Notes under the pieces: model-generated
The model's input: the letters and a program-made list of their open reading frames with translations, nothing else
What the model was told of the DNA's origin: nothing
Databases searched by the model: none
In this document: piece after piece, positions 1 through 64,000 of the stretch
Layout of the letters: every line of letters starts with the position of its first letter
Numbering within the stretch: the first letter of the stretch is position 1
NCBI GenBank assembly: GCA_029558905.1
Contig: JAKQCX010000015.1
Coordinates: 124,001 to 188,000, forward strand
DNA length: 64,000 bases
Direction: 5' to 3'
From: Pseudomonadota bacterium
GTDB taxonomy: Bacteria; Pseudomonadota; Gammaproteobacteria; Burkholderiales; Thiobacillaceae
Program-made: the position numbers and the translations under genes

Positions 1-332
1 GCGGCCTGTTCGACCTGAAGCACGACCGGGGCGGTCTGGTGGACGTGGAATTCTGTGTGCAGTACCTGGTGTTGGCGCATGCCCATGCCCACCCGGAATT
101 GACCGCCAATCTGGGAAATATCGCCCTGTTGCGCCGTGCCGGCGAGCTCGGCCTCATACCCGCCGATCTGGGCCGGGACGCGGGCGGCGCCTATCGGGAG
201 CTGCGCCGGCGCCAGCACACCCTCAAGCTCCAGGGCCTGGAGCACGCGCGCGCCGGACACGGGGGGCTGGCCCAGGAGATCCAGAGTGTGCGCGGCCTGT
301 GGCGCTACGTGTTCGGCGAGGAGATTTCATAG
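1..332 (+). CDS. glnE: Glutamine synthetase adenylyltransferase/deadenylylase, C-terminal end (partial)
   Basis: This is the last ~110 residues of the enzyme that adenylylates and deadenylylates glutamine synthetase; the reading frame is already open at base 3 and the rest lies outside the window. The fragment carries the motif [19 protein letters not shown], typical of the C-terminal nucleotidyltransferase domain, followed by the helical region ending [12 protein letters not shown]. The role in nitrogen-status control of glutamine synthetase is known from the family. The stop overlaps the stop region of the convergent lipB by 6 bases, with no terminator between them. Identity is secure; nothing can be said of the N-terminal half. 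Confidence 0.9.
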
Positions 333-935
333 TCGGTCGCGCACACATGCCAGCAGCGCCTCGCCGGCGGCATCCGGCGACAGATCCGGGGCCAGATCCA
401 CGAGCCGGGTCACCGCCATGCCCGTGTGACCGCAGGGATGGATGGCCTGGAAGGGCGTCAGATCCAGGTCCACGTTCAGGGCCAGGCCATGGTAGGTGCA
501 TCCGCCCCGCACGCGCAGTCCCAGAGCGGCAATCTTGGCGCCGCCGACATAGACGCCGGGAGCGCCTGGCAGACGTTCGCCGTGGAGGTCCTGCCGTGCC
601 AGCATGTCGATGACGGCCTGTTCCATGCGCCACACCAATGCCTTCACGCCGTAGCCGCGGCGCCTCAGATCGAGCAGCAGGTAGATCACGGCCTGCCCGG
701 GGCCGTGATAGGTGATCTGCCCGCCCCGGTCTATGGTCACGACCGGGATGTCCACCTCGCGCAGCAGATGCTCGCGCCTGCCCGCCTGGCCCAGGGTGTA
801 GATCGGAGGATGCTGCAGCAGCCAGAGCTCGTCCGGGGTCCGCGGTGTGCGCCGGGCGGTGAAGTCCCGCATGGCCGCCAGGGTGGGGGCATAGGCCACC
901 TGGCCCAGGCGGCGCAGGATCAGCTCGTCGGGCAC
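327..935 (-). CDS. lipB: Octanoyl-[acyl carrier protein]:protein N-octanoyltransferase LipB
   Basis: LipB moves octanoate from acyl carrier protein to the lipoyl domains of 2-oxoacid dehydrogenases and GcvH, the first step of protein lipoylation in the cytoplasm. The 202-residue protein has the expected length and the conserved segments [31 protein letters not shown] and the catalytic-Cys region [12 protein letters not shown], preceded by GGAKIAALG with the active-site Lys. The start is GTG; the N-terminus [11 protein letters not shown] aligns well with known LipB, so I prefer it to later ATGs. It lies 4 bases after the DUF493 gene, the usual pairing. No lipA is seen in this window. Confidence 0.95.
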
Positions 936-939
936 CTGC

Positions 940-1209
940 TCAAAGCGCGAGCTTCACCAGCGGATGGGCGCTGAGCTCGCGGTAGAGATCATCCAGCTGC
1001 TGCCTGGATGTAGCCTGAATGGTGCAGGTGAGCGCCAGGTACCGTCCCCCCCGGGAGGCGCGCATTTCCATGGTTTCGGATGCAAAGTCCGGTGCGTGCC
1101 GCAGGACGATGGCCAGGATGTGCTGGGCGAAGTCGTCGCCGTGCCGGCCCATGACCTTGACGGGAAATTCGCAGGGGAAGGTCAGCTGGCTGTCGCGCGG
1201 AGTGCTCAT
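940..1209 (-). CDS. DUF493 (YbeD-like) family protein
   Basis: A small 89-residue protein of the DUF493/YbeD family. It contains the family-typical stretch FPCEFPVKVMGR and a predicted ferredoxin-like alpha-beta fold, with no signal peptide or membrane segment. Members usually sit directly before lipB, as here, but the biochemical role is unproven. I chose the ATG at 1209 because it overlaps the stop of the transaminase gene as ATGA and matches the family's length; an in-frame upstream extension to 1317 would run into that gene. Translational coupling with both neighbours is likely. Confidence 0.85.
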   Translation of the reverse strand: MSTPRDSQLTFPCEFPVKVMGRHGDDFAQHILAIVLRHAPDFASETMEMRASRGGRYLALTCTIQATSRQQLDDLYRELSAHPLVKLAL

Positions 1210-2087
1210 GCCCGACCCGCGCGCATGACGGCACGCTTGTACTCGCGATAGACGCGCAGCATGCGCTGGAATATGGGTCCGGGCCTGCCGGTACCCACGG
1301 GGTGCCCATCCAGACACGTGACCGCCAGCACCTCCTTGGTGGAGGAGGTGATCCAGATCTCGTCGGCCGCACGCAGTTCGTCTTCATGGATGGGCCGCGT
1401 CGCATGGGCCATGCCATGGGCACGGGCCAGTTCCAGCACCACTTCGTGGGTGATGCCCGGCAGCAGGAGCGGGGTCTCCGGCGGCGTGAGGAGAACCCCG
1501 TCGCGCACGATGAGCACGTTGCTCGCCGTGCCTTCCGTGAGCCAGCCATCCCGCAGCAGGATGGTCTCGGCGCAGCCCGCGTCCACCGAGAGCTGGCGCA
1601 GCAACACGTTGCCCAGCAGGGATATGGTCTTCAGATCGCAGCGCAGCCAGCGATTGTCCTGCGCGGTCACGGCTGCCACGCCCCGTGCCACGGCCACCTG
1701 TTCCGGCGGCTGGAGAGCCAGAGGCATGAGAAAGACCGTGGGCATCACCTGTGCCGGGAAGGCATGCTCCCGGGGTCCGGAGCCCCGGGTGACCTGCAGC
1801 AGCACCCCCACGTCATCCCAGGGCGCGCTCTCGATCACGGCGCGCACCAGTTCCGCCCACTTGCCGTCATCATGCGGGTTGGCCAGACGGATGCCCGCCA
1901 GGCTCCGGTCCAGACGGCGCAGATGCCCCGCCAGGCGGAAGGGCTGGCGATCATAGGCGGGGATGACCTCGTACACCCCATCTCCGAACAGGAAACCCCG
2001 GTCCATGACCGGTACCCTTGCCTGATCCAGCGGCAGGAACTCGCCGTTCAGACAGACGATCGGATTGGCGGCCCCGGCGCGTGTCAT
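1206..2087 (-). CDS. dat: D-amino acid (D-alanine) aminotransferase, PLP class IV
   Basis: A 293-residue fold-type IV PLP enzyme. DAT-type members interconvert D-alanine and 2-oxoglutarate with pyruvate and D-glutamate, feeding peptidoglycan precursors. Visible signatures are the N-terminal VPVMDRGFLFGDGVYEVIP, the probable Schiff-base Lys in RCDLKTISLLGNVLL, and the phosphate-binding part EGTASNVLIV. BCAT- or ADC-lyase-like members share this fold, so the substrate is inferred from subfamily likeness and context: the gene overlaps the D-Ala-D-Ala carboxypeptidase gene by ATGA and the DUF493 gene by ATGA. It is part of a continuous envelope-gene series on this strand. Confidence 0.85.
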   Translation of the reverse strand: MTRAGAANPIVCLNGEFLPLDQARVPVMDRGFLFGDGVYEVIPAYDRQPFRLAGHLRRLDRSLAGIRLANPHDDGKWAELVRAVIESAPWDDVGVLLQVTRGSGPREHAFPAQVMPTVFLMPLALQPPEQVAVARGVAAVTAQDNRWLRCDLKTISLLGNVLLRQLSVDAGCAETILLRDGWLTEGTASNVLIVRDGVLLTPPETPLLLPGITHEVVLELARAHGMAHATRPIHEDELRAADEIWITSSTKEVLAVTCLDGHPVGTGRPGPIFQRMLRVYREYKRAVMRAGRA

Positions 2088-3235
2088 CGGAACAGCAGCA
2101 GCAGGCTGTCCCAGGCGCGGCCCAGCAGGCCGGCCACGGGGATGTCGTGCAGGGCACGCAGCGGGAAGTCACCCACGCGCTCGCCATCCAGGCTCAGGCG
2201 CAGGGAACCCACCGCCTGTCCGCGGCGTACCGGGGCCAGCATGGGTTGCCGGCTCACCACCTGGGCCTTGAGGCGCTGCGCCGTACCGCGCGGTACCGTG
2301 ACGTACAGGTCCTGGCCGAAGCCCGCCCGCAACGCGCTGTCGGCGCCCTTGTAGATGCGCAGGGTGGAAACCGTCCGACCGGCGGGGTAGAGTTTCACGG
2401 TCTCGTAGAACTGGAAGCCGTAATTCAGCAGCTTCTGGCTTTCCATGGCCCGCCCGACATCGGAATTGGCCCCCAGCACCACGGACAGCAGCCGGCGCTG
2501 ATCCCGCTGACTCGAGGCGACGAGGCAGTAACCCGCGCTGCCGGTATGCCCGGTCTTCACCCCATCCACGCTGGGATCCATGTACAGCAGGCGGTTGCGG
2601 TTGGGCTGACGGATGCCGTTGTAGGCGAAATCCTTCTCCGCATAGAGCTTATAGCGCTCGGGAAAGTCGCGGATCATGGCCATGGTCAGGCGCGCCAGGT
2701 CCCTGGCGGTGGAATGGTGCTGGGCATGCGGCAGGCCCGTGGCGTTCGTGAAATGGGTGTTGGTCATGCCCAGGCGCTGGGCGGTCCGGTTCATCATGGC
2801 GACGAAGCCTTCCTCGGAACCGCCGATTCCCTCCGCCAGGGCGATACTGGCGTCATTGCCCGACTGGATGATCATGCCGCGCAACAGGTCCTCCACACGC
2901 GCGGGTCTGCCGGGCACCAGGAACGTGCGCGAGCCTTCGGCCTGCCAGGCTCTTTCCGATACGGGCAGGGTCTGATCCAGCTTGAGACGGCCATCCTTGA
3001 GGGCGGCAAAGCTCAGATAGGCCGTCATGATCTTGGTGAGGGAGGCCGGTTCCATCCGGGTGTCGGCCGCCTTTTCCGCCAGGGGCTGGCCACTGCTGAC
3101 ATCGATCAGCAGCCAGGCACGGGCATTGATCTGGGGCGCGGGTGGCAACGGCAGGGCCGCGTGCGCGGCAAAGCCCGTCAGGGCCCAAAACAGGATGAAC
3201 GGGAAGGATGTTCGCACAAACGGATTCATGGGCAT
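2084..3235 (-). CDS. dacC: D-alanyl-D-alanine carboxypeptidase (PBP5/6 type)
   Basis: A periplasmic serine peptidase that trims the terminal D-Ala from peptidoglycan pentapeptides. The three penicillin-binding signatures are present: SLTK (active-site Ser) soon after the N-terminus, SGN, and KTGHTGSAG. They are followed by the beta-rich C-terminal PBP5 domain and a final weakly amphipathic segment, LLGRAWDSLLLLFR, which probably docks on the inner membrane. The N-terminus MNPFVRTSFPFILFWALTGFA is a signal peptide. I take the ATG at 3235 (383 residues); 3229 is equally possible, and a GTG at 3274 would put extra residues before the signal. Whether it is closest to DacA, DacC or DacD cannot be settled here. 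Confidence 0.92.
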   Translation of the reverse strand: MPMNPFVRTSFPFILFWALTGFAAHAALPLPPAPQINARAWLLIDVSSGQPLAEKAADTRMEPASLTKIMTAYLSFAALKDGRLKLDQTLPVSERAWQAEGSRTFLVPGRPARVEDLLRGMIIQSGNDASIALAEGIGGSEEGFVAMMNRTAQRLGMTNTHFTNATGLPHAQHHSTARDLARLTMAMIRDFPERYKLYAEKDFAYNGIRQPNRNRLLYMDPSVDGVKTGHTGSAGYCLVASSQRDQRRLLSVVLGANSDVGRAMESQKLLNYGFQFYETVKLYPAGRTVSTLRIYKGADSALRAGFGQDLYVTVPRGTAQRLKAQVVSRQPMLAPVRRGQAVGSLRLSLDGERVGDFPLRALHDIPVAGLLGRAWDSLLLLFR

Positions 3236-3310
3236 CCGGCTTCGCATCTCGGTCTGAATCGTTCCGCCGTCCACCGTCTTCCGGGCAGGGGGCGGGTCGC
3301 GACCCGCGCC

Positions 3311-4570
3311 TCAGCGTCCGACCGGGATGGGCCTGGTGCCGAAATCCTGCTGGTAGGCCAGACTCAGGCGCGTGGCGGCGTCGGGGGTGGCAAAGGGGCC
3401 GGCCTGCAGCTTGTACAGGCTGCCGGACTGGACCTGGGTCAGGCCCGGAAGTTCCTGGCCGTAGCGCGTCCGGATCCTGTTGCCCAGGTTTTCCGCTGCT
3501 TCCGGCGAGGAAACGGCGGCCAGCTGCAGATACAGGCCCGGGGTTGCCGTTTGGGCGGGTGTCGCGGATGGCGGCCGCGTTTCGTTCAGTCTGCGCGTGT
3601 CGCCCGCCACCTTGAAGGTCTTGAGGCCCATTTCGTCGTGCAGCAGGCGGGCCGCCTGGTCGGCCTCTTCGTAGGTGGCGAAGGGGCCGGCCTGCACCTT
3701 GTACAAGCCATCCGCGGCCAAGCGCAGCACGCCGGGGAAGGAACGGGACAGCCGGGCGGTGGCAAGGTCCAGCATGGCATCCGCCCGCTCCGGATGAGTG
3801 AAGGCACCCAACTGCAGATAGAAGCTTGCCGCCTCGCGCCCGGATGCGGGGACCACCCGGTCGTCGGCCGTCTCGCCGACCATCGGGCCCGCGTGCAGGA
3901 TTCCGGGCGCCGATACCGTCTCCGTGACCTGCGCCGAGGCGACGCTGGCTTCCCTCTCGGGCAGCGCTGCCTCCACGATAACCGGCGTCACACCCTTGAG
4001 GACGCCCAGTTTATGGGCGGCGGTGTAGGACAGGTCGATGAGGCGGTTGTCGTGGAAGGGCCCCCGGTCATTGATGCGCACCACCACGCTCCTGCCGTTC
4101 TCCGGGTTGGTCACGCGCGCATAACTGGGTATGGGCAGCGTGGGATGGGCCGCGGTCATGGCATACATGTCGTACGGTTCGCCGGAGGAAGTGGGTTTGC
4201 CATGGAACCGACGGCCATACCAGGAGGCCATTCCATCCTGCCTGTAGCCCACGTTGGACGTCATGGGCCTGTAGGTCCTGCCCAGCACCTTGTAGGGGTT
4301 GTTGGCAAAGGCATGCAGCGGCTCATCCCGGGGGACCGCATCGGGGATGGCGTCGAGACTGTCCGGCGGGTTCAGGCCCGGACCATCGTCCTTGTAGTAG
4401 CCTCCACCCCTGTAGGGGGGCGGCATGGCCGCGGACCTGCTGTCGCTTCGGGCCTCGGCCCTGCCGTTTCCCTTGGCCGTATCCTGGGTGGTGGGGACGG
4501 TACCGCAGCCCGTCAGGTGGATGGCGGCGGCCAGGGCCAGGAGGGAGAGGGGCGGACGGTCGGATTTCAT
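3311..4570 (-). CDS. rlpA: Septal-ring lytic transglycosylase RlpA-like lipoprotein with two SPOR domains
   Basis: A 419-residue outer-membrane-type lipoprotein: a signal peptide ends in the lipobox LTGC (Cys22). A linker follows, then a double-psi beta-barrel at about residues 112-200 (GMASWYGRRFHGKPTSSGEPYDMYAMTAAH split over the barrel; NDRGPF with the conserved Asp). Then come two SPOR domains, at about 248-325 and 345-415, each starting with an LQLGA/LQLAA strand and ending with the repeated pattern LYK(V/L)QAGPFAT. RlpA proteins cleave naked glycan at the septum, and SPOR domains bind denuded glycan; most homologues carry one SPOR. It lies between dacC and rodA in the cell-wall cluster. 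Confidence 0.92.
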   Translation of the reverse strand: MKSDRPPLSLLALAAAIHLTGCGTVPTTQDTAKGNGRAEARSDSRSAAMPPPYRGGGYYKDDGPGLNPPDSLDAIPDAVPRDEPLHAFANNPYKVLGRTYRPMTSNVGYRQDGMASWYGRRFHGKPTSSGEPYDMYAMTAAHPTLPIPSYARVTNPENGRSVVVRINDRGPFHDNRLIDLSYTAAHKLGVLKGVTPVIVEAALPEREASVASAQVTETVSAPGILHAGPMVGETADDRVVPASGREAASFYLQLGAFTHPERADAMLDLATARLSRSFPGVLRLAADGLYKVQAGPFATYEEADQAARLLHDEMGLKTFKVAGDTRRLNETRPPSATPAQTATPGLYLQLAAVSSPEAAENLGNRIRTRYGQELPGLTQVQSGSLYKLQAGPFATPDAATRLSLAYQQDFGTRPIPVGR

Positions 4571-4633
4571 GGGCATGACGGCGACCAGGATCACCGGATC
4601 ATCACACAACGCTGCAAGTCTAGCGTGTATCCA

Positions 4634-5731
4634 TCATGTTTTTACAAGTTTTTTGTGGGTCGCAAGGCTCATGAGGATGCCAAAGCCGAGCATGACCGTG
4701 AACATGGATGTTCCGCCATAGCTCACCAAGGGCAGGGGGACCCCCACCACGGGCAGGATACCGGACACCATGCCCATGTTGACGAAGGCATAGGTGAAAA
4801 AGGTCAGCATGATGGAACCGGCCAGCAGACGGCCGAACAGGGACGGGGCACTGGCTGCCAACCACAGTCCCCGACCGATGATGGCACCATACAGGAGCAG
4901 CAGCAGCAGGTTGCCCACCAGACCGAATTCCTCGGAAAACACGGCAAATATGAAGTCCGTGCTGCGCTCGGGCAGGAAGTCCAGGTGGGTCTGGGTCCCC
5001 GCCATCCAGCCCTTGCCCGCCATGCCGCCAGAGCCCACGGCAATGGTGGACTGGATGATGTGATAGCCCGCCCCCAGAGGGTCCGAGGAGGGGTCGATGA
5101 GCGTGAGCACACGCTGGCGCTGGTAGTCGTGCAGCATGGTGTTCCAGACCACCGGCAGGGCGGCGGCCAGGAGTGCGGCGGCACCGGCGATCAGCTTCCA
5201 GGGCAGGCCTGCCAGGTACAGCACGTAGAAGCCCGAGGCTGTGATGAGCAGCGCTGTGCCCAGGTCCGGTTGTTTGGCGATGAAGCCCACCGGCAGCAGC
5301 AGCAAGACAAGTGCCAGGGCAAAGTCCTTCCAGTTCAGGGTGGCCTGTTTGTAGTGAAAGTACCAGGCCAGCATCATGGGCACCGCCACGCGCATGAGCT
5401 CGGAGGGCTGCACGCGGATCACGCCAAGGTCCAGCCAGCGGCGGGAACCGTTCACCACCACACCGAACAGGGCCACCCCCAGCAGCAGGATAAGACCCAG
5501 CACATAGGCCGGCAGGGCGAACTGCATCAGGCGCTGGGGCGGCACGTGCGAGGCCAGGAACAGGGCCGCCAGGGCGACGCCGATGTTGGTGAGCTGGGCC
5601 AGCATACGATCCATGCTGCCTTCGGAGGCACTGAAGACGGTGGCCGTGCTGATCAGTAGCAGGAGGGCCAGCAAGCCCAGCAGCGTGCCATCCAGGTGTG
5701 CGAACAGGCGGTGCAGCAGACGGGTGATCAT
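4634..5731 (-). CDS. rodA: Rod-shape-determining peptidoglycan glycosyltransferase RodA
   Basis: A 365-residue SEDS-family inner-membrane protein with about ten hydrophobic segments. RodA polymerises lipid II during elongation, together with the class B transpeptidase PBP2. Family marks include LADRWLDLG-like GSRRWLDLGVIRVQPSELMR, the loop KQPDLGTALL, and the C-terminal PLPLVSYGGTSM. The ATG overlaps the stop of mrdA as ATGA, so the two partners are translationally coupled. The gene sits in the conserved mreBCD-mrdA-rodA order on the minus strand. Nothing unusual in length or motifs. Confidence 0.97.
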   Translation of the reverse strand: MITRLLHRLFAHLDGTLLGLLALLLLISTATVFSASEGSMDRMLAQLTNIGVALAALFLASHVPPQRLMQFALPAYVLGLILLLGVALFGVVVNGSRRWLDLGVIRVQPSELMRVAVPMMLAWYFHYKQATLNWKDFALALVLLLLPVGFIAKQPDLGTALLITASGFYVLYLAGLPWKLIAGAAALLAAALPVVWNTMLHDYQRQRVLTLIDPSSDPLGAGYHIIQSTIAVGSGGMAGKGWMAGTQTHLDFLPERSTDFIFAVFSEEFGLVGNLLLLLLYGAIIGRGLWLAASAPSLFGRLLAGSIMLTFFTYAFVNMGMVSGILPVVGVPLPLVSYGGTSMFTVMLGFGILMSLATHKKLVKT

Positions 5732-7695
5732 CGCGGGGGTTCCTGCACGTCCTCGGCGGCCGCTGGCTCCTCGGCCAAACCGCTGTCCTCCTGTTCTTCC
5801 TGGGGCTGGGGCGCCGCCCGCGCCTGCTCCTCGGAAACCGAAAGACCCGGCAGCTTGCCCAGCAGCCAGTAGTCCATGACCTTGCGTGCAATGGGTGCGG
5901 CCGTGCTGCTGCCATGTCCACCGTTTTCTACCATCACCGCCAGGGCGATCTTGGGGTTGTCCGCCGGCGCATAGGCGATGAACAGGGCATGGTCACGATG
6001 ATGCGCGGCGGTCTGGCTCTCCACGTAGCGGGCCCCCTGCTTGATGCCCTTGACCTGGGCCGTGCCGGTCTTGCCGGCGATGAGATAGGCCGCGCCGGCG
6101 CCGGCGCCGGCCGCCGTGCCGCCCGGTTGCAGCACGCCGACCATGGCCTCCCGCACCACCTGCAGGTGACGCGGGTGCAGGGCAAGGCGATCGACGACCC
6201 GTGGCGTGGCGCGGACGACCTTGCCGCTGAGGGGGTCCTGCCAGGCTTGCACCAGTTGGGGCTTGTACATGACGCCGTTGTTGGCCAGGGCCATGGTGGC
6301 GACCGCAAGCTGCATGGGACTGGCCAGGACATAGCCCTGGCCGATGCCGGCGATGACCGTCTCTCCCGGCCACCAGGGTTGCTTGAAGCGTCTCTGCTTC
6401 CAGGCCGGCGTGGGCATCAGGCCGGACAGCTCGCCGTCCAGGTCCACGCCGCTCTTGCGCCCGAAGCCGAAGCGGCCGAGGAAATCCGCCATGCGTTCGA
6501 TGCCCATGTCGCGCGCCAGGCCGTAGTAGTAGGTGTCACAGGACACGACGATGGACTTCTTCAGGTCCACCGTGCCGTGGCCATCCTTCTTCCAGTCCCG
6601 GTAGCGGTGGCTGCTGCCCGGCAGGCTGAAATAGCCCGGATCGGAAATGGTGTCGCCTGGCCGGCGCAGGCCCAGTTCCAGGCCGGCCAGGCCCATGAAG
6701 GGCTTGATGGTGGAACCCGGTGGATACACGCCCCGCAATGCCCGGTTGATGAGTGGACGCTCGAAGGCGTCGTTCAGCACCTTCCAGGTGGCGGTGTCGA
6801 TGCCGTCCACGAACAGGTTGGGATCGAAGCCGGGCTTGGAGACCAGGGCCAGCACGCCACCTGTACGCGGGTCCAGGGCCACCAGGGCACCACGATAGTC
6901 GCCAAACACCTTCTCCGCCACCTGCTGCAGGCCCGAATCCAGATACAGCCAGAGGTTATGCCCCGACACCGGTGGGGTGCGCGACAGCACACGCACCGCA
7001 TGGCCGCCCGAGTCGGTCTCCACCTTCTCGATGCCCGTGCGGCCATGCAGCCACTCCTCATGGCTGGCCTCGACCCCCAGCTTGCCGATGTGGTCGCTGC
7101 CCTTGTAGTTGGCGACCCGCCCTTGCGCCTCCAGGCGATCCAGGTCGCGTTGGCCGATGCGGCCGATATAGCCCACCACGTGGGCAAAGCTTTCGCCGAA
7201 GGGGTACTGGCGAAACAGCCGGGCCTTCACTTCCACGCCCGGGAAGCGGTAGCGGTTGACGGCGAAGCGCGCGGCCTCCTCCTCGCTGAGCATGTTGCGG
7301 ATGGGCAGGCTCTCGAAATTCCGGCTTTCCGCCAACAGCTTGCGGAAGCGCTTGCGGTCGCCCGGTTCGATGCGCACGATGCGGGCGAGCTCGTCGATGA
7401 CCTCATCCAGCCTGCCCGCCTTGGATGGGGTGATCTCCAGGGTGGAGGCGGTGAAGTTGCGGGCCAGTACGACGCCCATGCGGTCATAGATCACGCCCCG
7501 CGACGGTGGCGCGGGCACCAGGGAAATGCGGTTTTCTTCCGCCAGGGCACGATAGCGCTCGTATTGCACCACCTGCAGCCAGATGAAGCGTACAAACAAG
7601 CCCAGCAGGGCCAGGATCACCAGGACGACGCCAATTTCCATGCGCCGCCGGTAGCGCTGGAATTCCTCTTCCGGATTGATGAGGCGGGGGCGCAT
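5728..7695 (-). CDS. mrdA: Penicillin-binding protein 2 (elongasome transpeptidase)
   Basis: A 655-residue class B PBP that cross-links the glycan made by RodA. It has a single N-terminal transmembrane anchor (IGVVLVILALLGLFVRFIWL), the pedestal domain, and the transpeptidase domain with STIK (in YPPGSTIKPF), SCD (in VVSCDTYYYG) and KTG (in IAGKTGTAQV). The last ~40 residues after the catalytic domain are low-complexity and rich in Glu, Gln, Ala and Pro, a probable disordered tail. The gene overlaps rodA by four bases and follows mreD after three bases, forming the elongasome unit. Confidence 0.97.
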   Translation of the reverse strand: MRPRLINPEEEFQRYRRRMEIGVVLVILALLGLFVRFIWLQVVQYERYRALAEENRISLVPAPPSRGVIYDRMGVVLARNFTASTLEITPSKAGRLDEVIDELARIVRIEPGDRKRFRKLLAESRNFESLPIRNMLSEEEAARFAVNRYRFPGVEVKARLFRQYPFGESFAHVVGYIGRIGQRDLDRLEAQGRVANYKGSDHIGKLGVEASHEEWLHGRTGIEKVETDSGGHAVRVLSRTPPVSGHNLWLYLDSGLQQVAEKVFGDYRGALVALDPRTGGVLALVSKPGFDPNLFVDGIDTATWKVLNDAFERPLINRALRGVYPPGSTIKPFMGLAGLELGLRRPGDTISDPGYFSLPGSSHRYRDWKKDGHGTVDLKKSIVVSCDTYYYGLARDMGIERMADFLGRFGFGRKSGVDLDGELSGLMPTPAWKQRRFKQPWWPGETVIAGIGQGYVLASPMQLAVATMALANNGVMYKPQLVQAWQDPLSGKVVRATPRVVDRLALHPRHLQVVREAMVGVLQPGGTAAGAGAGAAYLIAGKTGTAQVKGIKQGARYVESQTAAHHRDHALFIAYAPADNPKIALAVMVENGGHGSSTAAPIARKVMDYWLLGKLPGLSVSEEQARAAPQPQEEQEDSGLAEEPAAAEDVQEPPR

Positions 7696-7698
7696 GTC

Positions 7699-8244
7699 TT
7701 ATTCACCTGGTGTCGCGATCGGCCTGCCCGTGAGTCGGTCCAGCAGCCAGGCCATGGGCACCCACAACAGGGCCGCCATCGCGCCCGAGGCCAGCCAGCG
7801 CCAGTCCACCTCGCCATGCGCGAACATCAGGCCCAGCACCAGGACCAGGGCTTCCTTGCCCAGCAAGAGCGGGGCCAGCTGCAGACCCTGGCGGGACACG
7901 TCGAAGTTTTCCAGGCGCCGTTGCAGCATCAGCACGACGAAGGCCGCGGTACAGTAGGCCAGGGCATTCAGCCCCAGATGCAACCCGCGTGCCACATCCA
8001 CCACCAGACCCAGCGCACAGGCCGTGCCCAGCCCGGCCCAGCGCGGGGCATGGATGCCCCAGTACAACAGCGACATCAGGGCAAAATCCGGCACCAGCCA
8101 GCGCAGGTCATCGGCCCAGGGCGACAGGTTCAGGGCCAGGCCCACGCCCAGCAGGCTCCATACCCGTGCACGGGTGGCGGGTACCGCCATCTCCGCCCCC
8201 TTGCGCAGAAATGCCTTTTCATGACGGGTGGGACGCTGGCTCAT
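7699..8244 (-). CDS. mreD: Rod-shape-determining protein MreD
   Basis: A 181-residue hydrophobic inner-membrane protein with about five to six transmembrane segments, the expected MreD size. MreD links MreC to the rest of the rod complex. Sequence conservation in this family is low; identification rests on membrane topology, the pattern PDFALMSLLYWGIHAPRWAGLGTA split along the protein, and its position between mreC and mrdA. The ATG overlaps the mreC stop as ATGA. The first ~20 residues are hydrophilic, and an internal ATG could be the real start. Confidence 0.92.
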   Translation of the reverse strand: MSQRPTRHEKAFLRKGAEMAVPATRARVWSLLGVGLALNLSPWADDLRWLVPDFALMSLLYWGIHAPRWAGLGTACALGLVVDVARGLHLGLNALAYCTAAFVVLMLQRRLENFDVSRQGLQLAPLLLGKEALVLVLGLMFAHGEVDWRWLASGAMAALLWVPMAWLLDRLTGRPIATPGE

Positions 8245-9113
8245 GGCCGCTTCTTACCGTCGGTGGCGTCCATGGTGACCGCCATCTGGTTCAGCACTTG
8301 TACATGACGATAGCGCCCCACGCCACCGATGGGTCGGCACAGGGCCTTGGCGAAGGGGGTATGCCGTGGCGGTTCCGTCGACACCACCTGGGCCACGGGA
8401 ATGCCGGCGGGGTAGACGCCGTCGATGCCGGAGGTATACAGCCAGTCCCCCGCCTTCACGTCCGCATGCATGTCCAGGAAGCGGATTTCCAGCAGGTTGT
8501 CCGCGCCGGTACCGGAAACGATGAGACGCAGGCCGTTGCGCAGATTCTGAACCGGCGCTCCCTGCTCCCGGTCCGTCAACAGGGAGACCTCGGCACTGTA
8601 GGGGAAGACCCGGGTCACCTGCCCCACCAGGCCGTTGCCATCCACCACCGGACTACCCGCCACCACGCCCTGGGCACGGCCACGGTCGATGATCACCTTG
8701 CGGTTGAAGGGGTCGGCGGACACCTGCAGGATCTCCGCCGTCAGGCCATTCACCCCGGGACGCGGCGCCAGTGCCAGCAGGGCGCGCAACTGGGTGTTTT
8801 CGGCCGCCAGGGCATGACGGTCCTGATTATACGCCATCAACCGCTCGCGCTCCTGGCGCAGGCGCGCGTTTTCGTTCTGCAGGTCCGCATGGGTGGTGAA
8901 GAAGCCGCCGGCCTCACGCGCCCAGTCCCAGGGCATGGCCAGAAGGATGCGCAGGGGATGCAGCGCGGCGTTCAGGCCGTCATGTACCACCTGCAGGGCG
9001 GCATAGCGCGTATCGATGGCGGCGATGACCAGACAGAACAGCACATACAGGCCGAAACGGGCGGGCAACCCCATGCCCCGTACGAACAGAGGGGCATGGG
9101 GGGCGCGCGGCAT
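8241..9113 (-). CDS. mreC: Rod-shape-determining protein MreC
   Basis: A 290-residue bitopic protein: a short cytoplasmic N-terminus, one membrane segment (FGLYVLFCLVIAAIDTRY), then a coiled coil (HADLQNENARLRQERERLMAY) and the periplasmic beta-barrel domains with the MreC signature GLVGQVTRVFPYSAEVSLLTD. MreC activates PBP2/RodA. The order mreB-mreC-mreD on this strand is canonical. It lies 85 bases after mreB, and no terminator is visible in that gap. Confidence 0.95.
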   Translation of the reverse strand: MPRAPHAPLFVRGMGLPARFGLYVLFCLVIAAIDTRYAALQVVHDGLNAALHPLRILLAMPWDWAREAGGFFTTHADLQNENARLRQERERLMAYNQDRHALAAENTQLRALLALAPRPGVNGLTAEILQVSADPFNRKVIIDRGRAQGVVAGSPVVDGNGLVGQVTRVFPYSAEVSLLTDREQGAPVQNLRNGLRLIVSGTGADNLLEIRFLDMHADVKAGDWLYTSGIDGVYPAGIPVAQVVSTEPPRHTPFAKALCRPIGGVGRYRHVQVLNQMAVTMDATDGKKRP

Positions 9114-9198
9114 CTTTCGGGGCGGGGGTCACGGGTCTGGGCGCGTGGATAAGCGGAGACTTTCCGTTTCCCGCACCTTGATCCCGGATCCGGGCTGG

Positions 9199-10257
<1,059 letters not shown>

Positions 10258-10401
10258 TCAAAAAAATAGCTGTGCATGATACCCTAGGCAGCCTTGTGAA
10301 ATAAGACGTGATCGCCTTCCCCGGCAGGCCCGTACGCGCCAAGCCCCCGCGATGGGGCCCGGGAATCCGGGACTGGCCAGCAGGCTCCGGAGCACACCCG
10401 C

Positions 10402-10689
10402 ATGTCCATCTCCCTCGACGACGTGAAGCGCATCGCCCGCCTGGCCCGCATCCGGGTCAGCGACGTGCAGGCCGCCCAGACCCAGGACCGGCTCAACACC
10501 ATCTTTCGCCTCATCGAGGAGATGCGGGGTGTGGACACCACCGGGGTCGAGCCCATGGCCCACGCCCAGGACATGGCCCAGCGCCTGCGCCCCGATGTGG
10601 TCACCGAACCCGACCGGCGCGAGGTCTATCAGACCGTGGCCCCACAGGCCGAGAACGGGTTGTATCTGGTACCCAAGGTGATCGAATGA
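10402..10689 (+). CDS. gatC: Asp-tRNA(Asn)/Glu-tRNA(Gln) amidotransferase subunit C
   Basis: A 95-residue subunit that holds GatA and GatB together in the amidotransferase correcting Glu-tRNA(Gln) and/or Asp-tRNA(Asn). It starts with the family pattern [17 protein letters not shown] and ends with the belt LYLVPKVIE. It is the first gene of gatCAB and is divergent from mreB, an arrangement common in betaproteobacteria. The ATG fits the family N-terminus exactly. Confidence 0.95.
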
Positions 10690-10762
10690 GGAGGGGCCGG
10701 GAAACGCCCATGCCCGGCCTTCATCCTTCGCCTCCAGCCCTTCGTCATCAGCGCCAGCCTCC

Positions 10763-12217
10763 ATGCCCACCCCCACCCTCCGCTTCCTATCCACCCTGCT
10801 CGCCCAGGGCAAGGCCTCCAGCGTGGAACTGTGCCAGGACTACCTGGACCGCATCCGACGGCTGAATCCGGCCCTCAACGCCTTCATCACGGTAGACCCG
10901 GACCGGACCCTGGTGGAGGCGGTGGCCGCCGACGCGTTGCGGGCCTCCGGTCGGGGCGATGTCCTGACCGGCGTGCCCATCGCCCATAAGGACCTGTTCT
11001 GCACCGAGGGCTGGCTCACCACCTGCGGTTCGAGGATGCTGGCCGGCTTCGTCTCGCCCTACGATGCCCATGTCATCCGACAGTGCAAGACCATGGGCAT
11101 GCCCAGCCTGGGCAAGACCAACATGGACGAGTTCGCCATGGGTTCTTCCAATGAAACCAGCCACTTCGGTCCGGTGAAGAATCCCTGGGATCATGCGCGG
11201 GTTCCCGGGGGCTCCTCCGGCGGTTCAGCGGCCTGCGTGGCGGCCGACATGGCGCCGGCGGCCACGGGTTCGGACACCGGGGGCTCCATCCGCCAGCCCG
11301 CGGCCCTGTGCGGCATCACCGGCCTGAAGCCCACCTACGGCATGGTGTCCCGCTACGGCATGATCGCCTTCGCCTCCTCCCTGGACCAGGGCGGCCCCAT
11401 GGCACGAACGGCGGAAGACTGTGGCCTGCTGCTCAACGTCATGGCCGGCTTCGACGAGCGTGACTCCACCAGTCTCCAGCGGGAAAAAGAGGATTACACC
11501 CGTGATCTGGACAAACCCCTGGCCGGCCTGAAGATCGGCCTGCCCCGGGAATTCTTCGGCGAGGGACTGACCGGCGACATCGCGAAAGCCGTGGAGGAAG
11601 CGATCACCCAATACCGCAGGCTGGGCGCGGAGACCGTGGAAGTGGGGCTGCCCAACTCCAGGCTGTCCGTGGCGGCCTATTACGTGCTGGCACCGGCCGA
11701 GGCCTCCAGCAACCTGTCACGCTTCGACGGCGTGCGCTACGGCTACCGCACCCCGGATTACACGGACCTGCTGGACATGTACGAGAAGACCCGGGCCGAG
11801 GGTTTCGGTGAGGAAGTGAAGCGCCGCATCCTCATCGGTACCTATGTCCTGTCGCACGGCTACTACGACGCCTATTACATCCAGGCGCAGAAACTGAGAC
11901 GCCTCATCGCCAGCGACTTCAGGGCAGCCTTCCGGGACTGTGACGTGATCCTGGGTCCCACCACCCCGGGCACCGCCTTCCGCCTGGGGGAAAGGATCCA
12001 GGACCCAGTGCAGATGTATCTCACCGACATCTACACCATCGCCGTCAACCTGGCGGGCCTGCCCGGCATGAGCCTGCCTTGCGGCTTCGACGGCCAGGGC
12101 CTGCCCATCGGCATGCAGCTCATCGGTGACTATTTCGGCGAGGCGCGCATCCTCAACGTGGCGCACCAGTATCAACGGGTCACGGATTGGCATCAGCGTC
12201 GGCCGGAGGGGCTCTGA
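10763..12217 (+). CDS. gatA: Asp-tRNA(Asn)/Glu-tRNA(Gln) amidotransferase subunit A
   Basis: A 484-residue amidase-signature subunit that releases ammonia from glutamine or asparagine for transfer to the mis-acylated tRNA. The catalytic Ser-cisSer-Lys triad regions are visible: the Lys in [13 protein letters not shown], the Gly/Ser-rich signature [15 protein letters not shown], and the nucleophile Ser in [16 protein letters not shown]. Its stop lies two bases before the ATG of gatB. Cytoplasmic; part of the GatCAB heterotrimer. Confidence 0.97.
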
Positions 12218-12219
12218 CC

Positions 12220-13656
12220 ATGCAGTGGGAAACCGTCATCGGCCTGGAAATCCATGCCCAGCTCACCACCCGATCCAAGATCTTTTCCGGCGCCAGCACT
12301 GCCTTCGGCGCAGCCCCCAATACCCAGGCCTGCCAGGTGGACCTGGCCCTGCCGGGCGTGCTGCCGGTCCTGAACCGGGGTGCGGTGGAGCGGGCCATCA
12401 AGTTCGGCCTGGCCATCGGCGCCAGACTCAACCGCACCAACGTCTTCGCGCGCAAGAACTACTTCTATCCGGACCTGCCCAAGGGCTACCAGATCAGCCA
12501 GTTCGAGCTGCCCATCGTGGAAGGGGGCAGCATCGACATCCAGGTGGGTGGTGCCGTCAAGACCATCCGCCTGACCCGGGCCCACCTGGAAGAAGATGCC
12601 GGCAAGTCCCTGCACGAGGACTTCCACGGCATGAGCGGCATCGACCTGAACCGGGCTGGCACCCCCCTGCTGGAAATCGTCTCCGAGCCGGACATGCGTT
12701 CCGCCAAGGAGGCGGTGGCCTACGCCAAGGCCCTGCACACCCTGGTCACATGGATCGGCATCTGCGACGGCAACATGCAGGAAGGCAGCTTCCGCATGGA
12801 TGCCAACGTCTCCGTGCGGCCCAAGGGCCAGGCCGAGTTCGGCACCCGGCGGGAGATCAAGAACCTGAACTCCTTCCGCTTCCTGGAGCAGGCCATCGAC
12901 TACGAGGTGCGCTGGCAGATCGAGCGGATCGAGGATGGCCACGAGATCCAGCAGGCCACGGTGCTGTTCGACCCGGACACGGGCGAGACCCGCATGATGC
13001 GCACCAAGGAAGACGCCCACGACTATCGCTATTTCCCGGATCCGGACCTGCTGCCGGTGAAGCTGGATGAGACACTCATCGCCGACACCCAGGCCCACAT
13101 GCCGGAACTGCCGCAGGCCAGGCAGGCCCGCTACAAGACCGAATTCGGCCTGTCCACCTACGACGCGGCCAGTCTGACTTCGTCCCGCGCCATGGCGGAC
13201 TATTTCGAGGCCGTGGCCACTGCCCTGCCCAAGCCCGATCCCAAGCTGGCGGCCAACTGGGTCATGGGCGATCTCACCGCCGCCCTCAACAAGGTGGAAA
13301 TGGACCTGGACGACTCTCCCATCACCGCCCCCCTGCTTGCTAAGCTCCTGGCCCGCATCCAGGACGGCACACTGTCCGGCAAGCTGGCCAAGCAGGTGTT
13401 CGAGGTGATGTGGGGCGAAGGCGGGGAGCCCGATGCCATCATCGAAGCCCGGGGCCTGAAGCAGATGTCGGACTCCGGCGAACTGGAAGCCATCATCGAC
13501 GAGGTATTGGCCGCCAATGCCAAATTGGTGGAGGAATATCGCGCCGGCAAGGAGAAGGCCTTCAATGCCCTGGTGGGACGGGTCATGCAGGCCACCCGGG
13601 GCAAGGCCAACCCGGCCCAGGTGAATGAACTGCTGCGCGCCAGGCTGGCAGGCTAG
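12220..13656 (+). CDS. gatB: Asp-tRNA(Asn)/Glu-tRNA(Gln) amidotransferase subunit B
   Basis: A 478-residue kinase-like subunit that activates the mis-acylated tRNA and accepts ammonia from GatA. The N-terminus [20 protein letters not shown] and the stretch [18 protein letters not shown] are diagnostic; the C-terminal YqeY-like tRNA-binding tail ends in [14 protein letters not shown] chose the ATG at 12220, two bases after the gatA stop; an upstream in-frame start would overlap gatA. Its stop codon shares a CTAG palindrome with the stop of the convergent DUF4124 gene. Confidence 0.97.
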
Positions 13657-14285
13657 CGCACGCCCCTGGCCTTCAATTCACGGAAGCGCAGTTTATCCGC
13701 CTCGTAGCGGGCCCGTATGGCCTCCAGGTTGTTCTGGCGCTGGCGCAGCATCTCGCCAATCCGCGCCAGCTCATTCTGGGCCTCGTCCCGCATCTGCAGG
13801 AAACTGCGTGGTGGCCTTCGCCCACCCGCGCTACGCCGGTTGATCTCGGCATTGGCATAGGTGAGTTTCTCCGAGGCGTTGTTCATCTGGGCCTGCAGGC
13901 TGTCGATCTGCAGCCTTTCCAGATTCAGGGCCCGGTCGCGCAGCAGGTCGATCTCCGACTCGCTGGTGAAGCTGGACATCAGTGCCCGGTCGCGGCGCCT
14001 TTCCTCCAGCGCCCTCTGGCGTTCCTCTTCCGCCCGCTTGAGGGCCTCTTCGGCACGCCGCTGTTCTTCGGGTGTGCGCCGGGTACGCTCGACCTCCTTC
14101 ACCACACGCCCCTGCTTGTCCAGTTCCTGGTGGCCCATGCCGGCCTGCTGTGGCGGCATGGTGTCGCTGTAGTGCACACGGCCACTGCTGTCCACCCAGC
14201 GATAGGTGGCGGCCTCGGCAAGCGGCTGCAGGCTGCAGAGCAGGCCGAGAACGACCCGGGTGCGGGCCATGGAACCCCGTCTCAT
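13653..14285 (-). CDS. DUF4124-domain secreted coiled-coil protein
   Basis: A 210-residue exported protein of unknown function. A signal peptide ends at about AEA; next comes a DUF4124 domain, recognised by the pattern [19 protein letters not shown]. The rest is highly charged and almost wholly helical (repeated [19 protein letters not shown] type heptads), so it is probably a periplasmic coiled coil. DUF4124 proteins are common in beta- and gammaproteobacteria and remain uncharacterised. It overlaps pyrE by ATGA and is convergent with gatB. The ATG at 14285 gives this overlap; ATG 14270 is an alternative. Confidence 0.75.
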
Positions 14286-14926
14286 GCCTGGATACCGTAG
14301 GTGGCACGATAGGTCCGGATGGCCGCCAGTGTGGGTGCCCAGCCGGGCTTGCCGGTCAGATATTGGCTCAGGTCATCCAGGTCGACGATGCTGACCACGG
14401 GCATGTGATAGGTCCGGGTGACTTCCTGCGCGGCGGAGAGGGGACCCAGGCCCCGCTCCATGCGGTCCAGGGCAATGGCCACGCCGCAGGGCCGGGCGCC
14501 CGCGGCCTGGATCAGATGTACCGATTCACGCACCGAGGTGCCGGCGGAGATCACATCGTCGACGATGAGGATGTCTCCTTGCGGTGGCGCCCCCACCAGG
14601 GCACCGCCTTCGCCGTGATCCTTGGCCTCTTTGCGGTTGTAGCTCACGGGTACGCTACGACCCTCCTCCGCCAGGGCGATGGCCATCGCGGTTACCAGGG
14701 GAATACCCTTGTAGGCGGGCCCGAACAGCGCATCAAAGGCCAGGCCCGAGGCGAGCACGGCCTTGGCGTAGAATTCGCCCAGGCGTTTGAGCGAAGCGCC
14801 GTCGCTGAAACGGCCGGCATTGAAGAAATACGGGCTCATACGGCCGGCCTTGGTCTTGAACTCACCGAACAGCAACGCCTCCTGCCCGATGGCCAGGTCG
14901 AGGAAGGCGCGCTTGAATTCCTGCAC
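14282..14926 (-). CDS. pyrE: Orotate phosphoribosyltransferase
   Basis: This enzyme makes OMP from orotate and PRPP in pyrimidine synthesis. The 214-residue protein shows GEFKTKAGRMSPYFFNAGRF near the N-terminus, the catalytic loop KEAKDHGEGG, and the PRPP-binding motif ILIVDDVISAGTSVRES. The start is GTG: the following residues align with the usual N-terminus, and no ATG fits better. It is divergent from xthA across only 17 bases, so the two promoters must overlap each other or the coding regions. Confidence 0.96.
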   Translation of the reverse strand: MQEFKRAFLDLAIGQEALLFGEFKTKAGRMSPYFFNAGRFSDGASLKRLGEFYAKAVLASGLAFDALFGPAYKGIPLVTAMAIALAEEGRSVPVSYNRKEAKDHGEGGALVGAPPQGDILIVDDVISAGTSVRESVHLIQAAGARPCGVAIALDRMERGLGPLSAAQEVTRTYHMPVVSIVDLDDLSQYLTGKPGWAPTLAAIRTYRATYGIQA

Positions 14927-14943
14927 TTCAACTCCCGATCACG

Positions 14944-15723
14944 ATGCGCATTGTCAGTCTGAATCTTAACGGCATTCGCTCGGCCGCGACCAAAGGTGTC
15001 TATGCCTGGCTCGCGCGACAGCAGGCCGATCTCGTCTGTCTGCAGGAGCTCAAGGCCCAGCCAGCCGACATGGCCGCGGAGATGCTCAACCCACCCGGCT
15101 ACTACGGCCACTTCCACTATGCGGAGAAGAAGGGCTACAGCGGTGTGGGCATCTACGCACGGCGGCTACCCGATGAGATCCTGGAGGGACTCGGTATCCC
15201 GGATATCGACCGCGAGGGTCGCTATATCGAGGCCCGCTTCGGCAACCTCTCGGTGGTTTCGCTTTATCTGCCATCGGGTTCAAGTGGCGAGCATCGCCAG
15301 GCCGCCAAGTTTCTGTTCATGGACCTGTTCTTCCCTCATTTGGAAAAACTGGCGAGATCTGGGCGGGAGGCGATCCTGTGCGGCGACTGGAATATCGCCC
15401 ATCGTGAGCTCGACCTGAAGAACTGGAAATCCAACCAGAGGAATTCCGGTTTCCTGCCGGAGGAGCGGGCCTGGCTCGGCCAGGTGTTCGAGGAGCTGGG
15501 CTTCGTCGACGTCTACCGTCGGCTGCATCCGGAACACACCGGCGAGGCCTACACCTGGTGGTCCAACCGTGGCCGGGCCTGGGCCAACAACGTGGGCTGG
15601 CGCATCGACTATCAGATCGCCACTCCCGGCATCGCCACCCTGGCTCGCGCGGCCTGGGTGTACAAGGCCGAGCGCTTTTCCGACCACGCGCCCCTGAGCG
15701 TGGACTACGCCTACGATCTGTAG
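14944..15723 (+). CDS. xthA: Exodeoxyribonuclease III family AP endonuclease
   Basis: A 259-residue enzyme of the endonuclease/exonuclease/phosphatase fold that cuts DNA at abasic sites. Conserved stations are SLNLNGIRSA, the metal-binding Glu in LQELKAQ, GDWNIAHRELDL, the RIDYQIATP segment and the terminal catalytic SDHAPLSVDY. The gene is convergent with fxsA, and their stop codons abut with no spacer. The length and N-terminus are normal for the XthA-type subfamily found next to pyrE. Confidence 0.95.
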   Translation: MRIVSLNLNGIRSAATKGVYAWLARQQADLVCLQELKAQPADMAAEMLNPPGYYGHFHYAEKKGYSGVGIYARRLPDEILEGLGIPDIDREGRYIEARFGNLSVVSLYLPSGSSGEHRQAAKFLFMDLFFPHLEKLARSGREAILCGDWNIAHRELDLKNWKSNQRNSGFLPEERAWLGQVFEELGFVDVYRRLHPEHTGEAYTWWSNRGRAWANNVGWRIDYQIATPGIATLARAAWVYKAERFSDHAPLSVDYAYDL

Positions 15724-16170
15724 TCAGTCCTCGCGCCTGAACTCGCCTTCGATCACGCCATCCTCTGGCCGCCTGTCCGCATGCCGGACACCATGCGGAG
15801 TGTAGGCCGTGGCGCCACCCGTCCTTGCCGGCACGGGATCGGGGCCGCGCGGCAGGCCCGCGCTCATCAACAGCAACAGGGCCAGTACATCGGTGATGGG
15901 GCCAGGGAAGATGAGCAGTGCGCCCGCCAGAAAACGCCGACCCATGCGCCACATGACGCTGAAGGGGTCCCGGCCGCTTGTCGTGGCTTGCAGCAACTCG
16001 CCCATGAAACCCGCGCCCGCGGAACGGATCAGCCAGGCGCCCGACAGGAACGTGGCCAGTAGCCAGACGAACGTGGCAAGGCCGCCGATTTGTCCGGCCA
16101 CAAGGGCAATCCCTACTATTTCCAGGGCCAAAAAAGCCCCGGCTATAATGCCCACGAATCCAAATCTCAT
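15724..16170 (-). CDS. fxsA: FxsA family membrane protein
   Basis: A 148-residue inner-membrane protein with an N-terminal membrane pair, a loop, and the third segment FLAGALLIFPGPITDVLALLLL; the PG.ITD motif is the FxsA hallmark. In E. coli, FxsA relieves F-plasmid exclusion of phage T7, but its normal role is unknown. The C-terminal tail is polar and probably cytoplasmic. It is divergent from cutA, and the cutA promoter region lies within or beside its 5' end. Confidence 0.88.
   Translation of the reverse strand: MRFGFVGIIAGAFLALEIVGIALVAGQIGGLATFVWLLATFLSGAWLIRSAGAGFMGELLQATTSGRDPFSVMWRMGRRFLAGALLIFPGPITDVLALLLLMSAGLPRGPDPVPARTGGATAYTPHGVRHADRRPEDGVIEGEFRRED
16144..16149 (+). promoter_or_regulatory. 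Possible -10 element for cutA-dsbD
   Basis: A perfect TATAAT lies 45 bases before the cutA ATG, inside the first codons of the divergent fxsA. The hexamer at the usual -35 distance is a poor match, so this rests on the -10 and position alone. Confidence 0.35.
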
Positions 16171-16194
16171 GAGACTGTCCCGATTCGTCGCGTC

Positions 16195-16527
16195 ATGCCG
16201 GAAACCCTCCTCGTGCTCACCAACCTACCTGACGCGGAAAGTGCCCGAAACCTGGCAAAGGGTCTGGTGGGCATGCGGCTGGCGGCCTGCGTGAATGTAC
16301 TGGCGCCCTGCCTCTCTTTCTACACATGGCAGGGTGCACCACGGGAAGATGGGGAGGTTCCCCTGCTCATCAAGACCACGGCGCAACTTTATCCTGACGT
16401 TCAGTCCTACATAAAGCAGCAGCATCCTTATGAGCTGCCTGAGATCATCGCCATGGAGATCACGAGCGGTCTGCCCGACTACCTGCGCTGGGTGGCCGAT
16501 ACGCTCTCCACCTCGACCCCGGCCTGA
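16195..16527 (+). CDS. cutA: Divalent-cation tolerance protein CutA
   Basis: A 110-residue member of the trimeric PII-like CutA1 family. The N-terminus LLVLTNLPDAESARNLAKGL, the central LSFYTWQG and the C-terminal LPEIIAMEITSG are diagnostic. CutA is linked to copper tolerance, though the direct role is debated. It lies 11 bases before dsbD, the classical cutA-dsbD pairing. The ATG at 16195 matches the family N-terminus; the open frame extends upstream without similarity. Confidence 0.93.
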   Translation: MPETLLVLTNLPDAESARNLAKGLVGMRLAACVNVLAPCLSFYTWQGAPREDGEVPLLIKTTAQLYPDVQSYIKQQHPYELPEIIAMEITSGLPDYLRWVADTLSTSTPA

Positions 16528-16538
16528 TTGGAGCTGCC

Positions 16539-18842
16539 ATGTACAAGCATCTTCTGCGTCGTTGCATTTTTCTCCTGCTGTGCGTCCTGAACCTGATTCC
16601 GGCAGCCAGCCTGGCCGAAGAGGAGCTGCTGGAACCGGAGAAGGCCTTCCAGTTTTCCGCGCGCGAAATCGAGCCCGGCCGGATCGAGGCCCGCTTCCAG
16701 ATCGCCAAGGGCTATTACCTCTATCACGACAAGTTCGGCTTCGCCACCGATGCGCAGGCCAAGCTGGGTACACCCGAGCTGCCCCAGGGCAAGGTCAAGG
16801 ACGATGCGTTCTTTGGCCGGGTGGAGACCCATCGGGGTGATCTGCGCATCCTCATCCCGGTGACCGGCGGTGGCGCCACGCCCTATACCCTGAAGGCCGA
16901 TTTCCAGGGCTGTGCCGACCTGGGGGTGTGTTACCCGCCACAGCAGGCCAGCGCGCTCATCCGCCCCGTGGCGGCCTCCGCCAAGAGTGCTGCCCCCGTT
17001 GCGGCGGCAGCCACGGCCGCCACACCCGCCACCCAGCCCGCGCCACAACGGCAAAGCAGCGAGGTCCTGGCCGGCCTCAAGAATCTGGCCAGCACGTTCG
17101 GCATGGAGGAGGAGCCGGAGCTCCTGTCCCCCGAGGAGGCCTTCCAGCTGAGCGTATTCCCGCGCCAGGGTGGCGGCCTGGAAGCCCGCTTCAACGTGGC
17201 CCCTGATTACTACCTGTACCGGGACAAGATCCGTTTCAGCGTCGTGGCGCCTGCCGGGGCGCGCGTCACCGAGCTGGATCTGGCCAAGGCGGACGAGAAG
17301 GATGATCCCAATTTCGGCAAGACCTTTGTCTATCACAAGCCTTTTGCGGTGGGCATCGACCTGGCCGGGCTGCCTGCCGATGCCAGGTATGTCAGGCTGT
17401 CCGCCACCTACCAGGGCTGCAATGAGCCGCGTGGCATCTGTTACCCACCCCAGGACGTGGAGCTGGAGGTGGATCTGACCGCCACGCCGGTGGTCGCCAC
17501 AGGCCGGCCGGATCAGGCCGCTTCACCCGTCGCCACCGACACCTCGGAGGCGGGGCGCATCACCCAGATGCTTCATGGCCGCAGTTTCTGGGTAGTCATC
17601 GTCAGCTTCTTCGGCTTTGGCCTGCTGCTGTCCCTCACCCCCTGCGTCTTCCCCATGATTCCGATCCTTTCCGGCATCATCGTCGGGGGGGGCAGTGGCG
17701 TCACCAAGGCACGCGGCTTCAGCCTGTCACTGGCCTACGTGCTGGGCATGGCGACCACCTATGCCATCATTGGCATCTTCGCCGGCCTGTCGGGCACGCT
17801 CATCTCCAATGCCCTGCAGAACCCCTGGGCCCTGGGTGCGGGGGCCGCCATCTTCGTGGCCCTGGCGCTGTCCATGTTCGGTTTCTATGACTTGCAGATG
17901 CCGGGCTTTCTGCAAAGCCGACTCACCGAGACCAGCAACAGGATAAAGGGTGGCCACCTGGGCGGTGTATTCATCATGGGGGTCCTGTCGGCCCTGATCG
18001 TGGGGCCCTGTGTGGCCGCTCCCCTGGCCGGCGCCCTGCTCTACATCAGCCAGACCGGTGACGTGGTGCTGGGTGGCGTATCCCTGTTCTTCCTTGCCCT
18101 GGGCATGGGTGTACCCCTGCTGGCCCTGGGCCTGTCGGCCGGTGCCCTCCTGCCCCGGGCCGGGGCCTGGATGGAGGCGGTCAAGCAGTTCTTCGGCGTA
18201 ACCCTGCTGGCCCTGGCCATCTGGCTCATTTCGCCCCTGCTGTCGTCGGTGACGAACATGCTCCTGTGGGCGGCCCTGCTCATCATATCCGCCATGTATC
18301 TGCACGCGCTGGAACCTTTGGCGGTCAACGCCAAGGGCTTCGCCCGCTTCTGGAAGGGTGTGGGCATCGTCATCCTGGTGACCGGGGTTTCGCTGCTGCT
18401 GGGCGCCCTGGGTGGCAGCCGGGATTCGCTCCAGCCCCTGGCGGTATTCCAGGGCGGTGCGGGCAGCACTGTCACCACCACTTCCAAGCTGACCTTCCAG
18501 CGGGTGAAAGACCTGGAGGAGCTGGATGCCGCCGTGGCTTCCGCCCGCGGCAAGCCGGTCATGCTGGATTTCTACGCGGACTGGTGCGTGTCCTGCATAG
18601 AAATGGAGCGCTTCACCTTCACCGATGCCCGGGTCCAGGAGCGTCTGCGGGACGTGGTGCTGCTGCAGGCCGATGTCACCGGCAACACCGCCGACGACAA
18701 GGCCCTCCTGGCTCGTTTCAAGCTGTTCGGCCCTCCCGGCATCATCTTCTTCGATGCCGAGGGGCGCGAAAAACCCTATCGCGTCATCGGCTACGAGAAG
18801 GCGGATCAGTTCCTCGCCAGCATCGACAAGGCCCTGCAGTGA
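16539..18842 (+). CDS. dsbD: Thiol:disulfide interchange protein DsbD with duplicated N-terminal domain
   Basis: DsbD carries electrons from cytoplasmic thioredoxin across the inner membrane to periplasmic partners such as DsbC and CcmG. This copy has 767 residues against the usual ~570-600. After the signal peptide it has two consecutive DsbD-alpha-like domains (about 28-145 and 195-325). Each contains the DYYLYRDK/GYYLYHDK strand and a Cys pair in QGC...GVCYPPQ and QGC...GICYPPQ. Next come eight membrane segments with the redox Cys in SLTPCVFPM and VGPCVAAPL, then a thioredoxin-like gamma domain with CVSC at residues 683-686. It has an SD (GGAG) upstream and is probably cotranscribed with cutA and tlpA. 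Confidence 0.96.
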   Translation: MYKHLLRRCIFLLLCVLNLIPAASLAEEELLEPEKAFQFSAREIEPGRIEARFQIAKGYYLYHDKFGFATDAQAKLGTPELPQGKVKDDAFFGRVETHRGDLRILIPVTGGGATPYTLKADFQGCADLGVCYPPQQASALIRPVAASAKSAAPVAAAATAATPATQPAPQRQSSEVLAGLKNLASTFGMEEEPELLSPEEAFQLSVFPRQGGGLEARFNVAPDYYLYRDKIRFSVVAPAGARVTELDLAKADEKDDPNFGKTFVYHKPFAVGIDLAGLPADARYVRLSATYQGCNEPRGICYPPQDVELEVDLTATPVVATGRPDQAASPVATDTSEAGRITQMLHGRSFWVVIVSFFGFGLLLSLTPCVFPMIPILSGIIVGGGSGVTKARGFSLSLAYVLGMATTYAIIGIFAGLSGTLISNALQNPWALGAGAAIFVALALSMFGFYDLQMPGFLQSRLTETSNRIKGGHLGGVFIMGVLSALIVGPCVAAPLAGALLYISQTGDVVLGGVSLFFLALGMGVPLLALGLSAGALLPRAGAWMEAVKQFFGVTLLALAIWLISPLLSSVTNMLLWAALLIISAMYLHALEPLAVNAKGFARFWKGVGIVILVTGVSLLLGALGGSRDSLQPLAVFQGGAGSTVTTTSKLTFQRVKDLEELDAAVASARGKPVMLDFYADWCVSCIEMERFTFTDARVQERLRDVVLLQADVTGNTADDKALLARFKLFGPPGIIFFDAEGREKPYRVIGYEKADQFLASIDKALQ

Positions 18843-18843
18843 C

Positions 18844-19395
18844 GTGGGGGCACAGAGCCGTACACTGGTGGTGTTGTCCATGGTGGCAGCAGGCCTGGCC
18901 ACTTCCTCCTGGTTCGCCGCACACAAGACCGGGGATTCCACGCAAAGCGGCGGTGTGGGCGCGCCGCAGCAGGTGCGCAGCGCTCAGGTCTGGGAGAGTC
19001 GTCTGCCTGGTCTGGACAACCGGGAGCAAGCCCTGAGGCAGTGGCGCGGCAAGGTCATGGTGCTCAACTTCTGGGCCACCTGGTGTCCGCCCTGCCTGCG
19101 GGAGATTCCCGGCTTCAAGCGCCTGCAACAGCATCTCGGGCCGCATGGCCTGCAGATCGTCGGCGTGGCTCTGGATGATGCGGATAAGGCGAGGGCCTTC
19201 GCGACCCGCATGGACATGCCTTACCCCGTTCTTCTGGGCGGTGTGGCGGCGATGGATCTGGGCCGTGCCGCCGGCAATCCTCTGGGAGGACTGCCTTACA
19301 CTGCGGTCTTTGACCGCCAGGGCCGCTGTGTGGCCACCCAGGTGGGGGAGATGCCGGAAGCGCGCTTGCGTGCCATCGTCGAACCCCTGCTATGA
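18844..19395 (+). CDS. TlpA-like periplasmic thioredoxin
   Basis: A 183-residue membrane-anchored or exported thioredoxin-fold protein. An N-terminal hydrophobic stretch (TLVVLSMVAAGLATSSWF) precedes a TlpA/ResA-like domain with LNFWATWCPPCLREIPGF (active site CPPC) and the cis-Pro region GGLPYTAVFD. Such proteins reduce periplasmic disulfides, for example in cytochrome assembly. The start is probably the GTG one base after the dsbD stop; the ATG at 18883 would remove part of the hydrophobic segment. It overlaps ttcA by ATGA. The neighbouring DsbD is its likely electron donor (inference). Confidence 0.85.
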   Translation: MGAQSRTLVVLSMVAAGLATSSWFAAHKTGDSTQSGGVGAPQQVRSAQVWESRLPGLDNREQALRQWRGKVMVLNFWATWCPPCLREIPGFKRLQQHLGPHGLQIVGVALDDADKARAFATRMDMPYPVLLGGVAAMDLGRAAGNPLGGLPYTAVFDRQGRCVATQVGEMPEARLRAIVEPLL

Positions 19396-20171
19396 CCGAC
19401 GCGAAGCGGGACCTCGGCCAAGACGTGGTCCAGGCCCGCAAACCCTCCCGTCCCTTGCTGACCGCGGCCGGCCGCGCCATCGGTGACCATGCCATGATCC
19501 GCGACGGTGACCATGTCTTGCTTGGCCTGTCGGGTGGCAAGGACAGCCTCTCCCTGTTGCACGTCCTGCTGCACCTGCGGAAAAAGTCGCCGGTGAAATT
19601 TGTCCTGGCGGCCTGCACCGTCGACCCACAGTCGCCGGAATACGATCCATCACCTCTGAAGGCCTACATGGCAGCCCTGGGGGTCCCCTATTTCTATGAG
19701 TCCCAGCCCATCGTGGCATCGGCATCCGATCACATGCGCGGGGATTCCTTCTGTGCCTACTGCGCGCGCATGCGCCGGGGCATCCTTTACCGTATCGCAC
19801 GCGAGAATGGCTACAACGTCCTGGCCCTGGCCCAGCACCTGGATGATCTGGCGGAATCCTTTCTCATGAGCGTCTTCTTCGGTGGAAAGTTGCGCACCAT
19901 GCAGGCCCACTACCGGAACGATGCCGGTGATGTGCGCATCATCCGGCCGCTCATCTACGCGCGTGAACGTCAGACCCGGGACTTTGCCCGCAATGCGGGT
20001 CTGCCGGTGGTGCACGAAAACTGCCCCGCCTGTTTCGCCATGCCCATGCAGCGCCTGCGGATGAAGGCCCTGCTGGCCGAGCAGGAAAGGCAGCACCCGC
20101 GAGTCTTTGCCAACCTGCTGGCGGCCATGCGTCCCCTGATGGCCTTGCAAGGCGCGGGTCCCGAGGCCTGA
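19392..20171 (+). CDS. ttcA: tRNA 2-thiocytidine(32) synthetase TtcA
   Basis: A 259-residue PP-loop ATPase that thiolates cytidine 32 of certain tRNAs with a [4Fe-4S] cluster. The PP-loop LLGLSGGKDSLSLLH, the CxxC in FCAYCARMRRGI and the third cluster Cys in ENCPACF are all present. It ends shortly after the core and is somewhat shorter than E. coli TtcA. It overlaps the preceding tlpA gene by ATGA and is followed by apaH after three bases, so a single cutA-dsbD-tlpA-ttcA-apaH transcript is likely. Confidence 0.94.
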   Translation: MTDAKRDLGQDVVQARKPSRPLLTAAGRAIGDHAMIRDGDHVLLGLSGGKDSLSLLHVLLHLRKKSPVKFVLAACTVDPQSPEYDPSPLKAYMAALGVPYFYESQPIVASASDHMRGDSFCAYCARMRRGILYRIARENGYNVLALAQHLDDLAESFLMSVFFGGKLRTMQAHYRNDAGDVRIIRPLIYARERQTRDFARNAGLPVVHENCPACFAMPMQRLRMKALLAEQERQHPRVFANLLAAMRPLMALQGAGPEA

Positions 20172-20174
20172 GTC

Positions 20175-20996
20175 ATGTCCACTTACGTCATCGGTGACAT
20201 CCAAGGCTGTTACGAGTCCTTCCTGGAACTGCTGGGGCATGTGAATTTCGACCCTGTCCGGGATCAGGTCTGGATCACCGGCGACCTGGTCAACCGGGGA
20301 GAGGACTCCCTCGCGGTACTGCGCTGGTGCGAAGCGCATGCCGGCAGCGTGGTGGCGGTGCTGGGCAATCACGACCTGCACCTGCTGGCGGTGGCGGAGG
20401 GCTTCGTGCCCGCGCATCGCAAGGATACTCTGGAGATGATCCTGGGTGCGGCAGACCGGGACAGACTGCTCACCTGGCTGCGGCACCGGCCCATGGCCCA
20501 TCGCCAGGGCCCCTGGCTCATGGTGCATGCGGGTCTGGCACCGACGTGGAGCGCCGACGACGCAATGTGTCATGCCCATGAACTGGAAACGGTCCTGCAA
20601 GGGCCTGGATGGCGCGACTTTCTGCGGCACATGTATGGCAACGAACCCCGGCGCTGGAGTCCAGGGCTGCGGGGCCAGGAGCGGTTGCGCTGCATAGCCA
20701 ACATCCTCACCCGTACCCGTTATCTGCACCTGGACGGCAGCCTGGAATACCAGCACAAGCTGGGGTTGGACAGCGCGCCCCCCGGCCTGATCCCCTGGTT
20801 CGACTTCCCTGGGCGGCGTGCCCGGGACACCCGGATCCTGGTGGGACACTGGTCCACCCTCGGGCTGGTGCTGCGTGACGACGTGGTGGCCCTGGATACG
20901 GGTTGCCTGTGGGGCGGCGCCCTGACCGCCTTCAGGCTGGAAGATGGACAGACCTTTCAGGTGCCCTGCCCACCGCGGCGGGCGTCTCCCGAATGA
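20175..20996 (+). CDS. apaH: Symmetrical bis(5'-nucleosyl)-tetraphosphatase ApaH
   Basis: This enzyme hydrolyses Ap4A to two ADP and belongs to the metallophosphoesterases. The 273-residue protein has the metal-binding series YVIGDIQGCY, GDLVNRGEDS, VLGNHDLHL and a later conserved VGHWSTLG. The size equals that of known ApaH. Its last 65 bases overlap the 3' end of the convergent acyltransferase gene, an unusually long convergent overlap. ApaH also acts on Np4-capped RNA in E. coli. Confidence 0.96.
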   Translation: MSTYVIGDIQGCYESFLELLGHVNFDPVRDQVWITGDLVNRGEDSLAVLRWCEAHAGSVVAVLGNHDLHLLAVAEGFVPAHRKDTLEMILGAADRDRLLTWLRHRPMAHRQGPWLMVHAGLAPTWSADDAMCHAHELETVLQGPGWRDFLRHMYGNEPRRWSPGLRGQERLRCIANILTRTRYLHLDGSLEYQHKLGLDSAPPGLIPWFDFPGRRARDTRILVGHWSTLGLVLRDDVVALDTGCLWGGALTAFRLEDGQTFQVPCPPRRASPE

Positions 20997-21708
20997 GTGT
21001 CTCGCACAGGTGCGCCAATTCACGGCGGCCCAGCCCTTCCTGGTAGGGGATACGGGGCAGGAACTCCACCTCCACGGTAATTCCCCTCTGCCGCAGTACG
21101 CGCCAGAGGGAATCCGCCAGACTCATGCCACCATGATAGGCGGCTGCCTCGCTGGCCTGACCCTGTGCATCCAGGTAACGCAGCCGGGCAGGCCAGATCG
21201 GGGCGCGCGCCTCCACCACGGGTTGGAACAGGGAAGGGTAGAAGGGCAGCAGTTCCCGTCCATCCGAGGTGGTGCCTTCGGGAAACAGGGCCAGCAGGTC
21301 CCGGTCGCGCAGGTGCTGGACCATGAGCTGATTCACCCGCCGGGTATCGGACCTCTTCTCCCGCGTCAGGAATACCGTGCCCACCCGTACTGCCAGCCAG
21401 CCGATCAGGGGCCAGTCGCGGATTTCCGACTTGGACACGAAGCGCACGGGTAGCAGGCTGTGCAGGACGTGGATGTCCAGCCAGGACACATGGTTGCTTA
21501 CCAGCAGGGCGCCACCACTGTCCTGTGTCGGCGTGGGCCCCCGACATACCACGCGGATGTCGAGGATGGTCAGCATGCGCAGGGCCCAGCGGCTGACGCG
21601 CCGTCCGCGCTGCCGCCCATCCAGGCGCGGAAACAACACCAGCACGGTCAGCACGCCACCCAGAAGATGGCCGCCCAGCCGCAACAGCTTGAGGACGGCC
21701 AAGGGCAC
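20932..21708 (-). CDS. plsC: 1-acyl-sn-glycerol-3-phosphate acyltransferase (PlsC family)
   Basis: A 258-residue membrane-associated acyltransferase. It has an N-terminal hydrophobic segment, the catalytic HX4D in SNHVSWLDIHVL, and the substrate motif LFPEGTTSDGREL. PlsC-type enzymes make phosphatidic acid; members of this subgroup may also acylate lysophospholipids or ornithine lipids, so the acceptor is uncertain. The start is GTG with AAGGGGG just upstream, six bases after the lipoprotein stop. The C-terminus reads into the opposite strand of apaH. Confidence 0.85.
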   Translation of the reverse strand: MPLAVLKLLRLGGHLLGGVLTVLVLFPRLDGRQRGRRVSRWALRMLTILDIRVVCRGPTPTQDSGGALLVSNHVSWLDIHVLHSLLPVRFVSKSEIRDWPLIGWLAVRVGTVFLTREKRSDTRRVNQLMVQHLRDRDLLALFPEGTTSDGRELLPFYPSLFQPVVEARAPIWPARLRYLDAQGQASEAAAYHGGMSLADSLWRVLRQRGITVEVEFLPRIPYQEGLGRRELAHLCETLIRETPAAVGRAPERSVHLPA

Positions 21709-21714
21709 GCCCCC

Positions 21715-22200
21715 TTACTGGCGGGTCACACGCGTCTGGCCACCGCTCTCCAGCACCCGCACCCGGTCACCACGGGCGAAGGACTCGCCCGTGTCTTCCT
21801 GCACCACCGAGATGGTGCGGAACGGAATCGTATCCAGGCGCACGACGATCTCCAGGCCGGTCTTGCGGGTAAGCCCTTCCTCAGCCGCGGCACCCGCCAG
21901 ACCCCCGGCCACCGCGCCCAGCACGGCGCCGATGACCGAACCCTTGCCACTGCCCACGCTGCTGCCGGCAACGCCGCCCACGGCGCCGCCCGCTACGGTA
22001 CCCACCTTGGAATCCGTGCCTTCCAGGCGTACCTGGCGCACGCTCTCCACTACACCTGTCTTGACCTCATAGGCCCGACGGGCCTCGCCACGCTCGTAGT
22101 CACTGCTGCCCAGGCCGCTGGCGCAGCCCGAGAGCAACCCCACCAACAGGATGGGGACCAGTAAGACCGCTAGACGCTCGTTCATGCTTGCTTTCCTCAT
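21715..22200 (-). CDS. Glycine-zipper outer-membrane lipoprotein (SlyB/Pcp-like)
   Basis: A 161-residue lipoprotein: the signal peptide ends at the lipobox LLSGC. A central Gly/Ala-rich glycine-zipper region (GGAVGGVAGSSVGSGKGSVIG...) could insert in the membrane, and a C-terminal beta-rich domain follows. This matches the SlyB/Pcp (17 kDa antigen) superfamily, whose members stabilise the outer membrane. The ATG at 22200 overlaps the kinase stop as ATGA; the ATG at 22185 directly before NERLAV gives a more typical signal peptide. The name slyB is not given because the subfamily is uncertain. Confidence 0.85.
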   Translation of the reverse strand: MRKASMNERLAVLLVPILLVGLLSGCASGLGSSDYERGEARRAYEVKTGVVESVRQVRLEGTDSKVGTVAGGAVGGVAGSSVGSGKGSVIGAVLGAVAGGLAGAAAEEGLTRKTGLEIVVRLDTIPFRTISVVQEDTGESFARGDRVRVLESGGQTRVTRQ

Positions 22201-23129
22201 AGTGAATAACCGTATTCCGACCGGAATCTCTCCGCCACCTCGTCCCAGGTGAAAGTGTGGTTCTGTCCACCCCGATGGGCGATCTTGATTGCCCCGAGTA
22301 ACGCCGCAAGTCTACCGCAGGTGTACCAGTCATAGCCCTTGTGCATACCCACCATGAGACCCGCGCGATAGGCGTCGCCGCATCCCGTGGGGTCGATGAT
22401 CGCCTGCGGCCGGGCCGCGGGGATTTCATGCACCTGCCCATCGGCATGGATTCGGGAGCCCTCCGACCCCAGTGTCACCACCAGGGCGCGTACCTGCCTG
22501 GCCAGTGTTTCCACACTGGCGCCCGTGCGCTCCCGCAGCAGCTTCAGCTCGTAATCGTTGCAGGTCAGATATTCCGCCTGGTGCACAAAGTCCATCAGCT
22601 CGTCGCCATTGAACATGGGCAGGCCCTGTCCCGGATCGAAGATGAAGGGGATGCAGGCCTCGGCGAACTGACGCGCATGCTCCAGCATGCCCTGGCGCCC
22701 GTCGGGAGAGATGATGCCCAGTTTGATGCCTTCGGCGCTGCTCACCTTGTTTTGATGCGCCAAGTTCATGGCCCCGGGGTGGAAGGCGGTGATCTGGTTG
22801 TCCGCCAGGTCCGTGGTGATGAAGGCCTGGGCGGTGAAGCTGTGGGCGACATGGTGGATGTGGCCCTGATCCAGGCCGAGTTCCTGCAGGCGCGCGGCAT
22901 AGGGGCCGAAGTCGTCACCCACCGTGGCCATGATCACCGGTTCGCCTCCCAGCAGGTGCATGTTGTAGGCGATGTTGCCGGCACAGCCCCCCCACTCCCG
23001 GCGCATGTCCGGTACCAGGAAGGACACGTTCAGGATGTGGATCTGATCCGGCAAGATGTGATTTTGGAAATGGTCCTGGAACACCATGATGGTGTCGTAG
23101 GCCAGGGAGCCGCAGATGAGTGTACGCAT
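22197..23129 (-). CDS. PfkB-family kinase, probable adenosine kinase
   Basis: A 310-residue ribokinase-fold enzyme. It has the N-terminal GGCAGNIAYNMHLLGG sugar-binding element and the C-terminal PfkB signature IDPTGCGDAYRAGL with the catalytic Asp. Betaproteobacterial members of this type are annotated as adenosine kinases, which recycle adenosine to AMP; the substrate is inferred. I chose ATG 23129 (MRTLICGSLAYD) because the open frame before it runs through the ccmI terminator. It overlaps the lipoprotein gene by four bases. Confidence 0.85.
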   Translation of the reverse strand: MRTLICGSLAYDTIMVFQDHFQNHILPDQIHILNVSFLVPDMRREWGGCAGNIAYNMHLLGGEPVIMATVGDDFGPYAARLQELGLDQGHIHHVAHSFTAQAFITTDLADNQITAFHPGAMNLAHQNKVSSAEGIKLGIISPDGRQGMLEHARQFAEACIPFIFDPGQGLPMFNGDELMDFVHQAEYLTCNDYELKLLRERTGASVETLARQVRALVVTLGSEGSRIHADGQVHEIPAARPQAIIDPTGCGDAYRAGLMVGMHKGYDWYTCGRLAALLGAIKIAHRGGQNHTFTWDEVAERFRSEYGYSL

Positions 23130-23176
23130 GACGAAGTGACGAGTGGGACGAGCCGGCATTGTCACCCAGCCCACGC

Positions 23177-23206
23177 AAAAAAACAGGCCCGCACGGGGCG
23201 GGTCTG
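23177..23206 (-). terminator. Rho-independent terminator after ccmI
   Basis: On the minus strand a 9-base stem with one mismatch (CAGACCCGC / GCGGGCCTG) and a 5-base loop is followed by seven T. It begins about 20 bases after the ccmI stop and ends the ccm operon before the kinase gene. Confidence 0.9.
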
Positions 23207-23228
23207 GCGGGTGCGGATGCAGCCCGCG

Positions 23229-24509
23229 TCAGGGGCGTATGCGGTCGATCACCAGTCTCACGTCCTGGGCGCCTACATTGACCCTATTGAGGGAACCTTC
23301 CAGGTCCCCTGGCGCGCCCTTGACATCCCCGGACTTGGCCACGCGCGCAGTGATGTTCACCTGCTTGTAGTTGGATAGCCGGTTATCCGTGCTCATGGCC
23401 AGGCTGTCGTTGAGCTCGAACCGGATGGGGAACCGGCCGGCCGTGGAACGGATGGCGGCCACGGGTGCGCCCCCTTCCGTGGCACGCGCGAACAGGACCA
23501 CCATGTCCTGGTCATTGACCTTGGCCTTCAAGGCGGGGGCGATATCCACGCTGCCACGGATGCTGGCCCTCGGGGCGGAAGCCGTCGATGGCGCCTCCCC
23601 GGCCTGCTGGTTGGAGAGGTTATCCAGTCCCGTCATGGCGACCTGGATCTGTCTTTCCGCCTCCTTCTGCGCCTCCAGGATGTCCTGGGCGTAGGGTGTT
23701 TCGGGTGGCAGCTGCTTATACAACTGCTTGAAATAGAACACTGCCTTGGCGAAATTGCGTTCCTGGAAATTGCCGATGGCTGCCAGTTCCAGGCCCTTGG
23801 GATCATTCGGATCCAACTCCAGGGCCTTGAGGATCAGCGCCATGGGTTCGCCCTCCAGTACCCGGTTCCTGCTCACCGCCAGGGCCTCGGCATAACCACT
23901 GAGGATGCCGGCTACATCAGGGCGGAGTTTCCGGGCCTTTTCCCAGGCATTCAGGGCCTCGGGCCAATGGCCCACGGCGGAGTAGGTGCGGGCCAGCAGG
24001 GTCCAGGCCTGGACATCGTTGGGTTCCTGGCGGGTCCTCTCCTCCACCTGCTGGATCATCTTCATGATGTCGTGCTCACCCTGTGCCGCCTGGGGGTGGG
24101 CTTGGGCCTCGGTGACGGCGGTGATGGCGGCGGGATTGCCCAGCAGGAAATACAGACCGAAGCTCGCCACCGGCAGCAGAGCGGCCAGGGAGAACCCCAG
24201 CTTGCGCGCACCCGTGGCCTTGGGCGTGGCGACCACCTGGGCCTCCTGCACCAGGGCATCCTCGGCCAGGCGGGTCTCCAGCTCCAGCCTGGCGGTCTGG
24301 TACTGCTCGGCGGACAGCAGGCCGCTGTTCCGGTCTGCCTCCATCTCACGCAGCTGATCACGATACACGGCGATATTGATGTCCCGCCGGCCGGCCTTGG
24401 GCTCTGCGACGGAGCGGCGCAGCAAGGGTGGCAGAACGAAGACCAGGGAAACGGCCACGCACGCCGCGGCGGCGGCCCAGAACAGGGAAACGGTCCAGAA
24501 AGGGCTCAT
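23229..24509 (-). CDS. ccmI: Cytochrome c maturation protein CcmI
   Basis: A 426-residue bitopic protein and the last gene of the ccm operon. Two hydrophobic stretches near the N-terminus flank a short cytoplasmic leucine-rich part. A periplasmic TPR domain follows (QAWTLLARTYSAVGHWPEALNAWEKA and repeats), then a C-terminal beta domain with GSVDIAPALKAKV. CcmI holds the apocytochrome C-terminus for heme ligation by CcmF/CcmH. The ATG at 24509 (MSPFWTVSLFW) puts the membrane segment at the N-terminus; the longer open frame is unlikely. It lies seven bases after ccmH. Confidence 0.93.
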   Translation of the reverse strand: MSPFWTVSLFWAAAAACVAVSLVFVLPPLLRRSVAEPKAGRRDINIAVYRDQLREMEADRNSGLLSAEQYQTARLELETRLAEDALVQEAQVVATPKATGARKLGFSLAALLPVASFGLYFLLGNPAAITAVTEAQAHPQAAQGEHDIMKMIQQVEERTRQEPNDVQAWTLLARTYSAVGHWPEALNAWEKARKLRPDVAGILSGYAEALAVSRNRVLEGEPMALILKALELDPNDPKGLELAAIGNFQERNFAKAVFYFKQLYKQLPPETPYAQDILEAQKEAERQIQVAMTGLDNLSNQQAGEAPSTASAPRASIRGSVDIAPALKAKVNDQDMVVLFARATEGGAPVAAIRSTAGRFPIRFELNDSLAMSTDNRLSNYKQVNITARVAKSGDVKGAPGDLEGSLNRVNVGAQDVRLVIDRIRP

Positions 24510-24516
24510 GTCGATC

Positions 24517-24966
24517 CTATTTGTCTTGCAACAATTTTTCTGCGGCAGCCCGTTGTGCCTCATCCAGCTGCGCAGCCTGGAGGGTGCGGCGCTTCTTCAG
24601 GGCGGCATACCACGCCCCAAGACCCAGGAGCAGGAACAGCAGGGGTCCCAGCCAGAGCAGGTAGGTCACCGGTTTGAAGGGAGGTTGATAGAGCACGTAA
24701 TCGCCATAGCGATCCGTGAGGTACTCCAATACCTCCTTGTCGTTCTTGCCCAGCTTCATCTGCGCGCGGATCTCCTTGCGCAGATCTTCCGCCAGCTCCG
24801 CGTGCGACCCCGCCAGCGATTCGTTCTGGCACACCAGACAGCGCAGGTCCGTCGCCAGGTTGATCATGCGTTGCTCGATGACCGGATCCTCGGCATTGGG
24901 GGCGGCCTCGCCCGCGTACGCAGGCAGGCCCAGGGCCAGGAGGGTAGCGAAAATCATGGTCTTCAT
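24517..24966 (-). CDS. ccmH: Cytochrome c maturation protein CcmH
   Basis: A 149-residue membrane-anchored thiol oxidoreductase of System I. The signal peptide is followed by the diagnostic LRCLVCQNES (CxxC) that reduces the apocytochrome CXXCH cysteines, a helical bundle, and one C-terminal membrane segment (YLLWLGPLLFLLLGLGAWY). This is the short CcmH form, with CcmI encoded separately. The ATG overlaps the ccmG stop as ATGA. Confidence 0.96.
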   Translation of the reverse strand: MKTMIFATLLALGLPAYAGEAAPNAEDPVIEQRMINLATDLRCLVCQNESLAGSHAELAEDLRKEIRAQMKLGKNDKEVLEYLTDRYGDYVLYQPPFKPVTYLLWLGPLLFLLLGLGAWYAALKKRRTLQAAQLDEAQRAAAEKLLQDK

Positions 24967-25484
24967 GCACCCAGCTCCTTCAGCTTCGGTTCGATCTTTT
25001 TCTTCCAGACATCCATGTCGATGGGCCCCACGTGTTTCATCCGCACGATGCCCTGCCGATCGATTACATAGGTCTCCGGCGTACCCGTCACGCCATAGTC
25101 GATACCCACCTTGCCGGAAAGGTCATCCGGCACGGCGTAATAAGGGCTGCCCTGGGTGCTCAGGAGCATGGCCGCTTCCCGGTCCTTGTCCTTCCAGTTC
25201 AGTCCGATGATGGGCACGGACTGGCCGCGCGCCAGGCTCATCAGCACCGGGTGCTCCTGCCGGCAGGATACGCACCACGGCGCCCAGACGTTCATGAGCC
25301 AGACCTTGCCCCGCATGTCCGACGGGCTGAAACTTTGCGCCTCGTTGCCTACCAGCGGCAGGGTAAAGGCCGGGGCGGGCTTGCCAATGAAGGGGGAGGG
25401 CACCTCGCGGGGATTCAGAAACAGGCCCTTGGCGAAGAATCCCACCAGGATGAAGAAGACGATGACCGGCAACCACCTTTTCAT
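24963..25484 (-). CDS. ccmG: Thiol:disulfide interchange protein CcmG/DsbE
   Basis: A 173-residue membrane-anchored thioredoxin that keeps apocytochrome c or CcmH reduced. The N-terminal anchor is WLPVIVFFILVGFFAKGLF; the active site lies in MNVWAPWCVSCRQEHP, and the cis-Pro loop in VTGTPETYVID, the CcmG-type acidic-groove region. Electrons should come from DsbD, which is encoded about 6 kb away in this window. The ATG at 25484 is chosen because it directly precedes the anchor. An 81-base gap separates it from ccmF. Confidence 0.95.
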   Translation of the reverse strand: MKRWLPVIVFFILVGFFAKGLFLNPREVPSPFIGKPAPAFTLPLVGNEAQSFSPSDMRGKVWLMNVWAPWCVSCRQEHPVLMSLARGQSVPIIGLNWKDKDREAAMLLSTQGSPYYAVPDDLSGKVGIDYGVTGTPETYVIDRQGIVRMKHVGPIDMDVWKKKIEPKLKELGA

Positions 25485-25565
25485 GGCATGCTCCCCACGG
25501 GACGGGCGCAAGGGCGGGTCTGACCCTTGTCCCAGGTCGATACTTTGTTCCGCCAGGCTGACATG

Positions 25566-27530
25566 TCAGGCTCCCCGAGCGACCGCGCCGGACGGCACGG
25601 CCAGCTTGCGCAGGGCGATACGGTAGCGTCGATCGGAGGCGGCCAGAAAACCGCCTGCCACCAATAGCAACGCGCCGATCCACAGCCAGTTGATGAAGGG
25701 TTTGTAGAACACCCGTACGGCCCAGGCCTGGCCCTGATCATCCAGGGGCTCGCCCAAGGCCACATAGATGTCGCGGAAGAAGCTGGGATGGATGGCGGCT
25801 TCGGTCATGGGCATGCCGGAGGCGTTGTAGACACGCTTTTCGGGGTGCACCACGGCGATTCTCCTGCCGTCCTTGCTGACTTCCACCGTGCCGCGCGCGG
25901 CACGGTAGTTGGGTCCGGGGCGTTCCGTCGCGCCCCGGAAGGTGAAGGTGTAGCCCGCCAGCTCGGTGAATTCGCCCACGTTCATGCGCACATCCCGTTC
26001 CATCTCGTAGTTGGCCACCACGGTGATGCCCGCCACCCCCCAGGCCAGCCCCAGGTGGGCCAGCTGCATGCCCCAGAAGGCCCGGGGCAGGCTGCCCAGG
26101 CGCGCACCATGCTTCAGGCGGTCACGGAAGCCCAGCAACACGGTCAGCAGAATCCAGATGGCCAGGGCAAACCCGAGCGTCGCCCAGGGATTGAAGCCCT
26201 TCAGGGTCAGGGGCAGCAGGAAACCGGTGACCACGGCCACGGCCAGGGCCCACTTCAGGCGCTGGAACATGTCCGGCAGGCTGGCTTCCTTCCAGCGCGC
26301 CAGGGGCCCCACGCCCACCAGGAACAGCATCGGCGCCATCACCGGCACGAATACCGCGTTGAAATAGGGAGGGCCTACGGAGATCTTGCCCATGCCCATG
26401 GCGTCCATGAACAGGGGATAGAGGGTGCCCAGCAGGACGGAGCCCAGTGCCGCCAGCAGCACCACGTTGTTGGCCAGCAGCATGGCCTCCCGGGAAAACC
26501 AGGTAAAGGCACCGCCGGTCAGCATCTTGGGGGCACGCCAGGCATAGAGCATGAGGGATCCGCCAATGACCACCGCCAGGAAGCCCAGAATGAAGCTGCC
26601 ACGGGCCGGATCCGTGGCAAAGGCATGCACCGAGGACAGTACGCCGGAACGCACCAGGAAGGTCCCCAGGAGGGAGAGGGAGAAGGTGATGATGGCCAGG
26701 AGTACGGTCCAGGCCTTGAAGGCGCCCCGCTTTTCCGTCACCGCCAGGGAATGGATCAGGGCCGTGCCCGCCAGCCAGGGCATGAACGAGGCATTTTCCG
26801 TGGGATCCCAGAACCACCAGCCACCCCAGCCCAGCTCACGGTAGGCCCACCAGGATCCCAGGCCGATGCCCAAGCTCAGGAAGGCCCAGGCCACCGTGGT
26901 CCAGGGCCGGGACCAACGCGCCCACGCGGCATCCAGCTTGCCGGAGGACAGGGCGGCGATGGCAAAGGCGAAGGCCACGGCGAAACCCACATATCCCATG
27001 TAGAGCATGGGCGGATGCAGGATCATGCCCCAATCCTGCAGCAGGGGATTCATGTCACGGCCATCCATGGGTGCTGGCACCAGGCGCGTGAACGGGCTGG
27101 AGGTAGTCAGGATGAAGGCCAGAAAGCCCGCCGAAACCAGGCCCATGACGCCGATCACCCGCGCCACCATGTCGTCCGGCAGGTGGCGGGAGAACACGGA
27201 CACGGCCGCGGTCCAGAACGCCAGAATCATCACCCACAGGAGCATGGATCCTTCATGCGAGCCCCATGTGGCGGTGAAGCGGTAGATCTCCGGTAACTGG
27301 GAGAAGGAGTTGCGCGCCACGTTCTCCACGCTGAAGTCATTGCTCAGGAAGGCATAGGCCAGGCAGCCGAACGCCAGCGCCACGAACACGAACTGACCCT
27401 GTGCCGCCGGACGGGCCACCGCCATGAGGGTGAGATTGCCACGCTGCGCTCCCGCCAATGGCAGGATGGCCTGGGTCAGCGCCAGCACCAGGGCGACGAT
27501 CAGGGCGAAATGGCCAAGTTCAGGAATCAT
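25566..27530 (-). CDS. ccmF: Heme lyase subunit CcmF
   Basis: A 654-residue polytopic membrane protein of the heme-handling family and the core of the cytochrome c heme-ligation complex. The WWD-type motif is in ELGWGGWWFWDPTENASFMPWL, and many hydrophobic segments and conserved His residues flank it. The C-terminal periplasmic domain (about 490-620) and last membrane segment are intact. The length equals that of E. coli CcmF. Upstream, 159 bases separate it from ccmE, the longest gap inside this operon, and they hold a strong hairpin. Confidence 0.97.
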   Translation of the reverse strand: MIPELGHFALIVALVLALTQAILPLAGAQRGNLTLMAVARPAAQGQFVFVALAFGCLAYAFLSNDFSVENVARNSFSQLPEIYRFTATWGSHEGSMLLWVMILAFWTAAVSVFSRHLPDDMVARVIGVMGLVSAGFLAFILTTSSPFTRLVPAPMDGRDMNPLLQDWGMILHPPMLYMGYVGFAVAFAFAIAALSSGKLDAAWARWSRPWTTVAWAFLSLGIGLGSWWAYRELGWGGWWFWDPTENASFMPWLAGTALIHSLAVTEKRGAFKAWTVLLAIITFSLSLLGTFLVRSGVLSSVHAFATDPARGSFILGFLAVVIGGSLMLYAWRAPKMLTGGAFTWFSREAMLLANNVVLLAALGSVLLGTLYPLFMDAMGMGKISVGPPYFNAVFVPVMAPMLFLVGVGPLARWKEASLPDMFQRLKWALAVAVVTGFLLPLTLKGFNPWATLGFALAIWILLTVLLGFRDRLKHGARLGSLPRAFWGMQLAHLGLAWGVAGITVVANYEMERDVRMNVGEFTELAGYTFTFRGATERPGPNYRAARGTVEVSKDGRRIAVVHPEKRVYNASGMPMTEAAIHPSFFRDIYVALGEPLDDQGQAWAVRVFYKPFINWLWIGALLLVAGGFLAASDRRYRIALRKLAVPSGAVARGA

Positions 27531-27630
27531 GGGGATCTCCTTGTGGGGTGGCGTGCGGTTCAGGGCAGGGCGGCCTGGATGGATTGCCGTTGCAAAGTCT
27601 TCCGTGCCTGGCGGCAGACCTGGTACGCCC

Positions 27631-27661
27631 GTCGCGCCATGGGCCCGCCCAATGGCGCGAC
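27631..27661. repeat. Long inverted repeat between ccmE and ccmF
   Basis: A 14-base arm (GTCGCGCCATGGGC) and its complement, with one bulged base, are separated by two bases, giving a very stable RNA hairpin in the ccmE-ccmF intercistronic gap. No T-run follows on the minus strand, so it is not a standard terminator. A role in mRNA processing or stability is inference. Confidence 0.75.
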
Positions 27662-27689
27662 CCGACGGTCGCGCAAGTCAGGCCCGCGC

Positions 27690-28139
27690 TCATTGCGGCA
27701 CCACGGTTTCCTGCGCCTTGGCGGCCTGCTCCAGTGCGTGTGCCGCCTCGGGCGGCATGTAATTCTCGTCGTGCTTGGCCAGCACCTGCGTCGCGGTGAA
27801 CAGGCCGTCGCTCCCCATGCGGCCCTCCGCCACCACGCCCTTGCCCTCCTTGAACAGGTCGGGAAGGATGCCCTTGTAGGTGACGGGAATGGATTTGGCC
27901 GTATCGGTCACCACGAAGCGCACGCTCAGTCCGTCCGCCTCCCGCTTCAGGCTGCCATCCTCCACCAGACCACCGATGCGGAAGGCACGGTCCGTGGGCG
28001 CCTTGCCTGCGTGCACCTCGGTGGGCGAGAAAAAGAACACCAGGTTGCTGCGGAATGCGTTCAGCACCAAGGCGGCGACGATAGCCAAGCCGGCCAGCGC
28101 CAGGAGTATGACCACCAACTTCTTGTGTCGCGATTTCAT
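27690..28139 (-). CDS. ccmE: Heme chaperone CcmE
   Basis: A 149-residue membrane-anchored periplasmic protein that binds heme covalently through a His and passes it to CcmF. The N-terminal anchor is [19 protein letters not shown], followed by an OB-fold domain with the segment [19 protein letters not shown]. The heme-binding His lies in [12 protein letters not shown]. The ATG at 28139 overlaps the ccmD stop as ATGA; longer in-frame reading has no family similarity and overlaps ccmD. Confidence 0.96.
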
Positions 28140-28309
28140 TGCTCTTCCCATTGCAACATGCGCCGCAGGCGGCGGCGGGTGTGCGCGGCCGCCCGGCGCA
28201 ACAACATGACTTCCACCCCTACACATGCGGCGGTGGCACCGAATGAACCCCAGACATAAAAGCCATAGCCACCCATGGCCCAGAAGTCGGACCAGCTTGC
28301 CCATTCCAT
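28136..28309 (-). CDS. ccmD: Small membrane protein CcmD
   Basis: A 57-residue protein found by reading the strand between ccmC and ccmE. It starts [20 protein letters not shown], has one membrane segment ([20 protein letters not shown]), and then a basic cytoplasmic tail rich in Arg. The Tyr-containing N-terminus and basic tail are typical of CcmD, which releases holo-CcmE from CcmABC. It starts one base after the ccmC stop and overlaps ccmE by ATGA. Confidence 0.92.
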
Positions 28310-28310
28310 T

Positions 28311-29045
28311 TCAAGTTTCCTTCTGCAGAATCGCCTTCACCCACTCGGTCTGTCGCTCGCGTTCCAGGATGATGCGGCGTACCCGCACCAAGACTACGGC
28401 GATGGTGTAGAACCAGGCGGCGAAGGCCATGACCAGCATACCCTGGAGCATTATGGCGGCCATGGATGGGGCCTTGGTCAGACTCACCGAGGCACCCTGG
28501 TGCAGGGTGTTCCACCACTTCACCGAGAAATAGATGATGGGTACATTGATGACGCCGATCAGCGTCAACAGGGACCCGGCCCTGTCGCCACGCCTGATGT
28601 CGTCGATGGCCGCCCACAGGGCGATGATGCCCACATACAGGAACAGTAGGATCAGCTCCGAGGTCAGGCGCGCGTCCCATACCCACCAGGCCCCCCACAT
28701 GGGTTTGCCCCACAAGGCGCCGGTCCACAGTGCGACGAAGGTGAACATCGCGCCGGTAGGGGCCAGGGCCCGTGCCATCATGAAGGACAGGCGGGTGTTG
28801 AAGGCCAGACCTATGGCACCCCAGAAGGCCATGACCAGGTAGATGAACATGGACATCCAGGCCGCGGGCACGTGGATGAAGATGATGCGGTAGGCCTCGC
28901 TCTGCTGAAAGTCCGTAGGCGCCAGGAAGAAGGAGATGTAGAGTCCCCACAGTGCCAGGATGCCCGCGCCCCAGGAAAACCAGGGGATCAGCCTGCCGGC
29001 CAGGTGATAGAAGTGTGCGGGAGAGGCGTAAGTGTAGAGATTCAT
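28311..29045 (-). CDS. ccmC: Heme exporter subunit CcmC
   Basis: A 244-residue, six-segment membrane protein that loads heme onto CcmE. The tryptophan-rich motif WGAWWVWDARLTSEL (WWD domain) and the flanking conserved His residues (for example in IFIHVPAAWMSM) are present. I chose the ATG at 29045, which overlaps the ccmB stop as ATGA; the open frame extends far upstream but reads against ccmB. Length and topology are normal. Confidence 0.97.
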   Translation of the reverse strand: MNLYTYASPAHFYHLAGRLIPWFSWGAGILALWGLYISFFLAPTDFQQSEAYRIIFIHVPAAWMSMFIYLVMAFWGAIGLAFNTRLSFMMARALAPTGAMFTFVALWTGALWGKPMWGAWWVWDARLTSELILLFLYVGIIALWAAIDDIRRGDRAGSLLTLIGVINVPIIYFSVKWWNTLHQGASVSLTKAPSMAAIMLQGMLVMAFAAWFYTIAVVLVRVRRIILERERQTEWVKAILQKET

Positions 29046-29710
29046 TCCAGGGACACTCGTAAGGCCGCAGCCGCGATCCAGGGTGCAATCATAAATGACA
29101 GCACGAGGAATGCGCCCAGCAAAGACAGATGCGCTTCGGCTCCGGTTCCCGCCATCACCCCATCCACAGCCCCCGCGCCAAAGATCAGGGCGGGCACATA
29201 AAGGGGCAGAATGAGCAGGGTCAGCAGGATCCCACCACCACGCAACCCCAGCGTCAGGGCAGCGCCCACACCGCCCAGCAGGGACAGGATGGGGGTGCCC
29301 AGGAGCAGCGAGATTTCCAGGGTGACGATGGCGTCGGTGGGCAGGTTGAACTGCAGTCCCAGTACGGGCGCGATCACCAGCAGCGGAATGCCGTAGATCA
29401 GCCAGTGCGCCAGGGACTTGCCCAGCACCAACAGCACGGTGGGCCCGGACGACAGGAGCATGTGCTCCAGGCTGCCATCGCGATGATCGTCGGCAAACAG
29501 ACGGGACAGCGACAGCAGGGAGGCCAGCGTCGCCGCCACCCACAATACGCCAGGGCCGATGCGCGCCAGCATTTGCGGCTCCGGCCCCACACCCAGGGGG
29601 AACAGGCTGGCCACCATGACGAAAAAGAACTGGGCGATGAGCCAGTCACCACGACGGCGCGCCGCCAGGGTCAAATCACGCCACAGAACGGCCTGAAGAA
29701 ACCGATGCAT
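29042..29710 (-). CDS. ccmB: Heme exporter permease CcmB
   Basis: A 222-residue membrane protein with six segments, the permease partner of CcmA in the ABC complex that drives heme release from CcmE. Family features include the N-terminal RRRGDWLIAQFFFVMVASLFPLGVGP (split across the first segment) and DDHRDGSLEHMLLS in the cytoplasmic loop. It overlaps ccmC by four bases and follows ccmA after 15 bases. Confidence 0.95.
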   Translation of the reverse strand: MHRFLQAVLWRDLTLAARRRGDWLIAQFFFVMVASLFPLGVGPEPQMLARIGPGVLWVAATLASLLSLSRLFADDHRDGSLEHMLLSSGPTVLLVLGKSLAHWLIYGIPLLVIAPVLGLQFNLPTDAIVTLEISLLLGTPILSLLGGVGAALTLGLRGGGILLTLLILPLYVPALIFGAGAVDGVMAGTGAEAHLSLLGAFLVLSFMIAPWIAAAALRVSLE

Positions 29711-29725
29711 CAGCGGCTCACGCTC

Positions 29726-30376
29726 TCAGGCCGGTCCCGGTATGGCGACATTACCCACCAGCAGGCGCTGCACGGGAATGCCTTCCAGGTTCAGGGCCTG
29801 GTGTGTGGTCGCCACCACCAGCCCGCCTGCCAGCAGATGGTCGCGAATCAGTTCTTCCATGAGTGCTACCGCATGCACGTCCAGACCCGTGAGCGGCTCA
29901 TCCAGGATCCAGAGGGTCGCCCCGGCCAGCAGGAGCGCGGCCAGGGCCACGCGCCGTCGCTGGCCGAAGGACAGCACGCGACAGGGCAGGTCCAGGCAGC
30001 GTGACAACCCCATGCGTTCCAGCATCGCCGTGGCCAGTCCAGGATTGAAGGCACGGCCTTGCAGTCCCTCGGCAAAGCGCAGGTTTTCCACAGGGTTCAG
30101 GTCATCCTTCACGCCATTGGCATGCCCCAGATACATCATCTCGGCATGGTAAGCCGCGCGCTGACCTGTGATGGACGCACCGCGCCAGTGCACTTCGCCC
30201 GCCTCCGGGCGCGCCAGCCCCGTCAGCAGACGCAACAGGCTGGTCTTGCCCTGGCCATTGCCGCCTTGAACCAGCAACAGTTCGCCTGCCCGCACAGTGA
30301 AATTCAGCCCCTTGAACAGGAGTCGGTCACCCCGCGTACAGGCCAGGTCATGGACGGAAAGGAGGGATGTGGTCAT
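29726..30376 (-). CDS. ccmA: Heme exporter ATP-binding protein CcmA
   Basis: A 216-residue ABC ATPase and the first gene of the ccm operon. The Walker A VQGGNGQGKTSLLRLL, signature-like LSFGQRRRVALAALLL and Walker B LWILDEPLTGLD are present, and the size is the minimal CcmA size. I prefer the ATG at 30376 (MTTSLLSVHDL); an earlier in-frame start at 30394 is possible. A strong terminator lies about 70 bases upstream, so the ccm operon must have its own promoter in the 30377-30443 stretch. No convincing -35/-10 pair was identified there. Confidence 0.96.
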   Translation of the reverse strand: MTTSLLSVHDLACTRGDRLLFKGLNFTVRAGELLLVQGGNGQGKTSLLRLLTGLARPEAGEVHWRGASITGQRAAYHAEMMYLGHANGVKDDLNPVENLRFAEGLQGRAFNPGLATAMLERMGLSRCLDLPCRVLSFGQRRRVALAALLLAGATLWILDEPLTGLDVHAVALMEELIRDHLLAGGLVVATTHQALNLEGIPVQRLLVGNVAIPGPA

Positions 30377-30443
30377 GGGGATGCAGGCAGGCAACCGCTG
30401 AGGTTATCCGTAAACGACGCGGGAAACAAAGGCAGCCTTCAAG

Positions 30444-30470
30444 AAAAAAGGGGGCGGGATGTCCGCCCCC
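30444..30470 (-). terminator. Rho-independent terminator after the octaheme nitrite reductase gene
   Basis: On the minus strand an 8-base perfect GC stem (GGGGGCGG / CCGCCCCC) with a 5-base loop is followed by six T, 20 bases after the stop codon. It separates the cytochrome island from the ccm operon. Confidence 0.93.
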
Positions 30471-30490
30471 TGTCGGCTGCGTGAAGCTGC

Positions 30491-32233
30491 TTACTTGGCA
30501 GCCACCTTGGCCTTCATCTTGGCCAGTTCCTCACGCACCATCTTGATGCCCGCCTGGGAGGCGTCGATGGAGCGGGTCAGGGACTCGCGTGCCACGTCGG
30601 GGTTGTGGAAACCGTCGGAGTTCTCGGCCGTCCACCACTCCCAATACAGGGTGGCGTCGTACTGCAGATCCTGCAATTTGTCCATGACTTCCTTGCTTAC
30701 GCCGGCATCCTTGGCCTTCAGGATATGGTCGATGTACTCGGCAAGCCAGAACTCGGCCTTGGTCATCTTGCCACGGATGTAGTTCTGCACCGCTTCCAGA
30801 TGGTACTTGGCGTCTTTCTCGGTCCACTCCTTGTGGCAGCTCAGGCAGGCCTCACCCAGGCGATAGCGCGGCGACATCTGCAGGTGTGAGGTGGTCACCT
30901 TGCCGTTCGCGGCCTTCTTCTTGGGCATGTGGCAGTCCTTGCACTCCACGCCTGCGCGCTCATGCTTGGAACCCCAGAAGGTCTCGAACTCGGGGTGCTG
31001 GATCTTGGGCAGCAGGGCGCCGGTGGAGGCGTGCTTGAAGTCCTTGAACTTGTATTGCTCGGTCATCACCTTCTTGTAGCCCAGCACGTTTGTCCAGGGG
31101 AACAGGTTGGTGCGTGGGTCCGCCATGGTGATCATCTTCTGGTCAGGATCCGGGGTCATCTTGACCGTGTTGTTCGGCCCGGCGCAGTCGAACCCAACGC
31201 CACAGTTGTATTCCACGTGACACTGGGCGCACATGAGGTTGGAGTCGGACCTGCTCAGGATGCCGATGGCGCGGAAGGGCTGACCGTCACGCTCGTACAC
31301 CACCTTGGTCATGGTGGTCTTCTGGCTCTTCACCGCGTCCTGGGGGTAGGTGCCCATTTTGCGATCCACCACGGCCTCGATCAGCGCGTCGCGCACCACG
31401 CGCGGCCCGGTCGAGTGCGGATCGTGGCACATGAAGCAGTTCAGCGGATGTTTCATGGCACGGGCGAACTCCACGGGCTTGGAGGTGCGATCCCACTTGG
31501 CGTTGGGGTTCTTGTCACCCTTATAGGCCCAGTCCAGGATGTGGTCCTGTGTCTTGCAGTTCATGCACACCGGGTTCACGGCGGCGGCCGTCTGACGCAT
31601 GAAGAGCTTCTGGTCGGAGGTTTCCGGTTCCCGATCCACGATCACGTTCCAGGCGTTGTTGGCGGCAAGCTCGGCCTTGTTGACGTAGGTCCAGTCCTTG
31701 AACTGCATGCGGCCGCCAAAGGCGCGGTCCACCACCCACTGGTCCACCAGCATGAAGGCATGCGAACGTGGCTCCGCGTGCTCCTTGGTGAAGCCATAGC
31801 CTTCCATCAGCTTGTCGAACAGCGGCGAGCGGCTGGTATAGCGCGCCTTTTCCACCCGTGCATGGGACTCGTAGTTGGTCTGCACGAAGGAGTTGTATTG
31901 CTCCACGTGACAGGTGGCACAGGCCCGGTGATCGGTATTGGTCACCGGGCGGGTACCCATCTTCGAGCCCTTGGCGGTCTTCAGGTGCTCCTCAGCATCA
32001 TGGCAATGGGCGCAGTTCACCGTGGCGTGACGGCCCGAGGCGTGGAACTCCTCGATGTTGTCGTGGCACGCATAGCATTTCTTGGCGTCTACGGGCTGCA
32101 CCGGGGGCGCCTTTTCAGGGGCCGGCGCCGGCATCTGCGGCCTGGGGATGTCCACAGCCGCCTGCGCGCCGATGGCCAGCAGGGCTGTTGCCAACCCCAT
32201 CGCCATTCGGCTCAACACTGATCCAATCTTCAT
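30491..32233 (-). CDS. Octaheme cytochrome c nitrite reductase (ONR/TvNiR type)
   Basis: A 580-residue exported multiheme cytochrome; the signal peptide ends near residue 25. There are eight heme-binding motifs: CXXCH at residues 53, 74, 105, 266, 335, 431 and 463, and a CXXCK (CMNCK) at 223-227. Heme 4 with a Lys ligand is the hallmark of the octaheme nitrite reductases described from Thioalkalivibrio, which reduce nitrite to ammonium in six-electron steps. Residues Tyr342-Asn-Cys344 just after heme 6 match the Tyr-x-Cys pair cross-linked in that enzyme. It has an AAGGAG SD, follows fccB after 140 bases and ends in a strong terminator. HAO-type enzymes lack CXXCK. Activity is inferred. Confidence 0.9.
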
Positions 32234-32269
32234 GGTTATCTCCTTGCTGATTCTTGGGATGGTGGGTGA

Positions 32270-32291
32270 GCGCCCGGGGTTGCCCGGGCGC
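32270..32291. repeat. Stable hairpin between fccB and the octaheme reductase gene
   Basis: Perfect 9-base arms (GCGCCCGGG / CCCGGGCGC) around a 4-base loop lie 37 bases before the reductase ATG. No T-run follows, so it is not an intrinsic terminator. It could protect or separate segments of one fccAB-reductase transcript (inference). Confidence 0.75.
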
Positions 32292-32373
32292 ACCAACCGT
32301 GGCTAAGACCGGCCTGCTTCTCGTGTACTCGTCATAGGCATTCCTCCGGGTAAGGGACTACATGCACGACACG

Positions 32374-33753
32374 TTACAGAAACGCATCCGCCATCACGTT
32401 GCGCAGCCAGCCGTCGGCGTACTCGGCCTCGAGCTTGCGGTAGATGGGCGGCACGGGAGAGCCATCCGGCATGGTCACCGGGGATACGCCACTGCCCTCG
32501 GGGATGTACTTGAAGGTGCCGTTGACCACCCGGTACAGGTGTGCCACGGAAATGCCGTAGTCGTCTCCCACCACGCTATAGCAGGTGTTGGCATAGTAGG
32601 GCTGGGGCGTGGGCAGGCCGTTGACCTTCGCCACGATGGCCGCGGCCGCCACCTTGGCCTGGGCCATGGCGATGTGCGCCGACTTGGGCATGTCGAAGGC
32701 CGCGTTGGGGTTGCCGTAGGTGGACATCTCGCCCGCCACGCAGCTGTCTCCCACGACATAGACGTTGGGATCCACGGCGCTGGCCATGTCCATGGGCTGC
32801 ACCTTGCACCAGCCCTTCTCGAAGTTGTTGCCCGTGCTGCCCGCGAGCCCGGTGGTGACGGCGATCCTGCCCGCCTTGTGCGGCGGGATGATGTTGAGCA
32901 CGTCCGCCTTTACGTCGACGAAGTCGGAGGACACGGTCTTGGTCTTGGCGTCCAGTTTGTTGATGAAGCCGCCTTCGGCCCCCTTCAGCCATTCGATCAT
33001 GCCGTTGGTGTTGAGGCCTTCCTTCTCCCAGCCGTACATCTTGGCCCAGGCCTGGTTGAACAGGCCTTTCTTGGAGTGGCTGTCGTTGCCGTCCAGGATG
33101 ATGACCTTGCTCTTCTTCTTGCCGTGGTGCTGGAAGTAGTTGGCCACCAGGGAGGCCCGCTCGTAGGGGCCGGGGGGGCAGCGGAAGGGGCCCTTGGGCA
33201 CGACGATGACGAATACCCCGCCATCGGGCATGGCTTCCAGCTGCTTCTTCAGCAGCAGGGTCTGCGGGCCGGCCTCCCAGGCGTGGGGAATGTCGTTGAT
33301 GAGGGATTCGGAGTAGCCCTCGATGGTGTCGTAGTGGAATGTGATGCCCGGAGACATGACCAGGGCATCGTAGGACAGCGTGTTGCCACCCTTGGTGGTG
33401 ACGGTCTTCCTGGCGCGATCCACGCCGGTGACCAGGTCCTGCAGGACGTTCACCCCACGCTTCTTCAGACCGTCATAGCCGACCTGCAGGGTCTTGAGGT
33501 CGCGGTGGCCCACCAGCGCCTCGTTGGACAGGGGGCAGGAGGTGTACACAGGATTGGGCTCGATGAGGGTGACGTCGATACCGGCATCCAGGCGCTTGAT
33601 GTATTTTGCGGCGGTGGCGCCGGCGTAGCCGCCGCCGATGACCACCACCTTGGCCTTGGCCGCGGCACGCGCAATGGAGGGGAAGCTCAGGGCAGTGGCA
33701 GAGGAGGCTGCGGCAGCGACCTTGATGAAATTGCGACGGTTGATCTGGCTCAT
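32374..33753 (-). CDS. fccB: Flavocytochrome c sulfide dehydrogenase, flavoprotein subunit
   Basis: A 459-residue periplasmic FAD protein that oxidises sulfide to sulfur or polysulfide and passes electrons to the FccA hemes. A Tat-type leader (NRRNFIKVAAAA) leads to an FAD-binding GxGxxG (VVVIGGGYAGATAAKYI). The redox-active Cys pair lies in GPFRCPPGPYERA and NTCYSVVGDDYG, as in Allochromatium FCSD, and a second FAD contact in YVVGDSCVAGEM. The C-terminal FCSD domain is complete. It follows fccA after 15 bases, so the two subunits are cotranscribed. SoxF-type enzymes are close relatives; no sox genes are in the window. Confidence 0.95.
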   Translation of the reverse strand: MSQINRRNFIKVAAAASSATALSFPSIARAAAKAKVVVIGGGYAGATAAKYIKRLDAGIDVTLIEPNPVYTSCPLSNEALVGHRDLKTLQVGYDGLKKRGVNVLQDLVTGVDRARKTVTTKGGNTLSYDALVMSPGITFHYDTIEGYSESLINDIPHAWEAGPQTLLLKKQLEAMPDGGVFVIVVPKGPFRCPPGPYERASLVANYFQHHGKKKSKVIILDGNDSHSKKGLFNQAWAKMYGWEKEGLNTNGMIEWLKGAEGGFINKLDAKTKTVSSDFVDVKADVLNIIPPHKAGRIAVTTGLAGSTGNNFEKGWCKVQPMDMASAVDPNVYVVGDSCVAGEMSTYGNPNAAFDMPKSAHIAMAQAKVAAAAIVAKVNGLPTPQPYYANTCYSVVGDDYGISVAHLYRVVNGTFKYIPEGSGVSPVTMPDGSPVPPIYRKLEAEYADGWLRNVMADAFL

Positions 33754-33768
33754 GGTCTTTTTCCTCTG

Positions 33769-34344
33769 TTACTTGCTCTGGGCACCGTAGTACTGGGCGG
33801 CGGGCTGGACCTGATCCGCGCCCAGCTTCTTGGCGGCATTGGTCATCTTCCGGTGGGGCATGGCAAAGCCTGGATCACGGTACTTCATCAGTTCCAGCTC
33901 CAGATACTTGGCCCACTGTCCGTTCAGGTGAGGGGTGTCGTCTTCTTCGGATGCGCCGGTCTTGCCGTGGCAGTTCTCGCAGGCCTCGCTGGCGTCCTTG
34001 CCCTTCAGCAGTACATCCGCGGCCACGCTCTGGGGCTGGGGCTTCCATGGCAGCTTGGCGTAGTAGCCGGCCAGGGCGGCAATCTCATCTTCCGAGTAGC
34101 CCTTGATGAGGCGCGTCATGTTGGCGGAGGCGCGCTTGCCGGTCTTCCATTCCATCATGATGTTCTTGAGATAGGCCTCGGGCAGGCCCGCGATGGAGGG
34201 CATGCTCAGACCCACGCTGGTGCCACCCGTACCATGGCAGTTGTCACAGGTCATCGCCAGGCCCCTGATGTTGTCCACAGCCAGGGCACCCGTCGCCGCG
34301 CACAGCCCAGCGACACTTAATACACTCAGGACGGCTCTCTTCAT
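33769..34344 (-). CDS. fccA: Flavocytochrome c sulfide dehydrogenase, diheme cytochrome subunit
   Basis: A 191-residue exported diheme cytochrome c. The signal peptide ends near ALA; heme sites are CDNCH in the first half and CENCH in the second, each followed by a class I cytochrome fold (for example MPSIAGLPEAYL and the Met-ligand region). The two-domain build equals the 21 kDa FCSD subunit of purple sulfur bacteria. The ATG at 34344 follows an SD-like GGAG; the longer open frame enters the promoter region. It lies directly before fccB. An FNR-like box and a possible -10 lie upstream. Confidence 0.92.
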   Translation of the reverse strand: MKRAVLSVLSVAGLCAATGALAVDNIRGLAMTCDNCHGTGGTSVGLSMPSIAGLPEAYLKNIMMEWKTGKRASANMTRLIKGYSEDEIAALAGYYAKLPWKPQPQSVAADVLLKGKDASEACENCHGKTGASEEDDTPHLNGQWAKYLELELMKYRDPGFAMPHRKMTNAAKKLGADQVQPAAQYYGAQSK

Positions 34345-34418
34345 TGTCTCCTCCAGGAAGATCGGTTGCCGGGTAGGGAAGGTATCGTGCGACCACGTAC
34401 ACGCCGGGCCGTTGGTCC

Positions 34419-34461
34419 ATAGTACTGATGGCCCAATGGGTATAACCTTGACGCCCATCAA
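34419..34461 (-). promoter_or_regulatory. FNR/ANR-type box with class II spacing before fccAB
   Basis: The 14-base box at 34448-34461 reads TTGATGGGCGTCAA on the minus strand, matching TTGAT-N4-ATCAA at nine of ten positions. A possible -10 (TACTAT, 34419-34424) lies 23 bases downstream, which would put the box near -42, the class II activator position. The predicted start is about 70 bases before fccA. Confidence 0.7.
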
Positions 34462-34544
34462 AAATTCATGAATATCAGATGTCTGCATCCACAAGATGCG
34501 ATGGCAATGCAGACATGCCGGGGAGATTCCCGGCCAGGGCGGGC

Positions 34545-35207
34545 TCAGGGTACGGGCGGCACCAGGCGCGACATGTAGTCGCTCACCGCTTCCAGGTCCT
34601 CATCGGTGTAGCCCTTGAGGATGCGCACCATGCCCGGATTGGCGTTGCGACGTCCCTGGTCACGGCTCTCCCGGGATTCGCGCAGCAGATAGGCCTCGTG
34701 TTGCCCGGCCACGCGTGGGTAGAACTTGTCGCCGTCGCCTTCCCCGTACTTGCCGTGGCAGCCGGCGCAATCCCGCTGGTAGAGCTGTCGTCCCAGTGCG
34801 AGCATGCGGCCGTTGCCCTTGCCATTGGTGTCGGGTACCGGCAGGCTGCGCAGATAGGCGGCGATATGCGCGATGGCCTCTTCCGGCACGACCTCGTCGG
34901 AGATGAAGGGGTGCATTCTGGGGCTGTCTCGCCGACCCGAACGCACATCCAGCATCTGTTTCATGATCACGGTGGCATGCTGGCCCGCCAGTTGGGGATA
35001 GCCGGCTTCGGCCTTGCCGGAGGCATCGGCGCGATGGCAGCCGCGGCAGAGGCCATAGGTTTCCTTGCCTTTGGCCGGATCGCCTTCCTTCGCCAGCAGA
35101 CGAATGACGTCCGGATTCGCGTCCGCCATGGGCCTGCTGTATTCCGCGGCGTGGACAGACGGGGCCAACAGGGCCATCCACAGCATGGACATCATCGTGG
35201 CCTTCAT
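34545..35207 (-). CDS. Diheme c4-type cytochrome (second of a tandem pair)
   Basis: A 220-residue exported diheme cytochrome with motifs CRGCH and CAGCH, each in a c4-like half that ends with the pattern AGQH....(M/L)... and a conserved Met region (DSPRMHPF, NPGMVRIL). Cytochromes c4 shuttle electrons in the periplasm, often to terminal oxidases or reductases. The N-terminus from ATG 35207 is a signal peptide (TMMSMLWMALLAPSVHA). It follows the other c4 gene after eight bases, so both come from one transcript. A 200-base gap with its own FNR-like promoter then precedes fccA. Confidence 0.88.
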   Translation of the reverse strand: MKATMMSMLWMALLAPSVHAAEYSRPMADANPDVIRLLAKEGDPAKGKETYGLCRGCHRADASGKAEAGYPQLAGQHATVIMKQMLDVRSGRRDSPRMHPFISDEVVPEEAIAHIAAYLRSLPVPDTNGKGNGRMLALGRQLYQRDCAGCHGKYGEGDGDKFYPRVAGQHEAYLLRESRESRDQGRRNANPGMVRILKGYTDEDLEAVSDYMSRLVPPVP

Positions 35208-35215
35208 CGCATTCC

Positions 35216-35833
35216 TCACTTCAAGCTCGCCATGTATTCGGCCACGGCCTCGGCTTCTTCCGGCGTCAGGCGCTGGGCGATGGTGCGCATCACCCTGATT
35301 CCGTTGTTGCGCTGGCCACTGGCATATTGCGCGATCTGGTCCAGGGTGTAGGGGACATGCTGGCCCGCCAGCCGGGGAAATTTTTTCGATCCCTCGCCGT
35401 TTTCCTCGTGACATCCTTCACAAGAGGGCACGCCGGACCTGTCATTGCCTTCCAGATAGATGCGTTGGCCCAGTGCCAGCAGCCCGGGTTTGTTCACCGT
35501 GCCCGGCACAGGTGTCTGGCGCGCGAAATAGGCCGCCAGTTGCTGCATGTCTTGCGTGGAGAGCGCAGACATGATGGGCGCCATCGCTTCGTTCTGGCGC
35601 CGCCCCTCCTTGTAGTCCTGCATTTCACGCAACAGATAGGATGCCTGCTGGCCCGCCAGGTTGGGGAATTCGGCCGTGGCGCTGTTGCCATCCATGCCAT
35701 GGCATCCGCTGCAGGATCGTTCAACCAGGACCTCGACCGCCTGTGCAGCGTCCCCGGTGACCATGGCCGTGTAGCCCATGCCCAAGGTCAGGAGCGTTGC
35801 CGCAATCCGTGCTTTCCATACTCTCGGGGCCAT
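35216..35833 (-). CDS. Diheme c4-type cytochrome (first of a tandem pair)
   Basis: A 205-residue exported diheme cytochrome with heme motifs CSGCH and CEGCH, and the c4 pattern FPNLAGQQASYLLREMQDYKEG followed in the second half by FPRLAGQHVPYTLDQI. The signal peptide spans about the first 32 residues. It differs clearly from the next gene product, so the pair is not a recent duplication. It is the promoter-proximal gene behind a perfect FNR-type box. The likely role is electron transfer between the sulfide dehydrogenase, the reductase and oxidases (inference). Confidence 0.88.
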   Translation of the reverse strand: MAPRVWKARIAATLLTLGMGYTAMVTGDAAQAVEVLVERSCSGCHGMDGNSATAEFPNLAGQQASYLLREMQDYKEGRRQNEAMAPIMSALSTQDMQQLAAYFARQTPVPGTVNKPGLLALGQRIYLEGNDRSGVPSCEGCHEENGEGSKKFPRLAGQHVPYTLDQIAQYASGQRNNGIRVMRTIAQRLTPEEAEAVAEYMASLK

Positions 35834-35912
35834 TCGCCTCTCCCTGGCGGTCGTGCGGATGCGCGGACATTAAACGCAATCGCCACGGAGCGGGTGTCCA
35901 AATGCAGGAGAT

Positions 35913-35926
35913 TTGATATGCATCAA
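35913..35926 (-). promoter_or_regulatory. Perfect FNR/ANR-type box before the c4 cytochrome pair
   Basis: TTGAT-ATGC-ATCAA on the plus strand (TTGATGCATATCAA on the minus strand) is a full match to the FNR/ANR consensus. It lies 80 bases before the first c4 ATG, between that gene and the convergent-free 3' end of the PBP7-like gene. A possible -10 (TTTAAT, 35869-35874) would place the box near -58, not an ideal distance, so the core promoter is uncertain. Confidence 0.7.
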
Positions 35927-35982
35927 TATTGCATAGACCGGAAACTCAATACCGGGCCCGTCGGCCGCGGGTCCGGCGGGGA

Positions 35983-37086
35983 TCAGACCGAGTTGTGCGC
36001 CGTGCGGCTGGCCATGCGTCCTCCCTGCTCCAGCCACTTGCGGATACGGTTGGCGTCACCAATGCGGGTCCAGGCACCCCATGAATCCAGCAGGACGATG
36101 ATCACCGGGCGGTCCGCGATCCTGGCCTGCATCACCAGACATTTGCCGGCCTCGTTGATGTAACCCGTCTTGGAGACCCCGATCTGCCAGGCATCGTTGC
36201 GTGTCAGCGCATTGGTGTTGTTGAAGGCCACGGTACGCGTGACCTCCCGGGTGACCCTGCGTACCTTGCCATGCTCCCGGACCTTGACCACGTGCTTGCC
36301 GGGCAGGCCCACGTCATAGGCGCCGGAACTACTGATCTCGCGGATGAGAGGATAGCGATAGGCCGCATCCACCATTTTCGCCAGGTCCATGGCCGTGGCT
36401 CGGTTCCGACTGTTCAGGCCAGTGCCATCCACGAACAGGCTGTCCTGCATGCCCAGGCTGCGGGCCTTGCGGTTCATGGCCCTGACGAAGGCCTCGCGTC
36501 CACCGGGATAAGCACGTGACAGAGCAGCCGCGGCACGGTTTTCGGAGGCGATCAGGGCCAGATGCAGCAACTCGTCGCGGGTCAGCCGCGCGCCCAGGGG
36601 CAGGCGGGAGCCCGTGCCCTTGAGGCGATCCACGTCCTCGTCGGAGATGGTGATCTCCTCGTCGAGCGGCAGGTCCGCATCCAGGGTCACCATGGCCGTC
36701 ATGAGCTTGGTGATGGAGGCGATGGAGGTGGGGATGTCCTCGTTCTTGGCATACAGGGCCTCGCCACTCCTCTGGTCCACCACCAGGGCGGCAGAGGACC
36801 GCAGCCCCAGGCCGTCCTCACCCGCTGGCGTGGCGGTGGTGCTGGCCAGGCGCAGGGGCGTGATGGCGCGCGGCACCACCACCTTGCGCTGGCTGATCCG
36901 GGCCTTCTTGCCGGCGCGTGCCTTCGATTTGGCCTTGCTCTTGGATTTGACGCGGTGCCTGACCTTGGACTTGGCCTTCTTGTCATTTTTGGCCGTCGCG
37001 GGCGTGGCGGCCTCGGCTGCCGGCATCTCGACCATGGGTGCGGCGAGAAAGGCCGCAAGGACCAGGTACAGAAAGAATCTCCGCAT
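35983..37086 (-). CDS. pbpG: D-alanyl-D-alanine endopeptidase, PBP7/PbpG type
   Basis: A 367-residue periplasmic low-molecular-weight penicillin-binding protein that cuts peptide cross-links. Motifs: SITK (in PTSIASITKLMTA), SEN (in LIASENRAAA) and KTG (in GVSKTGYINEAG). It lacks the C-terminal PBP5 domain, as expected for PBP7. After the signal peptide there is an unusual ~40-residue segment of alternating Lys/Arg, Ser and Ala before the catalytic domain. A sigma-28-like promoter lies just upstream, the clearest regulatory clue for this gene. Gap 35834-35982 holds the FNR box of the next operon. Confidence 0.92.
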   Translation of the reverse strand: MRRFFLYLVLAAFLAAPMVEMPAAEAATPATAKNDKKAKSKVRHRVKSKSKAKSKARAGKKARISQRKVVVPRAITPLRLASTTATPAGEDGLGLRSSAALVVDQRSGEALYAKNEDIPTSIASITKLMTAMVTLDADLPLDEEITISDEDVDRLKGTGSRLPLGARLTRDELLHLALIASENRAAAALSRAYPGGREAFVRAMNRKARSLGMQDSLFVDGTGLNSRNRATAMDLAKMVDAAYRYPLIREISSSGAYDVGLPGKHVVKVREHGKVRRVTREVTRTVAFNNTNALTRNDAWQIGVSKTGYINEAGKCLVMQARIADRPVIIVLLDSWGAWTRIGDANRIRKWLEQGGRMASRTAHNSV

Positions 37087-37125
37087 TGCTCCCCCTCAAA
37101 CCCGGTGCAGATCAATACTTCATGA

Positions 37126-37152
37126 ATATCGGTAACTACGATCCGAACTTTA
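37126..37152 (-). promoter_or_regulatory. Sigma-28 (FliA)-type promoter before the PBP7-like gene
   Basis: On the minus strand TAAAGTTC, 11 bases, then ACCGATAT. The FliA consensus is TAAAGTTT-N11-GCCGATAA, so seven of eight and six of eight positions agree with exact spacing. The predicted start is about 33 bases before the ATG. The surrounding 100 bases are AT-rich compared with the rest of the window. Confidence 0.65.
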
Positions 37153-37306
37153 GAAACCACTTTAGCAATTTTTGTCTTTACCGCACAGTGGATCAGTCAC
37201 TGTTTTTGTTCGCCGGATGCGCGGATCGCAGGGTCTGCGCGGCAGGGAAGCCCGACCGCGAAGATGCCTCACGGCATCTGGAGGAACAGCTGCCGCGGGA
37301 TCCGAC

Positions 37307-38164
37307 CTACCCCGAGCGCCGTCCCCCCAGCAGGGCTTCCAGGGATTTCATCAGGTCGGCGGGCAACACCACGGTGCGGCTGCCTGGGCCGACTGCCAGC
37401 TCTTTCAGGGCCGTTACGTACTTCTCGCCCAGCAGGTAATAGGCCGGCAGTTCCTTCTCGGCAATACCGTTGGCGATACGACGTATGGCCTCGGCGGAGG
37501 CCTCCGCCAGGCGCACCTGGGCCTCGGCGTCCCGCTTGGCGGACTCCAGGCGGGCCTCCGCCTCCAGGATGGCAGCCTGCTTGTCTCCCTCGGCCCGGGT
37601 CACCGTGGCCTTGCGCTCCCGCTCGGCGGCGGCCTGCATTTCCATGGACTTCTGCATGGTGGATGAGGGCTTGATGTCCTGGATCTCCACGGACTTCAGG
37701 GTCAGGCCCCAGTCGGCCACGTCGTCGGAGATGGAGTCCTTGAGCTTGGCCTTGATGTGGTCCCGGCTGGACAGGGCCTCATCCAGTTCCATGGCGCCGA
37801 TGATGGCCCGCAGGGTGGTCTGCACCAGATTCATCACAGCGACCTGGAAGTTGGTCACGCCATATACCGCGCTCTGCGTGTCCGTCACCTTCACGAAGGC
37901 GATGGCATTGGTGACCAGCACGGCGTTGTCCCGGGTGATGACCTCCTGCTGAGGAATGTCCAGGATCAGATCCTTGGTGGTGACCTTGTAGGACACGCGG
38001 TCGATGTAGGGCACCAGCACGTGCAGGCCCGGCATGATGGTCTTGAGATACTTGCCCAGGCGTTCCACCACCCACTCCTCTCCCTGGGGCACGATGCGCA
38101 CGCCCTTCCAGAGCGTGACCAGCAGGAACAGCAGCAGGATGACCGATACGATTTCACCGCCCAT
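37307..38164 (-). CDS. SPFH-domain membrane protein, stomatin/QmcA-like
   Basis: A 285-residue protein with one N-terminal membrane segment (IVSVILLLFLLVTLW), an SPFH/band-7 domain (GLHVLVPYIDRVSYKVTTKD, DNAVLVTNAIAFVKVTD) and a long charged C-terminal coiled coil (ERERKATVTRAEGDKQAAI). Such proteins form large membrane-bound cages with NfeD partners or FtsH; the exact function is unclear. The ATG at 38164 has the membrane segment at its start. The nfeD-like gene lies 19 bases upstream, the usual pairing. The 220 bases before the neighbouring pbpG hold only that gene's promoter. Confidence 0.9.
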   Translation of the reverse strand: MGGEIVSVILLLFLLVTLWKGVRIVPQGEEWVVERLGKYLKTIMPGLHVLVPYIDRVSYKVTTKDLILDIPQQEVITRDNAVLVTNAIAFVKVTDTQSAVYGVTNFQVAVMNLVQTTLRAIIGAMELDEALSSRDHIKAKLKDSISDDVADWGLTLKSVEIQDIKPSSTMQKSMEMQAAAERERKATVTRAEGDKQAAILEAEARLESAKRDAEAQVRLAEASAEAIRRIANGIAEKELPAYYLLGEKYVTALKELAVGPGSRTVVLPADLMKSLEALLGGRRSG

Positions 38165-38183
38165 GGCTATCTCCTCGAACCAT

Positions 38184-38621
38184 TTACAGTCTTTCCACCC
38201 GCAGGGTCTGGCCCAGCACGTCCACGATGCGCACCTTCTCCCCTGCCGGGATGGGGGCATCCGCCACGGCCGGCCAACGGTCCGAGCCCAGTATCGGGCG
38301 CTGGAACAGCACCTCCCCCTGGCCCATTTCAGGGATGGCGCGGCTCACCAGACCGGCCACACCCACGACCCCTTCCTTGGCCCGGCCGGCGTGCGTGCGG
38401 TCCGGGTTACGGAAGAATTTCAGCCAGACCCCGGTCATGGCCGCCGAGGCCAGGGCCCAGCCCAGGACCTGGGCGGTGAAGTCCAGGGGCAGCACCGCCA
38501 CCGTCAAACCTACCAGCACGGCCCCCAGGCCGAACCACATGAGGAAAAAGGTGGGAGTGAGCATTTCGATGCCCATGAGCACCATGCCCAGCACCAGCCA
38601 GTGCCACCAGACCAGTTCCAT
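38184..38621 (-). CDS. NfeD-like membrane protein
   Basis: A 145-residue short NfeD homologue. It has two or three N-terminal membrane segments (WHWLVLGMVLMGIEMLTPTFFLMWFG and a second stretch), followed by a soluble OB-fold domain with GVVGVAGLVSRAI and VRIVDVLGQTLRVERL. NfeD proteins work with SPFH partners in membrane quality control. The ATG at 38621 has a GAGGGG SD; the upstream GTG is less likely. It is the first gene of a two-gene unit with the stomatin-like gene. Confidence 0.88.
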   Translation of the reverse strand: MELVWWHWLVLGMVLMGIEMLTPTFFLMWFGLGAVLVGLTVAVLPLDFTAQVLGWALASAAMTGVWLKFFRNPDRTHAGRAKEGVVGVAGLVSRAIPEMGQGEVLFQRPILGSDRWPAVADAPIPAGEKVRIVDVLGQTLRVERL

Positions 38622-38734
38622 GCGCACCCCTCAACAAGGCGTTCCGGGGATTCTAACGGCTCGCCGGGGCCTCATGAGGGGGATATGCGATGTGGGTGTC
38701 GCGATCCGGCCGGTAGATCCGGTAAGGGCGAGCG

Positions 38735-39271
38735 TCAAAAGCCGGAGCCAGGCTGCGCCAGGAACGCCAGTTCCCCGGGGCTGGAGGCCCGTCCGAGAAT
38801 CCGGTTCCTGTGGGGGTAGCGACCGAACCGGTCGATGATGGCCTTGTGCCTGAGCTCGAATTCATGACTGCTCGATGGCGCATGCTCCCGGAACAGCCGT
38901 TCCGCCCAGACGTGGATAGCGCGGGATTCGCTGTGCATGAAGGGCATCAGCAAAAAGGCGCGCTCCATGGGCGCGAGTTCCAGGAGGACGCCCGCAGCCA
39001 CCGCCTCCTGGGCCAGCACCAGGGCCATGGGGTCCTGGGCGAAGGCGGCCGGCGTATGGCGATACACATTGCGGGAGAACTGGTCCAGGACAATGACTTC
39101 CGCCAGCCGTCCCTTGGGCTCATGCCGCCAGGCGTACAACTCGCCCTGGGCCGCACGCTGCATGAGGGGCAGAAAGCGCGACCGGATGAGGCTGTCGAAG
39201 TCCGGGCTGGCGGACCACCACAGCCTGGGCTCGGTTTCCTCGAACCAGAAGGTCAGTACTTCCTGGGGCAT
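38735..39271 (-). CDS. DUF924 family protein
   Basis: A 178-residue soluble all-helical protein of the DUF924 family, recognised by VLTFWFEETEPRLWW near the N-terminus, the signature IVLDQFSRNVYRHTPAAFAQDP and the C-terminal HRNRILGRASSPGELAFL. The structure is TPR-like; the function is unknown. I chose ATG 39271, which matches the family start; an upstream GTG adds eight residues. It stands alone, with 113 bases to nfeD and 151 bases to the fumarase stop. Confidence 0.88.
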   Translation of the reverse strand: MPQEVLTFWFEETEPRLWWSASPDFDSLIRSRFLPLMQRAAQGELYAWRHEPKGRLAEVIVLDQFSRNVYRHTPAAFAQDPMALVLAQEAVAAGVLLELAPMERAFLLMPFMHSESRAIHVWAERLFREHAPSSSHEFELRHKAIIDRFGRYPHRNRILGRASSPGELAFLAQPGSGF

Positions 39272-39422
39272 GCGTGACTTCCACGGGATAGGCACCTAAC
39301 CGCAGGGTAGTCCACAAGCCGTGCAGACGAAGCGCACATCGGCCGAATGGGATCGTTAACGTGAAACAGCCGGGTAGGCGGTTACATTCATCGGTGTGGC
39401 CCTCTGCCATGTCCGTTGGATT

Positions 39423-40946
39423 TCAGCCCGGCTGCGCCAGGGGAATCTTGCCGATGCGCATGCGCCATTCCCGGGGACCCGTGTCGTGGACCGAGTTCCC
39501 GCTGCTGTCCACCGCCACGGTGACGGGCATGTTCTCCACCTGGAATTCGTAGATGGCTTCCATGCCCAGTTCCGGGAAGGCCAGCACACGGGCCGCCTTG
39601 ATGGCCTTGGACACCAGATAGGCGGCCCCTCCCACGGCGATGCAGTACACGCCGCCATGCGCACGTATGGACGCCACTGCTGCCGGTCCACGCTCCGCCT
39701 TGCCCACCATGCCCAGCAGGCCCACCGGTTCGCCCAGCATGAGGTCGGTGAACCTGTCCATGCGCGTGGCGGTGGTGGGGCCGGCCGGGCCCACCACTTC
39801 ATCACGCACCGCGTCCACGGGGCCGACGTAGTAGATGAAACGGTCGTGGAAGTCCACCGGCAGGGGTTCGCCCCGGGCCACCATCCCGGCGATACGCTTG
39901 TGCGCAGCGTCCCGGCCGGTGAGCAGGCGGCCGGAGAGCAGCAGTCGGTCCCCCGCATTCCAGCTGGCCACCTCCGCCCGCGTGATGGTATCCAGGTTCA
40001 CCGGCCGGGAGCGGGCCGGGCCGTCCCAGGCCACCTCCGGCCAGAGGGACAGGGGTGGCGGCGTGAACCGGGCCGGGCCGCTGCCATCCAGGGTGAAATG
40101 GATATGACGGGTGGCGGCGCAGTTGGGGATCAGGGCTACCGGCAGACTGGCCGCATGGGTGGGAAAGTCCTTGATCTTCACGTCCAGCACCGTGGTCAGT
40201 CCCCCCAGGCCCTGGGCGCCGATGCCCAGGGCGTTGGCCTGGTCCAGGATCTCAAGGCGCAGCTCCTCCAGGCGATTGTCCGGCCCCCGGGCCCGCAGGG
40301 CCTGGATGTCGATGGGTTCCATGAGGGCCTCCTTGGCCAGCAGCATGGCCTTTTCCGGCGTGCCACCGATGCCGATGCCCAGGATGCCCGGCGGACACCA
40401 GCCGGCCCCCATTGCAGGCAACTGTTCCAGTACCCAGTCCAGCACGGAGTCGGTGGGGTTGAGTATGGCGAAACGTGCCTTGTTTTCGGAGCCCCCCCCC
40501 TTGGCGGCGCAGGTCACCTCCAGACGGTCGCCGGGCACGATCTCGTAATGGACCACCGCCGGGGTGTTGTCCCCGGTGTTGCGCCGCGCCCCTGCCGGGT
40601 CCGCCAGCACGGAGGCGCGCAGGGGATTGTCGGGGTCCAGGTAGGCGCGCCGCACGCCCGCGTCCACCATGTCCGTCACGGGCAGATCCCCAGACCAGCG
40701 CACGTCCCGACCCACCTTGAGGAAGACCACCGCCATGCCCGTGTCCTGGCAGATGGGGCGATGACCCTCGGCGCACATGCGCGAATTGATGAGGATCTGG
40801 GCCAGGGCATCCCGGGCGGCCTTGGATTCTTCCCGGTCATGGGCCTCCTTCACGGCCTGCACGAAGTCCGCCGGATGGTAGATGGAAATGAACTGGAAGG
40901 CGTCGGCGACGGACTGGATGAAATCTTCCTGGCGGATGGTGCGCAC
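39423..40946 (-). CDS. fumA: Fumarate hydratase, class I (iron-sulfur)
   Basis: A 507-residue oxygen-sensitive [4Fe-4S] fumarase that interconverts fumarate and malate. The N-terminal half contains PICQDTGMAVVFL and cluster Cys residues (QDTG region, NCAATRHIHF). The C-terminal part holds GPTTATRMD and AKAERG-like GKAERGPAAV with a further conserved run VYCIAVGGAAYL. This is the long one-chain form. The start is GTG, with the SD AAGGAG six bases before it. The metallo-hydrolase gene upstream ends ten bases away, so they may be cotranscribed. Confidence 0.93.
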   Translation of the reverse strand: MRTIRQEDFIQSVADAFQFISIYHPADFVQAVKEAHDREESKAARDALAQILINSRMCAEGHRPICQDTGMAVVFLKVGRDVRWSGDLPVTDMVDAGVRRAYLDPDNPLRASVLADPAGARRNTGDNTPAVVHYEIVPGDRLEVTCAAKGGGSENKARFAILNPTDSVLDWVLEQLPAMGAGWCPPGILGIGIGGTPEKAMLLAKEALMEPIDIQALRARGPDNRLEELRLEILDQANALGIGAQGLGGLTTVLDVKIKDFPTHAASLPVALIPNCAATRHIHFTLDGSGPARFTPPPLSLWPEVAWDGPARSRPVNLDTITRAEVASWNAGDRLLLSGRLLTGRDAAHKRIAGMVARGEPLPVDFHDRFIYYVGPVDAVRDEVVGPAGPTTATRMDRFTDLMLGEPVGLLGMVGKAERGPAAVASIRAHGGVYCIAVGGAAYLVSKAIKAARVLAFPELGMEAIYEFQVENMPVTVAVDSSGNSVHDTGPREWRMRIGKIPLAQPG

Positions 40947-40956
40947 GGCGATCTCC

Positions 40957-41898
40957 TTATTTCCGGTCCCGCCACACCAGCAGGCCCTGGGCATTCAAGT
41001 GCAAATCATGGGCCAGCAGGTCGCGGCAGGCGGCCTCGTCCAGGATGCAGCCGTGGACGTGCAGGCGGGCAATGAGACTCTTCTCCAACGCCGCCTCCAG
41101 GGCGGACTGGCGGGCCTGGCCTTCCCCCTCCGCCGCCAGGGTCAGCTCGCACCATTCGTCGATGAACTCATGCATCCGGGGCGCCAAAGCCTCCAGGTTG
41201 GTGACTCGCCCGTAGTGGGTGAGGAAGGCCGCCTCCGGCTCCAGGGCCAGGATGCGCTCGATGCTGGCGTGCAGGGCCAGGGGGTCGAACTGCACCGGCG
41301 TGGTGGAGGGAAATATGAAGGCGCGTCCGCCCACATCGAACTCCCGGTAGGAGATGCCGAAGGTGTCGCCGCAGAACACGCTTTCGCTGCGTGCGTCATG
41401 CATGCAGAAATGGTGGCGGGCATGGCCCGGGGTATCCATGAAGGTGAGCACCCGGCCATGGAAATCCAGACGGTATTGATCCGGTGCCTCCAGGACCCGT
41501 TCAGCCGCGACCGGTACGATATCCCCGTAGAGGCGCTGGAAGGCCTCCTCACCGTAGACCGCCTGGGTACCGGCCACCAGCCTGGCGGGATCGACGAGAT
41601 GACGCGCGCCGCTGGGGTGTGCCACCAGCCTGGCCCGGGGGCAGATCTGCATCAGGGCTCCGGCCCCGCCCGCATGGTCCAGATGCACATGCGTGACGAT
41701 GATGTATTCCACGTCTTCCGGCGTCAGGCCCAGGGCCCGCAGTTCCGCCAGCAGCGCGGGGATGCAATGCCGGGTACCCGTATCGAGCAGGGCTACGCGG
41801 CCCCGTTCCACCAGAAGGTGGACGGCCGCCAGGCCAGGGCGCAGGTAGTCGGCATCCAGGGTGGTGATGCCATGTTCGTGGTGGATGGGTGCGAGCAT
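40957..41898 (-). CDS. MBL-fold metallo-hydrolase
   Basis: A 313-residue soluble metallo-beta-lactamase-fold protein. Metal ligands are visible in VTHVHLDHAGGAG, in the later MDTPGHARHHFCMHD and in FCGDTFG, ending in LTHYGRVTNLEAL. The type resembles hydroxyacylglutathione hydrolases and other small thioesterases, but the substrate is not evident. It begins at ATG 41898, four bases after the rlmJ stop, and ends ten bases before the fumarase start, so rlmJ, this gene and fumA probably form one unit. Confidence 0.85.
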   Translation of the reverse strand: MLAPIHHEHGITTLDADYLRPGLAAVHLLVERGRVALLDTGTRHCIPALLAELRALGLTPEDVEYIIVTHVHLDHAGGAGALMQICPRARLVAHPSGARHLVDPARLVAGTQAVYGEEAFQRLYGDIVPVAAERVLEAPDQYRLDFHGRVLTFMDTPGHARHHFCMHDARSESVFCGDTFGISYREFDVGGRAFIFPSTTPVQFDPLALHASIERILALEPEAAFLTHYGRVTNLEALAPRMHEFIDEWCELTLAAEGEGQARQSALEAALEKSLIARLHVHGCILDEAACRDLLAHDLHLNAQGLLVWRDRK

Positions 41899-41902
41899 GC
41901 GT

Positions 41903-42745
41903 TCAGGGCGTGGAGGTGGTGATCTGATAGCGTGCATGCGGGCCTTGGGCCAGGGCAGCCTGCAGCACCGGCAGGCAGGCATGCAGACTGTCTTGCACAG
42001 ACCAGGGTGGATTGATGATGAACAGCCCGGAACCATACATGCCGAAGCCGTCCCGTGGCGGCCGGTCCACATGCAGGGTCACCTCCAGCCAGCTCGCCGG
42101 CAGTGCCCGCAGCCGTTCCGACAGACGCTGGGCCTCGGTACGGGCCAGCAGGGGGTACCACAGGGCATAGACCCCGGTGGCAAAGCGCTTCAGGCTGTCC
42201 TTCAGGGTCTCCGCTGCCCGGATGTAATCCCGTTTGTCTTCATAGGGCGGGTCGAGGAGCACCACGCCGCGCCGTGGCGCGGGCGGCAACAGGGCCTTCA
42301 GGCCGGCGAAGCCATCGTCCCGGCTGAGCAGGGCCTGCCGGCCGGCCTCGCGCAGGTTCTGCGCCAGCAGTTCCGCATCCGTGGGATGCAGCTCGAACAG
42401 GCGCAAGCGGTCCTGGGGCCGCAGCAGTCTCCAGGCCAGATAGGGTGATCCGGGGTAGTGACGCAGATGGCCGTCCGGGTTGATGGCCCGCACCTGTTGC
42501 ACGTAGTCCGCCAACTCCATGGGCAGGTCGGTGCGTCCCCATAGCCGGCCGATGCCGGCCGCCCACTCCATGTTCTGCGAGGCAAAGCCGGCATCCAGGG
42601 CATAGGCCCCCGCCCCCGCATGCGTGTCGATCACCCAGAAGGGCTTGTCCTTGCGCGCCAGATGGCGCAGCAGGCAGATCAGCACGCAGTGCTTGAGCAC
42701 ATCCGCGTGGTTGCCGGCATGGAAGGCGTGGCGATAGCTGAGCAT
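41903..42745 (-). CDS. rlmJ: 23S rRNA (adenine-2030-N6)-methyltransferase RlmJ
   Basis: A 280-residue SAM-dependent methyltransferase acting on A2030 of 23S rRNA. The N-terminus MLSYRHAFHAGNHADVLKH is the RlmJ signature; the SAM site is in VIDTHAGAGAYAL and the catalytic motif DPPY in VVLLDPPYEDKRDY. The ATG at 42745 matches the conserved N-terminus; longer reading runs into the palindrome-rich 179-base gap upstream. It heads the rlmJ-metallo-hydrolase-fumA unit. Confidence 0.95.
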   Translation of the reverse strand: MLSYRHAFHAGNHADVLKHCVLICLLRHLARKDKPFWVIDTHAGAGAYALDAGFASQNMEWAAGIGRLWGRTDLPMELADYVQQVRAINPDGHLRHYPGSPYLAWRLLRPQDRLRLFELHPTDAELLAQNLREAGRQALLSRDDGFAGLKALLPPAPRRGVVLLDPPYEDKRDYIRAAETLKDSLKRFATGVYALWYPLLARTEAQRLSERLRALPASWLEVTLHVDRPPRDGFGMYGSGLFIINPPWSVQDSLHACLPVLQAALAQGPHARYQITTSTP

Positions 42746-42803
42746 GGTGGAGCCTGGATGCAACCCCGCCATTGTAGGCTTGACCCGCAGGCGGGGATTC
42801 CAT

Positions 42804-42851
42804 GCGCACGCCGAAGCGATACCGTGACATGTACGCACATGTTGCGTGCGC
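42804..42851. repeat. Nested inverted repeats upstream of rlmJ
   Basis: Outer arms GCGCACGC and GCGTGCGC lie 32 bases apart and enclose two copies of the palindrome ACATGT spaced by four bases (42827-42832 and 42837-42842). The element sits in the rlmJ upstream region; operator or cruciform use is a guess. Confidence 0.55.
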
Positions 42852-42924
42852 CCGTTCCCGCGGAACGCCCCGCCCGCCGTACCGTGCCGCCCGGCCGAGG
42901 TGGCATCACGGGGCCGGCCCGCGG

Positions 42925-43425
42925 TTATTTCTCGGCCAGCAGCGTCCTCAGACGCGCCACCGTCTCGGGCGCATCCCATTCGATGGAGCCCAGCAGGCCC
43001 ATGCGTATCTGGCCGCGCTTGTCCACCACGAAGCTCGTGGGGAACACGAAGGCCTGCCAGGGCTTCAGACTGGTCCCCTTCTCATCCAGGAGGATGGGGA
43101 AATGCACGGGGGTGTGCTTGAGAAAGCCTTGCACCGTCTCGATGCCTTCACCTGCGTTTACCCCGAGGATGACGAAGGGCTGGCCCTGCATGAGCCGGCT
43201 CAGGCGGTTCATGGAGGGCATTTCCTTGCGGCAGGGGGGGCACCAGCTGGCCCAGAAGTTCACCAGCACGACCTGGCCGCGCAGTTGCCCCAGATCCACC
43301 TGCTTGCCATCCAGCGTGGGCAGTCTGAGGCTGGCCGCGGGCCTGGGGGCCAGATCCTTGAGTTCGGCGGCGGACGCCGGCGTGCCCAGACCCAAGGCCA
43401 GGAACAGGATGAGGATGCGCATCAT
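42925..43425 (-). CDS. TlpA-family periplasmic thiol:disulfide oxidoreductase
   Basis: A 166-residue exported thioredoxin-like protein: the signal peptide MMRILILFLALGLGTPASA is followed by a domain with VNFWASWCPPCRKEMPSM (CPPC) and the cis-Pro region VFPTSFVVDKRGQI. It should act as a periplasmic reductant, a second TlpA beside the dsbD-linked one at about 19 kb. The start is the ATG that overlaps the upstream gene's stop as ATGA. The two genes form a pair; the partner's function is unknown. Confidence 0.88.
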   Translation of the reverse strand: MMRILILFLALGLGTPASAAELKDLAPRPAASLRLPTLDGKQVDLGQLRGQVVLVNFWASWCPPCRKEMPSMNRLSRLMQGQPFVILGVNAGEGIETVQGFLKHTPVHFPILLDEKGTSLKPWQAFVFPTSFVVDKRGQIRMGLLGSIEWDAPETVARLRTLLAEK

Positions 43426-44171
43426 GGCCGTATGTCTCCCAATACATCCTGCAGCAGGCGCCACAGGGTCTCTCCCAAATGCGCCCCGGCGGCCGTTTCA
43501 CCGTCCGTGGCATCCATGCGGCGATAAAAACCATCCCGCACGCCCGGCAGGACCGTGAGGGCAACCTGACTGCCTGCGGCTTCCAGGCGCTCCTTCAGCC
43601 GCTCGCGCCACCAGAAGCCGGCGGAGGATTGGGGCACCAGCAAGGCCAGCCGCTGGCGGGTGGCATCCACCACGGCGGCGTAGTCCGGCTCGATTCCGAT
43701 ATCCAGTCCGCGATACAGCAAAGGGAAGAGGAGCACCACGCCCCGCGTCTCCTGGTGCAGGCGTTCGCGCGCATCCCGGGCGGCACGCAGGGCCAGGTCG
43801 GCGGCATGGCCGGAAGCCATCAGCAACAGGGCGCGTCCGGGCTCCTGACGCCGGATCGCCGCCAGCCAGTCGCCCAGATCCTGGTCCGGCACCTGTGCCA
43901 CGCTGCCGGGCAGCTGTGGCAGGAAATACGGTCCCAGCCAGTCCGTGAGCCAGACCTCTATGCCCTTGCCGGCCAGATCGGCAGCTGCCCGGGACTCGGC
44001 CTCGACGCTGCCGTGATCACCGGTGATCCACAGCAGAATCGGTCCCTGGGGTGCCGCGAAACGCTCACTCACCACTTCCACGCCCGAAGGCAGGCGCACG
44101 GCTACGTCCTCTGCGCGCAAAGACGCGCAGAGACACAGACCCAACCCGAGTATGCACAGAAGTTTCACCAT
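43422..44171 (-). CDS. Exported alpha/beta-hydrolase-like protein of unknown function
   Basis: A 249-residue protein with a signal peptide (VKLLCILGLGLCLCASLRA) and an alpha/beta-hydrolase-like layout: strand ILLWITGD, a helix-rich middle, the segment ALLLMASGHAADLALRAA at the expected nucleophile elbow, and later LALLVPQSSAGFWW and VLPGVRDGF. The elbow reads GHAAD rather than GxSxG, so the usual catalytic Ser appears to be missing. Known families were not recognised. It is coupled to the downstream tlpA-like gene by ATGA, which hints at a shared periplasmic job. Confidence 0.6.
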   Translation of the reverse strand: MVKLLCILGLGLCLCASLRAEDVAVRLPSGVEVVSERFAAPQGPILLWITGDHGSVEAESRAAADLAGKGIEVWLTDWLGPYFLPQLPGSVAQVPDQDLGDWLAAIRRQEPGRALLLMASGHAADLALRAARDARERLHQETRGVVLLFPLLYRGLDIGIEPDYAAVVDATRQRLALLVPQSSAGFWWRERLKERLEAAGSQVALTVLPGVRDGFYRRMDATDGETAAGAHLGETLWRLLQDVLGDIRP

Positions 44172-44242
44172 GCTCGGGTTATACCCAAGCCGACTGCCCT
44201 GGACAACCCGAAAAAAATACCGGTGTCCCCAGTCTGCCGGGT

Positions 44243-45226
44243 TCAACGGTTCACATCCACCACGATGCGGCCAGTGATCTCTCCCGCCAGCTGGTGTCCG
44301 GCCTCGAGCGGCGCCAGGGTCAGGCCCACCGTGCGGCACATGCCGGCCAGATCCGCCGGGACGACATGCCGGGCCAGCAGATCCCAGGCGGCCTGGCGAC
44401 GGGATATGGGCGTCTGGACGGAATCGATCCCGTAGAGCGTGATGCCGCGCAGGATGAAGGGTGCCACGCTGGCGGGCAAATCCATGTCCATGGCCAGGCC
44501 GCAGGCAGCCACGGCGCCGCCTCGGCACACCTGGGCGCAGGCATTGGCCAGGACATGACTACCCAGGGTATCCACCACGCCGGCGAAGCGCTCCTTCTGC
44601 AGAGGTTTGCCGGGGGAGGCAAAGCCGTCGCGATGCAAGACCTCCGCGGCCCCCAGGGTTTCCAGGTAGGTCCAGGCCGTGGTTTTGCCGCTCAAGGCCG
44701 TGACCGCAAAGCCGTTGCGCGCCAGTAGCAGCACGGCGAGGGAGCCCACGCCGCCACTGGCTCCGCTGACCAGCACCGGCCCGTCGGTCGGCCGCAGGCC
44801 ATGCCCCAGCAGGGCCTGCACGCACAGGGCCGCGGTGTATCCCGCCGTACCCAGCGCGGCGGCCTCGAAGGCCCCGAACGGTGCGGGAACGGGCAACAGC
44901 CACTCTCCCGGCAGGCGCACCCGCTGGGCCAGTCCACCCCAGCGGGTTTCCCCCAGGCCCCAGCCTTGCACCATCAGCACGTCACCGGGCCGAAAGCGTG
45001 CATGTGTGGAGGTCTCCACCACCCCGGCCGCATCGATGCCCGGCACCATGGGCCAGGCCCGGACCACCGGCCCACGGTTGCTGAGGGCCAGGGCATCCTT
45101 GTAGTTGAGGCTGGAATGGCTGACGCGCAGCAACACGTCTCCGGCCGGCAGTTCGGTCTCGAGCAGCGTGGCGACACGGGCGGAAAAAGTCGGCTGGTTC
45201 GTCAGCAGCAGGGCCTTGAAGGGCAT
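44243..45226 (-). CDS. acuI: Acrylyl-CoA reductase/quinone oxidoreductase, AcuI/YhdH family
   Basis: A 327-residue medium-chain dehydrogenase/reductase. Family marks: NYKDALALSNRGPVVRAWPMVPGIDAAG near the N-terminus, the nucleotide-binding VSGASGGVGSLAVLLLA, and the C-terminal RRQAAWDLLARHV. AcuI enzymes reduce acryloyl-CoA with NADPH; YhdH is related. No zinc-binding Cys cluster is visible, as expected. The ATG at 45226 fits the family. It lies 75 bases downstream of the chemoreceptor gene and seems to be a separate gene. Confidence 0.88.
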   Translation of the reverse strand: MPFKALLLTNQPTFSARVATLLETELPAGDVLLRVSHSSLNYKDALALSNRGPVVRAWPMVPGIDAAGVVETSTHARFRPGDVLMVQGWGLGETRWGGLAQRVRLPGEWLLPVPAPFGAFEAAALGTAGYTAALCVQALLGHGLRPTDGPVLVSGASGGVGSLAVLLLARNGFAVTALSGKTTAWTYLETLGAAEVLHRDGFASPGKPLQKERFAGVVDTLGSHVLANACAQVCRGGAVAACGLAMDMDLPASVAPFILRGITLYGIDSVQTPISRRQAAWDLLARHVVPADLAGMCRTVGLTLAPLEAGHQLAGEITGRIVVDVNR

Positions 45227-45301
45227 GGTGGGATACCGCGGTTGCAGGGGCGGGAATGGTGCGGTGCCGGCCCCGGCCGTACAAACCGGCACACAGCGCT
45301 T

Positions 45302-46432
45302 TCAGCGTGCGTGTGCACCCGTGCAAAGGATCTGGGGATCGCTGGCCCCGCTGGTGGCCATGGTTTCCAGGTTGCGCAGCACCTCCAGGCTGGCGGCCTC
45401 CATGTGACCCAGTTCCTCCAACCCGGCTTCATGCTCATCGGCGTGGAAGTGGCGCAGGGCCTTCACACCGTGTGCATGCACCGCCACATGCGGAGATTCG
45501 ATTTCGCGGTATCCGGGCAGCCGGGAGAAGCAGGCCCGGCCATCACCCTCGTAATACCATTTGCCCAGGCGGCACCCGGTATGGCTGGCGAAGTCAGCCT
45601 CACGCTTGTCGGACTGACCCAGAAACACCTTGTAGACCTCCATCTTGAATACCAGATGATCCACCTTGGCGGTTTCCACGAAGCTGCGCAGGGCGCTGGC
45701 GGCGATGGTACCCAGCATGTCCGCTGAGGAATGCACCAGGTCCTGCATGCCCTGGCGCGCGCGCGCGCCATTGGTGCGAATCAGCTCGATCTGCGCGGGA
45801 TCCAGGGCCACTTGGGAACGCACGCCCTCCGCGCCCTCCTGTACCATGCGCACCAGCTGGGAGATCTCCTCCGTGGCGCGTCGGGTACGTTCCGCGAGCT
45901 TGCGCACCTCATCGGCCACCACGGCGAAGCCACGCCCGTATTCCCCCGCCCGCGCCGCCTCGATGGCGGCATTCAGGGCCAGCAGATTGGTCTGATCGGC
46001 AATGTCATGGATGAGCTGCACGATGCCGCCGATCTCCGCCGTGCGCTCGTGCAGCTGGCTGACTGCCTGGGCTGTATGATCCAGGCGCTCCACGAACCCC
46101 CCCAGGCTACCGGTCAGCTGGCCGATGACGTCCAGATTCGCTCCCATGTCCTGACAGGCCACGCCCACGCGATCGGCTTCCTGCCGCATGGCCTGTGACA
46201 GGGCGGCCATGGAGGACTGGGATTCCTTCATGGAATCTCCGAAGCGTGCCATCTGTCGGGAGACGCCACCGAGCAGGCGCACCTGGCCCTCCTGCCGGGC
46301 TCGGTCTGCCTCCCGCTCCCCGTCCCGCGCCCGGACATCTTCCAGTCGCGCGCGCAACGAGGCGTTCTCTTGCTCCAGTTCCCGTATGCGGGCCAGCTGC
46401 AGCGTATCCCCCTTGTCTTTCACAAACCACAT
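45302..46432 (-). CDS. Cytoplasmic methyl-accepting chemotaxis protein with CZB zinc-binding domain
   Basis: A 376-residue soluble chemoreceptor without membrane segments. A short N-terminal coiled coil ([20 protein letters not shown]) is followed by a signalling domain whose hairpin tip region [24 protein letters not shown] is intact. A C-terminal CZB domain follows, with the zinc ligands in [26 protein letters not shown] and [13 protein letters not shown] receptors such as TlpD sense zinc or oxidants. I chose the ATG at 46432, with GGGGG upstream, over a TTG at 46450. A sigma-28-type promoter precedes it, fitting a motility role. Confidence 0.92.
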
Positions 46433-46468
46433 GTCTGCCCCCGGATGCAATAAGCGTGACAGGCCGAA

Positions 46469-46495
46469 ATATCGGCCAGCCGCACGGGAGCTTTA
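46469..46495 (-). promoter_or_regulatory. Sigma-28 (FliA)-type promoter before the chemoreceptor
   Basis: On the minus strand TAAAGCTC, 11 bases, then GCCGATAT: six of eight and seven of eight consensus positions with exact spacing. The predicted start is about 30 bases before the ATG. A GGCCGA-TATT-TCGGCC inverted repeat (46462-46477) overlaps the -10 element. Confidence 0.75.
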
Positions 46496-46618
46496 AGAAG
46501 ACCTCGAAATTTCGCGGGTTGGCTCGCGCAACACGGCGAGGAACCTGCAGCGGCGACACCCTTCGCCGCATCGGCCCGCAATCAGTGCTGACTTTGCCTC
46601 ACCGGTCCCCGGCGGACA

Positions 46619-48118
46619 TCAACGAGGCCCGCCTGGATCGGTCAGGCCCAGGATGGTGGCCCGCATGCGCCACACCATGTACACCCCGGGTATCCCCAAG
46701 AGTACCGCCACCACGAAGAAGGCGGGCCAGCCGATGCTCTCCGCCATCACTCCCGCCAAGGGGCTGACATAGATGCGGCCGATGGAGGCCAGGGCCGAGA
46801 GCAGGGCATAATGGGTGGCGGTATAGCGCTGGTTGCACAGGCTCATGAGCAGGGCCACGAAGGCGGCGGTGCCCATGCCGCTGGTGACGTTCTCGGCGGC
46901 AATGGCGAACATGAGCAGGCCGTCGATCTGGGCCGGCTGGGTCAGGGCCATGAAGCCCCAGTCGAAGGGCTGCAGGCCGAAACCACCCCAGGCCCCCCGG
47001 CCCAATACCGCCAGGGCGTAGAAACCGAAGTTGGCGAACATCTGCAACAGGCCGAAGAGCAGCAGGGCGCGATACAGGTTGAGACGCAGCATCAGGGCCC
47101 CTGCCAGCAGTGCGCCGAAGATGGTGAGCCAGATGCCGATGATCTTGTTGACGATGCCCACCTCCGCCTGGGTGAAGGCCATGCCCTTGATGAGGAAGGG
47201 GGTGGTCAGGCTGCCGGCGAAGGCATCCGACAGCTTGTAGAGCACGATGAGCAGCAGAAAGGCCCAGGCCCCGGGCTGGGTGAAGTAGGAGGTCAGGGAA
47301 CGGCTCAGGGTCTCGAATCCCACCTTGCGGGCCGCCCAGCCCCCCAGCGGCAAGGCGCAGGCGATGCCCGCCAGCACGAACAGCAGCCGCACCCATTTGT
47401 TGGGGTCATTCGGGTCCAGGCCCAGGGTGGTGAGCAGCCAGCGGCTGAGGAAGGCCCCCACCAGCACCCCCGTCACCAGGGCGAAAAAGCCCAGCAGTTC
47501 CCGCCATGGATCCGAGGCCAGCGGTCTGGATTCCCCCGCCACCCGAGGCGTGGCAAGCAGGGAGAAGGCCGCCGCCGCCACCATGATCCAGGCCATGATG
47601 CGGTACACCTGGCTCCAGCCCCACTGTTCCGCCCAGATGAGCGCGATGCCCCCGGACAGGATCATGCCGATGCGGTAACCGAACACCGCCAGGGAACCTC
47701 CCAGTCCCCGCTCATGCGGGGACAGCACATCGGTGCGGTAGGCGTCGATGACCACATCCTGGGAGGCGGACAGAAAGGCCACCAGCACTGCCACGCCGGC
47801 AAAGGCCAGGGGGGTCTCGCGGGGCGACAGGCCGGACATCCACCACAGGGTGCCGGCCATGACCAGCTGGGTGAGCACCAGCCAACCCTTGCGGCGGCCG
47901 AAGAAGGGCGGCTCGAAGCGATCCATGAGCGGTGCCCAGAGGAACTTGAAGGTGTAGGGGATGCCCACCAGGCCGAGAAAGCCGATGGTGGCGATGTCCA
48001 CGCCTTCCACCGTGAGCCAGGCCTGCATGGCCTGGCCGGTGAGTGACAGGGGCAGACCCGAGGCGAAGCCCAGGAAGAGGACGGCGACGAGACGTTGAAT
48101 GGCGGCGAATGAATGCAT
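46619..48118 (-). CDS. ampG: AmpG-family muropeptide permease (MFS)
   Basis: A 499-residue major-facilitator protein with about 12-14 membrane segments. AmpG takes up anhydromuropeptides released by lytic transglycosylases for recycling. Family marks include the N-terminal LFLGFASGLPLSLTGQAMQAWL and KFLWAPLMDRF, then SASQDVVIDAYRTDVLSPHERGLGG in the middle. I chose ATG 48118; the upstream extension has no similarity. Its presence fits the RlpA, PBP and carboxypeptidase genes in this window. It is divergent from the aminotransferase gene across 283 bases. Confidence 0.92.
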   Translation of the reverse strand: MHSFAAIQRLVAVLFLGFASGLPLSLTGQAMQAWLTVEGVDIATIGFLGLVGIPYTFKFLWAPLMDRFEPPFFGRRKGWLVLTQLVMAGTLWWMSGLSPRETPLAFAGVAVLVAFLSASQDVVIDAYRTDVLSPHERGLGGSLAVFGYRIGMILSGGIALIWAEQWGWSQVYRIMAWIMVAAAAFSLLATPRVAGESRPLASDPWRELLGFFALVTGVLVGAFLSRWLLTTLGLDPNDPNKWVRLLFVLAGIACALPLGGWAARKVGFETLSRSLTSYFTQPGAWAFLLLIVLYKLSDAFAGSLTTPFLIKGMAFTQAEVGIVNKIIGIWLTIFGALLAGALMLRLNLYRALLLFGLLQMFANFGFYALAVLGRGAWGGFGLQPFDWGFMALTQPAQIDGLLMFAIAAENVTSGMGTAAFVALLMSLCNQRYTATHYALLSALASIGRIYVSPLAGVMAESIGWPAFFVVAVLLGIPGVYMVWRMRATILGLTDPGGPR

Positions 48119-48375
48119 GCTCAAAGGTTGCCCATGAGGAAGGCTGCGAGCGATACACACGGTCCCGCGGGCGCGGGCCGATCATAGCCGTGAACGCGCG
48201 CGCCGTCGTGGCCCACTTGGGTGCCCCGGGATTGTAGGCCGGACCGGACCCTGTTCCGCGGGGGCAAGGAGCCTTGCCGCGTCCGGGCGGTTGCCTTACC
48301 GGATTCCGGTCTTCGCCGGAAGGTGACGTCCGGGTATGGCAGGGCACCCCCTACCGCATCCCGGACATAGAATGC

Positions 48376-48391
48376 CCAGGTTTCAACCTGG
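48376..48391. promoter_or_regulatory. Near-perfect 16-base palindrome before the class V aminotransferase
   Basis: CCAGGTT-TC-AACCTGG lies 10 bases upstream of the aminotransferase ATG in the divergent ampG intergenic region. It could be an operator or the stem of a leader hairpin. No promoter hexamers could be assigned around it. Confidence 0.5.
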
Positions 48392-48401
48392 TCTGATTGT
48401 C

Positions 48402-49532
48402 ATGCACGCCCCACGCATTTCCTCTTTCCTGCCTCCCCGCCGCATCCTCATGGGCCCCGGTCCTTCCGACGTACCGCGACGCATCCTGGAGGCCATGGCA
48501 CGACCCACCATCGGGCATCTGGATCCGGCCTTCGGCGACATGATGGAGCAGACCAAGGCGCTGCTGCGCTATGCCTTCCAGACCCAGAACGAACTCACCT
48601 TCCCGGTCTCAGGCCCGGGCTCCGTGGGCATGGAGACCTGCTTCGTGAACCTGGTGGAGCCGGACGACGAGGTCATCGTCTGCGTCAACGGTGTGTTCGG
48701 CGGGCGCATGCTGGAGAACGTGCGGCGTTGCGGCGGCGTGCCTGTAGTGGTGGAGGATGCCTGGGGCCGGGCGGTGGACCCGGACAAGGTGGAGGCCGCC
48801 TTCACCTCCCACCCCAACGCCCGGGCGCTGGCCTTCGTGCATGCGGAGACCTCCACCGGCGCCCAGTCCGATGCCGCTGCCCTTGCGGGCATCGCCCGCA
48901 AGTATGGCGCCCTGACCATCATGGACTGCGTAACCTCCCTGGGGGGTACACCGGTGCGCATCGACCAGTGGGGCATCGACGCGGCCTATGCCGGCAGCCA
49001 GAAATGCCTGTCCTGCACCCCGGGCCTGTCGCCCGTGACCTTTGGCGAGCGGGCCATCGAGAAGCTGAGGGCACGCAAGACGCCGGTACGGAGCTGGTTC
49101 ATGGACCTTGGCCTGGTGCTGGGCTACTGGAGCGGCACGGGCAAGCGCACCTACCACCATACCGCCCCCATCAATCCGCTCTACGGCCTGCACGAGGCCC
49201 TGGTGATGTTGGCGGAGGAAGGTATCGAGGCGGCCTGGGCCCGGCACCGCACCCAGCACGAGGCCCTGAAGATGGGACTGGAGGGGCTGGGGCTGCGCTT
49301 CGTGGTGCCGGAGGCGGAACGCCTGCCCCAGCTGAATGCCGTCGCCTTGCCGGCGGGGGTGGACGATGCCGCTGCACGGGCCCGTCTGCTGCGGGAATTC
49401 AACCTGGAAATCGGTGCCGGCCTGGGTGTCCTGGCGGGCAAGGTCTGGCGCATCGGCCTCATGGGCGCTTCGGCCCGTCGGGAGAATGTGGCGGCCTGCG
49501 TGCAGGCCCTGAAGGCGGTGCTTGCCCCATAG
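48402..49532 (+). CDS. Class V aminotransferase, serine/alanine--glyoxylate type
   Basis: A 376-residue PLP enzyme related to alanine-glyoxylate and serine-glyoxylate aminotransferases, which detoxify glyoxylate made for example in photorespiration of autotrophs. Family marks: the N-terminal LMGPGPSDVPRRIL, the substrate loop VSGPGSVGMETCF, the PLP-contact ALAFVHAETSTGAQ and MDCVTSLGGTPV, and the Schiff-base Lys in YAGSQKCLSCTPG. The C-terminus is complete. I chose ATG 48402 because it starts just before the conserved domain. The preferred amino donor cannot be told from sequence alone. Confidence 0.9.
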   Translation: MHAPRISSFLPPRRILMGPGPSDVPRRILEAMARPTIGHLDPAFGDMMEQTKALLRYAFQTQNELTFPVSGPGSVGMETCFVNLVEPDDEVIVCVNGVFGGRMLENVRRCGGVPVVVEDAWGRAVDPDKVEAAFTSHPNARALAFVHAETSTGAQSDAAALAGIARKYGALTIMDCVTSLGGTPVRIDQWGIDAAYAGSQKCLSCTPGLSPVTFGERAIEKLRARKTPVRSWFMDLGLVLGYWSGTGKRTYHHTAPINPLYGLHEALVMLAEEGIEAAWARHRTQHEALKMGLEGLGLRFVVPEAERLPQLNAVALPAGVDDAAARARLLREFNLEIGAGLGVLAGKVWRIGLMGASARRENVAACVQALKAVLAP

Positions 49533-49567
49533 TGGGGCTCGCATTCCCGATTCCCAGCGCAGTCTGT

Positions 49568-49891
49568 TCAGCGTTCCAGCAAGGGCGCCTTGTCCGGTCG
49601 ACCGTTCCATTCGTCGGCATCGGGCAGTTCTTCCTTCTTCTCGGTGATGGGGGGCCAGAGCTTGCTCAGCTCGGCATTCAGAGCGATGAACGGGCGCTGG
49701 TCCGCGGGTACGTCATCTTCCGGGAAGATGGCGTTGGCCGGACACTCGGCCACGCACAGGTTGCAGTCGATGCATTCGTCCGGATCGATGGCCAGGAAGT
49801 TGGGACCCTCGCGAAAGCAGTCCACGGGACAGACGGTCACGCAGTCCGTGTATTTGCACTTGACGCAGTTTTCGGTGACGACATAGGTCAT
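49568..49891 (-). CDS. fdxA: Seven-iron ferredoxin FdxA
   Basis: A 107-residue ferredoxin with one [3Fe-4S] and one [4Fe-4S] site: the N-terminal series [18 protein letters not shown] and the second [12 protein letters not shown], then a long acidic C-terminal extension ([16 protein letters not shown]). This is the Azotobacter FdI-like type common in betaproteobacteria. The ATG at 49891 with SD TGGAG agrees with the family start MTYVVTENC. It is divergent from trxA across 151 bases. Confidence 0.95.
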
Positions 49892-50042
49892 AACTTTTCT
49901 CCAAATGGCTTTTTCGCTAGCATAGCGAAGATTCATGCCGACCCTCCGACCCCCTGCCCATATCTCCGGACCTCCCCGCCAGGTGATCCATCGGCCTCAT
50001 CCAGTCAGCAGCGGTTCCACTCTACACCCAGAGGTTTTCCCC

Positions 50043-50369
50043 ATGAGCGAGCACATTCATTACGTTACCGACGACACCTTCGAGCAGGAAGTCCTGCAAT
50101 CTCCCCTGCCCGTACTGGTGGACTATTGGGCCGATTGGTGCGGTCCTTGCAAGATGATCTCTCCCATCCTGGACGAGGTGGCCAAGGAGTACGCCGGCCG
50201 CCTGAAGCTGTGCAAGCTGAATATCGACGAGAACCAGGGCACGCCGCCCAAATACGGTATCCGCGGCATTCCCACCCTGATGATCTTCAAGAACGGCAAT
50301 GTGGAAGCCACCAAGGTGGGCGCGCTGTCCAAATCTCAGCTCACCGCGTTCGTTGACAGCAACATCTAA
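50043..50369 (+). CDS. trxA: Thioredoxin 1
   Basis: A 108-residue cytoplasmic thioredoxin with the classical active site in [14 protein letters not shown] and the cis-Pro [10 protein letters not shown]. It reduces ribonucleotide reductase and other proteins and supplies electrons to DsbD. The order trxA-rho is as in E. coli. The ATG at 50043 fits the family N-terminus; the open frame before it crosses the divergent promoter region. Confidence 0.97.
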
Positions 50370-50417
50370 GCCCCGCTAGCTTCACGGCGTCCGGCGTCCT
50401 GCCGGGCGTCTGGGGTC

Positions 50418-50465
50418 CCGCCCCACCTCTCCCCCCTCCGCCCATCGGGCACCCCCCCTCCCCAG
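50418..50465 (+). promoter_or_regulatory. C-rich leader before rho (possible rut site)
   Basis: The trxA-rho gap is very rich in C and poor in G on the RNA strand, with runs of six and seven C and few G. This is the composition Rho binds. In E. coli rho is autoregulated by attenuation in its leader, so a similar loop is plausible here. Confidence 0.5.
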
Positions 50466-50495
50466 GCCCGCGCGGCCATCTTGCACATCCATCCC

Positions 50496-51755
<1,260 letters not shown>

Positions 51756-51807
51756 GCCAGCTCGGCGGGGTCTCTGGCCACCCGAGGGGTCGGGACCCAC
51801 GGTCCAG

Positions 51808-51832
51808 AAAAAAGGCGGCCCGCAGGCCGCCT
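51808..51832 (-). terminator. Rho-independent terminator of the PEP-CTERM gene
   Basis: On the minus strand an 8-base perfect stem (AGGCGGCC / GGCCGCCT) with a 4-base loop runs directly into six T, about 20 bases after the stop. On the plus strand no T-run follows, so rho itself is not served by it. Confidence 0.88.
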
Positions 51833-51853
51833 GCTCGTTCGGCTTGAACGGTG

Positions 51854-52687
51854 TCAGATTTTCCGACGCCGGGCCAGACCCAGACCGGTCAGGGCCAGGC
51901 CCATGAGAGCCAGCGTGCCCGGCTCCGGCACCACCTGCACTGGCCTGGAGGTGATCTGCACGACGAACTGGGCGGGGGTGTTGGCGGTTTCCATGGTCTC
52001 GAAGCCGATGCACCCTGGCGCGGCGCCCGCCGCGCTGCATGCGGCGCCGGATAGCGGCTGGAGGCCGTTGGTCTTCTCGAAAAAGCTCACGAAGTAGGTG
52101 TGCGAGGAGCTCGCATCATCCGGGTCTGTCATGGTGAAGGAGTAGTTCAGGGCACCCTGGCTGATGACGAAGATATCCGCGCAGCCATTGGCGTTGACCC
52201 CCACGCCATAGGTCCCGCCATCCGCACACGCACTGGGCCTTGGGTCGTTGTCCGTCTCCTCGAAGTTGATCTTGTACGTCATGGTCTGGGAAGGCATCGC
52301 CGGGCCGGCCGGTACCAGAGGGGTCAGCGTCAGGGTGGACCAGATATCGACGGAGCTCAGGCTGGTGCCGGTGATGGGCTGGTTGTAGTGCGTGATGATC
52401 ACGCTGTCCACCGCCGCGCCGTCGGTAAAGACCGGAGAGGAGAGGTAGGGGGTGGAACTGGTGCCGCCCTGCGTGATGGTGAGGCCGCTTTGTCCGCTGC
52501 CGGTGGAAGTTCCCCACCACAGATATTGGGCATTCACGTTGTCTTTCGTGATGCCGGACGCAGGCAGCACGGAGTTGTTGTCGAAACGGGTCCATACCCC
52601 CAGGGACCACTGCGAGATCGCGGTGGCCTGTGCCATGGAAGGCGCGAGGATGGCCGCGCACAGGGTGGAAAGAAGCAGTTTTTTCAT
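51854..52687 (-). CDS. THxN-family PEP-CTERM sorted exoprotein
   Basis: A 277-residue secreted protein. The N-terminus is a signal peptide (MKKLLLSTLCAAILAPSMAQA); the C-terminus has VPEPGTLALMGLALTGLGLARRRKI, that is the PEP motif, a hydrophobic segment and a basic tail, the exosortase A sorting signal. ITHYNQPITG in the middle carries the THxN box, and the Thr/Ser-rich rest suggests a glycosylated surface or matrix protein. PEP-CTERM proteins are tied to exopolysaccharide and floc formation. A sigma-54 promoter lies upstream. No exosortase gene is in the window. Confidence 0.9.
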   Translation of the reverse strand: MKKLLLSTLCAAILAPSMAQATAISQWSLGVWTRFDNNSVLPASGITKDNVNAQYLWWGTSTGSGQSGLTITQGGTSSTPYLSSPVFTDGAAVDSVIITHYNQPITGTSLSSVDIWSTLTLTPLVPAGPAMPSQTMTYKINFEETDNDPRPSACADGGTYGVGVNANGCADIFVISQGALNYSFTMTDPDDASSSHTYFVSFFEKTNGLQPLSGAACSAAGAAPGCIGFETMETANTPAQFVVQITSRPVQVVPEPGTLALMGLALTGLGLARRRKI

Positions 52688-52729
52688 GATGACACTCCTT
52701 CGAGTCGCTGCGTCGGGTATGCAGCTATA

Positions 52730-52746
52730 AGCATTAAGTGTGCCAA
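52730..52746 (-). promoter_or_regulatory. Sigma-54 promoter of the PEP-CTERM gene
   Basis: On the minus strand TTGGCACACTTAATGCT: the -24 box TTGGCAC is perfect, and the -12 box ATGCT matches TTGCW at four of five. The GG-GC distance is exactly right. The predicted start is about 30 bases before the ATG. PEP-CTERM genes are known targets of RpoN with PrsK/PrsR in related bacteria. Confidence 0.78.
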
Positions 52747-52833
52747 TATATTTTCTCTTTAGTAATAAACTACTTGCGCGCGACGCGGGAAACCCCGGAC
52801 CGGAGGTGTAAGAAAAATCGACGCTGGCAAGGC

Positions 52834-55617
52834 TTAGTCGCCCAGCCGTTTCCTGAGGGCTTCCGCCTGGGGACGTTCCGGGAAGGCCTGGGTACCGCTG
52901 TCCAGCAGCTTGCGCAGCAGGGCGCGGGCATCGTTCTGCGCCCCGGTTCTGTGCAGGGCGGCGGCCAGGTGATAGGCCACCTGGGGCTGGTCCGGCAGGG
53001 CCTGGTGGGCCTGGCGCAGGAGGGACAGGGCCTCGGCCGGCTGGTCGGCTTGTAGCAGAAGCCAGCCAAGGGTGTCGGCGATGTGCGGGTTTTCCGGCGC
53101 GCCCGCGCGGGCGCGCCGGGCCAGATCCAGGGCGCGCCCGTCGCCCTGACGGGCATAGAGCAGGGCCAGATTGTTGAGCACGGCGGGCAGGCCGGGGCGC
53201 AGTCCCTGAATCTCCTCGAAGAAGGCTATGGCCTGGTCCGGCCGTGCGCCGGTCATGGCGGCCTCGGCGCGATAGATGCGCACCGGGATGTCGGTCGGGT
53301 GCCTGGCCAGCCAGTCCGCCAGGGCCTTGTCCGCCTCGGCCTGGCGCCCGGCCAGGACCAGGGCGTTGTGCAGGCTGACCATGGCGGTGCCGCCACCCTG
53401 CTTGTCGATACCCTTGCGATAGGCATCGGCCGCCGCGGAGTAACGGTTCTGGGCCCGCATGACGTCACCCTCGAAGATATGGCCGGTGGCATCCCCGGGA
53501 CGCCGGGCCTGCACCTTGCGCGCAGTCTCCAGGGCGGCGTTGTATTTGCGCTCGGCGAGGTCCAGGGCCACGAGTTCGATCTGCGCATCCAGGTAATCGG
53601 GCTGCAGGCCGAGTGCTCGGCCCAGGGCATAGCGGGCCTCCTGCCGGTTGTCGTTGATGGCCAGCAACAGGCGGGCATATTGCAGCTGCACCGGGGCGGA
53701 ATTGGGCAGGGCAATGGTGGCCAGACGCTGGGCACTGGCCAGGGCATTGTCCTTCTCGCCGGCGGCCAGTTGCACATCCGCCAGCAGGGCAAGGACATCC
53801 GCCGCGCCGGGTCGGAGCTTCTCGGCCTGGCGTGCCTGTTCCAGGGCCTTGTAGGCCTGGCCCTGGGAGAGGAGATAGCGGCTTAGCTCCATGCGCGGGG
53901 CCAGCGCGGTGGGATGATCCTTGATCACCTCTTCCAGGCCGACCAGACGTTCCTTGGCATTGCCCTGCAGCCCGGCGATGCGGGAGCGCAGGAGCTGGGC
54001 CTCCAGGTGTTTGGGGTGCTGGGCCAGGACGGCTTGCACCCGCTTTCCGGCCTCGGCCGGCCTGTTCTCGGCCAGGTCGACACGGGCCAGGTTGAGGGCC
54101 GCAGCCGTATCCTTGGGCACGGCCTGCAGGCGGGCCTCCAGAACCCGGCGCGCACCGGCCAGGTCCTTTTTGTCGAGCAGGGCCTGGGCCTGCAGCGCCG
54201 CGGTCTCCCCCTGTCCGGGCCAGCGCTTTGCGATATCCGCCAGCTGCGACAGGGCGGATTCGGATTCCTGCATGGCCAGCTGTGCCCGTACCAGGGCATA
54301 TCGGGCCTGGAGGTTGTCCGGCGCATATTGCACGGCCAGCTGCAGATGCGTCTGGGCCGCAGCGTATTCCTGCGCGGCCAGCAGGGCCTGGGCCATGGCC
54401 ATGTGCGCATCGGCGGAGCGGGGATCCGCGGCCAGGGCACGCTGCAGGAACTTTCTGGTGAGGTCGGGTTTGTTGTCGTGCTGGTGCGCGCTGGCGGCCA
54501 GCAGCAGAGCCGTGGTATCCCTGCTGTCCTCCTTGATGAGGGGCGCGAGGACCTCCAGGGCATCCCGGTTGCGCCGCACCTGGATCAGGGCATTGGCCAG
54601 CAGCCTGCGGATGTGGGCATCTTCCGGATGGGCCAGGTGGTAACGGGACAGGCTGCGCCAGGCCGCCTCGTAATCTCCCAGCTTGGCGGCCGCGCGGCCA
54701 TGCACGACCAGGGAGGGCAGATGATCGGGCAGTTCCTTGAGGGCCGCGGCAGCGGCCTGGCGAGCCGTGGCAAAGTCGTTTTTTCCATAGGCCAGAATGG
54801 CCTGCAGGGATTTGACCAGTGGGCTGTCGGGATACTCCCTGAGCAGGCGTTCGCTTTCCACTCGGGCCGGTTCGACCTGGCCTTGCAGGAAACGGGTCAG
54901 GGCCTGGCCGGTGCGCGCCGGCACGGAATCGGCATCCAGCCTGGCGGCTTCTGCATACTGCCTTTCCGCCTCCGCCAGGTTGCCCAGACCATATTCCATG
55001 TTGCCGAACTCGACCCGGGTGCGTGCGTTCTTCGGGTCCAGGGCCAGGGCCTTTTCGAACTGCACGCGCGCTGCTTCAGGCCCTTCGCGCATGCGGGCGC
55101 AACGGGCCAGCCCCCAATAGGCGGCGGCCAGGTTGGCATCCAGTCTGAGGGCCTCCTGGTATTGGGCGCAGCCCACATCGATCTGCCCCAGGCCCAACTG
55201 GGCGTCGGCGTGCATGCGCACCAGGTCGGCGCGCGTGGACAGGGCCTTGGCGGCGGCGGGATTGAGCAGTTCCAGCACCCGCTTGTAGTCACCGTTGAGC
55301 AGCAGGGCCTCTCCCAAGGAGGGAGCCACCTGGTCTTCGTCCATGCCCAGCTGGCGGGCCTGCAGCAGTTCCTTCTCCGCGCTGCCGCCCATGCCCTGGC
55401 GCAGGTAGAGCCCTGCCAGGGCAAAACGTGCCTCGGCGTTGCCGGGCTCCTGCTGTATGGCATTCTTGTACTCGATGATTGCGCCCTTCAGGTCTCCGGT
55501 CCGGCTCAGGCTCTGGGCCTGGTCCAGATGCTGCCGGGCCTGCTGACCACCGTCCGAGCAGCCCCATTGCGTGAGGGCCAGTGCAAGGGCCAGAGGCGTC
55601 AGGGTGCGCTTGAGCAT
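52834..55617 (-). CDS. prsT: XrtA/PEP-CTERM-system TPR-repeat protein PrsT
   Basis: A 927-residue protein built of about 20-25 TPR units after a signal peptide with a possible, atypical lipobox (TQWGC). It starts with KRTLTPLALALALTQWG, followed by QARQHLDQAQSLSRTGDLKGAIIEYKN-type repeats throughout. This is the PrsT type found with exosortase A (XrtA) and PrsK/PrsR in exopolysaccharide loci, where its precise role is unknown. Here it stands next to a single PEP-CTERM gene, away from such a locus. ATG 55617 starts the signal peptide. Confidence 0.88.
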   Translation of the reverse strand: MLKRTLTPLALALALTQWGCSDGGQQARQHLDQAQSLSRTGDLKGAIIEYKNAIQQEPGNAEARFALAGLYLRQGMGGSAEKELLQARQLGMDEDQVAPSLGEALLLNGDYKRVLELLNPAAAKALSTRADLVRMHADAQLGLGQIDVGCAQYQEALRLDANLAAAYWGLARCARMREGPEAARVQFEKALALDPKNARTRVEFGNMEYGLGNLAEAERQYAEAARLDADSVPARTGQALTRFLQGQVEPARVESERLLREYPDSPLVKSLQAILAYGKNDFATARQAAAAALKELPDHLPSLVVHGRAAAKLGDYEAAWRSLSRYHLAHPEDAHIRRLLANALIQVRRNRDALEVLAPLIKEDSRDTTALLLAASAHQHDNKPDLTRKFLQRALAADPRSADAHMAMAQALLAAQEYAAAQTHLQLAVQYAPDNLQARYALVRAQLAMQESESALSQLADIAKRWPGQGETAALQAQALLDKKDLAGARRVLEARLQAVPKDTAAALNLARVDLAENRPAEAGKRVQAVLAQHPKHLEAQLLRSRIAGLQGNAKERLVGLEEVIKDHPTALAPRMELSRYLLSQGQAYKALEQARQAEKLRPGAADVLALLADVQLAAGEKDNALASAQRLATIALPNSAPVQLQYARLLLAINDNRQEARYALGRALGLQPDYLDAQIELVALDLAERKYNAALETARKVQARRPGDATGHIFEGDVMRAQNRYSAAADAYRKGIDKQGGGTAMVSLHNALVLAGRQAEADKALADWLARHPTDIPVRIYRAEAAMTGARPDQAIAFFEEIQGLRPGLPAVLNNLALLYARQGDGRALDLARRARAGAPENPHIADTLGWLLLQADQPAEALSLLRQAHQALPDQPQVAYHLAAALHRTGAQNDARALLRKLLDSGTQAFPERPQAEALRKRLGD

Positions 55618-55716
55618 TTCGCGGACCTCGTCGGTGGATTCGTAAATCGGATACGAGCCGGCAGAATATATCAACCTGCCCGGCCGGAGACGCGGGCCGC
55701 GCCCGGCACGCCGCTC

Positions 55717-56088
55717 TCAGATTCTCAGGATCGATTCCAGTTCCGCCTGTGCGACCGGCAGGGTCAGGGCGGCGTCGATGCGGAAGCGCTGGCGCACCTT
55801 TTCCAGGGCATGGACATGGCGGGCCTCATAGAGCACCACCACCTTCACCTCTGGCATGGATTGCAGCGTGGCCAGCAGGGATTCCAGGTTGCTCAGGCGG
55901 TCGCGGAAGTCGGGCTGGAAGTAGAAGTCGGCGACGATGACGGCAGGTTTTTCCTTGCGGATACGACTGATGGCCCTGCGTACGGCAATTTCGGTGGCCA
56001 CACGGTAGCCCAGACCCTCGAAGATGGGGCGTAGGTTGGGATAGGCCAGCAGTTCGATGAGGTTGAGCAGCAGCGGGGTGTCGGACAT
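55717..56088 (-). CDS. Receiver-like protein lacking key residues
   Basis: A 123-residue single-domain protein. Alternating strands and helices with PAVIVADFYFQPDFRDRL (possible phospho-Asp strand) and EVKVVVLYEARHV resemble a response-regulator receiver. However, the acidic pair at the start of the fold is absent, and the usual Lys near the end reads ALTLPV, so it is probably a pseudo-receiver. The function is unknown. It lies 27 bases upstream of no other gene on this strand: topB precedes it, so it may be the last gene of a topB transcript. Confidence 0.55.
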   Translation of the reverse strand: MSDTPLLLNLIELLAYPNLRPIFEGLGYRVATEIAVRRAISRIRKEKPAVIVADFYFQPDFRDRLSNLESLLATLQSMPEVKVVVLYEARHVHALEKVRQRFRIDAALTLPVAQAELESILRI

Positions 56089-56115
56089 GGTTATGCGGGC
56101 GTGCGGCCGGCGGCC

Positions 56116-58803
56116 TCACTTCCCGGCCTTGGCGGCCTTTTCCGTCAGCAGGGCCACGGCCTCTTCCAAGGTCACTTCCTCCAGGCCGCGGCCTCTGGGA
56201 ATGGAGGCCATGAGTCTGCCGTGCTGCACATAGGGGCCGAAGCGGCCGGACTTGATCTGCACCGGCTTGCCATCGGCAGGATGGGTGCCCAGTTCCCGTG
56301 CCGCCGACACCGGCTTGACGACGCCCTTGGTCCGCGGCTCCCGGGCCTCGAACTCGAAGCCCACCTTGCCGTCCTTGTCCCGCGCCAGGAAGGCGGAGAA
56401 CTTGCGCCGGGTGCGGGCGGAGACGAAGCCGGTCAGCAAGTCCGTCTTGCCCTCCGCCAGCAGCTTGCGCATCTGGGCGGGCTCCACCGGCTGCTGCAGG
56501 ATCAGCTTGCCGCTGCGGAAATCGCAGGACTTGGCGGCACCGACGCTGCGCTCGCAGACATAGGCTGTGCCGCGCTCGAACACCCGCGCCCCGCATTTCG
56601 GGCAGGGCCCCAGGGATTCCTGGCCGGAGAAGTCCACTTCCTCCGCCTCCGCCTCCCCCTCGCGGGGCTGGCCAAAGTCGAACTCGGGCTGTTTCTCGTC
56701 ATTGAGGCGGATTTCCGCATCGAAGGGCCGGCCCATCTTGTTGCGAAATCCGGTGAGGGGACCTGCATGGCCCTGCCGCAGCAGGGTTTCCATCTCTTCC
56801 ACCTCGAACTGGCGGCCGGCGACGATCTTCCAGGTGCTCCAGTCGCAGGACTGACAGGCGAACTTCTTGTAGTTCTCCTTCACCACGCCGCCGCACTTCG
56901 GGCAGGGGGTGGCGAGAGTGGCGAAATTGCCCGGTACCGTATCGGATTCGTAGCGCTTGGCGCGTTCCACGATGTCCTGGGCCAGGCCGGTGATGTGGGC
57001 CATGAAGGCGTCGCGGCTCAGACCCCCCTTTTCCATCTGCGCCAGCTTGTATTCCCAGGCACCGGTCATCTGCGGCGAGGCCAGCTCGGTGATGCCCAGG
57101 CCGCGCAGCAGGGTGATGAGGGAGAAGGCCTTGGCGGTGGGCACCAGTTCCTTGCCTTCCCGGTGTAGATAGGCCTCGGCAATGAGGTTTTCGATGATCT
57201 GGGCGCGGGTGGCTGGGGTACCCAGGCCCCGGCCCGCCATGGCGGCCCGCAGTTCCTCGTCCTCCACCATCTTGCCGGCACCCTCCATGGCGGTGAGCAG
57301 TGTGGCCTCGGTGAAACGGGCAGGCGGTCGGGTGTGGGCGGCCTTGAGGCTGACGTCCTCGGTCCGCAGGGTTTCGTCCGGCACCAGGGGAGGCAGGCTA
57401 GGACCGGCCCCGGGCTCGTCGTCCGACTGTGCACCCTTGCCATACACCACCAGCCAGCCAGGGTTCACCAGCACCCGGCCTTCGGTCTTGAAGGCGTGCC
57501 GCTGCCCGGCGGCGGCAATGTGGGTGATGCGGGTGGTGATCTGGTATTCCGCCGCCGGATAGAACACCGCCAGGAAGCGGCGGGTCACCATGTCGTAGAT
57601 CTTTTCTTCCGCCTCGGACAGGGCCTTGGGGGCATTGCCCGTGGGGATGATGGCGAAGTGATCGGAGATCTTGGCGTTGTTGAAGATGCGCTTGTTGGGT
57701 CTCACCCAGCCGCGGGCGGCGATCTCCGCGGCGAAGTGCCCATAACCCTCCGGCAGGTTCTGCAGCAGGCCCTTGACCGTGCCCACATAGTCTTCCGGCA
57801 GGGCGCGGGCGTCGGTGCGCGGATAGGTGAGCAGCTTGTGCCTCTCATACAGGGCCTGGGCCAGGGCCAGGGTGGTCTTGGCGGAAAAGCCGAAGCGGCC
57901 GTTGGCCTCCCGCTGCAGGCTGGTCAGGTCGTAGAGCGGGGGCGAGAGCTGGCTGGAGGGCTTGGTCTCTTCCCGGGCCCGGGCCGGTCGACCCAGGCAG
58001 GCATCCCGGATGGCACGGGCCGTCTGCTCGTCCCAAATGCGCCAGGCGGTGAGCTGTTCGTCCTCCTCGTCCTTCTTGAATCCTTCGTCGAACCAGCGTC
58101 CGCTGTATTCCCCCTTGCCGCCCAGGAAAAGTGCCTCCAGCTCCCAGTAGGCCCGGGACTTGAAGGCGCGGATCCTTTCTTCCCGCTCCACCACGATGGA
58201 CAGGGTGGGGGTCTGTACCCGGCCCACGGTGGTGAGATGGAAGCCGCCGGTCCTGGAATTGAAGGCGGTCATGGCGCGGGTGCCGTTGATGCCGATGAGC
58301 CAGTCGCTCTCGGCGCGACACACGGCCGCGGTGCGCAAGCCTTCCACCTCCGAGGCCTCGCGCAGGCTGTCGAAGCCTGCACGGATGGCGCCTGGTGTCA
58401 TGGACTGCAGCCACAGGCGGTGGATGGGTTTCTGGGTGCCGCTGTGCCGAACGATGTAGTTGAAGATGAGTTCGCCTTCACGGCCCGCGTCACAGGCGTT
58501 GATGAGACCGCTGACGTCCTTGCGTCTGATGAGACGGGTGAGGAGTCTGAGCCGGTCCTCGGTCTTTTCGATGGGTCTCAGGGCAAAACGGGGGGGAATG
58601 ACCGGCAGGTGCGCGAAGGACCATTTGCCACGCTTGACCTCGTATTCCTCGGGTACCGTCAGCTCCAGCAGGTGACCGATGGCGGAGGACAGGACATAGT
58701 CGTCGGACTCGTAATGGTCCTTGCCCTTGCTGAACCCACCCAGGGCCCGGGCGATATCCTGGGCCACCGAAGGCTTTTCGGCGATGATGAGACGTTTGCT
58801 CAC
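56116..58803 (-). CDS. topB: DNA topoisomerase III (TopB-like) with extended zinc-ribbon C-terminus
   Basis: A 895-residue type IA topoisomerase that relaxes or decatenates DNA. The Toprim acidic cluster is in NACDAGREGELIF (Asp105-Glu109-Glu111 region), and the catalytic Tyr is Tyr327 in LLTYPRTDARAL. The catalytic core ends near residue 610. Beyond E. coli TopB length (653) it adds zinc-ribbon Cys groups (CPKCGG, CQSC, and CPKCGARVFERGTAYVCERS) and two C-terminal repeat segments ending with KSGRFGPYVQHG. The start is GTG with the standard N-terminus SKRLIIAEKPSVA. It is followed by the receiver-like gene. Confidence 0.94.
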   Translation of the reverse strand: MSKRLIIAEKPSVAQDIARALGGFSKGKDHYESDDYVLSSAIGHLLELTVPEEYEVKRGKWSFAHLPVIPPRFALRPIEKTEDRLRLLTRLIRRKDVSGLINACDAGREGELIFNYIVRHSGTQKPIHRLWLQSMTPGAIRAGFDSLREASEVEGLRTAAVCRAESDWLIGINGTRAMTAFNSRTGGFHLTTVGRVQTPTLSIVVEREERIRAFKSRAYWELEALFLGGKGEYSGRWFDEGFKKDEEDEQLTAWRIWDEQTARAIRDACLGRPARAREETKPSSQLSPPLYDLTSLQREANGRFGFSAKTTLALAQALYERHKLLTYPRTDARALPEDYVGTVKGLLQNLPEGYGHFAAEIAARGWVRPNKRIFNNAKISDHFAIIPTGNAPKALSEAEEKIYDMVTRRFLAVFYPAAEYQITTRITHIAAAGQRHAFKTEGRVLVNPGWLVVYGKGAQSDDEPGAGPSLPPLVPDETLRTEDVSLKAAHTRPPARFTEATLLTAMEGAGKMVEDEELRAAMAGRGLGTPATRAQIIENLIAEAYLHREGKELVPTAKAFSLITLLRGLGITELASPQMTGAWEYKLAQMEKGGLSRDAFMAHITGLAQDIVERAKRYESDTVPGNFATLATPCPKCGGVVKENYKKFACQSCDWSTWKIVAGRQFEVEEMETLLRQGHAGPLTGFRNKMGRPFDAEIRLNDEKQPEFDFGQPREGEAEAEEVDFSGQESLGPCPKCGARVFERGTAYVCERSVGAAKSCDFRSGKLILQQPVEPAQMRKLLAEGKTDLLTGFVSARTRRKFSAFLARDKDGKVGFEFEAREPRTKGVVKPVSAARELGTHPADGKPVQIKSGRFGPYVQHGRLMASIPRGRGLEEVTLEEAVALLTEKAAKAGK

Positions 58804-58815
58804 GGGGGTGATCGA

Positions 58816-59280
58816 TCAGTGGCAGATGGGGCGGTCGCCATCCTCGGCGCCGCGCACCAGATCCTCCAGCCAGAGCACGTCATCTGCACCCTTGAGCTTC
58901 CACATGGCCAGCATGGCGATCCACTTCATGCTCTGGGCGGATACCTCCGCATCGGGCAGGGCCAGGGCCTGGTTGATGACCCACTCGCGGCCGTGTGGCG
59001 GCAACAGGCCGGCGCTTTCGAGAAAAGCCAGGAAGCCGCGTCCTTCCACATCCAATCGCCGCATCTCATCGGCACCATAGATACGGCTGGCACGGGAGCT
59101 GGCCAGGCCCGCGTCGGCTTCCACCCCCAGCATCTCCAGGCCGGAGAGCCAATCCAGGGCTTCGCTGATCTCCCCGGAGTCGAAGCCCGCAGCCGTGAGC
59201 TTGCGACTCAACTGGTGCGTGTCCGGGATCCTGTCCAGCAGAAGATAGGTATCGTAGAGGTAGAGTAGGATGTCGAACAT
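58816..59280 (-). CDS. smg: Smg family protein (DUF494)
   Basis: A 154-residue soluble protein of the Smg/DUF494 family, which usually lies beside dprA as here. It starts MFDILLYLYDTYLL and is largely helical, with the conserved run GREWVINQALALPDAEVSAQSMKW split over the C-terminal half. The function is unknown; a link to DNA uptake or topoisomerase work is only contextual. ATG 59280 fits the family start. Confidence 0.93.
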   Translation of the reverse strand: MFDILLYLYDTYLLLDRIPDTHQLSRKLTAAGFDSGEISEALDWLSGLEMLGVEADAGLASSRASRIYGADEMRRLDVEGRGFLAFLESAGLLPPHGREWVINQALALPDAEVSAQSMKWIAMLAMWKLKGADDVLWLEDLVRGAEDGDRPICH

Positions 59281-59318
59281 GGACCCTGAACAGACGTTTG
59301 GGCAACCGGGTTGATGGG

Positions 59319-60398
59319 TCAATGCATGCGTTGATAGAGGCCACCGGGCAGGCGGGCCACGCTGCCCGCCATTTCGGCTGAAAGTAGCCTGACGGAAAGC
59401 GCATCCACCGTCAAGCCAAGGCGCTCCGCCAGCTGATCCAGGGCCAGTGGGCCTGTTGCAAGTGCGTCCAGAACCGGGTCATCGCAGGCGTCGAGCCGCG
59501 CGGATGCGGTGGCGTGGCGACGCAAGTGCACGCCCAGCTCCTCCAGGATGTCGGCGGCGTCCTCCACCAGCTTGGCCCCCTGCTTGATGAGGCGGTGGCA
59601 GCCCTTGGACAGGGGGGAGTGGATGGAACCCGGAATGGCGAACACCTCCCGGCCCTGTTCCGCCGCTAGGCGGGCGGTGATGAGTGAACCGGATTCCGGC
59701 GCCGCCTCCACCACCAGTACCCCCATGGCCAGTCCGCTGATGAGGCGGTTGCGGCGTGGAAAATGCCCTGCCCTGGGTGGCGTCCCCAGGGGAAACTCGG
59801 AGACGATGGCTCCGTGGGCCGCCAGACGATGGGCCAGGGCCCGATTGCGGGCGGGGTACACCCGGTCCAGGCCGGTGCCTACTACCGCCACGCTGGCACC
59901 AAGGCCCGCCAGGCCACCGGCATGGGCCGCCGCATCCACCCCCAAGGCCAGACCGCTGACGATGGTAAGGCCCGCCTCGGAGAGGGCCTGGGCAAAGGCC
60001 GTGGCGTCGCGCAGACCCTGCTGCGTGGCGTGACGGCTGCCGACGATGGCCAGCATGGGCCGCGCCAGCCAGTCCGGGTCTCCTTTCACGTAGAGCCAGA
60101 CCGGGGCATCCTGCAGTTCCAGGAGCCGGGACGGATAGCGGGGATCGGTCTGGGGGACGAAATGGTTTTCCGGCTGCCGTAACCAGGCCAGTGTGGCCTC
60201 GACCTGGGCAGCGGCGGGGTTTTCCCTGGCGTGGGTGATGGCCCGGGCGAGGGTGGAGCCGATGATGGGGCTGAGCTGACGGATGCCGGCGGCCAGGATG
60301 CTGCCGGGGTCGTGAAAAACCGCCAGCAGTCTGCGCAGATTTTCCGGCCCCAGCCCCGCAACGGCTTCCAGGGCCAGCCAGGCTTGGACTTCCTGCAC
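59319..60398 (-). CDS. dprA: DNA processing protein DprA
   Basis: A 359-residue Rossmann-type protein that loads RecA onto incoming single-stranded DNA in transformation. An N-terminal SAM-like helix-hairpin domain is followed by the fold with VGSRHATQQGLRDA, VSGLALGVDAAAHAG, GTGLDRVYPARNR and PRRNRLISGLAMGVLVVEAA, then a C-terminal winged-helix domain. The start is GTG, five bases after the LysM gene. Competence itself cannot be judged, because no other competence genes are in the window. Confidence 0.95.
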   Translation of the reverse strand: MQEVQAWLALEAVAGLGPENLRRLLAVFHDPGSILAAGIRQLSPIIGSTLARAITHARENPAAAQVEATLAWLRQPENHFVPQTDPRYPSRLLELQDAPVWLYVKGDPDWLARPMLAIVGSRHATQQGLRDATAFAQALSEAGLTIVSGLALGVDAAAHAGGLAGLGASVAVVGTGLDRVYPARNRALAHRLAAHGAIVSEFPLGTPPRAGHFPRRNRLISGLAMGVLVVEAAPESGSLITARLAAEQGREVFAIPGSIHSPLSKGCHRLIKQGAKLVEDAADILEELGVHLRRHATASARLDACDDPVLDALATGPLALDQLAERLGLTVDALSVRLLSAEMAGSVARLPGGLYQRMH

Positions 60399-60403
60399 CC
60401 GGG

Positions 60404-61504
60404 TCAGGGATTGCGGGCCAGATCGCCTGCGGAAACCGGCTCGGTGCCTTGCAATACCAGAGCGTAGGACAGCTTGTCGAACACGCGATATACGAAGGCC
60501 AGACCCACGCGGTTGTCGGGCAGCAGCGTGGCCTGGTCGGTCTCGTCACGCACGCAGTCCTGGGCATAATCCTGGCCACCGGCCAGGAAGCCGATCTTCT
60601 CGGCCCGGATGCACTTGGGATCGGCCACGGAACGGCCGGTACGATACAGGGCCAGCACATGTCCTTCTTCCAGCCCCGCATTCCTGCCCTGGTTGAGCAC
60701 CAGGTTCATCCAGGTGCTGGCATGGATGGGGCCGCCTAGTACCGCCACCACCTTGGCGTCGACCGGCGTATCCGGGGCGTGCGGCGCATATTGCGGCGGG
60801 TGGCCATCCCAGGCGGGCAACAGGCGATCCCGCTCCAGGATCTCCTGGTCCGTGCGCGTGATGAGAACCTGCTGGGGGTCTCCCGGCGTCTCGGTACGCG
60901 CCTCGCCGAGATACACCAGTTCGTAGGCCAGGATCTCCCGCTTGTCGTCCGGGTTGCGCAGGGCCTGCCCCAGGCGCATCACCCGCCATTGCTGAGCGGG
61001 GGTCTCGGACTTGCTGGCGAATACCCGGTCACCCTTGGCGAACATGACCCGTGCATCGCTGGAACCGAGGATGCGCGGCGCCTTTTCCAGCTCACTGGCC
61101 TCACCGACCGCGCCTTTCGCCAGCAAGGGCAGGATGGCCTGCAGAGGAATGCTGGGAATGCCCTGCTCCTTGATGACGATGGGCTCCGCCTGCACACTGG
61201 GCGAGAGCCGGATGGTCTGGCTGAAACGGCCTTTCTTCAGTGACAGGCGCGGCTTGCCCTCGACGAAGTCAAGCTGCACCACGTCCCCGGGGTAGATGAG
61301 ATGGGGATTTTTGATCTCGTCGCGGTTCAGGCGCCAGACTTCGGGCCACTTCCAGGGGTCCCTGAGAAACCTGGCGGAGATGTCCCACAGGGTATCGCCC
61401 TTGACCACTACATGCCTGTCCGGCGCGTTTTCCCGCAGGCGCACGTTGTCCGCCAGGACGGGAAAGGCCAGGCCGATGGCCAATAGCAATGGAAGGATGC
61501 GCAT
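60404..61504 (-). CDS. LysM-domain secreted protein
   Basis: A 366-residue exported protein. The signal peptide MRILPLLLAIGLAFPVLA is followed by a LysM domain (VVVKGDTLWDISARFLRDPWKWPEVWRLN split over its two helices), which should bind peptidoglycan. A ~250-residue C-terminal part contains PRILGSSDARVMFAKGDRVFA. Proteins of this layout lie between dprA and def in many betaproteobacteria; the function is unknown. ATG 61504 starts the signal peptide; longer reading would cross the divergent promoter. It heads the LysM-dprA-smg-topB series. Confidence 0.9.
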   Translation of the reverse strand: MRILPLLLAIGLAFPVLADNVRLRENAPDRHVVVKGDTLWDISARFLRDPWKWPEVWRLNRDEIKNPHLIYPGDVVQLDFVEGKPRLSLKKGRFSQTIRLSPSVQAEPIVIKEQGIPSIPLQAILPLLAKGAVGEASELEKAPRILGSSDARVMFAKGDRVFASKSETPAQQWRVMRLGQALRNPDDKREILAYELVYLGEARTETPGDPQQVLITRTDQEILERDRLLPAWDGHPPQYAPHAPDTPVDAKVVAVLGGPIHASTWMNLVLNQGRNAGLEEGHVLALYRTGRSVADPKCIRAEKIGFLAGGQDYAQDCVRDETDQATLLPDNRVGLAFVYRVFDKLSYALVLQGTEPVSAGDLARNP

Positions 61505-61617
61505 GTTTCCTGCCCTCACGGTTAGCTTTGCCCCGACTCCGGCCTGGGTCCGAGCCGTCCCCCACCGGGGGCCATGAGCATCAACGGCTGCCAGACGACG
61601 GACTTGAGGGCTACTGT

Positions 61618-61641
61618 GCAAAATTTTGCGCCCGTTATAAT
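61618..61641 (+). promoter_or_regulatory. def promoter core with palindrome GCAAAATTTTGC
   Basis: A perfect TATAAT (61636-61641) lies 65 bases before the def ATG. The 12-base perfect palindrome GCAAAATTTTGC (61618-61629) lies in its spacer. On the opposite strand TATAAC with TTCAAG 17 bases before it could serve the divergent LysM gene, so the two promoters would be face to face. The -35 elements are weak. Confidence 0.45.
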
Positions 61642-61705
61642 TCAGATCCGCCGAAACTTGAAGTGGTTTGTCAGATTTTGTCCGGAATCCGCCCCCCCAT
61701 TCACG

Positions 61706-62209
61706 ATGGCCCTGCTGAAAATCCTGCGTTACCCCGATCCACGCCTGCATACCGTGGCCAAGCCCGTGGCCCGGGTGGATGAAGCCATCCGCCGGTTGGC
61801 CGCCGACATGGCCGAGACCATGTATGCCGCGCCGGGCATCGGCCTGGCCGCCACCCAGGTGGACCAGCACATCCGCATGATTCTGGTGGACATCAGCGAG
61901 GCCAAGGACCACCTGCGGGTCTTCGTCAATCCGGAGATCCTTGTCAGGGAGGGAGAAACGGAGTTTGAGGAAGGCTGTCTGTCCGTGCCCGGTATCTACG
62001 ACAAGGTCACCCGCGCGCAACGCATCCGGGTGCGGGCTCTGGACCTGGAGGGCAAGTCCTTCGAACTGGATGCCGACGGCCTGCTGGCCATCTGCATCCA
62101 GCACGAGCTCGATCATCTGGACGGCAAGGTGTTCGTGGAATACCTCTCCCGCCTGAAACAATCCCGCATCAGGCAAAAACTGCAGAAGCAGGCCCGGGAA
62201 GCCATGTGA
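61706..62209 (+). CDS. def: Peptide deformylase
   Basis: A 167-residue metallo-enzyme that removes the formyl group from new proteins. All three motifs are present: [18 protein letters not shown] and the metal-binding [12 protein letters not shown] 61706 matches the usual [14 protein letters not shown] start. The stop overlaps the fmt ATG (TGATG), so the pair that adds and removes the formyl group is coupled. Confidence 0.97.
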
Positions 62210-63132
62210 TGCGGGCGATCTTCGCCGGCACGCCCGAGTTCGCAGCCACCGCCCTGAAGGCCCTTCTCGCGGCCGGACACGACATCCCCCTGGTCCTGAC
62301 CCGGCCGGATCGACCCGCCGGCCGGGGCATGAAACCACGCATGAGCCCGGTGAAGAAGGTGGCCCTGGACCGAGGATTGGCCCTGGCCCAGCCGGACAAC
62401 CTGAAGACCGACGAGTCCTGCTATCCCATCGCCCGGGCCGGGGCCGATGTCATGGTGGTGGCGGCCTATGGCCTCATCCTGCCGCGGGCCGTGCTGGATC
62501 TGCCCCGCCTGGGCTGCGTCAACATCCACGCCTCCCTGTTGCCGCGCTGGCGGGGTGCCGCTCCCATCCAGCGTGCCATCGAGGCCGGCGACACGGAGAC
62601 GGGCATCACCCTCATGCAGATGGACGCGGGGCTGGATACCGGCGCCATACTGAGCCGCGCGCCCCTGCCCATCCTGGCCACAGACACCATGGCCAGCCTG
62701 CATGACAGGCTGGCGGAGCTGGGGGCCCGGGAGATCGTTGCCCTGTTGCCACGGCTGGCGGCAGGCAGGGTCATCGCCCAGCCCCAGGACCCGAAACTGG
62801 CCAGTTATGCCAACAAGATCGGCAGGGAGGAGGCCCGTCTGGACTGGTCACTGCCCGCAGCAGCGCTGGCGCGCCGCATCCGTGCCTTCAACCCCTTTCC
62901 AGGTGCCACGGCCCGGCTGCACGGTGAACCCCTGAAGATCTGGCAGGCCAGATCGGTAACCGGCCAGGGGAAACCCGGCGATGTATTGGTCGTGGACCGG
63001 GACTGCTTCACCGTGGCCTGTGGCGAAGGCGCCCTGGCCATCCAGGAGGTGCAGAGGGCCGGTGGCCGGCGCCAGCCCGTGGCCACCTTCCTGGCAGGAC
63101 ATGTGCTCAGGGTGGGAGATCGCCTGCTGTGA
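62209..63132 (+). CDS. fmt: Methionyl-tRNA formyltransferase
   Basis: A 307-residue cytoplasmic enzyme that formylates initiator Met-tRNA with 10-formyl-THF. The N-terminus [19 protein letters not shown], the formyl-THF site [20 protein letters not shown] with the catalytic Asn-His, and the C-terminal tRNA-binding domain ([11 protein letters not shown]) are complete. The start is ATG 62209 inside the def stop; a GTG one codon earlier is possible. Confidence 0.97.
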
Positions 63133-63134
63133 CA

Positions 63135-63160
63135 TTGAATTTCCGGGGAAATGGCCCAAT
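63135..63160 (+). promoter_or_regulatory. Possible heat-shock-type promoter before htpX
   Basis: TTGAAT, 14 bases, then CCCAAT resembles the sigma-32 pattern CTTGAA-N11..16-CCCATNT, and htpX is a heat-shock gene in E. coli. An inverted repeat ATTTCC-gg-GGAAAT (63139-63152) sits between the two boxes. Matches are partial, so this is tentative. Confidence 0.35.
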
Positions 63161-63205
63161 CTTTGCGGTGCTTTCCGTTTTCCTGTCAAAAAACCGCATG
63201 GCCAT

Positions 63206-64000
63206 ATGATCAACAACTGGTTCAAGACCACCCTGCTCATGGCTGCCATCGTCGCCCTCTTCGGCGTGGTGGGCATGGCCCTGGGGGGACGCAGCGGCAT
63301 GCTCATCGCCCTGCTGGTGGGCGGCGCCATGAACCTGTTCGCCTACTGGAATTCCGACAGGATGGTGCTGCGCATGTACCAGGCCCGGGAGGTGGATGCG
63401 GCCAGCGGCGGCACCTTCTACGCCCTGGTGGCGGAATTGGCCGGGCGCGCCGGCCTGCCCATGCCCCGGGTATATGTCATCGACGAGGCCCAGCCCAATG
63501 CCTTCGCCACGGGACGCGACCCGGAGCACGCCGCCGTGGCCGCCACCACAGGCATCATGCGTCTGCTCTCCGAGCGCGAGCTGCGCGGTGTCATGGCGCA
63601 CGAGCTGGCGCATGTGAAGCATCGAGACACCCTCATCTCCACCCTCACCGCCACGGTGGCGGGTGCCATCTCCGCCCTGGCCCAGTTCGGCATGTTCTTC
63701 GGTGGTGACCGGGAGCGGCCCAATGCCGCCGTGCAGCTCGTCATCATGATCCTGGCGCCCCTGGCAGCCATGCTCATCCAGATGGCCATCTCCCGGGCCC
63801 GGGAATTCGGGGCGGATGAAGGGGGCGCGGCAATCAGTGGTGACCCGGAGGCCCTGGCCAGCGCCCTGTCCAAGATCGAGGCCCATGCCCGGGGCACCCC
63901 CCTGGCGACCGCGGACCTGCACCCGGAAACGGCGCAGATGATGATCGTCAACCCTCTCTCCGGTGGCGACCTGCAGGGCCTGTTCCGCACTCACCCCCCC
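63206..64000 (+). CDS. htpX: Membrane zinc protease HtpX (partial, runs off the window)
   Basis: The first 265 residues of a heat-stress membrane protease that degrades misfolded membrane proteins. Two N-terminal membrane segments ([19 protein letters not shown] and [18 protein letters not shown]) are followed by the zinc motif HELAH in [17 protein letters not shown] and a second pair of segments. The third ligand Glu lies in [13 protein letters not shown]. The last ~20-25 residues and the stop lie beyond the window. The order def-fmt-htpX is typical of betaproteobacteria. Confidence 0.95.

What the first reader, a model, noticed from the sequence alone, without database searches (positions are those of the whole stretch)
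30491..35833. Cytochrome island that could couple sulfide oxidation to nitrite ammonification
An octaheme nitrite reductase with the diagnostic CXXCK heme lies directly after the fccAB sulfide dehydrogenase genes, with two c4-type electron carriers just upstream and the whole ccm heme-attachment operon just downstream. Seen: gene order, heme motifs, flavin and redox-Cys motifs. Known: FCSD oxidises sulfide, ONR reduces nitrite to ammonium. Inferred: electrons from sulfide reach nitrite through c4. I know of no described operon joining these two enzymes.
Basis: partly seen in the sequence, partly recalled or inferred. Interest (0 to 1): 0.8.

Follow-up and report, generated by a model that had tools for sequence, protein, structure and literature searches.

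The report
Sulfide dehydrogenase–nitrite reductase operon
In sulfur-oxidising bacteria related to Thiobacillus, the genes for an enzyme that takes electrons from sulfide appear to share one regulated operon with an enzyme that turns nitrite into ammonium, which suggests, but does not yet prove, that the two reactions are wired together.

Summary
The genes are as described: an octaheme nitrite reductase (ONR; TvONR matches at 732 bits) follows a flavocytochrome c sulfide dehydrogenase (fccAB). The linkage is real: 31 of 32 close ONR loci with readable upstream DNA have fccB next to onr. It is more than synteny: FccB and ONR trees conflict both ways (AU p 1e-4 and 1e-8), so the FCSD beside onr changed lineage more than once while the slot stayed filled; ONR-linked fccA has an FNR/DNR-type box in 26 of 30 cassettes against 4 of 28 with another or no partner; a terminator-like hairpin follows onr in 41 of 63 loci and none of 32 fccB-onr gaps has one; in a Thioalkalivibrio family a different fccAB stands head to head with onr (3 of 3 readable). 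Corrections: ccm lies behind a terminator and holds the genome's only detected CcmF; the c4 pair is not conserved in this place. New: a leader ORF plus hairpin in the fccB-onr gap, and sister fccAB cassettes followed by napAB, a pentaheme cytochrome or a PhsA-like enzyme. Sulfide-to-nitrite electron flow is the best reading but undemonstrated; direct coupling would conserve no energy, so detoxification or an electron sink is likelier than respiration.

The parts
35216..35833 (-). c4a: diheme c4-type cytochrome
   Evidence: Two CXXCH; Pfam Cytochrom_C
34545..35207 (-). c4b: diheme c4-type cytochrome, 8 nt after c4a
   Evidence: Two CXXCH; Pfam Cytochrom_C
35913..35926 (-). FNR/DNR-type box upstream of c4a (10 of 10)
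   Evidence: no -10-like hexamer at the class II spacing; box upstream of c4a in 3 of 10 related rows
34448..34461 (-). FNR/DNR-type box upstream of fccA (9 of 10)
   Evidence: 26 of 30 ONR-linked fccA upstreams, this one included
34419..34424 (-). -10-like hexamer TACTAT, 38 nt from box start
   Evidence: TACTAT or TACCAT at that place in 16 of the 22 loci shown, this one included
33769..34344 (-). [quoted passage not shown]
   Evidence: Two CXXCH; general cytochrome c families; directly before fccB
32374..33753 (-). [quoted passage not shown]
   Evidence: Pfam FCSD_central and FCSD-flav_bind; cysteines aligned with Cys42, Cys161, Cys337 of 3vrd (counted by me)
32303..32335 (-). 10-codon leader ORF (MTSTREAGRS) with Shine-Dalgarno sequence
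   Evidence: an ATG mini-ORF in 19 of 32 fccB-onr gaps, shuffled mean 2.4, maximum 8
32261..32298 (-). GC hairpin between leader ORF and onr, without T-tract
   Evidence: single-sequence fold; covariation weak
30491..32233 (-). onr: octaheme nitrite reductase, heme 4 CXXCK
30449..30471 (-). intrinsic terminator after onr
   Evidence: terminator-like in 41 of 63 loci after onr, 0 of 201 stretches inside onr
25566..30376 (-). ccm cytochrome c maturation operon (ccmA to ccmF), separate unit
   Evidence: CcmA over its NCBIfam cut-off; ccmF the only one found in the genome; other ccm genes named translations

Best explanation
fccAB and onr form one operon, switched on by an FNR/DNR-type regulator under low oxygen or nitrogen oxides, that makes a periplasmic sulfide-to-nitrite electron pathway. 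FccB oxidises sulfide to sulfur or polysulfide; FccA hemes pass electrons, directly or through c4-type cytochromes, to ONR, which reduces nitrite (and hydroxylamine or NO) to ammonium. Donor and acceptor are both periplasmic and no quinol-oxidising partner was found, so direct coupling would release about 0.6 V without building proton motive force (recalled potentials). I therefore think its main job is to remove nitrite, NO or hydroxylamine together with sulfide as an electron sink, beside a NirS-like route. Shown: identities, conserved linkage, operon-like architecture, promoter box, terminator, tree conflict. Inferred: electron route, substrates in vivo, regulator, detoxifying role.
For: ONR close to TvONR with CXXCK heme 4. 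FccB with FCSD domains and conserved cysteines. fccB within 600 nt upstream of onr in 33 of 59 readable loci, and 31 of 32 with ONR at least 62% identical; 19 of 19 in the 61-genome set for ONR of 65% or more with readable upstream DNA (by coordinates). ONR data reject FccB clade i as one clade (p 1.25e-4); FccB data reject an ONR clade of seven (p 1.1e-8). FNR-type box in 26 of 30 ONR-linked fccA upstreams against 4 of 28 class-1 cassettes with another or no partner (Fisher 2e-8, overstated because loci are related). Terminator-like hairpin after onr in 41 of 63 loci, none in 32 fccB-onr gaps. Different fccAB head to head with onr in three genomes of a Thioalkalivibrio family. No NapC/NrfH-family protein found. 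NarG- and NapA-like genes, so nitrite is probably made.
Against: No expression or biochemical data. FccB copies without onr beside them exist, also in ONR-bearing genomes. Relatives share a wider block (PBP7, an HflK/stomatin-like gene, ccm), so loci are not independent. The tree conflict does not say which gene moved. In G032 fccAB is followed by ccmA, its 50% identical ONR being on another contig. L028 has onr behind PBP7 with fccAB about 5 kb upstream. 26 readable ONR loci have no fccB within 600 nt, mostly in other groups. Four ONR-linked fccA lack the box (L033, L034, L050, L065), and the head-to-head gaps have none. 10 of 31 loci with fccB beside onr show no terminator-like hairpin after onr (my count). 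The c4 pair is not conserved in place. The genome is 89.8% complete, so absence of NapC is not certain, and NrfCD was not searched.
Confidence: 0.58

Rival explanations
1. Shared regulation without direct wiring: FCSD and ONR are induced together in sulfidic, nitrate-rich, low-oxygen water, but ONR draws from the general cytochrome c pool (bc1 plus other sulfur-oxidising enzymes), where sulfide electrons are one source among several.
For: The window has c4-type carriers behind their own FNR-type box; the genome has four FccB matches, dsrA and SoxA/SoxB-like genes named by eye. ONR occurs without an fccAB neighbour in other groups.
Against: A pooled supply does not explain why the slot before onr holds FCSDs of several lineages or why Thioalkalivibrio-family onr sits beside a different fccAB.
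Confidence: 0.25
2. Mostly neutral neighbourhood: c-type cytochrome genes gather near ccm, and vertical inheritance keeps the block.
For: PBP7, an HflK/stomatin-like gene and ccm often keep their places too; G032 has fccAB next to ccm without onr.
Against: Tree conflict, ONR-specific FNR-type box, terminator between onr and ccm, head-to-head arrangement in another family.
Confidence: 0.08
3. ONR here acts mainly on another substrate (sulfite, hydroxylamine, NO or peroxide), with FCSD as donor or as scavenger of sulfide that ONR makes from sulfite.
For: Thioalkalivibrio ONRs also reduce hydroxylamine, sulfite and hydrogen peroxide (passage of PMC5433712).
Against: FNR/DNR-type box and nitrate reductase-like genes in the genome fit nitrogen oxides; a sulfite-sulfide cycle would yield nothing (inference).
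Confidence: 0.09

Closest known systems
Octaheme nitrite reductase of Thioalkalivibrio nitratireducens (TvONR, 2zo5) and T. paradoxus
   Same: Eight hemes, CXXCK at heme 4, 732-bit match over nearly the whole protein
   Different: In a Thioalkalivibrio family onr is divergent from a different fccAB and followed by a CcmF-like gene; here onr is downstream of fccAB in one direction and a terminator precedes ccm
Flavocytochrome c sulfide dehydrogenase of Allochromatium and Thermochromatium (1fcd, 3vrd)
   Same: FCSD domains, diheme FccA, conserved cysteines
   Different: Those pass electrons to soluble cytochrome c (recalled); I know of none in an operon with a nitrite reductase
nrfABCD and nrfHA operons (nitrite ammonification from quinol)
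   Same: CXXCK cytochrome c nitrite reductase making ammonium (passages of PMC12285233)
   Different: Here no NrfH/NapC-family protein was found and FCSD stands beside the reductase
Thiocyanate dehydrogenase loci of Thioalkalivibrio flanked by fccAB (PMC5328954, passages)
   Same: fccAB next to another periplasmic redox enzyme
   Different: Partner is a thiocyanate-oxidising enzyme, not a nitrogen-oxide reductase

Membership tests
Octaheme nitrite reductase (ONR) | Eight heme motifs, fourth CXXCK | tested here: met
   Script count
Octaheme nitrite reductase (ONR) | Full-length similarity to TvONR | tested here: met
   732 bits over query residues 43-569
Octaheme nitrite reductase (ONR) | Active-site residues of TvONR: Arg131, Lys188, Glu302, Tyr303, Cys305, Lys358, Gln360, His361 | tested here: met
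   Identical in the alignment (numbering counted by me; the residue list is recalled; the Tyr-Cys link is in a passage of PMC12285233)
Octaheme nitrite reductase (ONR) | Nitrite to ammonium activity, hexamer | not testable with these tools
   Needs protein
Flavocytochrome c sulfide dehydrogenase | FCSD central and flavin-binding domains | tested here: met
   148 and 67 bits, over their cut-offs
Flavocytochrome c sulfide dehydrogenase | TAT signal on FccB | tested here: inconclusive
   TAT_signal 20.6 bits, below its 22.7 cut-off
Flavocytochrome c sulfide dehydrogenase | Diheme FccA encoded next to FccB | tested here: met
Flavocytochrome c sulfide dehydrogenase | Flavin-linking Cys42 and redox Cys161/Cys337 | tested here: met
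   Aligned (counted by me); roles recalled
Flavocytochrome c sulfide dehydrogenase | Sulfide oxidation by this paralogue | not testable with these tools
   Needs protein
Quinol-linked nitrite ammonification (nrfHA type) | NapC/NrfH quinol dehydrogenase | tested here: not met
   PF03264: 0 matches in G000 (genome 89.8% complete)
Quinol-linked nitrite ammonification (nrfABCD type) | NrfCD | not tested
   No search made
FNR/DNR regulon | TTGATNNNNATCAA box at class II distance | tested here: met
   for fccA (consensus and spacing recalled)
FNR/DNR regulon | Crp/Fnr-family regulators in the genome | tested here: met
   4 of 5 matches over the PF13545 cut-off; two of the three printed show an ExxSR helix, the fourth was not read. 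Which acts here is unknown

The most novel reading that the evidence does not exclude
Class-1 fccAB in the Thiobacillus family is a plug-in electron-input module: separate copies head cassettes with ONR, NapAB, a pentaheme cytochrome or a PhsA-like molybdoenzyme, so that sulfide electrons go straight to periplasmic terminal reductases without the quinone pool. Together the Nap and ONR cassettes would make a wholly periplasmic, non-energy-conserving route from sulfide plus nitrate to sulfur plus ammonium.
Probability: 0.3. Interest if true: 0.8.

Novelty: new variant of a known kind. Interest (0 to 1): 0.62.

Why it matters
Sulfide-driven nitrite ammonification decides whether fixed nitrogen stays in sulfidic water or is lost as N2, yet the enzymes that link the two halves in sulfur oxidisers without Nrf are, as far as I know, not established, and neither is the in vivo electron donor of octaheme nitrite reductases. 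A conserved, FNR/DNR-marked fccAB-onr operon names a candidate donor and gives exact parts to test; the head-to-head version lies in a family that includes cultured Thioalkalivibrio.

Tried and rejected
Considered: MccA-type sulfite reductase or HAO; rejected because the fourth motif is CXXCK and the protein matches TvONR nearly end to end. Considered: ccm dedicated to ONR; weakened by the terminator, by its holding the only ccmF found, and by FNR-type boxes before only 3 of 44 ccmA rows, two of them the same gene. In L198 the onr-adjacent CcmF is nearer the window's CcmF (about 70%) than that region's other CcmF is (59%), so a NrfE-like origin is possible but untested. Considered: c4 pair as conserved operon member; not supported (FNR-type box before 3 of 10 related c4a rows from 9 loci). 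Rfam and tRNA scans of the window were empty. The sigma-70 scan found no promoter. RNAalifold on 14 of the 19 mini-ORF gaps gave a weak consensus (-3.4 kcal/mol, 4 of 10 pairs with a both-side change, covariation term about 0), so the hairpin is seen in single sequences but its covariation is not established. A fixed mini-ORF pattern matched 7 of 178 loci: too strict. The NirS-like matches are Pfam only; NCBIfam named none of the three pieces sent at E 1e-20. No structure was predicted and no metagenome was scanned.
Full report
Five minus-strand genes lie at 30491-35833 as described. Script counts give eight heme motifs in the last one, the fourth CMNCK, and two each in FccA and the two c4-type proteins. 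The octaheme protein matches TvONR (2zo5) at 732 bits over residues 43-569; counting along that alignment, TvONR Arg131, Lys188, Glu302, Tyr303, Cys305, Lys358, Gln360 and His361 are all identical (residue list recalled; the Tyr-Cys link is in a passage of PMC12285233). FccB has the FCSD domains and the cysteines aligned to Cys42, Cys161 and Cys337 of 3vrd (roles recalled).

It has NarG- and NapA-like genes (pieces of the proteins, just under or under the whole-protein cut-offs; a 983-residue NapA-like frame), PF02239 (NirS-type) matches on contig C12 (NCBIfam named none of three pieces at E 1e-20), NorCB-like and SoxA/SoxB-like genes named by eye, dsrA over its cut-off and four FccB matches. 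One CcmF, one match in the ONR search and no NapC/NrfH-family match were found. So nitrite is probably made and may have a second exit, and no dedicated quinol dehydrogenase for a periplasmic nitrite reductase was seen.

Linkage. Of the 70 loci, 59 have readable DNA upstream of onr (11 are edges or fragments); 33 of the 59 have fccB within 600 nt on the same strand, 31 of 32 when ONR is at least 62% identical. The exception, L028, has fccAB about 5 kb upstream. The 26 without are mostly other groups by title (Rhodoferax, Propionivibrio, Nitrospirae, Thermodesulfobacteriota). In the 61-genome set, 19 of 19 ONR genes of at least 65% identity with readable upstream DNA have fccB beside them (compared by coordinates); pieces at contig ends were left out (G006, G013, G019 and a second piece in G029), and ONRs of 45-50% identity (G032, G055) have none. 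The order with both c4 genes on the same strand was seen in none of the 70 loci.

More than synteny. Relatives share a larger block (an HflK/stomatin-like gene, PBP7, ccm), so these counts are not independent. Three tests bear on that. First, FccB next to onr falls into several FccB clades while the ONR tree interleaves them. Holding FccB clade i together on ONR data is rejected (AU p 1.25e-4), and holding an ONR clade of seven together on FccB data is rejected (p 1.1e-8); each group was named from the other protein's tree. Starred branches of the ONR tree force at least three changes of the clade i label. Which gene moved is not told, but an FCSD stayed in the slot. Second, 26 of 30 ONR-linked fccA genes have an FNR/DNR-type box (at least 9 of 10) within 260 nt (misses L033, L034, L050, L065). 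Class-1 cassettes with another or no partner have it in 4 of 28 (none 2 of 14, NapA 0 of 4, pentaheme 0 of 6, ccmA 0 of 1, PhsA-like 2 of 3); class-2 cassettes 0 of 7; 3 of 3 with unreadable downstream DNA have it and were left out (Fisher 2e-8, overstated because loci are related). In 16 of the 22 loci shown, the box is followed by TACTAT or TACCAT 38 nt from its start, the spacing of a class II activated promoter (recalled). Third, in the family of a genome titled Thioalkalivibrio sp. (47 genomes) the three readable ONR loci (L197, L198, L200) have a different, 42-44% identical fccAB head to head with onr, about 0.8 kb apart; three other loci run off their contigs and fragments in G107 were not followed. 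Those gaps hold no FNR box.

Architecture. A terminator stands at 30471-30449. By one script, 41 of 63 loci have a terminator-like hairpin within 200 nt after onr (21 of 31 of those with fccB beside onr, my count), against 0 of 201 stretches of the same length inside onr; none of 32 fccB-onr gaps has one. So the unit probably ends after onr and ccm is separate. In the 140-nt gap lies a 10-codon ORF with a ribosome site. 19 of 32 gaps have an ATG mini-ORF (17 of 9-12 codons, 14 of exactly 10), mononucleotide-shuffled mean 2.4, maximum 8, often M-x-D-[AT]-R ... D-V. A GC hairpin follows (covariation weak). I saw no such mini-ORF, by eye, after the 24 readable FccB copies without onr. It accompanies onr with FccB of clades i, ii and iv, so exchange breakpoints may lie upstream of it. 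A role in setting the FCSD:ONR ratio is a guess.

A wider pattern. Among 47 class-1 FccB copies (498 bits or more) in the 61-genome set, the next same-strand gene is onr in 19, a pentaheme cytochrome in 6, napA in 4, a PhsA-like molybdoenzyme in 3, ccmA in 1, none of my query genes in 12, and unreadable in 2 (coordinates; loci read). NapA of L143 and L160 passes the NCBIfam cut-off (1321 and 1324 bits against 904); those of L154 and L155 are 86-88% identical to it. FCSD in this family thus often heads a cassette with a periplasmic redox enzyme; the published Thioalkalivibrio case is thiocyanate dehydrogenase (PMC5328954, passages).

Mechanism. The most likely function is sulfide-dependent nitrite reduction under low oxygen or nitrogen oxides, electrons passing FccB -> FccA -> (c4) -> ONR. 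Because both ends are periplasmic, the reaction would consume periplasmic protons and conserve nothing unless electrons pass through bc1, so I favour detoxification or an electron sink over respiration. A shared cytochrome c pool is the main rival. The genome has four Crp/Fnr matches over the cut-off; two of the three printed have an ExxSR helix and no N-terminal cysteine cluster and look DNR-like (my reading).

Literature. No paper in the library holds both 'octaheme nitrite reductase' and 'flavocytochrome c sulfide dehydrogenase'. Listings (partly seen) and passages of 12 papers showed no description of the joint locus; supplements and subscription papers were not seen. PMC6382920 (passages) reports five fccAB copies each in T. 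nitratireducens and T. paradoxus, the two ONR sources, and no conserved fccAB surroundings in a comparison that included Thiobacillus denitrificans.

Noticed in passing
window 32261-32335: 10-codon leader ORF followed by a GC hairpin at the fccB-onr junction; an ATG mini-ORF occurs in 19 of 32 such gaps.
   Followed up: partly
L143, L154, L155, L160: fccAB directly followed by napA-napB, in L143 and L154 also by a pentaheme cytochrome and a MauG-like diheme protein.
   Followed up: partly
L144, L153, L157: fccAB followed by a PhsA-like molybdoenzyme (886 aa in L153) of unknown substrate.
   Followed up: no
L145, L146, L147, L158, L159, L170: fccAB followed by a pentaheme C554-like cytochrome of about 500 aa.
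   Followed up: no
L197, L198, L200: In a Thioalkalivibrio family a different fccAB is divergent from onr across about 0.8 kb without an FNR box.
   Followed up: partly
L150 (G032): fccAB followed directly by the ccm operon with no onr between; its ONR (50% identical) is on another contig.
   Followed up: no
L069, L075, L088: c4-like gene pair on the opposite strand downstream of onr-ccmF, with no fccAB seen in the locus.
   Followed up: no
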